Shown: piece after piece, positions 1 to 47,009 of the stretch | Layout: each line of letters starts with the position of its first letter | Position numbering within the stretch: the stretch's first letter is position 1 | Translations under genes and position numbers: made by a program | From: an uncultured Bacteroidales bacterium | Lineage (GTDB): Bacteria > Bacteroidota > Bacteroidia > Bacteroidales > UBA932 | Reading direction: 5' to 3' | DNA length: 47,009 bases | Assembly: GCA_900318015.1 (NCBI GenBank) | Contig: ONJB01000011.1 | Span: 1 to 47,009 of the forward strand | Notes under the pieces: generated by a model | The model's input: only the letters and a program-made list of their open reading frames with translations | Databases searched by the model: none | Told to the model about the DNA's origin: nothing

Positions 1-408
1 CCGGCCGTCATCCGCTCCCTGCGCCAGCCCGTGCTGGGCATCTGCGTAGGGATGCAGGTGCTGTGCCGGGACAGCGAAGAAGCCCCCGGAAAGCCCTGCC
101 TGGGCGTTTTCGACGCCCACGTGCGCCGCTTCTCCCCCGCCGCCGGCTGCAAGGTCCCGCACATGGGCTGGAACGACCTGGGGAACCTGGAAGGCAAGCT
201 GTTCAAGGATATGAAGTCGGGCGCGTACGTGTATTTTGTCCATTCCTATTTCGCCGGTCTTTGCCCGGACACGGTCGCGACTTGCAAGTATGCGGGCGCG
301 ATGTTCAGCGCCGCGCTGCGCTACGAGAACTTCTACGGGACGCAGTTCCATCCGGAAAAGAGCGGTTCCGTCGGTGAAAAGATCCTCCAAAACTTCCTGG
401 CGATATGA
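1..408 (+). CDS. hisH: Imidazole glycerol phosphate synthase, glutaminase subunit HisH (5' truncated)
   Basis: Class I glutamine amidotransferase that hydrolyses glutamine and passes ammonia to HisF in histidine biosynthesis. The reading frame is open from base 1, so the gene starts outside the window. About 135 codons are visible of the roughly 195-200 usual for the family. The nucleophile lies in the elbow GICVGMQ (Cys codon at 43-45), and the catalytic His and Glu lie in QFHPEKSG (codons at 349-351 and 355-357), so the triad is intact. The stop overlaps the hisA start as ATGA, which points to translational coupling. The hisH-hisA-hisF-hisIE order supports the call. Confidence 0.97.
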   Translation, partial: PAVIRSLRQPVLGICVGMQVLCRDSEEAPGKPCLGVFDAHVRRFSPAAGCKVPHMGWNDLGNLEGKLFKDMKSGAYVYFVHSYFAGLCPDTVATCKYAGAMFSAALRYENFYGTQFHPEKSGSVGEKILQNFLAI

Positions 409-1130
409 TCGAGATCATTCCGGCCATCGATATCATCGGCGGCAAATGCACGCGGCTCTCCCAGGGAGACTATGCGACCCAGAAAGATTACGGCGGCGAC
501 CCGGCCGAATGGGCTCGGGCCTATGCCGATTGCGGCGTCCGTCGGCTGCACCTCGTGGACCTGGAAGGGGCCAAGGCCTCCAAGCCCCAAAACCTCCGCA
601 CCCTGGAGGAAATCGCCTCCCTGGGCCTTCTGATGCTCGAATGGGGCGGCGGCATCAAGGACGACGACGCCCTCGCTTCCGTCTGGAACGCGGGCGCCGA
701 CGAGGCCATCATCGGCAGCATCGCGGCGAAGGAGCCGGCGCGGATGACGGCCTGGCTGGAGCGCTGGGGTGCCCGGGTCATCCTCGGGGCCGACGTCCGC
801 GATGGCAAGGTCGCCGTGAGCGGCTGGCTCGAGGATAGCGGCATCGGCCTGGACGAGCTCATCAACACCTTCCTGCCCGCCGGACTGAAACGCGCCATCG
901 TCACGGACATTTCCCGCGATGGGATGCTGCAGGGGCCGTCCTTCGACCTTTACAAGGGGTTGCAGGAACGGTTTCCGGACCTGACGACGATCGTCAGCGG
1001 CGGCGTGTCGTCCCTGGACGACGTGCGCCGAGCGGACGAAATGGGCCTGCCCGGCATCATCGTGGGCAAGGCCATCTATGAGAACCGTATCACGCTCAAA
1101 GACTTAGCGACATGCTTGCAAAACGGATAA
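405..1130 (+). CDS. hisA: Phosphoribosylformimino-5-aminoimidazole carboxamide ribotide isomerase HisA
   Basis: TIM-barrel isomerase that converts ProFAR to PRFAR, the fourth step of histidine biosynthesis. The protein has 241 residues, normal for HisA. The N-terminal strand carries IPAIDI with the catalytic Asp9. The second catalytic Asp is Asp130 in VILGADVRDG, matching the half-barrel symmetry of the family. Phosphate-binding glycines are visible in EWGGGIK and IVSGGVSS. The start codon overlaps the hisH stop by 4 nt, and the 3' end overlaps hisF by 19 nt, so the four his genes form one tightly coupled unit. Confidence 0.97.
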   Translation: MIEIIPAIDIIGGKCTRLSQGDYATQKDYGGDPAEWARAYADCGVRRLHLVDLEGAKASKPQNLRTLEEIASLGLLMLEWGGGIKDDDALASVWNAGADEAIIGSIAAKEPARMTAWLERWGARVILGADVRDGKVAVSGWLEDSGIGLDELINTFLPAGLKRAIVTDISRDGMLQGPSFDLYKGLQERFPDLTTIVSGGVSSLDDVRRADEMGLPGIIVGKAIYENRITLKDLATCLQNG

Positions 1131-1870
1131 TTCCCTGTCTGGACGTCAAGGACGGGCGCGTGGTGAAAGGCATCAACTTCCTGGGCCTGCAGGATGTGGG
1201 CGATGCCGTGGAACTCGGCCGCCGCTATGCCGTGGAAGGGGCCGACGAACTCGTTTACCTGGACATCAGCGCCACGCTGGAAGGCCGGAAGACCTTCGCG
1301 GAGCTGGTTGCCCGGGTCGGAGAGGCCGTCAACATCCCCTTCACCGTGGGCGGCGGCATCCGGAGCCTGGACGACGCTTCGCGCCTGCTGGATGCCGGAG
1401 CCGACAAGATCACCCTGAACAGCGCCGCCATCGCCCGGCCGGAACTCATCGGCGAGATTGCGGCCAAGTATGGCCGGCAGTTCGTCGTGGTGGCCATCGA
1501 CGCGAAATCGTGTCCGGACGGCCTCTGGCATGCAACCACGCACGGCGGAAGCCGTCCCTCCGACAAGGAACTTTTCTCCTGGGCCAAGGAGGCTGAGGAG
1601 CGCGGCGCCGGCGAGATTCTGTTCACGTCCATGGACCACGACGGTACCCGGAACGGCTATCCCTTCGACGTTTACGCGGCACTCTCCGACAGCCTGGGCA
1701 TTCCCGTCATCGCCTCCGGCGGCGCCGGCAGCGTCGCGGACATCGCCGCCGTTCTCACCGAGGGCAAGGCCGATGCCGCCCTCGCCGCCAGCATCTTCCA
1801 CTATGGGCAGTACACCGTGGCGGAAGTCAAGCGCCAGCTCGCCGAAGCCGGCATTCCCGTTCGCTTATAA
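1112..1870 (+). CDS. hisF: Imidazole glycerol phosphate synthase, cyclase subunit HisF
   Basis: Cyclase partner of HisH. It uses ammonia from the glutaminase to turn PRFAR into imidazole glycerol phosphate and AICAR. The protein has 252 residues, the normal length. Asp11 in IIPCLDVKDGR and Asp130 in VVVAIDAKS are the two catalytic aspartates. The phosphate-binding segments FTVGGGIRS and IASGGAGS are present. The start at 1112 lies inside the last codons of hisA, a 19-nt overlap, and gives the canonical N-terminus MLAKRIIPCLD. Confidence 0.97.
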   Translation: MLAKRIIPCLDVKDGRVVKGINFLGLQDVGDAVELGRRYAVEGADELVYLDISATLEGRKTFAELVARVGEAVNIPFTVGGGIRSLDDASRLLDAGADKITLNSAAIARPELIGEIAAKYGRQFVVVAIDAKSCPDGLWHATTHGGSRPSDKELFSWAKEAEERGAGEILFTSMDHDGTRNGYPFDVYAALSDSLGIPVIASGGAGSVADIAAVLTEGKADAALAASIFHYGQYTVAEVKRQLAEAGIPVRL

Positions 1871-1883
1871 AAGATTGACAGTC

Positions 1884-2483
1884 ATGACATTCGACGATTT
1901 CAACCTCAGCAAGACCGGGGACGGACTGCTCCCCGTCATCATTCAGGACGCCACCACGCTCAAGGTCCTGATGCTCGGCTATATGGACCGCGCCGCCTTC
2001 GACAAGACCGTCGAGGAAGGGCGCGTCACGTTCTTCTCGCGTTCCAAGCAACGGCTGTGGACCAAGGGAGAAACCAGCGGCAACTTCCTGACTGTCAAGA
2101 AGATGTTCATCGACTGTGACGGCGACACCCTCCTCATCCAGGCCGATCCGGCCGGCCCGACCTGCCACCGCGGCACGACGGCCTGCTTCGACACGCCGGA
2201 GGATGAAGGATTCATCCGCTCCCTGTCGAAGCTCATCCAGGGCCGTCACGCGCAGATGCCGGACGGGTCCTATACCACCAAGCTCTTCATCAAGGGTCCC
2301 AAGGCCATCGCCAAGAAAGTGGGCGAAGAGGCCACGGAAATGATCATCGAGGCCGTGGACGGCAACCGCGACCGCTTCATCTACGAGACCTCCGACCTCG
2401 CCTATCACCTGCTGGTCCTGCTGGAATCGATGGGCTGCACCGTCGAGGACATCGAGCGGGAACTGGCGCTCCGGCATCGGTAG
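1884..2483 (+). CDS. hisIE: Bifunctional phosphoribosyl-AMP cyclohydrolase / phosphoribosyl-ATP pyrophosphatase HisIE
   Basis: Bifunctional enzyme for steps two and three of histidine biosynthesis. The 199-residue protein has the cyclohydrolase domain first, with metal-ligand segments FIDCDGD and GPTCHRGTTACF at roughly residues 70-100. A MazG-like PRA-PH domain follows from about residue 110, with EEATEMIIEA and a YETSDLAYHLLVLL helix. The frame stays open upstream into hisF, but the ATG at 1884 gives the normal start MTFDDFNL and lies 13 nt after the hisF stop. It is the last his gene here, and the next gene has its own promoter. Confidence 0.95.
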   Translation: MTFDDFNLSKTGDGLLPVIIQDATTLKVLMLGYMDRAAFDKTVEEGRVTFFSRSKQRLWTKGETSGNFLTVKKMFIDCDGDTLLIQADPAGPTCHRGTTACFDTPEDEGFIRSLSKLIQGRHAQMPDGSYTTKLFIKGPKAIAKKVGEEATEMIIEAVDGNRDRFIYETSDLAYHLLVLLESMGCTVEDIERELALRHR

Positions 2484-2499
2484 TTTCCATTGTTTTTTC

Positions 2500-2507
2500 T
2501 ACCTTTG
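2500..2507 (+). promoter_or_regulatory. Bacteroidota -7 box upstream of the aldolase gene
   Basis: TACCTTTG fits the TAnnTTTG consensus and ends 21 nt before the ATG at 2529. No convincing TTTG is visible 19-21 nt upstream, so only the -7 element is called. It implies that the aldolase gene can be transcribed separately from the his operon. Confidence 0.5.
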
Positions 2508-2528
2508 TTCGCTCTAACATAGACTGTT

Positions 2529-3551
2529 ATGATTCTTTTCAGATGCGATTACGCGGAAGGGGCCCATCCGGAGATTCTCAAGCGGCTCACCGAGACCAAC
2601 TTCGAACAGCTGGACGGCTACGGCAACGACCCGTACACCCAAAGCGCGAAACGGAAGATCCTCGAAGCCTGCAACTGCCCGGAGGGCGAGGTCCATCTCC
2701 TCGTGGGCGGCACCCAGACCAACTCGACCATCATCGCCGCGATGCTCGCGGACTATGAGGGCGCCGTCGCCGTGCAAACCGGCCATATCGCCGTCCATGA
2801 GGCGGGCGCCGTCGAGTACACTGGGCACAAGGTATTGACCCTCCCCCAACATCACGGAAAGATGGACGCCGGCGAACTGGAAGCCTTCCTCGCCGCCTCC
2901 GCCGCGGATCCGAACAAGGACCACATGGTGTGGCCGGGTCTCGTGTACATCTCCCTGTCGACGGAATACGGCACCATCTACACCCGCACAGAACTCGCTG
3001 AACTTCAGGCGATTGCACACAAGTATGGCCTTCCGCTGTTCATTGACGGAGCTCGCCTGGGCTACGCCCTCGCCAGCCCTGCCTGCGACTTCACCCTGGC
3101 GGACATGAAGGACCTCTGCGACGTCTTCTACATCGGCGGTACTAAGGTCGGCGCCCTCTGCGGCGAGGCCGTCGTCTTCACGAAGAATGCCCCGAAGCAC
3201 TTCTTCACCACCATCAAGCAGCACGGCGCCCTCCTGGCGAAGGGCCGCCTCCTCGGCGTCCAGTTCGACACCCTCTTCACGGACAACCTTTACGGCTGCA
3301 TTGCCGCGAACGCCATCGACCGCTCGCAGGATATGATCGCCGTCCTTAAGGAGAAAGGCATCCCCTTCTTCCTCGAAACGCCGACCAATCAGCAATTTGT
3401 AATCCTGGAAAACGCCTACATGGAAGCCCTCTCCTCCAAAGTCGGCTTCGACATCTGGGAGCCCTTCGACGCCACCCACACCGTCGTCCGCTTCGCCACC
3501 AGCTGGGCAACGACCGAGGAAAAAATCCAGCAGCTGCGGGAATTGCTTTAA
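2529..3551 (+). CDS. Threonine-aldolase-like PLP-dependent lyase
   Basis: Fold-type I PLP enzyme of the beta-eliminating lyase/low-specificity threonine aldolase family, which cleaves L-threonine or allo-threonine to glycine and acetaldehyde. The protein has 340 residues, as expected. The start MILFRCDYAEGAHP and the loop GYGNDPYT are typical. Asp173 in FIDGARLG should contact the PLP pyridine nitrogen, and Lys206 in YIGGTKVGAL is the likely Schiff-base lysine. It is a separate unit after the his operon with its own -7 box. Substrate stereospecificity, and possible phenylserine or other beta-hydroxy amino acid activity, cannot be read from the sequence. Confidence 0.88.
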   Translation: MILFRCDYAEGAHPEILKRLTETNFEQLDGYGNDPYTQSAKRKILEACNCPEGEVHLLVGGTQTNSTIIAAMLADYEGAVAVQTGHIAVHEAGAVEYTGHKVLTLPQHHGKMDAGELEAFLAASAADPNKDHMVWPGLVYISLSTEYGTIYTRTELAELQAIAHKYGLPLFIDGARLGYALASPACDFTLADMKDLCDVFYIGGTKVGALCGEAVVFTKNAPKHFFTTIKQHGALLAKGRLLGVQFDTLFTDNLYGCIAANAIDRSQDMIAVLKEKGIPFFLETPTNQQFVILENAYMEALSSKVGFDIWEPFDATHTVVRFATSWATTEEKIQQLRELL

Positions 3552-3556
3552 AAATA

Positions 3557-3587
3557 TTTGCAAACTCAGAAAAAATACCTATCTTTG
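3557..3587 (+). promoter_or_regulatory. Strong Bacteroidota promoter for tRNA-Phe
   Basis: TTTG (3557-3560) is followed after exactly 19 nt by TATCTTTG (3580-3587), a full match to the Bacteroidota housekeeping consensus. The -7 box ends 14 nt before the first base of the tRNA. It is the clearest promoter in the window. Confidence 0.85.
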
Positions 3588-3601
3588 CAATCCCAAACGA
3601 T

Positions 3602-3678
3602 GGTGCTGTAGCTCAGATGGTAGAGCAATGGACTGAAAATCCATGTGTCGGCAGTTCGATTCTTCCCAGCCAGCACCA
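3602..3678 (+). tRNA. tRNA-Phe (GAA) with an aberrant T-arm/acceptor junction
   Basis: The acceptor 5' strand GGTGCTG (3602-3608) pairs with CAGCACC (3671-3677). The D arm GCTC/GAGC and the anticodon arm ATGGA-CTGAAAA-TCCAT are normal and give anticodon GAA. The T loop is TTCGATT. The T stem is GGCAG against CTTCC with one C-U mismatch, and four extra bases CAGC, a tandem copy of the next four, separate it from the acceptor strand. The molecule is therefore 77 nt without CCA instead of 73. No CCA is encoded. A strong promoter lies upstream and a terminator downstream. It could be a decayed copy, a sequencing or assembly error, or an unusual functional tRNA. Confidence 0.8.
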
Positions 3679-3682
3679 CTGA

Positions 3683-3709
3683 AACCCGCTGAATTCCAGC
3701 GGGTTTTTT
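3683..3709 (+). terminator. Rho-independent terminator after tRNA-Phe
   Basis: A 9-bp stem AACCCGCTG (3683-3691) and CAGCGGGTT (3697-3705) encloses the 5-nt loop AATTC and runs into a T tract ending at 3709. It sits 5 nt after the tRNA. Confidence 0.85.
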
Positions 3710-3760
3710 CGTTTTTTGGCTTTTGTTGCGTATCTTTATGAAAAAGATTGCAACTTTTTC

Positions 3761-3788
3761 CAACCTTTCGGCCGATGGTTCCGTCTAA
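3761..3788 (+). promoter_or_regulatory. Candidate ECF-type promoter for the DUF6249-sigma operon
   Basis: CAACCT (3761-3766) and TCTAA (3784-3788) are separated by 17 nt, resembling the AAC-type -35 and TCT-type -10 elements that group-4 sigma factors use. They precede the operon that encodes an ECF sigma factor, so autoregulation is a reasonable inference. A weaker TATCTTTA at 3731-3738 could serve a housekeeping sigma factor. The 5' leader also holds a small hairpin, CCGCT (3798-3802) with AGCGG (3808-3812). Confidence 0.35.
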
Positions 3789-3841
3789 TGGATGAAACCG
3801 CTCCGGAAGCGGGAATGTTGAACCTTTAAAGCAATACAGTT

Positions 3842-4273
3842 ATGGAAGCCACGTTAGTACCTATCTTCATCTGCGTCATTCTCCCGATCGCCATTGTCTG
3901 GCTGGTCGTCCGTGCCCGGAAGCACGAAATGGACAAGAAGACGGAAATCATGCTCAAGGCCATCGAAAACGGGGCCCAGATCGACCCCCAGCTCTTCAAG
4001 ACCAAGCAGTCCACCCGCAGCATCAAGCAGGAACTCATGGACAAGTTCACCGGTGCCTGCGTCACCTCCTTCATGGGCATCGCCTTCCTGGCGATCGGCA
4101 TCCTGAACCGGAGCAACCCCGGCATGTTCAAAGGCCTGTGGTTCCTGGAGACCGCTCTCACCGCCGGCGCCATCCTGCTGGCCATCGGATTCGCCCTGTT
4201 CTTCTCCTACCTGGTGAGCAAGCGGACGCTTGCCAAGGAGATCGAAGCCGAAGAGAAGAACCTCGAGAAGTAA
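3842..4273 (+). CDS. DUF6249-like small membrane protein
   Basis: A 143-residue protein with three predicted membrane segments: residues about 5-23 (VPIFICVILPIAIVWLVV), 77-91 and 105-128. A charged cytoplasmic stretch (RARKHEMDKKTEIMLKAIENG) follows the first. The C-terminus is highly charged and probably helical (SKRTLAKEIEAEEKN). The pattern fits DUF6249, a Bacteroidota family commonly encoded beside ECF sigma factors. It lies one base before the sigma gene. A role as a membrane partner or regulator of that sigma factor is inferred from position only. Confidence 0.75.
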   Translation: MEATLVPIFICVILPIAIVWLVVRARKHEMDKKTEIMLKAIENGAQIDPQLFKTKQSTRSIKQELMDKFTGACVTSFMGIAFLAIGILNRSNPGMFKGLWFLETALTAGAILLAIGFALFFSYLVSKRTLAKEIEAEEKNLEK

Positions 4274-4274
4274 A

Positions 4275-4754
4275 ATGACTCAGGAGCGGTTCATCAGCCT
4301 GGTGCGCGCAGAGCAGGAGCCCCTACGACGGTTCCTGCTGGCGCTGTGTTGTGGCGATGCCGCTCTCGCCGATGACATCGCCCAGGATGCGCTCGTACGG
4401 GCATACGTGGCGTCCGGCTCGTTCCTGGGCCTGTCCAAATTCAGCACCTGGCTCTTCAGGATCGCATACAATTGTTATATCGACCATTGCCGGAAGGCCA
4501 AGCCGGAACAGACGTCCGTCGACGATGCCCTGGAGATTCCGGCCGCCGAATCATCCGACTCCGCCTTCCGGTACCAGCAGCTATACCGGGCCATGGACCG
4601 TCTTCCGGAGAAGGAAAAGGCATCCATCTCCCTCTTCTATTTCGAAGACCGGAGCATCAAGGAGATCGCGGCCATCCTGGGGATCCCGCAGGGCACCGTG
4701 AAGTACCACCTTTCGATGGGCCGAACCCATCTGAAACAGCATATACAGTTATGA
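4275..4754 (+). CDS. RNA polymerase ECF (sigma-70 family group 4) sigma factor
   Basis: A 159-residue protein with sigma-2 at about residues 15-75 (DDIAQDALVRAYV, then FSTWLFRIAYNCYIDHCR) and sigma-4 at about 100-155 (RLPEKEKASISLFYFEDRS, then the helix-turn-helix IKEIAAILGIPQGTVKYHLS). It has no sigma-1.1 or sigma-3, so it belongs to the ECF class. The frame is open upstream into the previous gene, but the ATG at 4275 lies directly after that stop and gives a normal N-terminus. It overlaps the next gene by ATGA. No classical zinc-type anti-sigma factor is adjacent, so the flanking membrane proteins are the best candidates for control. Confidence 0.93.
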   Translation: MTQERFISLVRAEQEPLRRFLLALCCGDAALADDIAQDALVRAYVASGSFLGLSKFSTWLFRIAYNCYIDHCRKAKPEQTSVDDALEIPAAESSDSAFRYQQLYRAMDRLPEKEKASISLFYFEDRSIKEIAAILGIPQGTVKYHLSMGRTHLKQHIQL

Positions 4755-5119
4755 ACGAGATCGACGAATTCCTGCGTGCAAACAAGCCCGCCGTCCATGA
4801 CGACCCCACCTTTTTGCTGGAAACCCGCCGGCGGCTCGAGGCCGTGGAGGGCATCAAGGCCGAGGTGGACCGCCAGCGCAGCCGCGGCCGCCTGGCGCTC
4901 GTGTTCGCGCTGGCCATCGGCCTCGCCGTCGGCGTGCTGGCCACCGCCATCGCCTTCCTCTACCCGATGGATGCCGCCTCGGCAGGACAGGGATTATGGG
5001 ACAGTATCCGCCTGTTCCTGACCACCTGGAAGCAGTATCTGCTCCTCCCTGTCGCGATCCTCGCCATCGCCTTCGGCCTCGTCCTCTCCAGGGGCAGCCG
5101 GAGTGCCGTCAGGTTGTAA
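4751..5119 (+). CDS. Small two-TM protein coupled to the ECF sigma gene
   Basis: A 122-residue protein of unrecognised family. The soluble N-terminus (about 1-45) is acidic then basic, with a helix LLETRRRLEAVEGIKAEV. Two membrane segments follow at about residues 48-70 (LALVFALAIGLAVGVLATAI) and 94-112 (YLLLPVAILAIAFGLVLS). Its start overlaps the sigma factor stop as ATGA, which argues for coupled expression. The cytoplasmic helix plus membrane anchor suits an anti-sigma or sigma-tethering role, but no anti-sigma motif is visible, so this is inference from context. Confidence 0.7.
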   Translation: MNEIDEFLRANKPAVHDDPTFLLETRRRLEAVEGIKAEVDRQRSRGRLALVFALAIGLAVGVLATAIAFLYPMDAASAGQGLWDSIRLFLTTWKQYLLLPVAILAIAFGLVLSRGSRSAVRL

Positions 5120-5131
5120 AGATCTGCAAAC

Positions 5132-5887
5132 ATGAATAAGTTACTCCAAGAAATCACCGCGCGAGCCGATGCGAGCCAGGTAGAAGGGCTGTCCCGGTTC
5201 TTCAAGACCGGGCCGGGGCAATATGGCGAGGGCGACAAGTTCCTCGGCATCAAAGTACCCGTGACGCGGGAGGTGGTAAAGGCCTGCTGGCGTGAAACCA
5301 GCCTGCAGGATCTGGAAGCGTGCATTGCCAGCGAGTATCACGAGGTGCGGCTCGCCGCGCTGCTGGCGCTGGTGGAGATCTTTGCGCATGCGAAGAGATT
5401 CCCGGTCAAGCCGGGAATGACGAAAATGACGTCATGCCCGGCCCGACCGGGCATCTCGCAACAAGATTGCGTCGACTTTTACCTCGCCCATACCGATCGG
5501 ATCAACAACTGGGACTTGGTGGACCTGAGCTGCTATCCCCTGCTGGGGGTGTGGTTGCTGGACAAGGACCGGCAGTTGCTGTATGACCTGGCCCGGAGCG
5601 GAAAGACCCTCTGGGAGCAGCGCATCGGCATCGTCAGCACGATGACGTTTATCCGGAACGGGCAGCTGCAGGACACTTTTGACATCGCCGACATCCTGCT
5701 TCATCACCCGCACGATCTCATCCACAAAGCCGTGGGCTGGCTGCTGCGGGAGGCCGGGAAACGCGACAAGGAAGCGCTCGTCCAATACCTGGAGCCCCGC
5801 TGGCAGACCATGCCCCGGACGATGCTCCGTTATGCCATCGAGAAGTTCCCCGAAGCGGAACGCCAACAATACCTGAAGAAAGCATGA
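5132..5887 (+). CDS. DNA alkylation repair protein (AlkD-like HEAT-repeat fold)
   Basis: A 251-residue protein matching the AlkC/AlkD-type DNA alkylation repair family, helical-repeat DNA glycosylases that remove bulky or alkylated bases. Diagnostic segments are GEGDKFLGIKVP, HEVRLAALLALVEIF and DRINNWDLVDLS, the last holding the Trp-Asp pair that the family uses at DNA. Residues 88-109 (KRFPVKPGMT through RPGIS) do not fit the family. They are the translation of a 63-bp inverted palindromic repeat inserted in frame between two helices. The rest of the gene reads normally to a 3' end that overlaps the phosphatase gene as ATGA. Function is probably retained, since the insert falls in a linker. 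Confidence 0.88.
   Translation: MNKLLQEITARADASQVEGLSRFFKTGPGQYGEGDKFLGIKVPVTREVVKACWRETSLQDLEACIASEYHEVRLAALLALVEIFAHAKRFPVKPGMTKMTSCPARPGISQQDCVDFYLAHTDRINNWDLVDLSCYPLLGVWLLDKDRQLLYDLARSGKTLWEQRIGIVSTMTFIRNGQLQDTFDIADILLHHPHDLIHKAVGWLLREAGKRDKEALVQYLEPRWQTMPRTMLRYAIEKFPEAERQQYLKKA
5395..5457 (+). repeat. 63-bp inverted pair of palindromic (REP/BIME-like) repeats inside the AlkD-like gene
   Basis: Two 28-bp units, 5395-5422 and 5430-5457, are reverse complements of each other except at four positions and are separated by 7 nt. Each unit forms a hairpin: ATTCCCGG/CCGGGAAT (5398-5405 with 5411-5418) and ATGCCCGG/CCGGGCAT (5434-5441 with 5447-5454). Two of the four differences are compensatory (T-A in one stem, G-C in the other), and the other two lie in the loop, so the stems are preserved. 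Ends are GAGAT and ATCTC. At 63 bp it adds exactly 21 codons and keeps the frame. Confidence 0.88.
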
Positions 5888-6324
5888 AAGTCCTTTTTGT
5901 CTGTCATGGCAACATCTGCCGCAGTCCGATGGCCGAGTTCATCCTGAAAGCCCTTGTGCGCAGCCGGGGGCAGGAAGGCGCCTGGCATATCGAGTCGGCT
6001 GCGGTCTCCACGGAAGAGATCGGCAATCCCATCTATCCGCCCGCCAAGCGCTGCCTCTCGCAGCACGGCGTGCCTTTCGACAAGGAGAAACGTGCCCGGC
6101 AGGTGACCAGGGCCGATTACGACCGCTTCGACCGCATCATCTGCATGGATGCCTGGAACCTCCGGCTCATCAAGCGGATCATCCCCGACGACCCGGACGG
6201 GAAAATCCATCTCCTGATGTCCTACACGGGGGTCGGCCGGGACGTCGCCGACCCGTGGTACACGGATGATTTCGAAACAGCCTTCCAAGATATCCTGGAA
6301 GGCTGTGAAGCGATGCTGATGTAA
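5884..6324 (+). CDS. Low-molecular-weight protein-tyrosine phosphatase
   Basis: A 146-residue LMW-PTP. The CX5R phosphate loop is CHGNICRS at the N-terminus (Cys7, Arg13), and the general acid is Asp123 in the DPWYTDDF loop. Length and both motifs are canonical, so catalytic activity on phosphotyrosine or small phosphoesters is expected. The start overlaps the AlkD-like stop as ATGA. No tyrosine kinase or exopolysaccharide gene is nearby, which makes a polysaccharide-export role less likely here. It converges with the transporter gene 9 nt downstream, and no terminator is visible between them. Confidence 0.93.
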   Translation: MKVLFVCHGNICRSPMAEFILKALVRSRGQEGAWHIESAAVSTEEIGNPIYPPAKRCLSQHGVPFDKEKRARQVTRADYDRFDRIICMDAWNLRLIKRIIPDDPDGKIHLLMSYTGVGRDVADPWYTDDFETAFQDILEGCEAMLM

Positions 6325-6333
6325 GGGAAAAGG

Positions 6334-8292
6334 CTACTGGAAGCAGTACCCCTCCCCTTCCTTGGTGATCACATTCTCGGCATACGGGCCGATCTTGCGG
6401 CGGAGGCGGTTGATGTAGGTATCGACCACCCGCACATTGGTTGCGGTGTTCTCGGACCAGCACTGCTTGTGCAGGTCTTCGGCCGTGAAGGTGTCGCCCA
6501 CGTTCTCAAGGAACAGTTTCAGCAGGTTGTACTCATGGATGGAGAGGTCCACGGCCTCGCCGTCCACGGTGACTTCCTTGGCGTCCGGGTCGATCTGCAG
6601 CCCACGGAACCGGATGCCGTTGCGGACGGCGCCCAGGCGGGCCTCCACGACGTTGATGATGTAGTCGCCGGTCTTTTCGCATTCGCCGATCAGGTCGGAG
6701 AACACGGTGCCGAGATCGTACCCGTACACCTGGGCGTCCAGGTTCTCGATGTTCTTCTGCTTGAGCCCGTTCCGGCAGGCGTTGATGCGGCGCTCCACAT
6801 CCTCGGAGTCGGCGATGGAGACGTCCTCCCGGCGGCCGGACAGCGATTCGTTCATCCGGGCCAGGGCTTCGTCGACCAGGGCGAACATATCCGCCACACC
6901 GGCTTCCAGCTGCTCGTCGAACACGACCTTGTTCTCGCGCTTGCGACGCAGGATGCGGGCCAGGTTGAAGCAGCTGTCGCCCACGGACTCCAGCTCGCCG
7001 ATCTGGCGGAGCATCGCGCGGATCTTCTGCTTGGTGTCGTCGGACAGATGGGCGGAACCCACGTCGCCGAGATAGCGGCCGATCTCGTTCTCCATCTTGT
7101 CGCTCACTTCCTCGACCTTCTTGATACGCTCGAAGAGCTTGTCGAAGGCCTGCTCGTCCTCGATGCCGTAGAGTTCCTTCACCATGCCGAACATCCGTTC
7201 CATCCGTTCGCCGAAGACCACGATCTCCTTCTGCGCCTGCAGGACGGAGATTTCAGGGGTCTTCATGATACCGCCGCGGATGTACTGCAGGCGGAATTCA
7301 TCCTCTTCCTCGGTCTTCTTGGGCTTGATGAGGAAGCACACGAGCTTCTCAATCTGCGGGATGAACCAGATCAGGATGGCCGTGTTGATGAGGTTGAAGC
7401 AGGTATGGAAGGTCGCCAGCGCGAAGGAAAGCTGGGTGGGATTCTGCTCGGCGGCGTTGGGATCCAGGCCCACGATGCCGCACACCATCCGGATGAACGG
7501 GAAGAAGAAGATGAGAACCCAGATGACACCGAACACGTTGAATACCAGGTGCGCCATGGCGGTTCGCCGGGCCTGCGTATTCGCGCTCATCGCAGCGAGG
7601 TTCGCCGTGACGGTGGTGCCGATGTTCTCACCCATGACCAGCGCGATGCCTTGGTAGATGGAAATTGCCCCGGTCGCGCACAGGACCATCGTGATGGCCA
7701 TGAGCGCGGCGGAACTCTGCACCATCGCGGTCAGGATCGTGCCGATCAGGAGGAACAGCAGGATGGTTCCGTAATTGGTCTTGAAGCTGGAGAAGAAGGC
7801 AACGACAGCAGGCTTGCTGGCGAGGTCCATCTCCACGCCGGTCTGTTTCAGCATGCCCAGCGCGAACAGCAGGAAACTGAGACCGAAGAGGAAATCGCCG
7901 ATATACCGGTGCTTGCCCAGCTGGATCAGGATGATGCCCGCGAGAAAGGCCGGCCACACCACGTCCGCCATGTTGAAGGAGAAGCCGGCGGACATGATCC
8001 ACGCGCTCATCGTCGTACCAATGTTCGCGCCCATGATGATCGAGATGGCCTGGGTGAGGGTGAGCAGGGCTGCATTCACGAAGGACACCGTCATCACGGT
8101 GGTAGCGGCGGATGACTGGACCGCGACGGTCACCAGCGCGCCGGTGGCGACACCGGAGAAGCGGTTGGTGGTCATCGCGCCCAGCAAGTGACGCAGCTGC
8201 GGACCCGCCATTTTCTGGAGGGCTTCGCTCATCACTTTCATGCCGTAGATCAGCAGGGCGATCGAGCCGAGAAGTTTCAGGACGATAAGCAT
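6334..8292 (-). CDS. Na/Pi cotransporter-PhoU protein with a fused PhoB/OmpR-type winged-helix domain
   Basis: A 652-residue protein in three parts. Residues about 1-325 are a Na/Pi cotransporter (PF02690 type) with the two inverted repeats marked by QSSAATT (59-65) and QSSAAL (192-197), each followed by NIGTT (90-94, 223-227). Residues about 345-550 are a helical PhoU-like domain, including IGELESVGDSCFNLARIL. Residues about 560-652 match an OmpR/PhoB C-terminal DNA-binding domain: a strand pair (LQIDPDAKEVTVDGEAVDLS), HEYNLLKLFLEN, the helix VRVVDTYINRLRRKIG and the wing VITKEGEGYCFQ. Family members normally end after the PhoU part. This is a candidate membrane-tethered transcription factor that senses phosphate flux. 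It lies 15 nt after the M28 peptidase gene, probably in the same operon. Confidence 0.9.
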   Translation of the reverse strand: MLIVLKLLGSIALLIYGMKVMSEALQKMAGPQLRHLLGAMTTNRFSGVATGALVTVAVQSSAATTVMTVSFVNAALLTLTQAISIIMGANIGTTMSAWIMSAGFSFNMADVVWPAFLAGIILIQLGKHRYIGDFLFGLSFLLFALGMLKQTGVEMDLASKPAVVAFFSSFKTNYGTILLFLLIGTILTAMVQSSAALMAITMVLCATGAISIYQGIALVMGENIGTTVTANLAAMSANTQARRTAMAHLVFNVFGVIWVLIFFFPFIRMVCGIVGLDPNAAEQNPTQLSFALATFHTCFNLINTAILIWFIPQIEKLVCFLIKPKKTEEEDEFRLQYIRGGIMKTPEISVLQAQKEIVVFGERMERMFGMVKELYGIEDEQAFDKLFERIKKVEEVSDKMENEIGRYLGDVGSAHLSDDTKQKIRAMLRQIGELESVGDSCFNLARILRRKRENKVVFDEQLEAGVADMFALVDEALARMNESLSGRREDVSIADSEDVERRINACRNGLKQKNIENLDAQVYGYDLGTVFSDLIGECEKTGDYIINVVEARLGAVRNGIRFRGLQIDPDAKEVTVDGEAVDLSIHEYNLLKLFLENVGDTFTAEDLHKQCWSENTATNVRVVDTYINRLRRKIGPYAENVITKEGEGYCFQ

Positions 8293-8307
8293 AGGATATA
8301 TTGCGTT

Positions 8308-9567
8308 TTAATATTGTTCAATGAAATCCACGATCAGCTTGAACACCGGTTCATAGCTGTCGAAGACAGCGTTCCTCCAATTGTCCAGCGGGGTATGGTA
8401 ATACGGGAAGGCAGATCCTTCCTCATCCTCGAGGAAGATGCAGGGAATCCCGCGCTTGGCAAATGGATAATGGTCGCTGTTCGCCGCCAGCGCGCCATGG
8501 TTCAGGGACTTGAAATAGCCCTTCTCCGCATTGATGCGCTCGATCAGTTCAAAGCCCCGCTGGCCCTGGTCGCTGGTCTCGCAGTACAGGACCGGATTGT
8601 TGTCGCCGATCATGTCCACATTGATCAGGTACCGGATCATTTCCAGCGGGAAAACCGGATGCTGCGCGTAATACTCCGATCCGCGGAGGTTCGCATCCTC
8701 GCCGGAGAAGGCGATGAACAGCATGTCGTACTTGGGCCGATGCTCGGCGAAATAGGCGGCCAAGGTGACGAGGGCGGCCGTGCCGGAAGCATTGTCATTG
8801 GCCCCGGCATAGAACACCCGGCGGCCGAGATTGCCCAGGTGATCGTAATGGGCCGTGAACACGTAGCAGCTGTCGTGGCTGGCGCCCTCCACCGAGGCGA
8901 TGACGTTGAAACACTGGTAGCTCTTGTAGAACTTGTTGTCGATGTCCACGGTGACGCTCCGGGAGCCGCGGGGGATCTGCTTCGACAGGACCCAGATGAC
9001 GGGCTTGGGGTTCACTTTCTCGCCGTAGGCCTTGTAGAACTTCAAAGGCTCGTCCCAAGTGAGGATGAGGCCTTTGTTCGGGGCGCCGTCCGCGCTCTGC
9101 AGCTTCTGGAAATCCTCCCGGTGCTTGTAGGTGAACCAGAAATCGCACACGACGAACGCATCCTTGTATTCGGGCTTCTCCAGGTCGCTGAAGATCTTCG
9201 CGGAATCGTAGTGGAGGGTATCGACGTAATAGACCGGATAGGTCCCTTCGACGCCCGGGCAGAACTCCCGGACGGTGAAATCCGTACCGGGCACCATTCT
9301 CCGCCCGTCGACGGAGAGTTTCATATCCCCGGCAAACGTATTGATGTCCAGGGTGAAATGCTGGCGGGTGACCGCATCGACCCCAGCCTTGCGATAGGCT
9401 TTCTCCAGATACTTGCCGGCCTTGTTGGCGCCGTCGCGGGCATAGCCGCGGCCCTGGAACCGCGCGGAACTGAGATCTCTGACGACCTTCTTGTATCCCG
9501 CCAGGTCCTGGGCGCTCCCTTGCACGGCGAAGACCGCCAGCAGGATCAGTATCAAAACTCTTCTCAT
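8308..9567 (-). CDS. Secreted M28-family zinc aminopeptidase
   Basis: A 419-residue protein with a signal peptide (MRRVLILILLAVFAVQGSAQ). The M28 zinc ligands are in place: His240 (TAHYDHLG), Asp258 (GANDNASGT), the SGED pair at 290-291, Asp318 (NVDMIGD) and His391 (YYHTPLDN). The usual SGEE motif reads SGED, a conservative change at a metal ligand. The frame stays open far upstream, but the ATG at 9567 gives the signal peptide and is preceded by a -7 box. It is expected to trim peptides in the periplasm or outside the cell. It is the first gene of a two-gene unit with the Na/Pi-PhoU-wHTH gene and is divergent from the sugar dehydrogenase operon. Confidence 0.9.
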   Translation of the reverse strand: MRRVLILILLAVFAVQGSAQDLAGYKKVVRDLSSARFQGRGYARDGANKAGKYLEKAYRKAGVDAVTRQHFTLDINTFAGDMKLSVDGRRMVPGTDFTVREFCPGVEGTYPVYYVDTLHYDSAKIFSDLEKPEYKDAFVVCDFWFTYKHREDFQKLQSADGAPNKGLILTWDEPLKFYKAYGEKVNPKPVIWVLSKQIPRGSRSVTVDIDNKFYKSYQCFNVIASVEGASHDSCYVFTAHYDHLGNLGRRVFYAGANDNASGTAALVTLAAYFAEHRPKYDMLFIAFSGEDANLRGSEYYAQHPVFPLEMIRYLINVDMIGDNNPVLYCETSDQGQRGFELIERINAEKGYFKSLNHGALAANSDHYPFAKRGIPCIFLEDEEGSAFPYYHTPLDNWRNAVFDSYEPVFKLIVDFIEQY

Positions 9568-9574
9568 GATTATG

Positions 9575-9582
9575 CAAATATA
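9575..9582 (-). promoter_or_regulatory. -7 box directly upstream of the M28 peptidase ATG
   Basis: On the minus strand the site reads TATATTTG and is followed after only 7 nt by the start codon at 9567. If transcription starts 4-7 nt after the box, as usual for this consensus, the mRNA would be leaderless or nearly so. Confidence 0.6.
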
Positions 9583-9636
9583 ACAATTCTCCGTCAATCT
9601 CGACCGGTCAGATGCGGGCAAATCGGGAAGAAATCG

Positions 9637-9644
9637 TATATTTG
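9637..9644 (+). promoter_or_regulatory. -7 box directly upstream of the dehydrogenase ATG
   Basis: TATATTTG ends 7 nt before the ATG at 9652. It forms the plus-strand half of an 84-bp divergent promoter region shared with the M28 gene. The short distance again suggests a leaderless transcript. No clear -33 TTTG is visible. Confidence 0.6.
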
Positions 9645-9651
9645 TGTCCAT

Positions 9652-10668
9652 ATGAAAGCAATCCAGATTACCCAACCGTTCGAATTGAACGTGATCGATG
9701 TCGAGAAACCCCTGTGCGGGGAAGGCGAAGTGCTGCTGCGGATCCGATATGTCGGGTTCTGCGGGAGTGATTTGAACACCTGGCGCGGAGGGAACGCGAT
9801 GGCGAAGGCCGGCGTGGTCCCGGGCCACGAAGTGGGCGCCGAGATCGCCGCCGTCGGGCCTGGCGTTCCTGATTCGCTGCAGCCCGGCATGGTCGTCACC
9901 GTCAATCCCTATACCGCCTGCGGGCACTGCGCATCCTGCCGGAACGGCCGTTCCAACGCCTGTGAATTCAACGAGACGCTGGGCGTCCAGCGGGACGGCG
10001 CGATGCGGGAATTCTTCGTGGTTCCCTGGCAGAAGGTCATCTTGACCGAGGGCATTTCCGTGCGCGACTGCGCCCTGGTCGAGCCCCTGAGCGTCGGTTT
10101 CCACGCCGTGAGCCGGGCCCGGGTGACAGAGAAAGATGTCGTGGCCGTCTTCGGCTGCGGCATGATCGGCATGGGCGCCATCATCGGGGCAGCGCTCCGC
10201 GGAGCGACGGTCGTGGCGATGGACATCGACGACGAGAAACTGGCCGTCGCGAAGGCGGTCGGCGCGAAATATACGGTCAATACCGCGTACGAGGACGTGC
10301 AGGAAGGCATCTCGGAACTGACGGACGGGCTGCTGGCCGATGTCGTCATCGAAGCCGTGGGACTGCCCGTGACCCAGCGGCAGGCCATCGCCAACGTCGG
10401 TTTCACCGGGCGCGTTGTCTTCATCGGCTATGCCAAGGACCAGACGACCTTCCGCACCGCCGATTTCGTCAAGAAAGAACTGGACATCCGGGGTTCCCGC
10501 AACGCCTGCCCGGAGGATTTCCAGGCCGTCATCGACTATCTCCGGAGCGGTACCTGCCCGTACGACAAGCTGATCACGTCCGTCGTCAAACCGGAGGAAG
10601 CGGCGGAAGCGATGCAGCATTGGCATGAAAACCCTGGAAAGGTTTTCCGGATCCTCGTTGAATTCTAA
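9652..10668 (+). CDS. Zinc-dependent medium-chain sugar (acid) dehydrogenase, L-galactonate-5-dehydrogenase-like
   Basis: A 338-residue zinc alcohol dehydrogenase. Catalytic zinc ligands are Cys37 (GFCGSD) and His59-Glu60 (PGHE). The structural zinc site is Cys90, 93, 96 and 104 (ACGHCASCRNGRSNAC). A Rossmann motif FGCGMIGMG follows at about residue 170. The family includes sorbitol, threonine and L-galactonate dehydrogenases. With an L-galactose/fucose-dehydrogenase-type aldo/keto reductase and a lactonase downstream, oxidation of an aldonate such as L-galactonate to D-tagaturonate is the most coherent reading, but the substrate is inferred. The frame is open upstream; the ATG at 9652 was chosen for its canonical N-terminus and the adjoining -7 box. 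Confidence 0.88.
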   Translation: MKAIQITQPFELNVIDVEKPLCGEGEVLLRIRYVGFCGSDLNTWRGGNAMAKAGVVPGHEVGAEIAAVGPGVPDSLQPGMVVTVNPYTACGHCASCRNGRSNACEFNETLGVQRDGAMREFFVVPWQKVILTEGISVRDCALVEPLSVGFHAVSRARVTEKDVVAVFGCGMIGMGAIIGAALRGATVVAMDIDDEKLAVAKAVGAKYTVNTAYEDVQEGISELTDGLLADVVIEAVGLPVTQRQAIANVGFTGRVVFIGYAKDQTTFRTADFVKKELDIRGSRNACPEDFQAVIDYLRSGTCPYDKLITSVVKPEEAAEAMQHWHENPGKVFRILVEF

Positions 10669-10680
10669 ACCACCAGTCCT

Positions 10681-11613
10681 ATGATTTATCGCGATTTGGG
10701 AAAGACCGGAATGAGGCTTTCCGCCATCGGGTTCGGCGCCTCCTCCCTCGGCGGTGTCTTCCACGATTTCGAGGAGGCGAAAGGCATCGAGGCCGTTTTC
10801 GCCGCCATCGACGCCGGCGTAAACTTCATCGACGTATCCCCGTATTACGGCTATTACAAGGCCGAGACTGTGCTCGGGAAGGCCCTGAAGGACATCCCGC
10901 GGGACAAGTTCTTCCTGTCCACGAAAGTGGGCCGCTACGGCGAGGACGGGCACAACACCTGGGATTACTCCGCCGAGCGCGTGACCCGCAGCGTGTACGA
11001 GAGCATGGAACGCCTGAACATCGACTATATAGACCTGATCAATGTCCATGACATCGAGTTTTCGGACCTCGACCAGGTCGCCGGCGAGACGCTGCCCGCC
11101 CTCGTGCGGCTGCGCGAGGAAGGCATCGTCAAGCACGTCGGCATCACGGACCTGCAGCTGGAAAACTTGAAGTGGATGGTGGAACACGTCCCTGCCGGGA
11201 CGGTGGAAAGCGTGCTCAATTTCTGCCACTACTGCCTGAACGACGACAAGCTGGTGGACTTCCTGGACTTCTTCGAGGCCCACGGCATCGGCGTCATCAA
11301 CGCGTCACCGTTCTCGATGGGCCTGCTGACGCAGCGGGGCGTGCCGGCCTGGCACCCGGCGCCGGCATCGCTTGTGGAAGCCTGCAAGCGCGCCGCCGCG
11401 CACTGCGCCGCCAAGGGCTATCCCATCGAGAAACTCGCGATGCAGTATTCCCTGCAGAACCCCCGCATCGCCTCCACCCTGTTCAGCACCACCAAACCCG
11501 AAAACCTCCGGAAGAATGTCGCCTACATGGACGAACCCATCGACCTGCAGCTGGTGCAGGAAGTGCGGGAGATCATCGGCGACCAGCTCCGCGTTTCCTG
11601 GTCCAATACCTGA
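10681..11613 (+). CDS. Aldo/keto reductase, L-galactose/L-fucose dehydrogenase-like
   Basis: A 310-residue (alpha/beta)8 aldo/keto reductase. The catalytic tetrad is visible: Asp51 and Tyr56 (FIDVSPYYG), Lys82 (LSTKVGRYG) and His123 (NVHDIEF). The N-terminus MIYRDLGKTGMRLSAIGFG and the SPYYG signature resemble the L-galactose/L-fucose/D-arabinose dehydrogenase branch, which oxidises the sugar C1 to the lactone. It lies 12 nt after the zinc dehydrogenase and 6 nt before the amidohydrolase, so sugar to lactone to aldonate to keto-acid is a plausible sequence of steps in one operon. Confidence 0.88.
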   Translation: MIYRDLGKTGMRLSAIGFGASSLGGVFHDFEEAKGIEAVFAAIDAGVNFIDVSPYYGYYKAETVLGKALKDIPRDKFFLSTKVGRYGEDGHNTWDYSAERVTRSVYESMERLNIDYIDLINVHDIEFSDLDQVAGETLPALVRLREEGIVKHVGITDLQLENLKWMVEHVPAGTVESVLNFCHYCLNDDKLVDFLDFFEAHGIGVINASPFSMGLLTQRGVPAWHPAPASLVEACKRAAAHCAAKGYPIEKLAMQYSLQNPRIASTLFSTTKPENLRKNVAYMDEPIDLQLVQEVREIIGDQLRVSWSNT

Positions 11614-11619
11614 TCCCGT

Positions 11620-12537
11620 ATGCTTATCATCGACGCCCACAGCCACTTGTGGCTCCGGCAGGAAGCCGTCGTGGACGGTAAGGAGATCCGGCCGCTCCCG
11701 AACGGCCGGAGCCTGTTCATGGGCACGGAAGTCCAGATGCTTCCGCCTTTTCTGATCGACGGCCGGAACACGGCCGAGGTATTCCTTTCGAACATGGATT
11801 ACGCGCAGGTTTCCGCCGCGGTCGTCACGCAGGAGTTCATCGACGGCCTGCAGAACGACTACCTGGAGGATGTGGAACTGCGGTATCCGGAACGGTTCTT
11901 CGTATTCGGGATGTGCGAATTCCGCAAACCGGGGTTCCTCGCCCAGGCGGAAGAACTCATCGGCCGGGGCTTCCGGGGCATCAAGATTCCCGCGGCACGC
12001 CTCCTGCTCCCCGAAGGCCGCGTCCGGCTGGACAGTCCGGAGATGATGGCGATGTTCCACCTGATGGAGGACCGGGACCTGATCCTGCATGTGGAGTTGG
12101 CCGATGGAGACCTGCAAGTACCTGAGATGGAAGCAGTTATCGCCGAGTGCCCCCGGCTCCGCATCCTGATCGGCCATTTCGGGATGGTCACCCGGCCCGG
12201 CTGGATGGAACAGATCCGCCTCGCCCGCCATCCCAACGTGTACGTGGAATGCGGCGGCATCACCTGGCTCTTCAACGACGAGTTCTACCCCTTTCCTTCG
12301 GCTGTCCGGGCCATCCGGGAAGCGGCGGACGAAGTGGGCATCGACAAGTTGATGTGGGGCTCCGACTACCCCCGCACCATCACCGCCATCACCTACAAGA
12401 TGTCCTACGACTTCATCACGAAGAGCCCGCTCCTGACCGATGCGGAAAAGGCGGCGTTCCTGGGTGAAAACGCTCGCCGCTTCTTCGGTTTCGGCGACCT
12501 CCCCGTCCCCAGGCATGTGAAGAACATGTCGGAATAA
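11620..12537 (+). CDS. Amidohydrolase-superfamily sugar lactonase (COG3618-like)
   Basis: A 305-residue TIM-barrel metal-dependent hydrolase. Metal ligands are His7 and His9 (DAHSHLW), with further histidines in LILHVEL (about 157) and LIGHFG (about 187) and the catalytic Asp in WGSDYPR (about 247). This is the amidohydrolase_2 group, which contains L-fuconolactonase and 2-pyrone-4,6-dicarboxylate lactonase. Its position after the sugar dehydrogenase suggests it opens the lactone made by that enzyme. It is the last gene of the three-gene operon; the following symporter has its own promoter. Other hydrolase or decarboxylase activities of the superfamily cannot be excluded. Confidence 0.83.
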   Translation: MLIIDAHSHLWLRQEAVVDGKEIRPLPNGRSLFMGTEVQMLPPFLIDGRNTAEVFLSNMDYAQVSAAVVTQEFIDGLQNDYLEDVELRYPERFFVFGMCEFRKPGFLAQAEELIGRGFRGIKIPAARLLLPEGRVRLDSPEMMAMFHLMEDRDLILHVELADGDLQVPEMEAVIAECPRLRILIGHFGMVTRPGWMEQIRLARHPNVYVECGGITWLFNDEFYPFPSAVRAIREAADEVGIDKLMWGSDYPRTITAITYKMSYDFITKSPLLTDAEKAAFLGENARRFFGFGDLPVPRHVKNMSE

Positions 12538-12551
12538 AAAAACTTTTTCCG

Positions 12552-12559
12552 TATCTTTG
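12552..12559 (+). promoter_or_regulatory. -7 box 5 nt before the symporter ATG
   Basis: TATCTTTG, a perfect consensus box, ends 5 nt before the ATG at 12565. This is the closest spacing in the window and a strong candidate for leaderless transcription of the symporter-priA unit. Confidence 0.65.
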
Positions 12560-12564
12560 GAATT

Positions 12565-13935
12565 ATGCTAGAAAAGATTGTCTCCCAGGTCAATGATATC
12601 GTCTGGAATCCGGGTCTGGTCGTGTTGCTGATCGCCGCCGGCTTGTATTTTTCGTTCCGGACCCGGTTCGTGCAGGTCCGCCGGTTCAAACTGATGCTCA
12701 AGTCCCTTTTCTCCAAGAAGGAGGGCGCACAGGGGATCTCGTCCTTCGAGGCATTCTGCATCGCCCTGTCCGGGCGCGTGGGTACCGGCAACATCGTGGG
12801 CGTGGCGACCGCCATCGCCTTCGGCGGTCCCGGGGCCGTATTCTGGATGTGGATCGTCGCCTTCTTCGGCGCCTCCACGGCCTTCGTCGAGTCCACCCTG
12901 GCGCAGATCTACAAGTTCCCGCACCATTCCGGCTACCGGGGCGGTCCTTTCAGCTTCATCGAACATGGACTGGGCAAGAAATGGCTGGGCGTCACGTTCG
13001 CGGCCATCACCGTCCTCGCCTGCGGCTTCTTCCTGACGACGGTCCAGTCGAACGGCGTCTCGTCGGCCATCAAGAACGCCTTCCCGGTCTCTCCCCTCAC
13101 CTCCGGCATCGCCCTCGCGGTCATCCTGGGCCTCGTCATCTTCGGCGGCGTCAAGCGTATCGCCCGGGTGGCCTCCGTCGTCACTCCGTTCATGGCCCTC
13201 GGCTACATCCTGATGTCCCTGGTGGTCATCGGCTTCCATATCCAGGATGTCCCCGCCGTGTTCGCGTCCATCGTCACGAACGCCTTCGGCATCAACCCCA
13301 TATGCGGCGGCATCATCGGTTCCACCATCGCCATGGGCGTCAAACGCGGCATCTTCTCCAACGAGGCCGGCCAGGGCACGGGGGCCATCGTCTCGGCGGC
13401 CACCGATGTTCCCCATCCGGCCCAGCAAGGCCTCGCCCAGGCCTTCTCCGTGTATGTCGACACCCTGCTCGTGTGCACCGCCACCGCTCTCATGATCCTC
13501 TGCTCCGGCACCTACAACATCCTGGGCAGCGACGGCGAACTGCTGTACGCCGGCGCGCCGGAACTCGCCAACAACTACGTGAACTATACCCAGAGCGCCG
13601 TGGATACGGTGTTCAAGGGCTTCGGCAGCCAGTTCGTGTCCATCGCAATGGTTTTCTTCGCCTTCAGCACCATCATGGCCTACTACTTCTACGCGGAAAC
13701 CAGCATCATCTATCTCTTCCATGGACGGGAAGGCAAGGGCGAGAAAATCGCCATCCGCATCTTCCAGGTGCTGATGCTCGCGGCGGTGGTGTTCGGCGCG
13801 GTGCGCGAGGCGGACGTCGTCTGGCAGCTCGGTGACATCGGCGTCGGCATCATGGCCTGGTTCACCGTCATCTCGATCCTGATCCTCTGCCCGAAAGCCA
13901 TCAAGTCCCTGAAGGAATTCGAGAAAGTCGCCTGA
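12565..13935 (+). CDS. Alanine/glycine:cation symporter (AGCS family)
   Basis: A 456-residue inner-membrane protein of the AGCS family, which imports alanine or glycine with Na+ or H+. The first segment runs WNPGLVVLLIAAGLYFSFRT. The conserved block GRVGTGNIVGVATAIAFGGP (about 71-90) is the AGCS signature. SNEAGQGTGAIVSAATDVPHP (in the second half, about 271-291) is a second conserved patch. About ten membrane helices are expected. The start is set by the usual family N-terminus even though the -7 box is only 5 nt away. The stop overlaps the priA start by one base. No sugar-transport role is implied by the neighbouring operon. Confidence 0.93.
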   Translation: MLEKIVSQVNDIVWNPGLVVLLIAAGLYFSFRTRFVQVRRFKLMLKSLFSKKEGAQGISSFEAFCIALSGRVGTGNIVGVATAIAFGGPGAVFWMWIVAFFGASTAFVESTLAQIYKFPHHSGYRGGPFSFIEHGLGKKWLGVTFAAITVLACGFFLTTVQSNGVSSAIKNAFPVSPLTSGIALAVILGLVIFGGVKRIARVASVVTPFMALGYILMSLVVIGFHIQDVPAVFASIVTNAFGINPICGGIIGSTIAMGVKRGIFSNEAGQGTGAIVSAATDVPHPAQQGLAQAFSVYVDTLLVCTATALMILCSGTYNILGSDGELLYAGAPELANNYVNYTQSAVDTVFKGFGSQFVSIAMVFFAFSTIMAYYFYAETSIIYLFHGREGKGEKIAIRIFQVLMLAAVVFGAVREADVVWQLGDIGVGIMAWFTVISILILCPKAIKSLKEFEKVA

Positions 13936-16034
13936 TGCCCGTCCCGGCCTACATACAGGTCATCCTGCCGCTCCGGCTGGAGTGGGAGCCGTATTATTCG
14001 CTCCCGGAAGGAGTAAAGGTCGAAGTCGGTGACCGGGTGCGGGTCCTCTTTGCCCGGAAAGAATATGTGGGGGCCGTCAGCGCAGTCGGCGTGACACCCC
14101 GGACGGACGAAAACCGGATCCTGCCCATCCTGGCCGTGGAAGAGGGGCTGCCCCGGGTCCTTCCCGACGAAATCCAGTTCTGGAGGGCCGTCAGCGACTA
14201 TTATCTCTGCTCGATGGGGGAAGTATACAAGGCCGCCTACCCCGCCCTGAAAACCGGCCAGGAGGAAGTGGAAGCCCGAAACAAGGAGCGGCTGGAAACG
14301 CGGTTGGAGCACTTGAAGGACAAGGCGGAAAAAGCCCGCCGGGATGATACCCGGGAACGCTACAAGGCCGAGATCGAAACGGTCGAAGCCTTGCTTCGGG
14401 GAGAGGCCCCTGTTTCCGTCCTGGCGCCCGTCACGTTGTCCCCCGCCCAGGAAATCGCCGCCCGGACAGCCCGCAAGGCCCTTGCCGACGGCAAGACCGT
14501 CCTCCTGCACGGAGTCACCGGCTCCGGAAAGACGGAAATCTACCTGAAACTTGCGCAGGAAACCCTGGACCAGGGCCGCAGCGTCCTGTTCCTCGTCCCG
14601 GAAATCGCCCTGTCCCGCCAACTGGAGGACCGCATCGCCACCGTGTTCCCGGATGTCCTGGTATTCCATTCCGGCGTTTCGGCAGCGCGCCGTTCCCAAG
14701 TCGCCTCCTGTGTCCGGAAGCCTGGTCAATACCTGGTCCTGGGCACCCGTTCCGCCCTGTTCCTCCCCCACCACCATCTCGGTCTGATCATCGTGGACGA
14801 GGAGCACGACACATCCTACAAGCAGGATGCGCCGGCCCCTCGTTACAATGCGCGGGAAAGCGCCATCATGCTGGGCGTCATCCAGAAAGCGCAGGTCGTC
14901 CTGGGCAGCGCCACCCCGTCTCTAGAATCCCTGTACAACGCTGAAACAGGGCGTTTTGTCAAGGTGGACCTGAAGGAAAGGTTCCACAGCGGGGACGAGG
15001 CGGAAATCCGTATCATCGACACAGTCGCCGAACGGAGGAAGCGCGGCATGACCGGCAGTTTTTCCCGGAAGCTCATCCAGGAGATTACCGATACGCTGGA
15101 CGGCGGCGGGCAGGTCCTCGTACTCCGGGCCCGGCGCTCCTACGCCCCGTCGGTCCAATGTACGGAATGCGGCAAAATACCCAAATGCCCGCACTGCCAC
15201 GTCCCCATGAGCCTGCACCGCGGGCCGGACCGCCTGGAGTGCCATTACTGCGGCCATTCCGAACCGTACACCGGCATCTGCCCGTCCTGTCACGGCGAAC
15301 TGCAGCCACTGGGTGCCGGCACGCAGAAGGTGGAGGAAGAGTTGACAAACCTGTTTCCGGAGCGCCGCATCGCCCGGCTGGACGGCGACACACCCGATAC
15401 GGAGGAGGCCGCCATCATCCGCCGTTTCGCAGCTGGGGACATCGACATCCTCGTGGGCACCCAGATCATCACGAAGGGCTTCGACTTCGACGGCCTGAGC
15501 CTGGTGGCCGTCCTGCAGGCCGACAGCCTGGTGGGCCAGCAGGATTTCCGCGCGGACGAGCGCGCTTTCCAGCTGCTGGAGCAATTCCGCGGCCGGAGCG
15601 GCCGCCGGGGCAGGCCCGGCCGGATCGTCATCCAGACCCGCGAGCCGGAGCATCCGGTCTATGCCCGGCTGCAAGGCAGCGACGACGCCGACCTGCTGGC
15701 TGAAAGGAAGCTTTTCGGCTATCCCCCCTACACGCGCCTCATCCACATCACCTTGAAAGACAGCAACGAAAAGCGGTTGGACTATCTTTCCAAGGAGCTT
15801 CGGAACGCCCTGCTTGCCGCTTTCACCGAGGCCGACACGCCTCCCGCAGTCATCGGTCCCTACGCTCCCGCGGTGGACCGCATCGCCGGGGAATCCATCC
15901 GGCAGCTCCGCGTCATGCTCGCCCGCAACAAGGCGCTCACGGCCTTGAAACGCACGCTGGCCCAGGCCGTTTCCACTTTCGGAAAGGAACGGAAATACGC
16001 CGCGCACCTGGTGGTCGACGTGGACCCGGTCTAA
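13935..16034 (+). CDS. priA: Primosomal protein N' (replication restart helicase PriA)
   Basis: A 699-residue superfamily 2 DNA helicase that restarts stalled replication forks. Order of parts: an N-terminal 3'-DNA-binding domain (about 1-110), a charged linker, Walker A GVTGSGKTE, the DEEH box (IIVDEEHD), GSATPSLES, an eight-cysteine zinc-binding insert (CTECGKIPKCPHCH then CHYCGH and CPSCHGEL), and the helicase C-terminal motifs LVGTQIITKGFDF and QQDFRADERAFQLLEQ. Length and all motifs are normal. It starts within the stop of the symporter gene (1-nt overlap), an unusual functional pairing, and ends about 100 nt before parA. Confidence 0.96.
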   Translation: MPVPAYIQVILPLRLEWEPYYSLPEGVKVEVGDRVRVLFARKEYVGAVSAVGVTPRTDENRILPILAVEEGLPRVLPDEIQFWRAVSDYYLCSMGEVYKAAYPALKTGQEEVEARNKERLETRLEHLKDKAEKARRDDTRERYKAEIETVEALLRGEAPVSVLAPVTLSPAQEIAARTARKALADGKTVLLHGVTGSGKTEIYLKLAQETLDQGRSVLFLVPEIALSRQLEDRIATVFPDVLVFHSGVSAARRSQVASCVRKPGQYLVLGTRSALFLPHHHLGLIIVDEEHDTSYKQDAPAPRYNARESAIMLGVIQKAQVVLGSATPSLESLYNAETGRFVKVDLKERFHSGDEAEIRIIDTVAERRKRGMTGSFSRKLIQEITDTLDGGGQVLVLRARRSYAPSVQCTECGKIPKCPHCHVPMSLHRGPDRLECHYCGHSEPYTGICPSCHGELQPLGAGTQKVEEELTNLFPERRIARLDGDTPDTEEAAIIRRFAAGDIDILVGTQIITKGFDFDGLSLVAVLQADSLVGQQDFRADERAFQLLEQFRGRSGRRGRPGRIVIQTREPEHPVYARLQGSDDADLLAERKLFGYPPYTRLIHITLKDSNEKRLDYLSKELRNALLAAFTEADTPPAVIGPYAPAVDRIAGESIRQLRVMLARNKALTALKRTLAQAVSTFGKERKYAAHLVVDVDPV

Positions 16035-16036
16035 GC

Positions 16037-16055
16037 GTGGAACTTTTTGTGGAAC
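16037..16055 (+). repeat. Direct repeat of GTGGAAC, possible ParB half-sites
   Basis: GTGGAAC occurs at 16037-16043 and 16049-16055, 12 nt apart. A related GTGGAATG lies at 16092-16099 overlapping the end of the -7 box. GTGGAACA equals one arm of the parS-type palindrome TGTTCCACGTGGAACA, but no full palindrome is present. The position immediately before parA suggests half-site binding by ParB or another regulator. This is inference. Confidence 0.35.
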
Positions 16056-16061
16056 ATTCCC

Positions 16062-16092
16062 TTGCAGGGGCCGGGATATTTTCGTATATTTG
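16062..16092 (+). promoter_or_regulatory. Promoter of the parAB operon
   Basis: A TTG (16062-16064) stands 20 nt before a consensus TATATTTG (16085-16092). The box ends 39 nt before the parA ATG. The -33 element is a partial match. The GTGGAA repeats flank this promoter. Confidence 0.6.
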
Positions 16093-16131
16093 TGGAATGT
16101 TTGCCCATCCGAGGGCGGACGAGCTACGAAT

Positions 16132-16905
16132 ATGGGAAAAATCATCGCCATAGCGAACCAGAAGGGCGGCGTGGGCAAGACCACGACGGCCATCAACCTG
16201 GCCGCGTCCCTCGCGGTCCTGGAGAAGAAGGTGCTCATCATCGACGCGGACCCGCAGGCCAACACGACCTCCGGCCTGAATTTCTCCCCGGACAACGACG
16301 AGAAACGCACCTTGTATGAGGTCATCCGGGGGGACATTCCCGCGGAGGACGCCCTCATCCAGACGGAACTGCAGAACCTCCACATGATTCCCTCCCACAT
16401 CAACCTCGTGGGCTCGGAAATCGAGATGATCAAGTGGCCGGACCGCGAATCCTACCTCAAGAAGGCCCTGGCGCCCATCCGCGACCGCTATGACTACATC
16501 ATCATCGACTGCTCCCCCTCCCTGGGCTTTATCACCGTCAACTGCCTGACGGCGGCGGATTCCGTGATGATTCCTGTCCAGCCGGAGTTCTTCGCCCTGG
16601 AGGGCCTTGCGAAGCTGCTCCAGACCATCCGCCTGGTGCAGAACAACATCAACCCCGGCCTCACCATCGAGGGCTTCGTCGTGACGATGTTCGACGGTCG
16701 CACGAAGGTGCACAGCCAGGTGGTGATGCAACTGCGGGAGCACTTCAAGGACCTGGTGTTCAACACGATCATCCAGCGCTCCATCCGCCTGAGCGAGGCC
16801 CCCTCGCACGGCAAGCCCATTGTCCTTTACGACGTGACCAACAACGGCACTTCCAACTACCTCCACCTGGCGGAGGAAGTGCTCACCAAGAACGAAGACA
16901 TCTGA
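16132..16905 (+). CDS. parA: Chromosome-partitioning ATPase ParA (Soj)
   Basis: A 257-residue ParA/MinD-family ATPase that positions ParB-parS complexes during chromosome segregation. The deviant Walker A is QKGGVGKTTTAINLA, with the signature lysine at the front. IIDADPQANTT holds the Walker A' aspartates and IIDCSPSLGF is Walker B. There is no N-terminal DNA-binding extension, as in chromosomal type Ib-like ParA proteins. The frame is open about 14 codons upstream, but MGKIIAIANQKGG is the normal start. The stop overlaps the parB ATG by one base. Confidence 0.96.
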   Translation: MGKIIAIANQKGGVGKTTTAINLAASLAVLEKKVLIIDADPQANTTSGLNFSPDNDEKRTLYEVIRGDIPAEDALIQTELQNLHMIPSHINLVGSEIEMIKWPDRESYLKKALAPIRDRYDYIIIDCSPSLGFITVNCLTAADSVMIPVQPEFFALEGLAKLLQTIRLVQNNINPGLTIEGFVVTMFDGRTKVHSQVVMQLREHFKDLVFNTIIQRSIRLSEAPSHGKPIVLYDVTNNGTSNYLHLAEEVLTKNEDI

Positions 16906-17834
16906 TGGCGAAAGTACAGCATGGCCTGGGCAAAGGCCTCAGCGCCCTCCTCGGCGACGACGCCGCCGACCTCCGCGAGATCCGCAAGCCGGTCGGCTAC
17001 ATCAACAAGGAAGTGGTCGGGACCACGGAACAGGAAGTCACGGCCGACGTCCTCCGCATCCCGGTGGACCTCATCGAGCCGAATCCCTTCCAGCCCCGCA
17101 TGAGCTTCGGGGAGGAAGCCCTCCAGGAACTCGCGGAATCCATCCGTACCTTCGGGCTCATTCAGCCGATCACGGTCCGCAAGAAGGGGTCCAAGTACCA
17201 GATCATCAGCGGTGAACGTCGTTTCCGCGCGTGCACGAAGGCCGGGATGGACATGATTCCCGCCTACATCCGCGACGCGAACGACCAGGGCATGCTGGAG
17301 ATGGCCATCGTCGAGAACATCCAGCGCGAGAACCTGGATCCGATCGAGGTGGCGATGAGCTACCAGCGCCTGATGGAGGAATGCCGCCTGACGCAGGAGC
17401 AGATGGCGGACCGCGTGGGAAAGAAGCGCGCCTCCGTGGCGAACCAGCTCCGGCTCCTCAAACTCCCCGCCAAAGTCCAGCACGACCTGAAGGTGGGCCT
17501 GGTGAGCGTCGGCCACGCGAAGGTCCTCCTGGGGGTGGACGACCCGAAGGCGCAGGAAATGCTCTGCGACCTGATCGTCCGCCGCGGCCTTTCCGTGCGC
17601 CAGCTGGAAGAGAAGGTCCGCGCACTGGAAAAAGGTCTTCCGCAGCCGGAAGAAAAGGAGCCGCAGGAGCTCCCGGAGATGTACTACCGCCTCCTGGAGA
17701 ACGTGGGCCGCTATTTCGGCGACAACATCTCCCTCAAGCGCAATCCCGCAGGCAAGGGTTCCATCACCATCCGGTTCGATTCGGACGAGCAGATGGAACG
17801 TTTCTTGCAGGCCCTGGACCCTAACCGCGGATAG
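16905..17834 (+). CDS. parB: ParB/Spo0J chromosome-partitioning protein
   Basis: A 309-residue CTP-dependent parS-binding clamp. The N-terminus HGLGKGLSALLG is the ParA-stimulating segment. The ParB/Srx domain contains the IEPNPFQPR box, the CTP-binding motif SGERRFRA (about 104-111) and ENIQRENLDPIE. A helix-turn-helix follows (LTQEQMADRVGKKRASVANQLRL). The C-terminus (about 255-309) would dimerise. It is one base overlapped with parA, and the next gene (DUF5683) starts 6 nt downstream, the usual Bacteroidota order. Confidence 0.96.
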   Translation: MAKVQHGLGKGLSALLGDDAADLREIRKPVGYINKEVVGTTEQEVTADVLRIPVDLIEPNPFQPRMSFGEEALQELAESIRTFGLIQPITVRKKGSKYQIISGERRFRACTKAGMDMIPAYIRDANDQGMLEMAIVENIQRENLDPIEVAMSYQRLMEECRLTQEQMADRVGKKRASVANQLRLLKLPAKVQHDLKVGLVSVGHAKVLLGVDDPKAQEMLCDLIVRRGLSVRQLEEKVRALEKGLPQPEEKEPQELPEMYYRLLENVGRYFGDNISLKRNPAGKGSITIRFDSDEQMERFLQALDPNRG

Positions 17835-17840
17835 TCTTTC

Positions 17841-18746
17841 ATGAAGTTACGCATCGTTTCCGTCCTCACCGCGCTGCTTGCCCTGCTCGCGCCCGCCGTC
17901 CTCCACGGACAGGTGCGGGACGACCAGTTCAAGCGGGACGCCTTCTCGCAGAACTATGCGGATACGTCCCAGCAGGCGAAGACGGACAGCTCGCAGCTCT
18001 TCAGTTTCAAGCAGTATTTCGGCAGCCTGGCGCACAAGCGGCCGGGCCAGGTCCAGAACCTGTTCATGGGCTCCACCGTCTTCGTGGGCGGCGGCCAGAT
18101 CTACAACCGCCAGTACTGGAAGCTGCCCGTCGTGTACGGCGGCATCGGCGCCGGCGTAGGCCTGGGCATCCATTTCAACAACCAGTACAAGGCGACCGGG
18201 GACGACAAATTCAAGAAATACAGTACCTGGTCCTACATCGGGGCCGGACTCGTGTGGTGGGGTTCCCTCCTGGACCTAACCGTCAATTTCCCCGTGGACC
18301 GGAAACTCGATCCCGGCAAGGCGACCCTGTATTCCATCCTGTTCCCCTGCCTCGGCCAGGTGTACAACGGCGAGTATTGGAAGATCCCCATCTACTGGGG
18401 CGCCATGGCCGGCGGCATCTACTACTACTCGACGAACAAGCGCAACTACGAGCGCTACAAATGGATCTACAACCAGGCCACCAGCACGGACCCGGACGTG
18501 GAAAAGCCTCCGATCACCGCGGAAAACGCGCTCTACTACCGCGACGTCTTCCGTCGGTACAGGGACTATTCCATCCTCGCCACGGCGCTGTTCTACGTAG
18601 TCCAGATCGTCGATGCGAACGTCTTCGCGTATATGCAGGACTTCGAAGTGGACGACGACATTTCCCTCCGGCTGGAACCCACGGTCATCTCGCCGGATTT
18701 CGCCGCAGCCCCCGGCCTGGGGGTCGGCCTCACCCTCAGATTCTGA
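17841..18746 (+). CDS. DUF5683-family envelope protein
   Basis: A 301-residue protein with a signal peptide (MKLRIVSVLTALLALLAPAV ending near HGQ). It has two copies of a Gly- and Tyr-rich module: GGGQIYNRQYWKLPVVYGG and FPCLGQVYNGEYWKIPIYWG, each followed by a probable membrane segment and a basic loop (NNQYK, TNKRNYERYKW). This matches DUF5683, which in many Bacteroidota lies between parB and an MltD-like gene, as here. No function is known to me. Conserved linkage with segregation and cell-wall genes suggests an envelope role at division. Confidence 0.8.
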   Translation: MKLRIVSVLTALLALLAPAVLHGQVRDDQFKRDAFSQNYADTSQQAKTDSSQLFSFKQYFGSLAHKRPGQVQNLFMGSTVFVGGGQIYNRQYWKLPVVYGGIGAGVGLGIHFNNQYKATGDDKFKKYSTWSYIGAGLVWWGSLLDLTVNFPVDRKLDPGKATLYSILFPCLGQVYNGEYWKIPIYWGAMAGGIYYYSTNKRNYERYKWIYNQATSTDPDVEKPPITAENALYYRDVFRRYRDYSILATALFYVVQIVDANVFAYMQDFEVDDDISLRLEPTVISPDFAAAPGLGVGLTLRF

Positions 18747-18752
18747 TCCCGG

Positions 18753-20249
18753 ATGAAACGATTAACGATCCTATGTGCGGCCCTCCTCCTCCTTTCCCCG
18801 CTTCCGGCCGCGGCGGGCATACAACTGGACCGGAAAACGCGTAAGCAGCTGGAAAAGGAGAACCTCCAGCTGCGGCTGCGCCTGGAAGAGATCCAGCAGG
18901 AGCTGGAATCCCTCAAGACGGACACCCAGGAACGCGACAGCCTCCAGAGGCAAATGGACGGCTTGGATCGCGGGGACCGCGTCCAGGAAGCCGCCGGGAT
19001 GGGCGCGGCCGTCGATTATTTCGACAGCCCGCTTTATGGCGGCGGAGACTATGTCGAGGACCAGCAGAGCGGCTTCGACTATACGGACGACGTGACCGAC
19101 AGTCTCCTGAGCATCTGGTACCTGCACCGCCAGATCCGCGAGAACCCGCAGAGCGAGTATAACATGGACAGCGTCCATTTCACTTCCGGGGTCCCGGACC
19201 AGGTCCTCATCGAGCGGCTGCAGAAGATGAATTCCTTCATCCAGCTGCCCTACAACGAGACCGTGAAGAACTACATGGTCCTCTACTCCGAGAAGATGCC
19301 TACCCGCATGGGCCAGATCCTCGGCCTTGCGCAGTACTACATGCCCATCTTCGAGGAAGCCTTCCGCAAGTATGGCCTTCCCCTGGAACTCAAGTACATG
19401 GCCATCATCGAGTCGGCCCTGAATCCGGTGGCGGTTTCCCGCGTGGGTGCAACCGGCATGTGGCAGTTCATGCATTCCACGGCCCGGAACTACGGGCTCC
19501 GGATCGACTCCTTCATCGACGACCGGATGGACCCGGTCGCCTCCGTCGATGCGGCCGCCCGGTACCTCCGGGACGCCTACCGCATCTTCGGCGACTGGAG
19601 CCTGGCCATTTCCTCCTACAACTGCGGCTCCGGCAACGTGAACAAGGCCATCAAGCGCGCCGGGCGGCGGGATTTCTGGTCCATCTACCCGCACCTCCCC
19701 CGCGAGACCCGCGGCTATGTGCCGGCGATGGTGGGCGCGATGTACGCTGTGAACTATGCAAAGGAATACGGCCTGGAACCCGCTCCTGTGCAGATGCCGG
19801 CGCACATCGACACGTTCATGATCAACAAGAACCTTCACTTCCGCCAGATCAGCGAAGTGATCGGCGTGCCCATCGACGACCTCCGCGACCTGAACCCGCA
19901 GTATTACAAGGACATCGTCCCGGGTAACCAGGGCGAGCAGATTCTCCGCCTTCCGTTCAACTACAGCAACGCCTTCCTGGACAGCCAGGACACGATCTAC
20001 AAGTACAAGGCGGCCGAGATGTTCTCCGGTTCCGTCGATGTCGGACGCCCGCAGTCCGCGACCTCCACGCGTTCGGCGGCGGCCCGGTCCGGCGGCGGCG
20101 AGTGGATCTATTACAAGGTCCGCAGGGGCGACAACCTCGGAAAGATCGCCGCGCGGAACCACACGACCGTCAAGAACATCAAGTCCTGGAACGGCCTGAA
20201 GAGCGACCGGATCCGGGAAGGACAGCGCCTGAAGGTGGGCCGGCGCTAG
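18753..20249 (+). CDS. mltD: MltD-like membrane-bound lytic murein transglycosylase with LysM
   Basis: A 498-residue peptidoglycan lytic transglycosylase. A signal peptide (to about residue 22) is followed by a coiled coil at about 27-70 (RKQLEKENLQLRLRLEEIQQ). The SLT catalytic domain spans about 195-340, with Glu220 in YMAIIESALNP and the substrate segment GATGMWQFMHSTARNYGL. One LysM module is at the C-terminus (YYKVRRGDNLGKIAARNHTT). It cleaves glycan strands with 1,6-anhydro ends. It is the last gene of the par operon. Its stop codon overlaps that of the convergent outer-membrane gene through a shared CTAG. Confidence 0.92.
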   Translation: MKRLTILCAALLLLSPLPAAAGIQLDRKTRKQLEKENLQLRLRLEEIQQELESLKTDTQERDSLQRQMDGLDRGDRVQEAAGMGAAVDYFDSPLYGGGDYVEDQQSGFDYTDDVTDSLLSIWYLHRQIRENPQSEYNMDSVHFTSGVPDQVLIERLQKMNSFIQLPYNETVKNYMVLYSEKMPTRMGQILGLAQYYMPIFEEAFRKYGLPLELKYMAIIESALNPVAVSRVGATGMWQFMHSTARNYGLRIDSFIDDRMDPVASVDAAARYLRDAYRIFGDWSLAISSYNCGSGNVNKAIKRAGRRDFWSIYPHLPRETRGYVPAMVGAMYAVNYAKEYGLEPAPVQMPAHIDTFMINKNLHFRQISEVIGVPIDDLRDLNPQYYKDIVPGNQGEQILRLPFNYSNAFLDSQDTIYKYKAAEMFSGSVDVGRPQSATSTRSAAARSGGGEWIYYKVRRGDNLGKIAARNHTTVKNIKSWNGLKSDRIREGQRLKVGRR

Positions 20250-21835
20250 CGGTCCGCCTGCAACTGGAGTTTGAGCCCGGCCTGGCCGGGCTTTTCTTTT
20301 TGCCACCGGTACGAGCCGCGCAGGTACAGCTTGACAGTCATCTTCCGGAACCGCTTCTTCCAGCCCAGGTAGGCCATGGCGGCAAAGCCCGTCCCATAAT
20401 AGGCCGGGGCCGTGAAGTTCCCCGGCGCATCCCGTTCATAGACATAGATACGGGATTGCCAACCGGCCGTGGAATACGCCGTAAGCCGAATCCATACCAA
20501 GCCCCCGGGCGGTCTCCATCCCCCCTCCAGGTAGCCCAGGAGGCCGAATCCCCCGTCATGGACCCCGTTCAGTCTCCCTTTCACCGTCCAAAGGCCCTGA
20601 TTCCAGGTGGCGTCCGCCCGGACATCCGCCCGATGGCTGTCGTAATTGCGCCAGCGATACACCAGCCGGGACTCCAGCAGCCAGCTTTCCGTCACGGTCC
20701 AGGAAACCAGGACGGTGGATTTGGCCTGCTTCCGGTCCGTGTCGGTCGCCGGCTTGGGAAGGAGGGCTGCATCAACCGTCCAGGAAGCCTTGAAGGCGCG
20801 GCTGTCCGAGAGGAACGCCACCCCTGCGGCCGCCCCGTATTCTCCATTCTTCTTGCCCGAAAAGGCACTCGGTATCGCGCGGACCTGGAGAGCGACCTTC
20901 CCATGCTCGCCCAGCGGGAACAGGCTGCCGGCCAGGCCGGCGGGCGCTTTCCCGCTCCAGGCCGCTTCTCCGAAAAAGTCCACCCCGCGGAATCCGTACT
21001 TCCCATCCAGGGAAACCCGCGATGGCGTAACCGTGAGGCCGACCTGGCCGTTCCGTCCCAGCCAGCCGGCATGCGCCCCCACCGTTCCGTCCAGGGCTCC
21101 GAACAGGGCCCATTGGACATGGCGGCCCGTATAATCCCACGCCAATCCGCGATAGGTACCCGCCCCGTTGAAGGACCAGGAAGGCGTAACTCCGTTCGCG
21201 CGCTTGGAAAAAGCGTCCAGGGTAGAGAGACCGGCCAACTGGAAGGCGCTCCAGAAAGCCAATCCCTGCCCGTATCGGACATTATAGTCTCCGATGAGCA
21301 CCTTCCCTTTCGGAAGCCGATAGAGACCGTAAAACGTCCCGTTCCGGGCTTTCCAGGCGCCGGCCGCTTCCACATTCCCGGCCGTCAGCCGGTATTTCGC
21401 GCCCACGTCCTTCAACGTCGCCCGGATCAGGGCGGAATGGTGGAACGTAAGCGTGTCCCGGACCGCTTCCCCGGGGCGACGGGCGGATTCCAGGGAAAGG
21501 AAAGGGCGGAGCGCCGCGACGGCCTCTTTCCCGAATCCGTCCACCCGCTCCAGTTCGGCAAAGGAGAGCACATCGCCGGAAAGGTTGCGGTACTCGGCCA
21601 GGGCCGCGACCTGGTAGGGTGTCAGAAGTCCGCTTTCCAACAGACGGGCCCTGGAGGCGAGGTTGAGGGGCAATGGACGGCTCCGGAAGGATTCCAGTTC
21701 ATCGACGAGGCGGTCGTCCAGGACTTCCGGGCTGTCCGCTCCGGTCAGATACAGGGCCGCCCGGACGACTTCGTCGGTCTGGGCGGCGGCCGGCCAGGCG
21801 GCCAGGATCACGAGCAGCACGATTCTTCTTCTCAT
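20246..21835 (-). CDS. Helix-hairpin-helix protein with predicted outer-membrane beta barrel
   Basis: A 529-residue secreted protein with a signal peptide (MRRRIVLLVILAAWPAAAQ). Residues about 55-112 contain two ComEA-like helix-hairpin-helix units (LNLASRARLLESGLLTPYQV and FAELERVDGFGKEAVAALRP). The remainder (about 125-529) alternates aromatic and polar residues with many Gly-Tyr-Trp strands, as in an outer-membrane barrel, and ends in amphipathic strands (MTVKLYLRGSYRW, GLKLQLQ). This HhH-plus-barrel layout occurs in Bacteroidota without an assigned function. HhH usually binds DNA, so DNA uptake or envelope DNA contact is a speculation. The -7-like box is 5 nt upstream of the ATG. Confidence 0.75.
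   Translation of the reverse strand: MRRRIVLLVILAAWPAAAQTDEVVRAALYLTGADSPEVLDDRLVDELESFRSRPLPLNLASRARLLESGLLTPYQVAALAEYRNLSGDVLSFAELERVDGFGKEAVAALRPFLSLESARRPGEAVRDTLTFHHSALIRATLKDVGAKYRLTAGNVEAAGAWKARNGTFYGLYRLPKGKVLIGDYNVRYGQGLAFWSAFQLAGLSTLDAFSKRANGVTPSWSFNGAGTYRGLAWDYTGRHVQWALFGALDGTVGAHAGWLGRNGQVGLTVTPSRVSLDGKYGFRGVDFFGEAAWSGKAPAGLAGSLFPLGEHGKVALQVRAIPSAFSGKKNGEYGAAAGVAFLSDSRAFKASWTVDAALLPKPATDTDRKQAKSTVLVSWTVTESWLLESRLVYRWRNYDSHRADVRADATWNQGLWTVKGRLNGVHDGGFGLLGYLEGGWRPPGGLVWIRLTAYSTAGWQSRIYVYERDAPGNFTAPAYYGTGFAAMAYLGWKKRFRKMTVKLYLRGSYRWQKEKPGQAGLKLQLQADR
20274..20301 (+). terminator. Rho-independent terminator of the par-mltD operon, embedded in the convergent gene
   Basis: AGCCCGG (20274-20280) pairs with CCGGGCT (20286-20292) around CCTGG, followed by a T-rich tract to 20301. 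It lies 25 nt after the mltD stop, inside the last codons of the minus-strand barrel gene, and encodes part of its C-terminal KPGQAG segment. Confidence 0.7.
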
Positions 21836-21839
21836 GGGC

Positions 21840-21847
21840 CCAAAATA
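21840..21847 (-). promoter_or_regulatory. -7-like box 4-5 nt before the HhH/barrel gene
   Basis: On the minus strand TATTTTGG resembles TAnnTTTG with one T fewer. It lies almost directly before the ATG at 21835, again implying a very short or absent leader. Confidence 0.4.
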
Positions 21848-21932
21848 CGGTTTTCTTCCCGGTCCCGGTGCGGCCCGCGCGTTGTTTCAGTCCAAAATAA
21901 ATGATTTCGATGTTTTTTTGTGTTTTTCTTAT

Positions 21933-21940
21933 TATTTTTG
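21933..21940 (+). promoter_or_regulatory. -7 box upstream of hpt
   Basis: TATTTTTG fits TAnnTTTG and ends 20 nt before the hpt ATG. A TTTG at 21917-21920 is too close for a normal -33 element, so only the -7 box is supported. The segment is strongly AT-rich. Confidence 0.5.
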
Positions 21941-21960
21941 TGTATCTAAAACCAGGAACC

Positions 21961-22518
21961 ATGAAAGAGAGAATCAAACTTCACGACAAGGTTTTCAAAC
22001 CGCTCATTCCGGGAGAAGAGATTGAGAAATCCATCGACGCCGTCGCCGCCAAGATCAATGCCGACTACGAAGGCACCGACACCGTCCCCGTCCTTCTCTG
22101 CGTCCTGAACGGTTCCATCCTCTTCACCGCCGAACTGATGAAGCGCCTGGACTTCGACGTAGACTTGATGTCCATCAAGCTTTCCTCCTACCGGGGAACG
22201 TCCTCCACGGGCGCCGTCCATATGGACATGGGCCTCACCGGCGACATCACCGGCAAGGAAGTCATCATCGTGGAGGACATCGTGGACACGGGCCGCACCA
22301 TCGAAGCCCTCGTCAAGATCCTGTACGCCCGCAAGGCTTCCAAGGTCAAGGTGTGCACCCTCCTCCTGAAGCCCGCGATGTACAACAAGACCATCAACCT
22401 GGACTACGTGGCCATGGAGATCCCGAACGACTTCATCGTCGGCTTCGGCCTGGATTACGACGGCCTCGGCCGCAACTACAAGGACATCTACATCCTCGAT
22501 ACGGATACAAAGCTCTGA
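21961..22518 (+). CDS. hpt: Hypoxanthine phosphoribosyltransferase
   Basis: A 185-residue purine-salvage enzyme that makes IMP or GMP from hypoxanthine or guanine and PRPP. The PRPP-binding motif VIIVEDIVDTGRT (about 101-113), the flexible-loop segment KLSSYRGTSSTG and the C-terminal DFIVGFGLDYDGLGRNY are canonical. The frame is open 20 codons upstream, but MKERIKLHDK follows the promoter and gives the normal length. It lies 2 nt before adk, so the two nucleotide genes form one unit. Confidence 0.95.
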   Translation: MKERIKLHDKVFKPLIPGEEIEKSIDAVAAKINADYEGTDTVPVLLCVLNGSILFTAELMKRLDFDVDLMSIKLSSYRGTSSTGAVHMDMGLTGDITGKEVIIVEDIVDTGRTIEALVKILYARKASKVKVCTLLLKPAMYNKTINLDYVAMEIPNDFIVGFGLDYDGLGRNYKDIYILDTDTKL

Positions 22519-22520
22519 AT

Positions 22521-23093
22521 ATGAAATACTACATTCTCTTCGGCCCTCCGGGTGCCGGCAAGGGCACCCAGGCCAGCGCCATGGTGCAAAAGTACAACCT
22601 CTGCCACCTCTCCACAGGCGAGCTCCTCCGCAGCGAGATTGCTGCGGGCACCCCGCTCGGCCTCCAGGCCAAGGCCCTCATCGAGGCCGGTTCCCTCGTT
22701 CCTGACGAAGTCGTCGAGGGAATGATAGAGGCGAAGTTCCAGGGAACCCAGGGCGTGGACGGCTTCCTGCTGGACGGCTTCCCCCGCACCATCGCCCAGG
22801 CCGAGGCGCTCGACGCCATGCTCGCCAAGACCGGCGAGGCCGTCACGGCCGTCGTCTCCATCATGATCCCCGACGCCATGATCCACGAGCGGATCGCGCA
22901 CCGCGCCACCATCGAAGGCCGCGCCGACGACGCCCGCCCCGAGGTGGTGGAGAACCGCATCCGCACCTATCACGACAAGACGGAACCCCTCGTGGGATTC
23001 TACAAGGAAACCGGCCGCTACAACGAGATCGACGGCGTGGGCACCATCGACGAAGTGCGCGACCGCATCTTCGCCCTGATGGACCGTTTCTAA
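22521..23093 (+). CDS. adk: Adenylate kinase
   Basis: A 190-residue adenylate kinase that interconverts ATP plus AMP with 2 ADP. The P-loop is GPPGAGKGTQ near residue 8. The AMP-binding segment is LSTGELLR, and the signature LDGFPRTIAQAEAL is at about residue 80. The lid (HRATIEGRADD) is short and lacks the zinc-binding insert, so this is a short-type enzyme, as usual in Bacteroidota. The start at 22521 is 2 nt after the hpt stop, and upstream extension into hpt is not credible. It converges with the AI-2E family gene. Confidence 0.96.
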   Translation: MKYYILFGPPGAGKGTQASAMVQKYNLCHLSTGELLRSEIAAGTPLGLQAKALIEAGSLVPDEVVEGMIEAKFQGTQGVDGFLLDGFPRTIAQAEALDAMLAKTGEAVTAVVSIMIPDAMIHERIAHRATIEGRADDARPEVVENRIRTYHDKTEPLVGFYKETGRYNEIDGVGTIDEVRDRIFALMDRF

Positions 23094-23105
23094 GATTACC
23101 AATCC

Positions 23106-24251
23106 TTACTTTTTCTGGTTCCGGATTCCCGCAGGGTCCGGAATCAGTCGTTTTACGAGCTTGAGATCCGGGAAGAAGCGGCTGGCGATGACGCGGAGCA
23201 CCGTGTACGCCGGGATGGCGACCAGCATACCGACCACGCCGCCGATATGTCCGGCCAGGAGGATGACGATGAAGATCTCCAGCGGACTCGCCTTGATGCT
23301 GGTGGAATAGATGAGTGGCTGGTACACGAAGTTGTCCACCAGCTGGGTGGTGAGCATGATCGCAAGGACGATGAGGGCGAACACCCAGATGTTCACGCCC
23401 AGTCCGACGCCGGTGCCGTACTTGAGGATGACGGCGAGGACGACGCCGACCACTTCCCCGACGAGCGGGCCCACGTACGGAATGACGTTCAGGATGCCGG
23501 CGATGAAGGCGATGCCCAGGGCGTTCGAGAAGCCCAGCCGGGCGATGAGCCACAGGCCCAGGAAATCCAGGAGGGCGACGCCGGTCATCTCGATCAGCAG
23601 GCCCACGAAATAGCGGGAGAGGAGGCCTTCGATATCCCCCAGGGACTTCGCCAGTTTCCCTTCCATCCGGTCCGGGACCAGGGCGCTGACAATCTTCCGG
23701 AACAGGGTTTCATCGCGCACGAAGAAGAAGGAGATGAACACGACGGAGAACAGGCCCACGACGAGGCTGGTCACGAAGGAGGTCACGGAACTGATAACCG
23801 ACGTGACGTTGGACACGTTCGTCACCTCCCGCAGCTTGTCCATCAGGATGGTGATGATGTTGAAGTCCGGTCCCAGGCCCGGGAACAGGCCGACGATCCA
23901 GTCATTGACCCGGTCCAGGGGATTTCCGTCGGCCGTCACGCTGTTCAGCACGGCGGCGTCCCGGACGATGCCCGTCACGACCGGGATGACCTGCGTCACC
24001 ACGAGGATGAGGGTCCCGAGGATGAGGACGATGGTGAGGATGGCCAGGAGCCCGTTCGGAGCGGCCTTCCCCCGGATGCGGATCTTCCGGAGCAGCCGCA
24101 TCACGGGCTGGCCGATCAGCGACACGACGAAGGCCACGATGATGTACACGAGCACGCTCTTGAAATACCAGCACAGACATGCCAGGATGGCGAGAGTCGC
24201 TGCGATGATAAGATACCGGGCCAGCCGGTCGATGCTTCTTTCCTGTTCCAT
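23106..24251 (-). CDS. AI-2E family permease
   Basis: A 381-residue membrane protein of the AI-2E/PerM family. Predicted helices: a pair at about 13-50, one at about 68-92, then a soluble periplasmic-facing region (about 95-160), then a cluster of five or so helices containing the conserved NVIPYVGPLVGEVVGV and STSIKASPLEIFIVILLAGHIGG. Members export signalling molecules, Na+ or other solutes; the substrate here cannot be told. A perfect -7 box lies 6 nt before the ATG. Confidence 0.9.
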   Translation of the reverse strand: MEQERSIDRLARYLIIAATLAILACLCWYFKSVLVYIIVAFVVSLIGQPVMRLLRKIRIRGKAAPNGLLAILTIVLILGTLILVVTQVIPVVTGIVRDAAVLNSVTADGNPLDRVNDWIVGLFPGLGPDFNIITILMDKLREVTNVSNVTSVISSVTSFVTSLVVGLFSVVFISFFFVRDETLFRKIVSALVPDRMEGKLAKSLGDIEGLLSRYFVGLLIEMTGVALLDFLGLWLIARLGFSNALGIAFIAGILNVIPYVGPLVGEVVGVVLAVILKYGTGVGLGVNIWVFALIVLAIMLTTQLVDNFVYQPLIYSTSIKASPLEIFIVILLAGHIGGVVGMLVAIPAYTVLRVIASRFFPDLKLVKRLIPDPAGIRNQKK

Positions 24252-24257
24252 AGATTA

Positions 24258-24265
24258 CAAAGATA
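24258..24265 (-). promoter_or_regulatory. -7 box 6 nt before the AI-2E permease ATG
   Basis: Minus-strand TATCTTTG, a perfect consensus, is separated from the start codon by only 6 nt, as at the symporter gene. Confidence 0.65.
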
Positions 24266-24345
24266 GGAAATTTCACGCAATTGTGTCGCGCCCCTCCCCT
24301 TTTCGAGTTTTTAAAATATTTTTGTTGAAATTTTGTGAAAAATTA

Positions 24346-24375
24346 TTGTTTTTCAATAAATTCTTTCTATCTTTG
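24346..24375 (+). promoter_or_regulatory. Promoter of the NfeD-flotillin-XRE operon
   Basis: TTG (24346-24348), 19 nt, then TATCTTTG (24368-24375). The ATG of the first gene is 26 nt further on. The promoter sits in an AT-rich stretch (about 24290-24400) that contrasts with the GC-rich coding DNA on both sides. The rest of the 24266-24345 interval shows no recognisable feature. Confidence 0.7.
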
Positions 24376-24401
24376 TCACAGAAACCTAATTTGTATCTGA
24401 T

Positions 24402-25010
24402 ATGATCGCAACTTGGTGGGCCGATTTGAGCCCGGTCATGAAACTCCTGTGGGGCGTCACCCTCACCGCGACCCTCATCTTCATCATCCAGACCGTGATG
24501 ACCTTCCTCGGCGCCGACGCGGACAGCACGGACTTCGACATGGACGTGGATACCTCCATGGACGGATCCGACCTGTCGAACATCGACAGCGGTGCCAACC
24601 TGTACACCTTCCGCAACTTTGTCAATTTCTTCCTGGGTTTCGGCTGGACGGCCATCATCCTGCAGCCTTCGGTCAAGTCCACCGCCGTCCTGGTCATCAT
24701 CGCCGTGCTGGTGGGCATCGCCCTCGTCGCCCTGGTGATGTACATGTTCAAGTGGCTGTACTCCATGCAGCAGAGCGGCAACATCAACGTGTACAAGTCC
24801 GCGGTGGGCTGCCAGGGCAAGTGCTATCTCCGCATCCCGGGCGAACGCGGCGGCGAAGGGAAGGTCCAGATCACCATCCAGGGCGCCGTGCGCGAGTACA
24901 ATGCCGTCACCGACGGCGATGAAATCAAGACCGGCACCTCCGTCAAGGTCCTCGAAGCCATCGACGGCAACACCCTCCTCGTCGAAGAACTGAACTCTTA
25001 TATCATCTAA
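24402..25010 (+). CDS. NfeD-like OB-fold membrane protein
   Basis: A 202-residue protein. Membrane segments lie at about 12-32 (LLWGVTLTATLIFIIQTVMT), 70-88 and 95-118, with a very acidic loop between the first two (ADADSTDFDMDVDTSMDGSD). The C-terminal 70 residues (about 132-200) form a small beta domain (GCQGKCYLRIPG, KVQITIQGAVREYNAV, GTSVKVLEAIDGNTLLVEEL) with the OB-fold pattern of NfeD proteins. NfeD partners are typically encoded next to flotillin/SPFH genes, as here (1-nt gap). It probably helps assemble a flotillin membrane microdomain. Confidence 0.83.
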   Translation: MIATWWADLSPVMKLLWGVTLTATLIFIIQTVMTFLGADADSTDFDMDVDTSMDGSDLSNIDSGANLYTFRNFVNFFLGFGWTAIILQPSVKSTAVLVIIAVLVGIALVALVMYMFKWLYSMQQSGNINVYKSAVGCQGKCYLRIPGERGGEGKVQITIQGAVREYNAVTDGDEIKTGTSVKVLEAIDGNTLLVEELNSYII

Positions 25011-25011
25011 T

Positions 25012-26427
25012 ATGGAACAGCTTTACATCATCCTCATCGTCGTGGCGGTCGCCTTCGTGACGCTCGCCGCCATCCTGAAACGCTACCGCCGCTGCCCTTC
25101 CGACAAGATCCTGGTCATCTACGGTAAGACGGGCAAGAACTCGGCCGGTTCCATCTCCTCCGCCCGCTGCATCCACGGCGGCGCGGCCTTCATCTGGCCC
25201 GTGTTCCAGGATTACGCATTCCTGGACCTCAAGCCCATTTCCATCGAGTGCAACCTCACCAACGCCCTGTCCAAGCAGAACATCCGCGTGGACGTCCCCT
25301 GCCGGTTCACCGTGGGTATCTCCACCGAACCGGACAACATGACCAACGCCGCGGAGCGCCTGCTGGGCCTCTCCGTCGACAGCATCCAGAACATCGCGAC
25401 CGATATCCTCTTCGGTCAGCTCCGTCTCGTGATCGCCACCATGGACATCGAGGAAATCAACGCGGACCGCGACAAGTTCCTCGCCAACGTCTCCACCAAC
25501 GTGGAAGCGGAACTCCGCAAGATCGGCCTGAAGCTCATCAACGTGAACGTCACCGATATCCGCGACGAGTCCGGCTATATCGAGGCCCTCGGTAAGGAAG
25601 CCGCCGCGAAGGCCATCAACGACGCGAAGAAGTCCGTCGCCGAACAGAATCGCTTCGGTGAGATCGGTAAGGCCGAGGCCGACCGGGACAAGGACATCCG
25701 GATTGCCGAGACCACCCGTGACACCCGTATCAAGACCGCGGAGGCGAACGCCCTCGCCGTCGAAGGTGAGAACAACTCCAAGATCGCCATCGCGAACTCC
25801 AACGCGACCCGCCGCGAGAAGGAGGCCGAGGCCGACCGCGTGGCTGTCGCTGCCGAGAAGGTCCAGGCCGCGAAGGCCCTCGAGGAAGCCTACAAGTCCG
25901 AGCGCGACGCCGAACTGGCCCGCGCCGAGCGCGAGCAGGCTACCCAGAAGGCCAATGTCGTCGTTCCCGCCCAGATCGAGAAGGAGAAGGCCATCATCGA
26001 CGCCGAAGCAGAGGCCGAGCAGATCCGCCGCAAGGCGAAGGGTGAGGCCGACGCCATCTTCGCCAAGATGGACGCGCAGGCGCGCGGTGTCCTCGAGATC
26101 CTCACCAAGCAGGCCAGCGGTTTCCAGCAGCTGGTCGGTGCCGCCCAGGGCGACGCCCAGAAGGCCGTCCTGATGATGATCGCCGACAAGCTCCCGGATC
26201 TGGTGAAGACGCAGGTCGAGGCCGTGAAGGGCATCAATATCGACAAGGTCACCGTCTGGGACACCGGTACCGGCACCGACGGCAAGACCGCCACGTCCAA
26301 CTTCATCTCCGGGCTGATGAAGTCCGTTCCCCCGCTGAACGATCTCTTCAACATGGCCGGCATGGAGCTGCCGTCTTACCTCAAGGGCGCTGACAAGCAG
26401 CCTGAGGTCCAGGAGGAGGTGAAATAA
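25012..26427 (+). CDS. Flotillin-like SPFH-domain protein
   Basis: A 471-residue membrane-scaffold protein. An N-terminal membrane helix (about 4-22) is followed by the SPFH/PHB domain (about 28-200, with RCIHGGAAFIWPVFQDYAF and VDVPCRFTVGIS). A long Ala/Glu/Lys-rich coiled coil covers about 195-355 with many EAE repeats (KEAEADRVAVAAEKVQAAK). A C-terminal region of about 120 residues follows (ILTKQASGFQQLV, then a Gly/Thr linker). This is the flotillin pattern. It oligomerises in functional membrane microdomains. Its stop overlaps the XRE gene start by one base. Confidence 0.92.
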   Translation: MEQLYIILIVVAVAFVTLAAILKRYRRCPSDKILVIYGKTGKNSAGSISSARCIHGGAAFIWPVFQDYAFLDLKPISIECNLTNALSKQNIRVDVPCRFTVGISTEPDNMTNAAERLLGLSVDSIQNIATDILFGQLRLVIATMDIEEINADRDKFLANVSTNVEAELRKIGLKLINVNVTDIRDESGYIEALGKEAAAKAINDAKKSVAEQNRFGEIGKAEADRDKDIRIAETTRDTRIKTAEANALAVEGENNSKIAIANSNATRREKEAEADRVAVAAEKVQAAKALEEAYKSERDAELARAEREQATQKANVVVPAQIEKEKAIIDAEAEAEQIRRKAKGEADAIFAKMDAQARGVLEILTKQASGFQQLVGAAQGDAQKAVLMMIADKLPDLVKTQVEAVKGINIDKVTVWDTGTGTDGKTATSNFISGLMKSVPPLNDLFNMAGMELPSYLKGADKQPEVQEEVK

Positions 26428-26648
26428 TGTCCATCGTCATCAATATCGACGTCATGCTGGCGCGGAGGAAGATGTCCTCCGGCGAGCTGGCGGAAAAAGT
26501 GGGCATCACCCCCGCGAACCTGTCCATCCTCAAGTGCGGCAAGGCGAAAGCCATCCGGATCACCACGATGGAAGCCATCTGCCGCGCCCTCGACTGCCAG
26601 CCGGGCGACATTCTGGAGTACAGGCCGGAAGAGGTTCCGTCCGGATAA
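26427..26648 (+). CDS. Small XRE-family (Cro/CI, YozG-like) DNA-binding protein
   Basis: A 73-residue protein made almost entirely of one helix-turn-helix domain: VMLARRKMSSGELAEKVGI (helix 1-2), TPANLSILKCGKAKAIRI (recognition helix) and TTMEAICRALDCQPGDILEY. This is the compact YozG-like group of XRE regulators. It shares one base with the flotillin stop and precedes a terminator, so it is the third gene of the NfeD-flotillin operon. It may autoregulate that operon; the target is not visible from sequence. Confidence 0.9.
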   Translation: MSIVINIDVMLARRKMSSGELAEKVGITPANLSILKCGKAKAIRITTMEAICRALDCQPGDILEYRPEEVPSG

Positions 26649-26666
26649 ACGGTCCGCATGAGAAGA

Positions 26667-26700
26667 AGGCTCCGCAGAAATGCTGCGGGGCCTTTCTTTT
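26667..26700 (+). terminator. Rho-independent terminator after the XRE gene
   Basis: An 11-bp stem with one G-T pair, AGGCTCCGCAG (26667-26677) with CTGCGGGGCCT (26683-26693), encloses AAATG and is followed by a T-rich tract. Confidence 0.85.
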
Positions 26701-26714
26701 TGCCCGAAAATATG

Positions 26715-26722
26715 TAACTTTG
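26715..26722 (+). promoter_or_regulatory. -7 box upstream of the M16 peptidase
   Basis: TAACTTTG matches TAnnTTTG and ends 19 nt before the ATG at 26742. The T tract of the preceding terminator occupies the place of the -33 element. Confidence 0.55.
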
Positions 26723-26741
26723 CCCATTCAAACCATTCGTC

Positions 26742-29627
26742 ATGAAGAAATTGCTTCTGCTGGCGGCCCTGGCCGCCGTGGCCGCTTCCTGCGGCCCCAA
26801 GTATGAGACCGTCCCGGGCGATCCGCTCGGCACGAAGATCTACACCCTGAAGAACGGACTGACCGTGTACATGAGCGTCAACAAGGACGAGCCCCGCATC
26901 CAGACCCTGATGCCCGTCCGCGCGGGCGGCAAGGACGACCCGGCCGACAACACCGGTCTCGCCCACTACCTGGAGCACATGATGTTCAAGGGAACCGAGC
27001 AGTTCGGTACGCAGGACTATGCGGCCGAGAAGCCCCTGCTGGCGTCCATCGACAGCCTGTTCGAGGTGTACCGCACCCTGACGGACCCGCAGGCCCGCCT
27101 GGACCTGTACCACCAGATCGACTCCATCAGCTACGAGGCTTCCAAGATCGCCATCCCGAACGAATATGACAAGCTGATGTCCATCATCGGCTCCCGCGGC
27201 TCCAATGCCTACACCTCCGACGACGTGACCTGCTACGTCGAGGAAATTCCTTCCAACCAGCTCGAGAACTGGGCGAAGATCGAGGCCGACCGCTTCAAGA
27301 ACTGCGTCTTCCGCGGCTTCCATACCGAGCTCGAGGCCGTGTACGAGGAGAAGAACATGGGCCTGACCGACGACTCCGAGAAGGCTTTCGACGCCCTCAG
27401 CGCCATGCTCTTCCCGAACCACCCGTACGGCACCCAGACGGTCATCGGTACCCAGGAGCACCTGAAGAACCCGTCCCTGAAGGCCATCCGCAAGCAGAAG
27501 GACACCTTCTATGTCCCGAACAACGTGGCCATCTGCCTCTCCGGCGATTTCGATCCGGACGAGGCCGTCAAGATCATCGAGAAATACTTCGGTGACTGGA
27601 AGCCCAACAAGAACCTCCCGACCTTCACCGTGAAGCCGGAAGCGCCCGTCACCGCCCCCATGGAGAAGCAGATCCTGGGTAACGAGGCCGAGTTCGTGAT
27701 CATGGGCTGGCGCACGCCGGGAACCTCTTCCACCGACAGTGACATCTCCAGCATCGTCACCTCCGTCCTCTCGAACGGCCAGGCGGGTCTCATCGACCTG
27801 GACGTCGTCCAGAACCAGACCGTCCTGGACGCCGGCGTGCTGCAGTACGGCCGCGTGGACCACGGCATGTTCATCCTCGAGGGCATGCCCAAGGATGGCC
27901 AGACCCTCGAAGAAGTCCGAGACATCCTCCTCGCCGAGGTCGCCAAGCTCCGCGCCGGTGACTTCTCCGAAGAGCTCGTGGAGGCCGCCAAGGCCAACTA
28001 CAAGCTCCGCCAGATGCAGAGCCTCGTGTCCAACCGCAGCCGCGCCAGCCAGTTCGTGGACGCCTTCATCAACCGGATGCCCTGGAAGACCGTGGTCGGC
28101 AAGATGGACCGCATTGCCCAGATCACCAAGGCCGACGTCGTCGCCTACGCGAACCAGTTCCTCGGCGCGCAGTCTTACGCCATCGCCTACAAGCACATCG
28201 GTGAAGACACCTCCATCAAGAAGATCGAAGCGCCGCGCATCACCCCGATCGTCACGAACCGTGACAAGCAGAGCGCCTTCCTCGCAGGCATCGCCGCCTC
28301 CGAGGTCGCGCCCATCGAGCCGGTTTTCGTGGACTTCTCCAAGGACATGACCATCGCCGACTGCGACGGCCTGCAGCTCCTGTACAAGAAGAACGAGAAG
28401 AACGACATCGCCACCCTCACCTTCCGCTATGACCGCGGCAGCGACAACGACCCGCTCCTGGGCCTCGCCGCCAGCTACTTTGACTACCTGGGCACCCCGG
28501 AAAAGACCGCGGCGGAAATCGCCTCCGAGATGTACGGCCTCGCCTGCAGCTACGGCCTCTCCGTGGGCGGCAACACGACGAACGTCCGCGTGGACGGCCT
28601 GAGCGAGAACCTGCCCCAGGCGCTCGGCATCGCGGAAAGCCTGTTCCGCACGGCCGTGGGCGACGATGAGGTCCTCACCCAGCTCAAGATGGACCTCATT
28701 CGCAGCCGCATGGACAACAAGAAGAACCAGCGCGCCTGCAACAGCGCCCTGCAGAACTACCTGATCTACGGCGCCGACTACGTGAAGGCCAAGACCCTCA
28801 CGAACGCCGCCGTCGCCGGGCTCACCTCTGACGAACTCATCAACTCCGTCAAGGACCTCCTCACCAAGAAACCCACCATCCTCTACTACGGTCCCGCCTC
28901 GGTGGAGGAAGTCGTGGCGATGGTGAAGGCCGCCCATCCGACCCAGGGCCTCGAGCCGCTCGTAAAGACCTACGCGACCAAGCAGCTCACGCCGGCCGCC
29001 AAGGTCCTCCTGGCTCCCTACCAGTCCCGCCAGTTCAACTATATCCAGTATTCCGACCGCGGCGAGACGCTGGACCTCGCGCAGGATCCGTTCATCGACC
29101 TCTTCAACGAGTACTACGGCGGTGGCATGAACGCCATCGTGTTCCAGGAGATGCGTGAGTCCCGCGCCCTGGCCTACAGCGCCGGCGCGATGCTCAGCGG
29201 CCCTTCCTTCAAGGACGACACGTACGCTTTCCGCGCCACCATCGCCTCCCAGAACGACAAGCTGAAGAAGGCCGTGGACGGTTTCGACGAGATCATCGAG
29301 ACCCTTCCCGAAGCGCCTGAGAACCTGGAGATCGCGAAGGCTTCCATCCTCGGCCGGCTCCGCACCCAGCGCACCATCGGCGACCGCGTCCTGTACAGCT
29401 ACCTGACCGCGCAGGAACTCGGCCTCACCGAGCCGCGCGAGAAGCAGGTGTATGAGAAAGTGAACAGCCTGACGATGGACGACCTCCTCGCCACGCACGC
29501 GAAATGGATCAAGGGACGTCCCTATGTGTACGCCATCCTGGGCGATCCCACGGACCTGGACATGGACTTCCTCAAGACCCTGGGTCCTGTGCAGCAGGTG
29601 ACGCTGGAGGAAATCTTCGGATACTAG
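26742..29627 (+). CDS. M16-family zinc metallopeptidase lipoprotein
   Basis: A 961-residue pitrilysin-type protease with four M16 domains. A lipoprotein signal ends at AASC (Cys17). The inverted zinc motif HYLEH (His76, Glu79, His80) is intact, with the distal Glu ligand in ELEAVYEEKNM near residue 200. An insert of about 70 residues follows the zinc motif (LLASIDSLFEVYRTLTD). The C-terminal half carries YYGGGMNAIVFQEMRESRALAYS, the usual substrate-binding Arg/Tyr patch, without a second zinc site. It should degrade peptides at the periplasmic membrane face. The stop codon's last base begins a GAGATT palindromic repeat. Confidence 0.93.
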   Translation: MKKLLLLAALAAVAASCGPKYETVPGDPLGTKIYTLKNGLTVYMSVNKDEPRIQTLMPVRAGGKDDPADNTGLAHYLEHMMFKGTEQFGTQDYAAEKPLLASIDSLFEVYRTLTDPQARLDLYHQIDSISYEASKIAIPNEYDKLMSIIGSRGSNAYTSDDVTCYVEEIPSNQLENWAKIEADRFKNCVFRGFHTELEAVYEEKNMGLTDDSEKAFDALSAMLFPNHPYGTQTVIGTQEHLKNPSLKAIRKQKDTFYVPNNVAICLSGDFDPDEAVKIIEKYFGDWKPNKNLPTFTVKPEAPVTAPMEKQILGNEAEFVIMGWRTPGTSSTDSDISSIVTSVLSNGQAGLIDLDVVQNQTVLDAGVLQYGRVDHGMFILEGMPKDGQTLEEVRDILLAEVAKLRAGDFSEELVEAAKANYKLRQMQSLVSNRSRASQFVDAFINRMPWKTVVGKMDRIAQITKADVVAYANQFLGAQSYAIAYKHIGEDTSIKKIEAPRITPIVTNRDKQSAFLAGIAASEVAPIEPVFVDFSKDMTIADCDGLQLLYKKNEKNDIATLTFRYDRGSDNDPLLGLAASYFDYLGTPEKTAAEIASEMYGLACSYGLSVGGNTTNVRVDGLSENLPQALGIAESLFRTAVGDDEVLTQLKMDLIRSRMDNKKNQRACNSALQNYLIYGADYVKAKTLTNAAVAGLTSDELINSVKDLLTKKPTILYYGPASVEEVVAMVKAAHPTQGLEPLVKTYATKQLTPAAKVLLAPYQSRQFNYIQYSDRGETLDLAQDPFIDLFNEYYGGGMNAIVFQEMRESRALAYSAGAMLSGPSFKDDTYAFRATIASQNDKLKKAVDGFDEIIETLPEAPENLEIAKASILGRLRTQRTIGDRVLYSYLTAQELGLTEPREKQVYEKVNSLTMDDLLATHAKWIKGRPYVYAILGDPTDLDMDFLKTLGPVQQVTLEEIFGY

Positions 29628-29666
29628 AGATTCTCACGTCGGCCCTTCGGGCCTCCTCAGAATGAC
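29627..29666 (+). repeat. GAGATT...AATGAC palindromic repeat, second copy of the repeat family
   Basis: The element starts with GAGATTCT and ends with AGAATGAC. The outer stem ATTCT/AGAAT (from 29630) encloses an inner hairpin GGCCC-TTC-GGGCC. The termini match those of the unit inside the AlkD-like gene (GAGATT and AATGAC), while the stem interior differs. It fills the convergent gap between the M16 gene and the minus-strand cluster and may work as a bidirectional terminator. Confidence 0.65.
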
Positions 29667-30223
29667 AACTCACAGAGCGCGCCCTCGGGGTTGGCCGAAA
29701 GGACCACCGCGAGGGCGTTTTCTTTCGGTTCGATCCCCTGGGAAAGAAGGCTGGCGGAGAGGTTCGGCGTCATTTCGTCGAACCAGCCGACGAGGGCATT
29801 GTCGATGTCGCCAAGGGCGATCTGCGTCGCGGCGTCCTGCAGGGCGCTTTCGAAGGAGCGTCCCCGGTGCGAATAAGTGGCGTTGTAGCCGTGCGCACCC
29901 AGGCGGATGGCGATGAGCGAGGCGATGGTGTTGTGCGTGGACTGCATGAAATGCGTCGGTCGCAGCGGGGCGTCTTCCAGGCCTCTGAGGGCTTTCAGGA
30001 AGGATTCTGAGTTCTCGATGCAGCCGAAGTCCGTGCCGATGACGACGGCCTCCGGGACGGCGATGCCGGCCTGTTTCAGGGCCTCGGTGGAAGTCCATAC
30101 CGCCCGTTTCAGGAGCCGGCCCATCCGCCGGGCCTCCATCACGGAGAACAGGCTGCGATAGTCGGGCTCGGGGTCGCCGGGCTTCAGTTCGCACCGGGCA
30201 TGGACATACACTTTCCGCATCAT
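29657..30223 (-). CDS. Half-size ketosynthase homologue (chain-length-factor-like), second copy
   Basis: A 188-residue protein that resembles the N-terminal half of a beta-ketoacyl synthase (KS-like/CLF group). FMQSTHNTIASLIAIRLGAH (about 92-111) aligns with the KS dimer helix. The position where an active KS has its Cys nucleophile reads YSHRGRS (about 117-123), and the two catalytic His segments lie beyond its length, so it cannot condense alone. It overlaps the KS gene upstream by 4 nt (ATGA), which suggests a KS-partner heterodimer setting chain length. It is the last gene of the minus arm of the cluster. The start could also be the ATG 3 nt later. Confidence 0.78.
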   Translation of the reverse strand: MMRKVYVHARCELKPGDPEPDYRSLFSVMEARRMGRLLKRAVWTSTEALKQAGIAVPEAVVIGTDFGCIENSESFLKALRGLEDAPLRPTHFMQSTHNTIASLIAIRLGAHGYNATYSHRGRSFESALQDAATQIALGDIDNALVGWFDEMTPNLSASLLSQGIEPKENALAVVLSANPEGALCELSF

Positions 30224-31392
30224 CGGGAGAATAAGAGGGATGAATCGTTGCCTCCGAAGCCGAAGGCGTTGCATAGGATATGCTTCAGGGGGAGATGCCC
30301 GGTCGGGGTCGGGCATGACGCTTCGCCGCCCCGATAGGGCGTAATGCAGGCCGGATCGGGCGTGGTCCAGTTCAAGTTGGCCGGGATAAAACCTTCCTGC
30401 AGGGCCAGGAGGCAGAAGACGGCCTCGATGCTGCCGGAAGCGCTCGTCGTGTGGCCCGTGAAGGCCTTGGTGGACGAGACCGGCGGCATCTTCTCCCCGA
30501 AAACACGCCGCAGCGCCGCACTTTCAGAGGCGTCGTTGTTGGGCGTTCCGGTGCCGTGCGCATTGACATAGTCGATGTCCTCCGGGCGGAGGCCCGCCAT
30601 CTTCAGGGCTTTTCCCATCGCCAGGAAAGCGCCTTCTCCGTTTTCGGAGGAAGCCGTCTGGTGGAAGGCGTCGCAGGCGTTTCCAAAACCGCTTAAAACG
30701 GCCAGGGAAGCCACTCCGCGGCGTTTCCGGGAAGCTTCGGACTCCAGGATCAGGAAGGCGGCGCCCTCCCCCAGGTTGAGTCCGGCGCGGGTGGCGTCGA
30801 ACGGCCGGCAGGGAGCCGTATCCAGGATCATCAGGGAACCGAACCCGTGCAGGTGGAAGTCGGACAGGGATTCGCTGCCGCCCACGGCGACGATCTCCGC
30901 CTGGCCGCTCCGGATCAGGTTCGCGCCGAAAATGACGGCGTTGGCCGCGGAGGAGCAGGCGGTGGAGAGGGTCGTCGCCCAGGGCGCCCCGCCGAAATGC
31001 GAAGCAATGGCGTCCGTCGAAGCCCCGCAGTCATGCAGCGGCGAATACGCCGGAAAAATCTGTTCTGTCAGGTCCATGCCTCCGACCGTGGTTCCGCCGA
31101 CCAGGGGAATCCCTGCGAGGTTTTTGAGCCCCGCCTGCGCGAGGGCCTCCTCCAGGGCCAGGATGCCCATCAGGGAGGTCCGGGACAGGCCTTGCGAGGC
31201 CCCGCACCGCTCCGCCATCTCCGCGTCGGAGAGTTTCACTTCCCCGACCGGGAAAGCCTTCTCCTCCGTACGCAGGTAGCGGACCGGGGCGATGCCGGAG
31301 CGGCCGCGCCGGAGGGCGTCCAGGGTTTCTCCCTGGCCGCATCCGACGGCGCTCACCACGCCGGCGCCGGTGACATGGATGACCGTCTCCAT
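30220..31392 (-). CDS. Beta-ketoacyl-ACP synthase (FabF/aryl-polyene KS type)
   Basis: A 390-residue condensing enzyme with a complete triad: Cys146 (STACSSAAN), His279 (NAHGTGTPNND) and His314 (KAFTGHTTSASG). The C-terminal NAFGFGGNDSSL is the usual KS glycine-rich end. It performs decarboxylative condensation of acyl and malonyl-ACP. It abuts the ACP gene upstream with no gap and is followed by the half-KS gene with a 4-nt overlap. It differs clearly from the other two KS proteins of this region, so each probably handles a different step or chain length. Confidence 0.93.
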   Translation of the reverse strand: METVIHVTGAGVVSAVGCGQGETLDALRRGRSGIAPVRYLRTEEKAFPVGEVKLSDAEMAERCGASQGLSRTSLMGILALEEALAQAGLKNLAGIPLVGGTTVGGMDLTEQIFPAYSPLHDCGASTDAIASHFGGAPWATTLSTACSSAANAVIFGANLIRSGQAEIVAVGGSESLSDFHLHGFGSLMILDTAPCRPFDATRAGLNLGEGAAFLILESEASRKRRGVASLAVLSGFGNACDAFHQTASSENGEGAFLAMGKALKMAGLRPEDIDYVNAHGTGTPNNDASESAALRRVFGEKMPPVSSTKAFTGHTTSASGSIEAVFCLLALQEGFIPANLNWTTPDPACITPYRGGEASCPTPTGHLPLKHILCNAFGFGGNDSSLLFSR

Positions 31393-31653
31393 CTACTTCT
31401 TGCGGTTGGCGGCCACGTAGTCCGCCATCACGGCCACACTCTGGAAGACCTTCTTGCCTTCCTGCGGGTTCGCCAGGCGGATGCCGTAGTTGCGCTCCAG
31501 GAGCACGATCAGTTCCAGGACGTCGATGGAATCGAGGCCCAGCCCTTCGTCGCCGAAGAGGGGGGCATGGTCATCGATGTCGGCCGGGGTCATCCCGTCC
31601 AGGTTCAGGGCGTCGATCAGCTTCAGCTTGATCTCATTGATTAACTGTTCCAT
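31393..31653 (-). CDS. Acyl carrier protein (second in cluster)
   Basis: An 86-residue carrier protein. The phosphopantetheine site is Ser42 in GLGLDSIDVLELI. Acidic helix II and the hydrophobic IVLLERNYGIRL follow. The ORF is open upstream, but the ATG at 31653 gives a normal ACP N-terminus (MEQLINEIKLKLIDAL), overlapping the upstream half-KS by 20 nt. It is placed between KS modules and presumably delivers chains to them. Confidence 0.9.
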   Translation of the reverse strand: MEQLINEIKLKLIDALNLDGMTPADIDDHAPLFGDEGLGLDSIDVLELIVLLERNYGIRLANPQEGKKVFQSVAVMADYVAANRKK

Positions 31654-32176
31654 ATAAGTTTTCCACGTTGAATTCTTTTCCGGTTCCGTCCCGCTCCACC
31701 AGGAAAGCGAAGGCGGTGAAGTCGTCGTCCGCACGGCAGTCCACCCAGCCGCAGAGGGCAGACGCCGTCACCGTGTCCTGGAACGCCTGTTCCACAAGGG
31801 CAACGACGGTTTCGGGATCGAACCGCTCCAGCACATAGGCCGAGGTTTCCCCCTCGTACTTGTTCCGGATGGCGATTTCGCCCGTGATGATATTGGGAAG
31901 GGTATACACGAACAGGGACGGGGACGGGAATTCCCGGACCGTCTCCTCGTAATGCCGGTCGTTGCAGAGGCTGCCGCAGGTGCTGAACATCAGCACGGCA
32001 CGGTCCTCGCGGGGCGTGAAACGGGGTTCGTCCGCGAGTTGCTCGGCCAGGAGGAATCCCAGCTTGCAGGCCGTATCCATCTTGAAGAACTTGGGGTAAT
32101 CCCCCACCCGGGCCCGGTACAGGCCCGTCAGGTCGGTTCCGCCGGGAATGGAGGCAAATTGCCGGATGGTCAGCAT
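31634..32176 (-). CDS. Half-size ketosynthase homologue (chain-length-factor-like), first copy
   Basis: A 180-residue protein with the features of an N-terminal KS half: SPSLFVYTLPNIITGEIAIR (about 85-104) matches the KS dimer-interface block. The nucleophile region reads KYEGETSAYV (about 106-115), with no Cys at the expected place and no catalytic His segments. It is thus predicted to be catalytically inactive. The start lies 7 nt inside the upstream KS gene, the same KS-then-half-KS arrangement as at 30220/29657. The family assignment rests on pattern and context, so it is less certain than for its neighbours. Confidence 0.65.
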   Translation of the reverse strand: MLTIRQFASIPGGTDLTGLYRARVGDYPKFFKMDTACKLGFLLAEQLADEPRFTPREDRAVLMFSTCGSLCNDRHYEETVREFPSPSLFVYTLPNIITGEIAIRNKYEGETSAYVLERFDPETVVALVEQAFQDTVTASALCGWVDCRADDDFTAFAFLVERDGTGKEFNVENLYGTVNQ

Positions 32177-33264
32177 GCCGCACCTCCTTTTCTGAACAGC
32201 AGCGCCCCGTTCACCCCGCCGAATCCGGAGAGAAGCTTCACGAAGGCCTGCTTGTCGGTTTGGCCCGATACGGCTGATACCCGGACCGGACGGCTGACGC
32301 CCAGCTCCGAGAATCCCCGGGTAGGCAGGACCAGCCCGGCATCCACGGCATGCATCGACAGGATCGATTCCAGGATGCCGGCCGCGCCCATCGTGTGCCC
32401 GAAAACGCCCTTCAGCGCATTCACGGGGACATCCAGAAGCCCGGCCCGGTCGATGGCGATGGCTTCCATCTCGTCGTTGTACAGGGTGGAAGTGCCATGG
32501 ACATTCACGAAGGCCAGCTCTTCCGGAGAAGTATGCTTGAGCACATACCGGAGCGCTTTGTAACTTCCCTCGCCCGTCCGGGACGGGCCGGAGATATGGT
32601 TCGCGTCGTTGCGGACGGCTCCATCGACCAATTCCCAGCCTTCCTCCCCGAATCCAAGCACGGCGGCAGCCGCCGCCTCGCCCAGGTTCAGCCCGTCGCG
32701 GGCCGCATCGAAGGGCTTGCAGGACGCTTCGGACAGGGCCTTCAGGGACTGGAATCCGGTCACGATGAAACGGGACTGGACTTCGGCGCCGACGACCACG
32801 ACATGGTCATACCCGCCTCCCAGAAGCATCCGACGCCCCTGCAGAAGGGCTGCCAGGCCGGAGATACAGGCATTGGAAACGACTACGGCGGGATTCGGAT
32901 TGCCGAAGGCATCCGCGAGCCGCCGGGCGGAGGTCGACAGCGTTACATCCTGGCTATCAATATATTCAATATTTCCTTTGATGGTAGAGAGCACGAACGC
33001 CGTACGCGGGCTGGACGCGTCGATGCCGGCAGCCTCGACGGCCCGTCGCGCCGCCTCAATGACGAGGGAATCGAAGAAAGTCCGTCCCGGGACGGTCCAG
33101 CGTTCCCGGTCCATCAGCGAAGCCACGAATGGCTCCCGGACCCCGAACATCCCCTCGTAGCGCTGCAGGGCCGATTCGCCCCGGCAAACCGCCGCGAAAT
33201 TCTCAGCGGGCGTCGCGCCGAGCGGCGACAGGATGCTTTCCCCGATGCAGACGACCTTCCTCAT
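32170..33264 (-). CDS. Beta-ketoacyl-ACP synthase
   Basis: A 364-residue KS with the full triad: Cys133 (VSNACISGLAAL), His256 (NVHGTSTLYND) and His290 (KGVFGHTMGAAG). The N-terminal half is shorter than in FabF. LLSGFGGVNGALLF is the C-terminal glycine motif. It resembles KS proteins of flexirubin and aryl-polyene clusters. It overlaps the dehydratase gene upstream by 4 nt and the half-KS downstream by 7 nt, so translation of all three is probably coupled. Confidence 0.92.
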   Translation of the reverse strand: MRKVVCIGESILSPLGATPAENFAAVCRGESALQRYEGMFGVREPFVASLMDRERWTVPGRTFFDSLVIEAARRAVEAAGIDASSPRTAFVLSTIKGNIEYIDSQDVTLSTSARRLADAFGNPNPAVVVSNACISGLAALLQGRRMLLGGGYDHVVVVGAEVQSRFIVTGFQSLKALSEASCKPFDAARDGLNLGEAAAAAVLGFGEEGWELVDGAVRNDANHISGPSRTGEGSYKALRYVLKHTSPEELAFVNVHGTSTLYNDEMEAIAIDRAGLLDVPVNALKGVFGHTMGAAGILESILSMHAVDAGLVLPTRGFSELGVSRPVRVSAVSGQTDKQAFVKLLSGFGGVNGALLFRKGGAAC

Positions 33265-33698
33265 TCCGCCTCCTTCTCTCCGAGGGCCGTCTTCAGCGAC
33301 GCCTCTGCAATCATTTCATCCCCGACGCGCACCACGGCATCGACCAGGGAGATGCCGAAGACATCCTCCCGGAAGAGAATCATCGTGGTCAGGGTCTCCC
33401 CCACGGCCGGCAGCCGATGCACCTGGAATTTCCGGATGGCCCCGATATATCCGATACGCACGGGGACATGCAGGATGTACTTGCACAGATAGCCGATCCG
33501 GGCCGCGCTGGACTGGGCCATGTTCTCCAGGATACCGGCCGCAGCCAGGTGCCCGTCCTCGACCAGCAAGTGATCCGCCGGGACCGTGAACGCCGTCACC
33601 GTCTCCCGTTCGTCGTAATGGACGAGACAGTCCACGAACAGGAACGGTTCGCGCTGCGGAAGAATCTCGCTGATACTTATCTTGTCGAACGGGCTCAT
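33261..33698 (-). CDS. 3-hydroxyacyl-ACP dehydratase-like hotdog protein
   Basis: A 145-residue single-hotdog protein of the FabZ/ApeP type. The motif that reads LPHRxPFL in FabZ here reads LPQREPFLFVD, so the catalytic His is Gln15. The central-helix acid is retained as Glu58 in GILENMAQSSAARIGYL. This Gln variant is recognisable from other Bacteroidota pigment-type clusters, so it may be a genuine subfamily trait rather than decay. It may dehydrate 3-hydroxyacyl-ACP by another residue or act as a product-shaping hotdog. The start at 33698 overlaps the acyltransferase stop (ATGA). Confidence 0.82.
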   Translation of the reverse strand: MSPFDKISISEILPQREPFLFVDCLVHYDERETVTAFTVPADHLLVEDGHLAAAGILENMAQSSAARIGYLCKYILHVPVRIGYIGAIRKFQVHRLPAVGETLTTMILFREDVFGISLVDAVVRVGDEMIAEASLKTALGEKEAE

Positions 33699-34576
33699 TT
33701 CCAGAAATCGTAGAAGTTGTACCATTGGTCCGGGTACTGGCGAACGACGGCCTCCAGGGCGGAGGCGTAGGCATCGGCCAAGAACTGGACGCGCTCCTGC
33801 CGGGTCTCCCTTGCCGGCTCCGGAAGGCGCTCCAGCAGGACCTTGTAGCGACGCCGTCCTTCCTTCATCGCGAAAACGAGCAGGACGGGCGCGTCACGCT
33901 GGGCAGCCAGCGTGAAAGGGCCGGCCGGGAATCGGGCGGGCTCGCCGAAGAAACGGCACAGCACCGACTTCTTCGATCCGAAGACCCGGTCACCGGGCAG
34001 GCTGGCGATTTCACCGTCGGCCAGGGCGTTGTTCAAGGCGAAGATATGGGACAGGTCCTCCGACACCGGGACCATCCGCACGTTGGTGGCGCCGAACAGC
34101 AGGGCGCGGTTCTGCATGACGGTCGCTGTCTCCCCGGCGAACACCAGGGCGTTGATCGGCTTGGGCGAGACCAGCGAGTACCCGATCATCTCGTAGTTGC
34201 CCACATGGGAACTCAACTGGATGAATCCACCCTCGTCAGCACAGAGTTCCCGGAACAGGTCCACCCGGGGAATCTCGATCTCAAACTTCTTTCCGGCGAA
34301 CGCGGCGAAACGGTCCATGACCACTTTTCCGAACTCGAACTCGTTCTTATACACATGCAAGAAGGACTTGACAGGGCCGTAGCCCATCCGCTTCCGGAAG
34401 AAGTTGTAGGAGGCCTTGAAACCTTTCGCAAAGAGCATGTAGAACGGGATGACCAGTGCCATACAGCCGTACAGCACGCCGAGGGGAAGGATGCGGAAAA
34501 GCCGGATGAGCGTCCGCTGCATCCAGGGCGTTCCGTCCGTGGACCCCTGCCAACCCGTATGTCCGTAATCAGGCAA
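33695..34576 (-). CDS. LpxL/HtrB-like lysophospholipid-type acyltransferase
   Basis: A 293-residue acyltransferase. The HX4E catalytic motif is SSHVGNYEMIG (His124, Glu129). A hydrophobic membrane-contact segment follows the N-terminus (LPLGVLYGCMALVIPFYMLF, 31-50). ACP-type acyl donors are used by this family. In flexirubin and aryl-polyene clusters, related enzymes attach the finished chain to a glycerolipid-like anchor, which is the likely role here. The start overlaps the ACP stop by 8 nt, and the stop overlaps the dehydratase start by 4 nt. Confidence 0.88.
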   Translation of the reverse strand: MPDYGHTGWQGSTDGTPWMQRTLIRLFRILPLGVLYGCMALVIPFYMLFAKGFKASYNFFRKRMGYGPVKSFLHVYKNEFEFGKVVMDRFAAFAGKKFEIEIPRVDLFRELCADEGGFIQLSSHVGNYEMIGYSLVSPKPINALVFAGETATVMQNRALLFGATNVRMVPVSEDLSHIFALNNALADGEIASLPGDRVFGSKKSVLCRFFGEPARFPAGPFTLAAQRDAPVLLVFAMKEGRRRYKVLLERLPEPARETRQERVQFLADAYASALEAVVRQYPDQWYNFYDFWK

Positions 34577-34811
34577 CCTTGCCGGCGATGAATTGACAGA
34601 ACTCCCCGTAGGTCTTGAGTTCCTTGAAATCCTCCCGCTGCATCTTGAAGCCGAATTCCTCTTCGACCAGGACGATCACGTCCACCACTTCCAGACTGTC
34701 GATCCCGAGGTCCTCCTTCAGGCGGGCGTCGTCCTCGATCTTGTTTTCGTCAATCTCCAGCTCGTCCACGAGGAAGGCATTGACTTTTTCTTGTATCTCG
34801 TTGATATCCAT
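34569..34811 (-). CDS. Acyl carrier protein (first in cluster)
   Basis: An 80-residue ACP. The phosphopantetheinylated Ser39 is in LKEDLGIDSLEVVDVIV, a near-consensus DSL context. The protein is highly acidic and of standard length. It starts one nt after the methyltransferase stop. It is more FabF-ACP-like than the second ACP of this cluster (31393-31653), suggesting the two carry different intermediates. Confidence 0.93.
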   Translation of the reverse strand: MDINEIQEKVNAFLVDELEIDENKIEDDARLKEDLGIDSLEVVDVIVLVEEEFGFKMQREDFKELKTYGEFCQFIAGKVA

Positions 34812-34812
34812 A

Positions 34813-35904
34813 TTACTTACGTTTACAGATCATAATGCTGTGTCCCTGTCCCAGACCGTCGTGGATCTCCTCCACCCGGAGTCCGGCCCGTTCGACGAGA
34901 CGGGTCATGTCATCGGAATGGTACATCTTGGAATTGCCGTTCGCCATCGCGGTGAAATAGAGGCTCGTCATCGTGAGGCAGAACGAGGCGGGTTCGTACT
35001 TCTGGCGGTCCCAGAAGGTTTCCATGATGGCAAGCCGGGATTCCGGTCCCATCACCTGCGCCGCCCGGACGAGGATGCCCAGGATCTCCTCCTCGCTGAA
35101 ACAGTCCAGGAACTGGCTCATCCAGATGAGGTCGACCGGAAGATCCTGCGGGAATCGGGACGCCGGATCCAGCATGTCCATGGCATAGCCGTCGATGCGG
35201 TCCGCACCGGGTTTTCCGGCCGTCTGCTCGCGCATCATCGCCAGCTGCTGGGGAAGGTCCACGATGGTCACCCGCACCTGCGGGTCATACCCCACACAGC
35301 GGAGGGCCCACCGGCCCGTATTTCCGCCCACGTCCATGATCCGTTCCGGATGGTAGCGGAACACGATCTCCAGGGCCTCGTCGAAGGAATGGTCAGAATA
35401 GAAGTGGTCGAAGCCGAACCAGCTTTTCTTCACCTGCTCCGGGAGCGAGGACAGGCCCTGGTAGAGCGTCGGCCAGTCGCCGAAGTGCTTCAAGCCCGCC
35501 GGGCGGCCTTCCAGCAACGCTTCCTCCAGATGGAAGAATCCCTCATAGTTCACGTCGTGGTTGAAATCCACGTTCACCCGCGTCGCCGGGTCATTGAGCA
35601 GGAACCAGCCCGTCTTGGAGAGCGAGTACTTGTCGGTCGCCGTGTCCACGAGGACCGTACCGATGGAGAGCGAGGCCTCCAGGAGGACTTTTGCGGCGTA
35701 TTCCGACAGACCGGCGGCGGCCGCGATCTCAGGCAGGGTCATGTCCCGGTCGCGAAGCCGCTCCAGGATGCCGAACTTCAGCATCAGGCGGCTGGCCTGG
35801 AACACGATGGGGCCGAACGCGATATACTGCGCCAGCCGCTGCGCCTCGCGGGCCGACAGGTGGTCCTTCGTATAGGCTTTTTCGATGTCCGGAAACAGAT
35901 TCAT
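34813..35904 (-). CDS. SAM-dependent methyltransferase (O-methyltransferase 2-like)
   Basis: A 363-residue methyltransferase with an N-terminal winged-helix dimerisation domain (about 20-105: FGPIVFQASRLMLKFGILERL, MTLPEIAAAAGLSEYAAKVL) and a C-terminal Rossmann domain. Motif I is RIMDVGGNTGRWAL (about 188-201), with VTIVDLPQQLAMM as motif II. This is the plant-COMT-like family, which often methylates phenolic hydroxyls of polyketides. It is the first gene of the minus arm. The ATG at 35904 was preferred over an upstream start because the -7 box and leader hairpin lie between. Confidence 0.9.
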   Translation of the reverse strand: MNLFPDIEKAYTKDHLSAREAQRLAQYIAFGPIVFQASRLMLKFGILERLRDRDMTLPEIAAAAGLSEYAAKVLLEASLSIGTVLVDTATDKYSLSKTGWFLLNDPATRVNVDFNHDVNYEGFFHLEEALLEGRPAGLKHFGDWPTLYQGLSSLPEQVKKSWFGFDHFYSDHSFDEALEIVFRYHPERIMDVGGNTGRWALRCVGYDPQVRVTIVDLPQQLAMMREQTAGKPGADRIDGYAMDMLDPASRFPQDLPVDLIWMSQFLDCFSEEEILGILVRAAQVMGPESRLAIMETFWDRQKYEPASFCLTMTSLYFTAMANGNSKMYHSDDMTRLVERAGLRVEEIHDGLGQGHSIMICKRK

Positions 35905-35915
35905 ACGTATCGTTA

Positions 35916-35937
35916 TTCCCTTGGGTTTACAAGGGAA
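35916..35937 (-). promoter_or_regulatory. Perfect hairpin in the 5' leader of the minus-strand cluster
   Basis: TTCCCTTG and CAAGGGAA form an 8-bp stem with a 6-nt loop. On the minus strand it begins immediately after the -7 box and ends 11 nt before the methyltransferase ATG. It could be an operator, an mRNA-stabilising structure, or a translational control element. Confidence 0.55.
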
Positions 35938-35945
35938 CAAAGATA
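35938..35945 (-). promoter_or_regulatory. -7 box of the acyl/polyketide cluster (minus arm)
   Basis: Minus-strand TATCTTTG, a perfect consensus, 33 nt before the methyltransferase ATG and just after the end of lysA. It should drive the nine-gene minus arm. Confidence 0.65.
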
Positions 35946-35959
35946 CGGATTAATCCCGT

Positions 35960-37114
35960 TTATTCAAAAAAGAAAGCGCCCGGAAGGGGTCTGCCGTTGT
36001 AGGTGGAGGCCATGGACTCGCCGTAGGCGCCGGCACTGCGGATGGCGATGAAATCGCCCCGCCGGCAGGCGTCCAGGCTCACGCCCTTGGCAAATACGTC
36101 CGAGCTTTCGCACACCGGGCCCACCACGTCATACAGTTGTTCCGGCTCGTTGGAAGTTAGGTTCTCAATCCGATGGTAGGCATGGTACAGCGCCGGACGG
36201 ATGAGTTCCGTCATGCTGGCGTCCACGATGGCGAACTGGCGCGTCGTTCCCTGCTTGACATACAGGACGCGGCAGATGAGCGTACCGCAAGGGGCCACGA
36301 TGCTGCGTCCCAGTTCGAAGTGGAGCGCCTGGCCCTCCCGCAGGTGGAGATGTCGCTTGAACGTGTCGAAATAGGCCTTGAAATCCGCGACGGGAAGGTG
36401 GTTCGGGTGCTCATAGTTGATGCCCAGGCCACCGCCCACGTTGAGGTCGCCGACCGGCAGCCGCAGCCGTTCCAGACGGTCCGTCAGGTTGTTGATCCGG
36501 TTGCACAGGGCCACGAAATCGGACATGTCCAGGATCTGGGAGCCGATGTGGAAATGCAGGCCCTTGTACGCGATGTGCGGACAGCCCTGCGCCAGGCGGA
36601 TCACCTCGGGCAGCACCTCGTGGAAGATGCCGAACTTGTTCTCGGCCAGGCCGGTGGTGATGTTCGCATGGGTATGGGCGCCGATGTCGGGATTCACCCG
36701 GAAACTGACGGGCGCGACCTTTCCCATCTTCGCGGCGATCTCCTCGATCACCAGCAGTTCCGCGGAGGATTCCACGTTGAACCGGCCAATCCCCAGTTCC
36801 AGGGCGTACGTAATCTCATCATCGCTCTTGCCCACGCCGGCATACACGATGGCGGAGGGAGCGAACCCGGCCTCATAGGCCATCCGGACCTCGCCGCCGC
36901 TCACGCAGTCAGCCCCGAAACCCGCCGCGGCGATCCGGCGGAGGATCTCCGGGTTGGCATTGGCCTTGACCGCGTAGTGGACTTGCCACAGGGGGCGGTT
37001 TCCAATCGCACTGCGGACCGCATCCAGCGTCCGCTCCAGCAGGGGCAGGTCGTAGAAGTAGAACGGTGTCTTCCTTCCCACGAACTCCCCTACCGGGAAA
37101 TCGCCCTTCATCAT
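35960..37114 (-). CDS. lysA: Diaminopimelate decarboxylase
   Basis: A 384-residue fold-type III PLP decarboxylase, the last step of lysine biosynthesis. The PLP lysine is Lys50 in VHYAVKANANPE. HFHIGSQI and LNVGGGLGINY bind the cofactor phosphate region. The active-site Cys is in GPVCESSDVFA. The C-terminal IRSAGAYGESMASTYN is typical of LysA. The frame is open well upstream, but the ATG at 37114 overlaps the lysC stop (ATGA) and gives a normal N-terminus. With lysC it forms an operon lying between the two arms of the acyl cluster. Confidence 0.94.
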   Translation of the reverse strand: MMKGDFPVGEFVGRKTPFYFYDLPLLERTLDAVRSAIGNRPLWQVHYAVKANANPEILRRIAAAGFGADCVSGGEVRMAYEAGFAPSAIVYAGVGKSDDEITYALELGIGRFNVESSAELLVIEEIAAKMGKVAPVSFRVNPDIGAHTHANITTGLAENKFGIFHEVLPEVIRLAQGCPHIAYKGLHFHIGSQILDMSDFVALCNRINNLTDRLERLRLPVGDLNVGGGLGINYEHPNHLPVADFKAYFDTFKRHLHLREGQALHFELGRSIVAPCGTLICRVLYVKQGTTRQFAIVDASMTELIRPALYHAYHRIENLTSNEPEQLYDVVGPVCESSDVFAKGVSLDACRRGDFIAIRSAGAYGESMASTYNGRPLPGAFFFE

Positions 37115-38427
37115 TTCGCGAACAGGCTGGCGCTGAGGGCTTTGAGGGCCTCTTCCTTGTCTTCTTCCCGGATCAGGAAGGAAATGTTGTAGTTGCTGCC
37201 GCCGTAGGAGACCATCCGCACGGGGATGTCCTTCATGGCGCTGAGGGCCTTGGATTCGAAGCCCACGTTCTCCCAGTCCATGTCGCCCACCACGCAGATG
37301 ATGCACATGTCCAGGTCCACGGTCACGGTGCCGTACTTCTTGAGGTCATGGATGATCTCGCCCAGGTAGCGGGTGTCGTCGATGGACATGGACACACCCA
37401 CCTCGGAAGTGCAGATCATGTCGATCGGAGTACGGTAGCTCTCGAAGATCTCGAACACCTTGCGCAGGAAACCGTGCGCGAGGAGCATCCGGGAGGATTT
37501 GATCTTGATCGCGACGATGTTGTCCTTGGCGGCCACGGCCTTGATCGTGCCGGGCTCGGGGACGTTGTTGATGAGGGTGCCGGGGGCTTCCGGTTCCATC
37601 GTGTTCAGCAGGCGAACCGGGATGTTCGCGTACCGGGCCGGCTGGATGCACGTCGGATGCAGGATCTTCGCGCCGAAATACGCCAGCTCGGCCGCTTCCT
37701 CGAAGTGAAGGTGACGCACGGCCTCGGTATCCTTGACCACGCGCGGGTCGTTGTTGTGCATGCCGTCGATGTCGGTCCAGATCTGGATCTCCTCTGCCGG
37801 CAAAGCCGCGCCCACGAGGGAAGCCGTGTAGTCGGAGCCGCCGCGCTGGAGGTTGTCCACCTCGTCATGGGCGTTCCGGCAGATGAATCCCTGGGTCAGG
37901 AAGAGCTGCGCCTCGGGATATGCATCGATGAGTTTCGTCAGGTGCTCACGGATGAAATCGCCGTCCGGTTCACCCTGGACGTCGGTCCGCATGAAATCCA
38001 GCGCCGGCAGGAGCACCGCGTCGATTCCCTTCTCCTGCATGTACCAGTACATCAGGTGCGTGGACAGGAGTTCGCCCTGCGCGAGGATGAGTTTCTCCTG
38101 CACCGGGCCGAACAGCTGCTTGGAGAAGGTGCCCAGGAATCCGAAGACCTCACGGACGAAATCCCGCGCCTTGGCGGCATATTCTTCGGTGGAATAGAGT
38201 TCCTTGATGACTTTCAGGTACTTCCCTTCCAGGCGGCTGATGGTGTCCCGCGCGCCTTCGGAATTATGGTTGTACAAGTATCCGGCGATCTCCACGAGTG
38301 TGTTCGTGGTGCCCGACATCGCGGACAGGACGACGAGATTCCGGCCGGCGGAAGCGACGAGTTCCGCCACATGCTGCATCCTGGAGGCGGACCCCACGGA
38401 GGTTCCGCCGAATTTCATAACCTTCAT
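37111..38427 (-). CDS. lysC: Aspartokinase (monofunctional)
   Basis: A 438-residue aspartate kinase, the first step of the lysine/threonine/methionine branch. MKFGGTSVGSASR near the N-terminus binds ATP. LLSTHLMYWYMQ and RGGSDYTASLVGAAL are the kinase signatures. Two C-terminal ACT domains (about 300-438, SEVGVSMSIDDTRY and IICVVGDMDWENVG) suggest allosteric feedback, probably by lysine given its linkage to lysA. There is no homoserine dehydrogenase domain. The start at 38427 gives MKVMKFGGTS; the second ATG 9 nt later is an alternative. Confidence 0.94.
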   Translation of the reverse strand: MKVMKFGGTSVGSASRMQHVAELVASAGRNLVVLSAMSGTTNTLVEIAGYLYNHNSEGARDTISRLEGKYLKVIKELYSTEEYAAKARDFVREVFGFLGTFSKQLFGPVQEKLILAQGELLSTHLMYWYMQEKGIDAVLLPALDFMRTDVQGEPDGDFIREHLTKLIDAYPEAQLFLTQGFICRNAHDEVDNLQRGGSDYTASLVGAALPAEEIQIWTDIDGMHNNDPRVVKDTEAVRHLHFEEAAELAYFGAKILHPTCIQPARYANIPVRLLNTMEPEAPGTLINNVPEPGTIKAVAAKDNIVAIKIKSSRMLLAHGFLRKVFEIFESYRTPIDMICTSEVGVSMSIDDTRYLGEIIHDLKKYGTVTVDLDMCIICVVGDMDWENVGFESKALSAMKDIPVRMVSYGGSNYNISFLIREEDKEEALKALSASLFAK

Positions 38428-38454
38428 TCTGATAAGTTCGTTTCGTTGTGTCCG

Positions 38455-38462
38455 CAAATATA
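38455..38462 (-). promoter_or_regulatory. -7 box of lysC-lysA
   Basis: Minus-strand TATATTTG ends 27 nt before the lysC start. It is one half of a compact divergent promoter region with the KS gene at 38503. Confidence 0.65.
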
Positions 38463-38475
38463 GCCAAAAAATCCG

Positions 38476-38483
38476 TAAATTTG
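38476..38483 (+). promoter_or_regulatory. -7 box of the plus arm of the acyl cluster
   Basis: TAAATTTG ends 19 nt before the KS ATG at 38503. It is 13 nt from the divergent lysC box, so RNA polymerase binding to the two probably interferes. Confidence 0.6.
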
Positions 38484-38502
38484 TAGGAATTAGAGAAACG
38501 CC

Positions 38503-39720
38503 ATGCAAAGAGTCGTCATTACGGGACTGGGAATCTGGTCATGTCTGGGCACAACCCTGGAGGAGGTGCGGGAATCCCTGTACGCCGGCAAGTCCGGCAT
38601 CGTGCTGGATCCGGTCCGGAAGGAGATGGGGTTCCGCTCCGGGCTCACCGGCCGGGTGGAACTGCCGGACCTGAAGAAAGAGCTTCCCCGGGCGCTCCGG
38701 GTCTATATGCCGGAACCGGCGCAGTATGCCTACTGCGCGACGCGGGATGCCCTCCGGCACGCGGGCATCGACCAGGAGTACCTGGACAGCCATGAAGTCG
38801 GACTCCTGTACGGCAACGACAGTACGGCCGACGCCGTGTACAAGTCCATCGCCAAGATCGTGGAGAAGAAAGACACGATGCTGTGCGGGTCCGGCGCCAT
38901 CTTCCAGTCGATGAACTCCACCGTGACGATGAACCTCGGGGTGATCTTCCACCTCAAGGGCATCAACCTGACCGTTTCCGGCGCCTGCGCCAGCGGCTCC
39001 CACGCCATCGGCCTCGGCGCCCTCCTCATCCAGAACGGCCTGCAGGAAATGGTCGTGTGCGGCGGTGCGCAGGAAGTCAATCCTGCCGCAACCGGTTCAT
39101 TCGACGGCATTTCCGCGTTCTCTGTCCGGGAAGACGCACCCGAGAAGGCCAGCCGGCCGTTCGACCGCGACCGCGACGGCCTCGTCCCCGGCGGCGGTGC
39201 GGCGACCGTCATCCTCGAGAGCTACGAATCGGCCGTCCGCCGCGGGGCGCCCATCCTCGCCGAAGTCCTCGGCTACGGATTCTCCGCGAACGGCGACCAC
39301 ATCTCCACGCCCAACGTGGACGGCCCCGCCCGTTCCCTGGAGATGGCCATCCGCCGGGCCGGCATCGACATCCGGGAAATCGGGTATGTCAATGCCCATG
39401 CCACGTCCACGCACGTCGGGGATGCGAATGAGGCGAAGGCCATCGCCCGCGTATTCGGCGAAAAGTCCGTCCCGGTCACGTCCACCAAGAGCCAAACGGG
39501 TCACGAGATGTGGATGGCCGGCGCCAGCGAAATCGTCTATTCCCTCCTGATGATGAAAAACGGCTTCATCGCCGGGAACATCAATTTCGAGCATCCCGAC
39601 GAGGATTCCGCCCGGCTCTGGATTCCGGAGGAAACCATCGAACGTCCATTCGACACGTTCCTTTCCAACTCCTTCGGTTTCGGCGGGACGAACTCCACCC
39701 TGGTCATCCGGAATGTCTGA
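38503..39720 (+). CDS. Beta-ketoacyl-ACP synthase (FabF-like), plus arm
   Basis: A 405-residue condensing enzyme with the full triad: Cys162 (SGACASGSHA), His299 (NAHATSTHVGD) and His334 (KSQTGHEMWMAG). The C-terminus SNSFGFGGTNSTLVI is canonical. It is the most FabF-like of the three KS proteins in this region. It overlaps the FAD oxidoreductase gene by 8 nt and heads a three-gene operon with FabG. A TAAATTTG box lies just upstream. Confidence 0.93.
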   Translation: MQRVVITGLGIWSCLGTTLEEVRESLYAGKSGIVLDPVRKEMGFRSGLTGRVELPDLKKELPRALRVYMPEPAQYAYCATRDALRHAGIDQEYLDSHEVGLLYGNDSTADAVYKSIAKIVEKKDTMLCGSGAIFQSMNSTVTMNLGVIFHLKGINLTVSGACASGSHAIGLGALLIQNGLQEMVVCGGAQEVNPAATGSFDGISAFSVREDAPEKASRPFDRDRDGLVPGGGAATVILESYESAVRRGAPILAEVLGYGFSANGDHISTPNVDGPARSLEMAIRRAGIDIREIGYVNAHATSTHVGDANEAKAIARVFGEKSVPVTSTKSQTGHEMWMAGASEIVYSLLMMKNGFIAGNINFEHPDEDSARLWIPEETIERPFDTFLSNSFGFGGTNSTLVIRNV

Positions 39721-40813
39721 GGCCGTCATCATCGGATCCGGCCTCGGCGGCCTTCTCTCGGGTGCCATCCTGTCCCGGGCGGGGTACCGCGTCACCGTGC
39801 TTGAGAAAGCGGCCCAACCCGGCGGATGTCTCCAGTCATTCACCCGCGAAGGGCTCCGGTTCGACACCGGCTTCCATTCCGTCGCGGGACTGGAGAAAGG
39901 AGGCCCGCTGGAGCGGATCTTCCGCCCGCTCGGGCTGATGGATCTTCCCTGGGAACAGGTGACCGAAACCGATAGAATCGTCCTGGACGGTGTCCCACAC
40001 CCCCTTTCCGAACTCTCTTACCCACTCGGGAACGCCCTGCGTCTTTCCGGTCCGGATGTGACCGAGGAGGAGTATGCCCACGTGATGGAGCCCTACAAGA
40101 ACGGTTCCTGGCGGCTTCCTTCGGGAAATCTGCTCGTCCAGGCGCTCGCCGCGCAAATCAACGGTCCCATCCGTTGCGGTTGCGAAGTGACCGCCATCGA
40201 ACCGGGAATCGTCCGGTGCAAGGAGGGCAGTTCCTACGAGGGAATCATCATTTCCGACATCCATCCCCGACGGACTTTCGAACTCTTCCAAGGCCATGTC
40301 CGCCCGTCCTACCTGCACCGGCTCGAACGCCTCGAAGATGGTCCGGGCATCTTTACGGTTTACTGCAAATTACATCCGGAAACACTTGTTTATCAGCCCT
40401 GGAGCACGACCTACGACGGTAATCTGATGCTGCATTACGGAAATCCGGACGGGCAAGGTTTCGCCCTGAGCGCGGACCTGCTTTCCTTCTGCGGAAAGGA
40501 GGTTCCCGACCGGAACGCGCTCGCCGTCCGCCTGATCCGGCGCATCCCCGGCCTGAAGGCCGCCGTCGAAAAATACTGGACCAGCACGCCGGTCACCTGG
40601 GAGCGTTACACCGGGACTCCCGACGGCACCGCCTTCGGCATCCGGAAGAAGGACGCCACCTGCTATGTCCATCCCCGGACCCCGGTCCCGGGATTGTACC
40701 TGACCGGCCAGAACTGCGGCCTGCACGGCATCCTGGGCGTGTCGGAGACCGCCCTGTCCACTTGCCGGGAAATCCTCGGCGAATCCACCTTGAATCAAAT
40801 CCTCGAAAGATGA
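39713..40813 (+). CDS. CrtI-like FAD-dependent oxidoreductase
   Basis: A 366-residue flavoprotein of the phytoene desaturase/carotenoid isomerase/retinol saturase type. The dinucleotide fold is AVIIGSGLGGLLSGAILSRA at the N-terminus (about 4-23), followed by VTVLEKAAQPGGCLQSF. The C-terminal FAD motif is VPGLYLTGQNCGLHGILGVSETA. It is shorter than CrtI (about 490). It could desaturate, saturate or isomerise an acyl/polyene chain. It sits between a KS and a FabG, with an 8-nt overlap on one side and 4 nt on the other. Confidence 0.85.
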   Translation: MSEAVIIGSGLGGLLSGAILSRAGYRVTVLEKAAQPGGCLQSFTREGLRFDTGFHSVAGLEKGGPLERIFRPLGLMDLPWEQVTETDRIVLDGVPHPLSELSYPLGNALRLSGPDVTEEEYAHVMEPYKNGSWRLPSGNLLVQALAAQINGPIRCGCEVTAIEPGIVRCKEGSSYEGIIISDIHPRRTFELFQGHVRPSYLHRLERLEDGPGIFTVYCKLHPETLVYQPWSTTYDGNLMLHYGNPDGQGFALSADLLSFCGKEVPDRNALAVRLIRRIPGLKAAVEKYWTSTPVTWERYTGTPDGTAFGIRKKDATCYVHPRTPVPGLYLTGQNCGLHGILGVSETALSTCREILGESTLNQILER

Positions 40814-41529
40814 AAACCGCACTCGTCACCGGCGGCAGCCGCGGTATCGGCCGCGCCGTCACCCTCGCCCTCGCCCGCATGGGCTACCATGTCCTCATCA
40901 ACTATGTCTCGAACGAGGCCGCGGCCCGGGAAACCCTGGACGCCATCGGCGGTCAGGGCGAACTGATCCGTTTCGACGTGGGCGACCCGGAGGCGGTCCG
41001 CACGGCCATTGAAGGCTGGCAGGCGGCCCATCCCGAGGAGTATATCGAGGTCCTGGTCAACAATGCCGGCATCCGGAAAGACAACCTGATGATCTGGATG
41101 GAACCCGATGAGTGGCAGCGCGTTATCAATACGAACCTTAACAGTTTCTTCCACGTTACGCGGGCCGTCCTGCAGGCTATGCTGCTGCACAAGTACGGCC
41201 GGATCGTGAACGTCGCCTCCCTGTCGGGCATCAAGGGGCTTCCAGGCCAGGCGAACTACTCGGCGGCCAAGGGCGGCCTCATCGCCGCCACCAAGGCGCT
41301 CGCCCAGGAGGTCGCGCGGAAGAAGGTGACGGTGAACGCCGTCGCCCCCGGTTTCATCACGACCGACATGACGGACGGCCTGGACGAGGCCACCCTGAAA
41401 AAAGACATTCCGGCCGCCCGTTTCGGGCGACCGGAAGAAGTCGCGGCCGCAGTGGCCTTCCTCGCCTCGCCCGAAGCGTCTTACATCACGGGCGAATGCA
41501 TCTCCGTTAACGGAGGCTTGTACACCTAA
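40810..41529 (+). CDS. fabG: 3-oxoacyl-ACP reductase FabG
   Basis: A 239-residue short-chain dehydrogenase. The NADPH motif is TGGSRGIGRAV. NNAGI follows at 84-88. The catalytic set is Ser137, Tyr150 and Lys154 (NVASLSG, ANYSAAKGG). It reduces 3-ketoacyl-ACP to 3-hydroxyacyl-ACP. The frame is open 16 codons upstream, but the ATG at 40810 overlaps the FAD gene stop (ATGA). Given its setting it probably serves this cluster rather than housekeeping fatty acid synthesis, although that is an inference. It converges with the alpha-galactosidase; the stop codons overlap within CTAA. Confidence 0.93.
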   Translation: MKTALVTGGSRGIGRAVTLALARMGYHVLINYVSNEAAARETLDAIGGQGELIRFDVGDPEAVRTAIEGWQAAHPEEYIEVLVNNAGIRKDNLMIWMEPDEWQRVINTNLNSFFHVTRAVLQAMLLHKYGRIVNVASLSGIKGLPGQANYSAAKGGLIAATKALAQEVARKKVTVNAVAPGFITTDMTDGLDEATLKKDIPAARFGRPEEVAAAVAFLASPEASYITGECISVNGGLYT

Positions 41530-43721
41530 TCCGCTTCCAGATAGAAGACGGCACTGTCGAAGGTCTTGAGGAGCACGGGGTTGAACCCGCCGTTCATCAG
41601 GAAGTCGCCGGCATGCGCCTCGCCGGAGCCCCACCAGGAAGAGCGGTTCACATTCAGTTCCGTCACCCTGTACTTCCGGGCCGGATCCAGGCCGTCGAGG
41701 CGGAACGAATGGGCCCCGACCGCCCGGTTCTGATACTTCAGGCAGTAGGCAAACACGACCGCACGGCGCTGATCCTGAGACACATACATGAGCGCATAAT
41801 AGTCTCCGTCATACGGGGATGCGAGCCGGTAGACGTCGCCGGTGAAGACCAAATCGCGGTACTGCCTGTAGGAACGGATGCAGCGGTCCGCCAGGGCGCG
41901 CTCCCCTTCCGACAGATTCCGGGGCTGGAGTTCCATGCCCAGGCGGCCGGAACAGGCCATGTCGAACCGGAACTTGAGCGGCGTGACATTCCCGGTCTGG
42001 TGGTTCGGGACGGCCGATACATGGGAGGCCATGACACAGGCGGGATAGACCAGGTTCGTCGCGTACTGGATGTAAGCGCGGGTGTAGGCGTCCGTATTGT
42101 CGCTGGTCCAGATCTCATTGAAATACTTCAAGGCACCGTAATCCACCCGTCCGCCGCCTGAGGAGCAGCATTGGACGATGGTATCGGGATATTTCGCACG
42201 CAGGCGGCGCATCACGTTGTAGATGCCCTGGGCGTATTCCACGAAGAAACGGTCCTGTTCGCTTCCCAGATACTTACTGCCGAAATCGGCGACCGTGCGG
42301 TTGCAGTCCCACTTGATATAGTCGATGTTCGGGGCCAGCTGCATCGTCCTGTCGAAAATGCCGTACACGAAGTCCTGGACCGCAGGATTGCTCAGGTCCA
42401 GCACCCACTGGTTCCGGCTCTGGTAAATCTCGCGTCCGGGACTCTGGACCACCCACTCGGGATGCGCATGGGCCAGGTTGCTCCGGGGATTGACCATCTC
42501 CGGTTCGATCCAGATACCGAACTTGAGGCCTTTCTGATGGGCATAGGAGGCCACATAGTCGATGCCTTCGGGAATCTTGGCCGTATTCACTTCCCAGTCA
42601 CCCAGGCCGGCGTCGTCCCCGTTGCGGGGATAGTCCTTCGCAAACCAGCCGTCGTCCAGGACGAACATCTCGAGGCCCATCGCGGCCGCATCGTCGATCA
42701 TCCGGAGGAGGGTTTCGGTCGTAAAGGTGAAATAGGCGCCTTCCCAGCTGTTCAGAAGGGTAGGATTGATCTGGCCGCCGCCGTAAACGCCGTAGTTCCG
42801 GGCCCAGGCGTGCAGGTTGCGGGAAGCCTGACCGGCCCCGCGGCCGGAATAGGTATAGATGAACTCCGGTGTCGTAAAGAACTTTCCGGGCGCCAGCTCG
42901 TAGGTCGAGGCAAAGGGATTGATCCCGGCCAGGACCGTCAGCCGGTTGGATTCGTCCATCTCGAACGAGAGGCGGAAGTTTCCGCTCCAGGCCAGGGCGC
43001 CGGCGACGACTTCGCCCACGTTCTCCTGCAGGCGGTCCGCATCCAGGCTCACCAGGAAGGACGGGTTGTTGCACTGGGTGACCTGCGTGCCGCGGCGGGA
43101 CTCGATCACCTTCGTATCGTGGGTCAGGAGTTCTCCCTCCATCTGCATTTCGTCGGCCCAGCCGCCGTGGAAGTGCGTGAGATAGTACTTGTCCGCATCG
43201 AGGTTCAGGACGCCTGAAGCGTAGTTGAGCAGCTGCACGGCCTTCTTGCCGGAATTCCGGATTCCCGTATGGGCACAGATTACGTTCTCTTTCCGATAGG
43301 CGTCGAAAATGAGCGTGACTTCCAGGAAGGTGACCGGATCCTTCAGGAGGATCTTCGTCGTGACGACATTTCCGTTCGCGACGACCTGATGGTCCGCGTA
43401 GACCAATTCCGTGTTGTGGTAGCCGTCGGCATACTTCACGTGGAGGGCGGGTTCGCCGAGATAGCGGCCGCCGGTGGCAGGATAGGACATCGGTCCTTCC
43501 CCGTTGTCGGTTCCCCGGCCCGTCCGGAAGGAGGCGAAGGCCGAAGGGTCGGATACCTTCGCCCCGAAGTGGACCGTCTGGAGGACGCCGTTCTCCTGCG
43601 CGACGAGGACGAGCTGGGTATTCTCCGTCTCCACCGGGATGACGGTTTTCCGGGCCGCCGCGGCCGGAAGGACCACGGCGACAGCCAGCAAGCTTAAGGT
43701 TAGGCTATTCAGTAATTTCAT
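41526..43721 (-). CDS. GH36 alpha-galactosidase, secreted
   Basis: A 731-residue glycoside hydrolase of family 36 with a signal peptide (MKLLNSLTLSLLAVAVVLPA, cleavage near residue 23). An N-terminal beta-sandwich (about 25-300) is followed by the TIM barrel. The nucleophile is Asp472 in YIKWDCNR and the acid/base is Asp541 in WTSDNTDAY. VLDDGWF at about 354-360 is the typical substrate-binding strand. It removes terminal alpha-galactose from raffinose-family sugars or galactomannan. It lies 13 nt after the dipeptidyl peptidase gene on the same strand. No SusC/SusD pair is present, so this is not a classical PUL. Confidence 0.93.
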   Translation of the reverse strand: MKLLNSLTLSLLAVAVVLPAAAARKTVIPVETENTQLVLVAQENGVLQTVHFGAKVSDPSAFASFRTGRGTDNGEGPMSYPATGGRYLGEPALHVKYADGYHNTELVYADHQVVANGNVVTTKILLKDPVTFLEVTLIFDAYRKENVICAHTGIRNSGKKAVQLLNYASGVLNLDADKYYLTHFHGGWADEMQMEGELLTHDTKVIESRRGTQVTQCNNPSFLVSLDADRLQENVGEVVAGALAWSGNFRLSFEMDESNRLTVLAGINPFASTYELAPGKFFTTPEFIYTYSGRGAGQASRNLHAWARNYGVYGGGQINPTLLNSWEGAYFTFTTETLLRMIDDAAAMGLEMFVLDDGWFAKDYPRNGDDAGLGDWEVNTAKIPEGIDYVASYAHQKGLKFGIWIEPEMVNPRSNLAHAHPEWVVQSPGREIYQSRNQWVLDLSNPAVQDFVYGIFDRTMQLAPNIDYIKWDCNRTVADFGSKYLGSEQDRFFVEYAQGIYNVMRRLRAKYPDTIVQCCSSGGGRVDYGALKYFNEIWTSDNTDAYTRAYIQYATNLVYPACVMASHVSAVPNHQTGNVTPLKFRFDMACSGRLGMELQPRNLSEGERALADRCIRSYRQYRDLVFTGDVYRLASPYDGDYYALMYVSQDQRRAVVFAYCLKYQNRAVGAHSFRLDGLDPARKYRVTELNVNRSSWWGSGEAHAGDFLMNGGFNPVLLKTFDSAVFYLEAD

Positions 43722-43734
43722 CTATCTCAATGAG

Positions 43735-45804
43735 TTAGTCCACGAAAACCATTTCATCGAACAGGTAGGACGCATGCCCGATCTGTTCCACGACGAAAAG
43801 CAGGTAGCGGATGTCCAGGGAGATATTCCGGCAGATTTCGGGGTCATAGACGATGTCCGACATCGTTCCTTCCCATACACGGTCGAAGTTGATGCCGATC
43901 AGGTTGCCGTCGGCATTGAGGACCGGGCTGCCGGAGTTGCCGCCGGTGGTGTGGTTCGTCGCGAGGAAGCAGACGGGCTGGTCCTCGTGGCCGCCTTCGG
44001 CATAGATGTCGCGGAGGACCTGCGGGATGTTGTAGTCGAAGATATCGGGATTATCCTTCTCGATGATTCCCTTGAGCGTGGAAACGGGATAGTAGTAAGC
44101 GGCGTCATACGGGGCATAACCGGCCACCTGGCCGTAGGCGACCCGGAGCGTCAGGTTGGCATCCGGATAGAAGGTCTTGTCCTTCTCGAATTCCATCTGG
44201 CCCTGCATGTAGGTGCGGTTGGCCACGCGGAGGGCCTCGGTGGTTTCCCGGATGTCGGGAGCGATTTCCTCGCTATACCACTGGGCGAAAGCGGAATAGA
44301 GTTCAATGGCCGGATCCGTGAGGACCTTCTCCATGTCATCGGCGGTGAGCGCCGCCACTTTAGCGCGGTCGGTGAAGAGGGTCTTGCCGTACAGGTCGTC
44401 CTTCCAAGCCTTCACGCTGCCGTATGACTCGAGCTTCTCCTTGAAATAGGCGGGCTTGAAGTTCTCCGGGACATACTTGTCGAAGGAGGTGAGCATCGCC
44501 ACGAAGCATTCCTCGTCGATGGGCTGATAATAGTCCTTGAAGAAACTCTCGACGAGGTCGTCCCGGCTGGATCCGGAGCGCAGGCGGGTCTGGATGCCGG
44601 AAGCAAAATTGAGGATTTCGATGGTGCGGACGGTCTCGTTGTAGTACTCATAGGCGAGGTAGACCGGGTTGCGGCGGGCATAGATGCCGCCCAGCTGGTC
44701 CACGATGCCCTCGTAACGGGTGTCCTTGGCCCATGCGCGGAAGCGCTTCTCGTAGGCCTGCTTTTCGGCTACGGTGTGGTTCTTCTTGATGCCCTTCTCC
44801 TCGCCCTGCCACTTCTTCCAGGCGTTGGAGACGGAAGCATTCTTGGAGGAATACTGGATCCGGACGGCCTGGGACTGGGACATGTACTTCTTCTGGATGT
44901 CCAGGCGCTGGGTGCGGAGGGCGATCTTCTGCGGGTCGGACACCTCGGACACGTACTTGACCTGCTCGGACATCACATACTCCTGGGTGCTGCCCGGGCA
45001 GCCGTAGACGAAGGTGAAGTCGCCCTCGTGCACGCCGGCACGGGAGACCTTGAAGAATTTCTTCGGGTGGTATGGGACGTTGTCCGGGGAATAGTCGGCC
45101 GGATTGTTGTCCTTGTCGGCATAGACACGGAAGATGGAGAAGTCGCCGGTATGGCGGGGCCACATCCAGTTGTCAGTGTCGCCGCCGAACTTGCCGATGG
45201 AGGACGGCGGAGCGCCCACCAGGCGGACATCGCGGAACACCCGGAACACGAACAGGAAGTACTGGTTGCCGTAGAAGAGGGCTTCCACATTGGCAGTCAA
45301 TCCTTTACCATCCTTGATTGCCGCAGCGGTGAGCTTGCGGGTATTGGCCCGGACGACGGAATCCCGCTGGGATTCGGTCATGCCGGTCCGGTACCCCTGC
45401 AACACCTGGTCCGTCACGTCTTCCATCCGTTCGAGAAAGCTGACGGACAGGCCCCGGTTGGGCAGTTCCTGGCTGCGGTTCATCGCCCAGAAACCGTCCT
45501 TGAGGTAATCGTGCTCCACGCTGCTGTGGCGTTGGATGTAGCTGTAACCGCAGTGGTGGTTCGTCAGGAGCAGGCCTTCGTCGGACACGAGTTCGCCGGT
45601 GCAGCCGCCGCCGAACAGGACGACGGCGTCCTTGAGCGAAGCCTGGTTCACGCTGTAAATGTCTTCGGCGGTGAGCCGGAAGCCTTTGGCCTGCATGTCG
45701 CCGATACGTTGGGAAATCAGGGACGGGAGCCACATCCCTTCGTCGGCCATCGCCGTCAGGGAGAAAGCGATCAGGGCTCCCAGGAACAATACGGTCTTTT
45801 TCAT
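43735..45804 (-). CDS. S46 dipeptidyl peptidase, DPP11-like (acidic P1)
   Basis: A 689-residue periplasmic serine dipeptidase with a signal peptide (to about ADEGMW). The catalytic His is in LLLTNHHCGY (83-84) and the Ser in TTGGNSGSPV (Ser624). In this family the residue 18 positions after the Ser decides specificity: Arg in DPP11 (Asp/Glu at P1), Gly in DPP7 (hydrophobic). Here it is Arg642 in INFDRVWEG, which predicts cleavage after acidic residues. This argument uses known Porphyromonas DPP7/DPP11 biology. The ATG at 45804 gives the signal peptide and has a TATTTTTG box 22 nt upstream. Confidence 0.92.
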   Translation of the reverse strand: MKKTVLFLGALIAFSLTAMADEGMWLPSLISQRIGDMQAKGFRLTAEDIYSVNQASLKDAVVLFGGGCTGELVSDEGLLLTNHHCGYSYIQRHSSVEHDYLKDGFWAMNRSQELPNRGLSVSFLERMEDVTDQVLQGYRTGMTESQRDSVVRANTRKLTAAAIKDGKGLTANVEALFYGNQYFLFVFRVFRDVRLVGAPPSSIGKFGGDTDNWMWPRHTGDFSIFRVYADKDNNPADYSPDNVPYHPKKFFKVSRAGVHEGDFTFVYGCPGSTQEYVMSEQVKYVSEVSDPQKIALRTQRLDIQKKYMSQSQAVRIQYSSKNASVSNAWKKWQGEEKGIKKNHTVAEKQAYEKRFRAWAKDTRYEGIVDQLGGIYARRNPVYLAYEYYNETVRTIEILNFASGIQTRLRSGSSRDDLVESFFKDYYQPIDEECFVAMLTSFDKYVPENFKPAYFKEKLESYGSVKAWKDDLYGKTLFTDRAKVAALTADDMEKVLTDPAIELYSAFAQWYSEEIAPDIRETTEALRVANRTYMQGQMEFEKDKTFYPDANLTLRVAYGQVAGYAPYDAAYYYPVSTLKGIIEKDNPDIFDYNIPQVLRDIYAEGGHEDQPVCFLATNHTTGGNSGSPVLNADGNLIGINFDRVWEGTMSDIVYDPEICRNISLDIRYLLFVVEQIGHASYLFDEMVFVD

Positions 45805-45826
45805 GGAAACAAGTTTCTCGTTTTCA

Positions 45827-45834
45827 CAAAAATA
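45827..45834 (-). promoter_or_regulatory. -7 box of the S46 peptidase-GH36 unit
   Basis: Minus-strand TATTTTTG ends 22 nt before the ATG at 45804. A matching -33 is not obvious. Confidence 0.5.
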
Positions 45835-45859
45835 CGCATTTCCCCGGGAATTCCCAAGG

Positions 45860-46516
45860 CTATTGCGGAAGCAGATATCCGTGCCAGACAAGGTCGTCCC
45901 GGCTCTCCACCGGATGGGTATAGCCCTCAGACAGGACGAAAAGCCGGTCGGCAACGGTGGAGATGGCGTCGTAGTTATGGTCCGTGACGATGATGCCCTT
46001 TTCCCGGCACTTTTCCCGGATGAGCCGCTGGACGGCTTCGATATGGACTGGGTCGATCTGCGAGAACGGTTCGTCCAGGATGCAGAACGGCGCTTCGGCC
46101 ATCAGGACCAGGTACAATTCCGCCAACCTCGCCTCTCCCCCGGACATCTCCCAAAGCCAGGCGTGATACTTTCCGGAATACTTGGGAAAGAGCATGACAA
46201 AGTTCCAGAAATCCACCTGATAAAGATCGAAGGCTTTCTTGAGGGTCAGCCCGTCCGGAATCATCCGTCCCTGCGGCAAGTACTTGATTTTCAAGCCAAT
46301 TTTGCTTAGGTCAATGGGGGCTCCGTCGATATGGACCTGGACGTAGTCCACCTTGAGACCGCCCATCAAAGCTCGGAACATACAGGACTTTCCGGCGCCG
46401 TTGCGTCCGAGCAGGCCCGTCACCGTTCCCGTTCGGGCCGTGATATACCCACCACGCACGACCGTCTTCTCTCCGAAGCGGACGACGACGCTGTCGACGA
46501 CCAATTCGTGCATCAT
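45860..46516 (-). CDS. ABC transporter ATP-binding protein
   Basis: A 218-residue ABC ATPase. Walker A is GLLGRNGAGKS (36-46), and the Q-loop is YLPQG (Gln82). The signature is an atypical MSGGEARLAEL (about 124-134) rather than LSGGQ. Walker B is FCILDEPFSQID (Asp148, Glu149), and the switch His is in IVTDHNYD. It has no membrane segment. The start overlaps the stop of the small membrane protein upstream (ATGA), which suggests the two work together. The substrate is unknown. It might equally be a half of a multi-component exporter with other parts elsewhere. Confidence 0.88.
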   Translation of the reverse strand: MMHELVVDSVVVRFGEKTVVRGGYITARTGTVTGLLGRNGAGKSCMFRALMGGLKVDYVQVHIDGAPIDLSKIGLKIKYLPQGRMIPDGLTLKKAFDLYQVDFWNFVMLFPKYSGKYHAWLWEMSGGEARLAELYLVLMAEAPFCILDEPFSQIDPVHIEAVQRLIREKCREKGIIVTDHNYDAISTVADRLFVLSEGYTHPVESRDDLVWHGYLLPQ

Positions 46517-46854
46517 CGGCATAGGACGATCAGGATTTCCAGGAGCAACAAGAGTCCGAAATCGACAGACAGCGACGCCGCCATCAAGCGCTTCCGACCC
46601 AAGCCCAGATTGATATAGAAAAAGACGGCGTCCCGGTCCGAGAACTTCCGGTGCAGATACAGCACGATGCCCGTGAACAGCATTTTCAAGATGAATGCGT
46701 CCACCAGGCCCACATACGAAAAAGCCTCCGCCAGGAATGCCGTACAAACCAGATTGAACAGTCCCCCTGCCAGGATGATCCACTTCCCATACATCCACAC
46801 CAGCCCGATATTTCGCGCACCCTTCGCCATGCCCCGACCCCATGCAACAATCAT
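46513..46854 (-). CDS. Small membrane protein coupled to the ABC ATPase
   Basis: About 113 residues, of unrecognised family. Hydrophobic segments run at YGKWIILAGGLFNLVCTAFL, VDAFILKMLFTGIVLYL and the C-terminal LSVDFGLLLLLEILIVL. Basic loops (HRKFSDRD, GRKRLMAAS) separate them. The N-terminus is uncertain: GTG at 46866 and ATGs at 46854 and 46830 are possible. The 4-nt overlap with the ATPase gene suggests they form one complex. It lies only about 25 nt after the rRNA-operon terminator, and no promoter is obvious. Confidence 0.65.
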   Translation of the reverse strand: MIVAWGRGMAKGARNIGLVWMYGKWIILAGGLFNLVCTAFLAEAFSYVGLVDAFILKMLFTGIVLYLHRKFSDRDAVFFYINLGLGRKRLMAASLSVDFGLLLLLEILIVLCR

Positions 46855-46869
46855 TCCGTCAATCACGGC

Positions 46870-46910
46870 AAAAACGAAGAAGCCCGGGCGTCTGTTGACG
46901 TCCGGGCTTC
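46870..46910 (-). terminator. Rho-independent terminator of the rRNA operon
   Basis: GAAGCCCGG (46879-46887) and CCGGGCTTC (46902-46910) form the base of a stem that continues through a G-T pair and CGTC/GACG to a TGTT loop, 14 bp in all. On the minus strand it is followed by a T-rich tract (complement of 46870-46878). It lies directly after the 5S rRNA. Confidence 0.9.
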
Positions 46911-46916
46911 CAAAAA

Positions 46917-47009
46917 CGGCGGCTACCTACTCTCCCAACTGGTGGGTCAGTACCATCGGCGATGGTGAGCTTAACTTCTCTGTTCGGAATGGATAGAGGT
47001 GGATCCTCA
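46917..47009 (-). rRNA. rrf: 5S ribosomal RNA (3' part, truncated by the window edge)
   Basis: The complement contains GAACAGAGAAGTTAAGCTC, CGCCGATGGTACTGACCC and GGGAGAGTAGGTAGCCGCC, the conserved 3' two-thirds of bacterial 5S rRNA. About 93 of roughly 110-115 nt are visible. The gene is on the minus strand, so 23S and 16S would lie beyond the window end. A terminator follows at once. Confidence 0.95.

Follow-up and report, generated by a model that had tools for sequence, protein, structure and literature searches.

The window analysed here is a stretch of 47,009 nucleotides on a contig (C19) of an uncultured Bacteroidales genome (G000), a draft of 106 contigs that is 92.5% complete. It contains a gene whose product joins a Na/Pi transporter, a PhoU domain and a PhoB-type winged helix in one chain (Table 1). 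A sequence-only reading of this DNA had described a single uninterrupted frame of 652 codons without giving a strand. The frame was confirmed on the minus strand, from an ATG at 8292 to a stop codon at 6334-6336.

Table 1. Features of the fusion gene and its upstream neighbour in the window.
Feature	Position	Strand	Basis
Na/Pi transporter–PhoU–PhoB-type winged helix fusion, 652 aa	6334..8292	-	Open frame, Pfam, NCBIfam, paralogue comparison
Transporter domain, residues 1-330, two Na_Pi_cotrans repeats with QSS and NIGTT motifs	7303..8292	-	Pfam (two stretches), motif positions, model helices
PhoU domain, residues 345-555	6628..7260	-	Pfam PhoU, best stretch 361-447; model helices 346-553
Junction, residues 556-566, site of the missing PhoB receiver	6595..6627	-	pLDDT <50 at 556-558; NF053854 match begins at model position 130
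PhoB-type effector domain (winged helix), residues 560-652	6337..6615	-	Trans_reg_C 578-651, NF053854, Foldseek 1gxq, dN/dS 0.075 vs L007 (residues 567-652)
Recognition helix, residues 622-640, VVDTYINRLRRK..., diverged from canonical TVDVNITRIRKK	6373..6429	-	Model helix, sequence comparison
M28 peptidase gene, stop ~15 bp before the fusion start codon	8308..9567	-	Coordinates; Peptidase_M28 1.9e-40 (Pfam)

The protein was searched against Pfam and NCBIfam. All three domains named in the earlier reading, which had proposed this search, scored above their curated cut-offs. Na_Pi_cotrans (PF02690) was matched at 1.1e-53 in two stretches, in keeping with the two repeats described before; QSS stands at residues 59 and 192, GANIGTT at 88 and GENIGTT at 221. 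All 47 fused proteins that were aligned have the QSS motif unchanged. On TIGR00704 the chain scored 218 bits against a cut-off of 210.1, which places it in the Na/Pi cotransporter (NptA) family. PhoU (PF01895) was matched at 3.8e-7 (30.8 bits, cut-off 23.5) and Trans_reg_C (PF00486) at 5e-17 (62.2 bits, cut-off 26.2). Relatives of solved structure, identified by sequence, were SLC34 phosphate transporters for the front of the protein and OmpR/PhoB effector domains for approximately residues 553-652. In alignment A1, Trans_reg_C was detected by Pfam in 45 of 72 members, a number equal to that of the 34 fused rows and 11 added PhoB tails together, and PhoU was matched by 60 of the 72 at E <= 0.001.

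An AlphaFold model was built from a 72-row alignment (mean pLDDT 82.7, pTM 0.54) and was read within domains, as the modest pTM does not fix their placement relative to each other. Residues 560-651 were modelled as four strands, three helices and a two-strand wing, with ten-residue block means of pLDDT of 73-89 from residue 561 onward. The top PDB match in Foldseek was the E. coli PhoB effector domain 1gxq (TM 0.84 on target, rmsd 2.0), and the E. coli PhoB DNA complex 1gxp was also among the best matches. The OmpR/PhoB output domain placed by the earlier reading near residues 560-652 was thus recovered by domain search and by structure.

Among the NCBIfam regulators, the top model for the window protein was the Bacteroidales PhoB model NF053854 (9.8e-23), matched over positions 130-225 of 225 only, at 80.7 bits against a cut-off of 270. 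The protein has the effector domain and lacks the receiver, as had been claimed. Because the receiver is missing, the full-length cut-off is not reached and the protein is not filed as PhoB; for the same reason the fusion has no phosphorylation site. By Pfam and the AlphaFold model it is a winged helix carried on a membrane protein without a receiver.

Proteins of this three-part build were compared across many assemblies, 63 distinct fused proteins in all. Identical proteins and matches below 52% identity were left out of the resulting set of 63 fused and 50 unfused genes. For the core tree and later analyses, proteins of at least 640 aa were labelled fused. The window's genome holds two fusions, 81% identical, one in the window and one on contig C64 (G000:C64:25631-27586, minus strand), plus an unfused NptA-PhoU on C45. 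The contig search gave at least 586 confirmed relatives. The best 80 of these were retained; their titles are mostly those of metagenome-assembled genomes of ruminant-gut Bacteroidales, and they include the fused proteins L081 (title Prevotellaceae) and L086 (Bacteroidales KHT7). In the window's genus a fused match was found in at least 18 of 101 genomes, among the matches listed, and in a second genus of the same family the fusion was found in 10 of 26. In draws of 198 genomes across the order and 395 across the phylum, PhoU and the winged helix were spanned, among the matches listed, only by rows from the window's own genome. The fusion appears narrowly spread; with 63 distinct fused proteins it is not an assembly accident.

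Many fused genes carry, approximately 80 bp before the start, the box TTAMRATNNNGTTACAA, which consists of two TTAnAA half-sites in direct repeat with an 11-bp period. The box was scored as present when 13 or 14 of the 14 specified positions agreed at 70-90 bp before the start. The recognition helix was termed canonical (PhoB-consensus) when it read TVDVNI[TA]RIRKK. The box was present in 24 of 27 fused genes with a canonical helix, in 0 of 36 with other helices, and, among the 50 unfused genes, only in L168 and L169, each of which has phoB directly behind it; the pattern was noticed by eye in some of the sequences counted here and was afterwards tested as a fixed pattern, so it is partly fitted to them. 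The canonical-helix exceptions were L012, with a degraded box (11 of 14), and L025 and L265 (= G404:C8), without a box. No box was found at the unfused L167. The stand-alone PhoB in the two box-bearing operons has nearly the same helix as the canonical fusions. The Fisher value for helix versus box (1.9e-14) ignores relatedness. A phylogenetic test of the same association offered one independent pair when starred branches were counted and four when all branches were counted, which is too few for significance.

Upstream conservation was measured in 21 non-redundant canonical-helix promoters, drawn from the 26 of 27 canonical-helix rows that were located. An earlier column-conservation figure was partly circular because its rows had been chosen for holding the box, and the measurement was repeated on these 21 rows, which were not selected in that way. 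The best-conserved run of 17 upstream columns was the box itself, with 1.55 bits per column, compared with 0.46 upstream of it and 0.87 between box and start. A generic search for upstream repeats of 10-12-bp period gave little excess over shuffled sequences, equally for fused and unfused genes. In L206-L208 an Arg of the helix is replaced by His (THIRKK), and the box at the same place has an altered second half-site, TTAAGATTTTGTTATTT. In an alignment made by eye this position matches R201 of PhoB, which passages of PMC3264566 give as a base contact together with T194, V197 and R219. Members of the family recognise 7-bp direct repeats with 4-bp spacers, according to passages of PMC4832192. 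From these sequence relations we infer that the winged helix binds the box.

Exact matches to the box pattern were collected from 45 genomes. Seventeen were found, in 15 genomes; a reversed control pattern gave none in the same 45. Twelve of the 17 lie approximately 80 bp before the start of a fused gene (G000:C64, G424, G369, G397, G370, G380, G210, G228, G319, G246, G339 and G442) and two before an nptA-phoU-phoB-phoR operon (G358 and G400). The other three are a second site in G370 and two in G433, a genome with a stand-alone PhoB whose sites are not before its nptA. No exact box was found in 13 of 13 genomes without any Trans_reg_C, in any of the 11 fused genomes in which the copy examined carries a different helix (8 and the three with THIRKK), in 4 of 7 PhoB-bearing unfused genomes (G405, G372, G291, G382), or in the canonical-helix genomes G404 and G446, the latter having a 13-of-14 site. 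With 12 of 17 sites so placed, the target in fused genomes would nearly always be the fused gene itself, as judged by exact matches only.

Trans_reg_C domains were surveyed in the 18 fused genomes of the window's genus and in the 20 unfused genomes of that genus with the closest matches. The two fusions were the only two Trans_reg_C domains found in the window's genome. A genome of 92.5% completeness can hide a gene. Fused genomes of 98-99% completeness (G324, G412, G384, G246) gave the same picture. No Trans_reg_C besides the fusion was found in 13 of the 18 fused genomes; further domains were PhoB-like in G380 (278 bits, above the cut-off) and G407 (242 bits, below it), RprY-like in G404 and G397, judged by similarity to the scanned L185, and a winged-helix fragment in G435. 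No Trans_reg_C at all was found in 13 of the 20 unfused genomes or in 25 of 52 further members of the genus. In the second genus the fusion was the only Trans_reg_C in 6 fused genomes, and at least 4 genomes were without a match in the same survey.

PhoR was searched for in 30 genomes with NF053855 at E <= 1e-40, and the contrast obtained hinges on this chosen limit, as the model's own cut-off was passed by only 1 of the 30. At E <= 1e-40, all 6 PhoB-bearing unfused genomes gave a PhoR match and, of the 17 fused genomes, so did G380 and G407, which both also have a PhoB-like regulator. PhoR was not detected at that limit in the remaining 15 of the 17 or in 7 of 7 unfused close relatives without any Trans_reg_C, and the window's genome (92.5% complete) gave none. 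PstC exceeded its cut-off in 0 of the 30 genomes; 18 gave weak matches, none above 36 bits (cut-off 196), and these results were read as absence of PstC from the 30 genomes. The earlier proposal that the protein acts without phosphorylation gains indirect support here: the only Trans_reg_C domains found in its genome are the two fusions, PhoR was not found, and the box stands before canonical-helix fusions.

A winged-helix tree was made from 100 rows and 107 columns, leaving out the duplicates L158 and L164 and the fragments L179, L180 and L184. In this poorly resolved tree, stand-alone PhoB-type regulators and the 47 fused domains fall together. The fused label needs two changes, or one when starred branches only are counted. 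The stand-alone PhoB nearest to the fused domains belongs to the operon of L167 (G405:C18). In this unfused relative, as in L168 (G400:C183) and L169 (G358:C2), nptA-phoU is followed in the same direction by phoB and then by a histidine kinase gene. The phoB product scored 334 bits for L169 and 300 bits for L167 on the PhoB model (cut-off 270). The L169 kinase scored 344 bits on the PhoR model NF053855, over the kinase core only (model cut-off 500). In L168 and L169, phoB starts 18 bp past the transporter gene. In other members of the genus (e.g. G415, G364, G399) the gene of a PhoB-like regulator is the divergently oriented neighbour of a more distant nptA-phoU. The winged helix comes closest to Bacteroidales PhoB, and nptA-phoU, phoB and kinase genes stand in a row in three unfused relatives, so the receiver was probably dropped during fusion. 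Genes that are often neighbours would have become one, with loss of the receiver.

The core tree was built by a quick method from 101 rows (47 fused, 54 unfused), with the tail excluded. L158 and L164 were left out as duplicates, as they were from the dN/dS rows. The fused label needs 14 changes on this tree, at least 10 of them forced by starred branches; the tree alone cannot separate gain from loss. As the winged helix looks like one or two acquisitions, loss probably accounts for most of the label changes. Six unfused proteins fall into one group with the window copy and L007, at a support of 88 (not starred). Since 54 of the 101 rows have no tail, and 13 of the 20 unfused genomes lack any Trans_reg_C, these bacteria can evidently live without it. 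Strict replacement of PhoB by the fusion was considered and rejected as too strong, since fused and unfused forms alternate on the tree and many genomes are without both tail and PhoB.

Winged-helix remnants were sought by tblastn in the 1500 bases after the stop of unfused genes. No convincing decayed domain was found there, and the strong matches were the intact phoB genes of L167, L168 and L169. L049 was rejected as a remnant carrier; its match ran beyond the stop, but another gene sits there. By eye, the tail of L055 (EARIRRKLSPTAEAF) resembles the end of a deleted recognition helix.

In pairs of fused genes, winged-helix dN/dS was at most 0.17 in 15 of 19; the others gave 0.22, 0.50 and two undefined values. 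Between the window copy and L007 it was 0.075 for the winged helix, 0.024 for the transporter and 0.112 for PhoU. Junction dN/dS, computed over a span of only 11 codons, was at most 0.19 in 11 of 13 computable pairs. The winged helix is thus under purifying selection in most pairs.

The window copy differs from the canonical fusions. No box was found in the window at up to 2 mismatches. The stop of the M28 peptidase gene lies so close ahead that almost no intergenic space is left for a promoter of its own, and L007, 95% identical to the window copy, has the same peptidase junction. By the same by-eye alignment, canonical fusions keep T194, V197 and R201 of the PhoB contacts, and the window helix VVDTYINRLRRK keeps R201 only, as R629. 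The C64 copy has a canonical helix and a box upstream. The case for self-regulation rests on canonical copies such as this one, because the window copy has no box and its contact residues are changed. The earlier reading had proposed that transporter, signal relay and transcription factor are collapsed into one chain. The architecture and the missing receiver were confirmed; beyond the reach of that reading was that the window copy is the diverged member of a pair, without a box and altered in its contacts. On sequence grounds, we read the window copy as a diverged paralogue whose winged helix is still constrained. Its target is probably a different one, or else it works through the C64 copy.

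We consider it probable that these genomes encode a sodium/phosphate transporter that acts as its own transcription factor in one chain, with no receiver and mostly no detectable PhoR. The comparisons suggest that the main, canonical-helix form regulates its own gene and bypasses the usual kinase relay. The transporter domain would move phosphate, the PhoU domain would report on transport, and the C-terminal PhoB effector domain would carry the report to DNA within the same chain. At high flux, PhoU would hold the linked effector domain off. Low phosphate flux would free it; two or more chains could then occupy the tandem box and, from this position upstream of -33, recruit RNA polymerase. A membrane-tethered regulator of this kind would act mainly on its own gene, and tethering would suit a regulator with such a target. 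As for the fusion itself, we infer that it senses phosphate passage, binds DNA and controls a gene. A wider statement, towards which we lean slightly, is that in a ruminant-gut Bacteroidales lineage the whole Pho chain has been condensed into one self-switching membrane polypeptide that works without kinase or phosphorylation, with PhoR and PhoB mostly lost and with duplicates, the window gene among them, drifting towards new DNA specificities.

Several other explanations were weighed against this self-regulating transporter. One of them concerns the window copy and is compatible with the preferred explanation: only canonical-helix fusions would regulate the box, and the window copy would be a transporter with a tail that recognises a different site or no site at all, and it may act on the C64 protein, for instance in mixed oligomers. 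The missing box, the nearby peptidase gene, VVDTYINRLRRK in place of TVDVNITRIRKK, the winged helix that is still constrained (0.075) and the C64 paralogue in the same genome all fit this, but R629 and R631 in its recognition helix are kept, as are W612, G648 and Y649 in the fold, and we regard this explanation as a real possibility that falls somewhat short of an even chance. Release of the winged helix by proteolysis, with the chain as a precursor and the freed domain as a soluble regulator, would fit the low-confidence stretch beside the domain at the junction (pLDDT <50 at 556-558), and the small number of exact boxes per genome agrees with either mode; the low dN/dS of the junction, from 11 codons only, speaks against it, and we hold release to be unlikely.

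A tail that is a relic or structural add-on, with the box belonging to another regulator, was judged improbable. The alternation of fused and unfused forms on the tree agrees with such a tail, as do the 36 of 63 fused proteins, the window copy among them, that have a non-consensus helix and no box. However, winged-helix dN/dS is low in most pairs, the box accompanies 24 of 27 canonical fused genes and two operons whose stand-alone PhoB has a near-identical helix, and no other Trans_reg_C domain was found in the window's genome. An artefact of assembly, or a frameshift joining two genes, might be suspected in a draft of 106 contigs but is extremely improbable given 63 distinct fused proteins from many assemblies and purifying selection on both sides of the junction.

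The fusion was compared with known regulators. The Pst-PhoU-PhoR-PhoB system likewise combines transport, PhoU, a PhoB-type output and a direct-repeat box, which among the fusions precedes canonical-helix copies. In the fusion, by contrast, the parts are on one chain, PstC exceeded its cut-off in none of the 30 genomes and PhoR was undetected in 15 of 17 fused ones. With Bacteroidales PhoB (NF053854) the fusion shares the effector domain (130-225), the grouping in the tree and the direct-repeat box before canonical copies; unlike that PhoB, it has no receiver and is attached to a polytopic membrane transporter. In CadC and ToxR the DNA-binding domain is N-terminal, there is a single membrane span, and neither is a transporter, whereas the winged helix of the fusion is C-terminal, behind a polytopic transporter and PhoU. 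How transport is signalled by PhoU to the output side of the Pho system has long been a question. The natural chain suggests that a PhoU-side signal can be read without phosphorylation, and it gives one protein and a defined 17-bp site for testing PhoU signalling. If the self-regulation proposed here is true, an ion-coupled transporter is itself the transcription factor for its own gene.

CadC and ToxR, according to PMC5430869 and PMC7888679, also present a membrane-tethered winged helix in a one-chain regulator. The fusion works like a membrane-integrated one-component regulator and is not a ToxR/CadC member. NptA of the S. aureus type (TIGR00704 / NF037997) likewise places a PhoU domain after its Na_Pi_cotrans repeats. 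PMC13170248 reports that in S. aureus the PhoU domain of NptA affects PhoPR-dependent nptA expression and that nptA expression at intermediate phosphate goes up when this domain is removed. The S. aureus signal is received by a separate two-component system, whereas the fusion has the PhoB effector domain on the same chain. By its own statement, that paper excluded PhoU-domain proteins with other domains such as Na_Pi_cotrans from its gene-tree set. Among the titles and abstract openings listed from open-licence PMC papers, none described the three-part chain, or an ion-coupled transporter that is the transcription factor of its own gene.

The canonical copies would act as activators, given the position of the box upstream of -33. 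Bacteroidetes promoters have -7 and -33 elements. The box stands at a nearly fixed distance from a TAnnTTTG-like -7 element: counted from the start of the box, 16 of the 26 box-bearing genes, among them L168 and L169, have 53 bp and 4 have 51-52 bp; the -7 pattern was unmatched in 5 of the 26, and L266 is cut by the contig end. By eye, a further half-site was seen 22 bp upstream in several copies, and L169 carries three half-sites in unbroken 11-bp register.

In three fused genes from a second genus of the same family (L206, L207 and L208), the arginine of the recognition helix was replaced by histidine and the second half-site of the direct repeat upstream of the gene was altered, with its promoter position unchanged. 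Judged from these sequences, the protein and its putative site could possibly have changed together naturally. Exact copies of the unaltered repeat (the box) that preceded neither a fused gene nor an nptA operon were found at three sites, two in genome G433 and one in genome G370 (table).

Exact box copies preceding neither a fused gene nor an nptA operon, and ordinary neighbours of the window fusion
Feature	Location	Remark
Exact box copy	G433:C2:192804-192820	between ferritin-like and SusC-like genes (gene names by eye)
Exact box copy	G433:C3:119998-120014	
Exact box copy	G370:C55:25620-25636	
Sigma-70 family (ECF-like) factor	window 4230-4754	ordinary neighbour
DNA alkylation repair enzyme	window 5132-5887	ordinary neighbour
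Low-molecular-weight phosphotyrosine phosphatase	window 5884-6324	ordinary neighbour

The Trans_reg_C domain was not found in seven genomes that were 90-97% complete (G375, G410, G421, G379, G347, G394 and G361), and thus no OmpR/PhoB-type regulator was detected in them. PstC scored over the cut-off in none of the 30 genomes searched; in the group to which these 30 belong, phosphate may be imported mainly by proteins of the NptA type.

A fragment resembling the winged helix of the canonical C64 fusion (YELLKLFLENRGKVFSREELLSAV) was observed within an unrelated short frame at L184:2873-3220 (G435:C1), and is likely to be the remnant of a fusion copy since lost. The unfused protein L055 ended in EARIRRKLSPTAEAF, which by eye was similar to the end of the recognition helix; its tail looks like what an in-frame deletion of the greater part of the winged helix would leave behind.

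Directly behind the canonical C64 fusion, in the window's own genome, lay a convergent MgtC-family gene (L117:6989-7618, G000:C64; Pfam MgtC, 7.3e-36).
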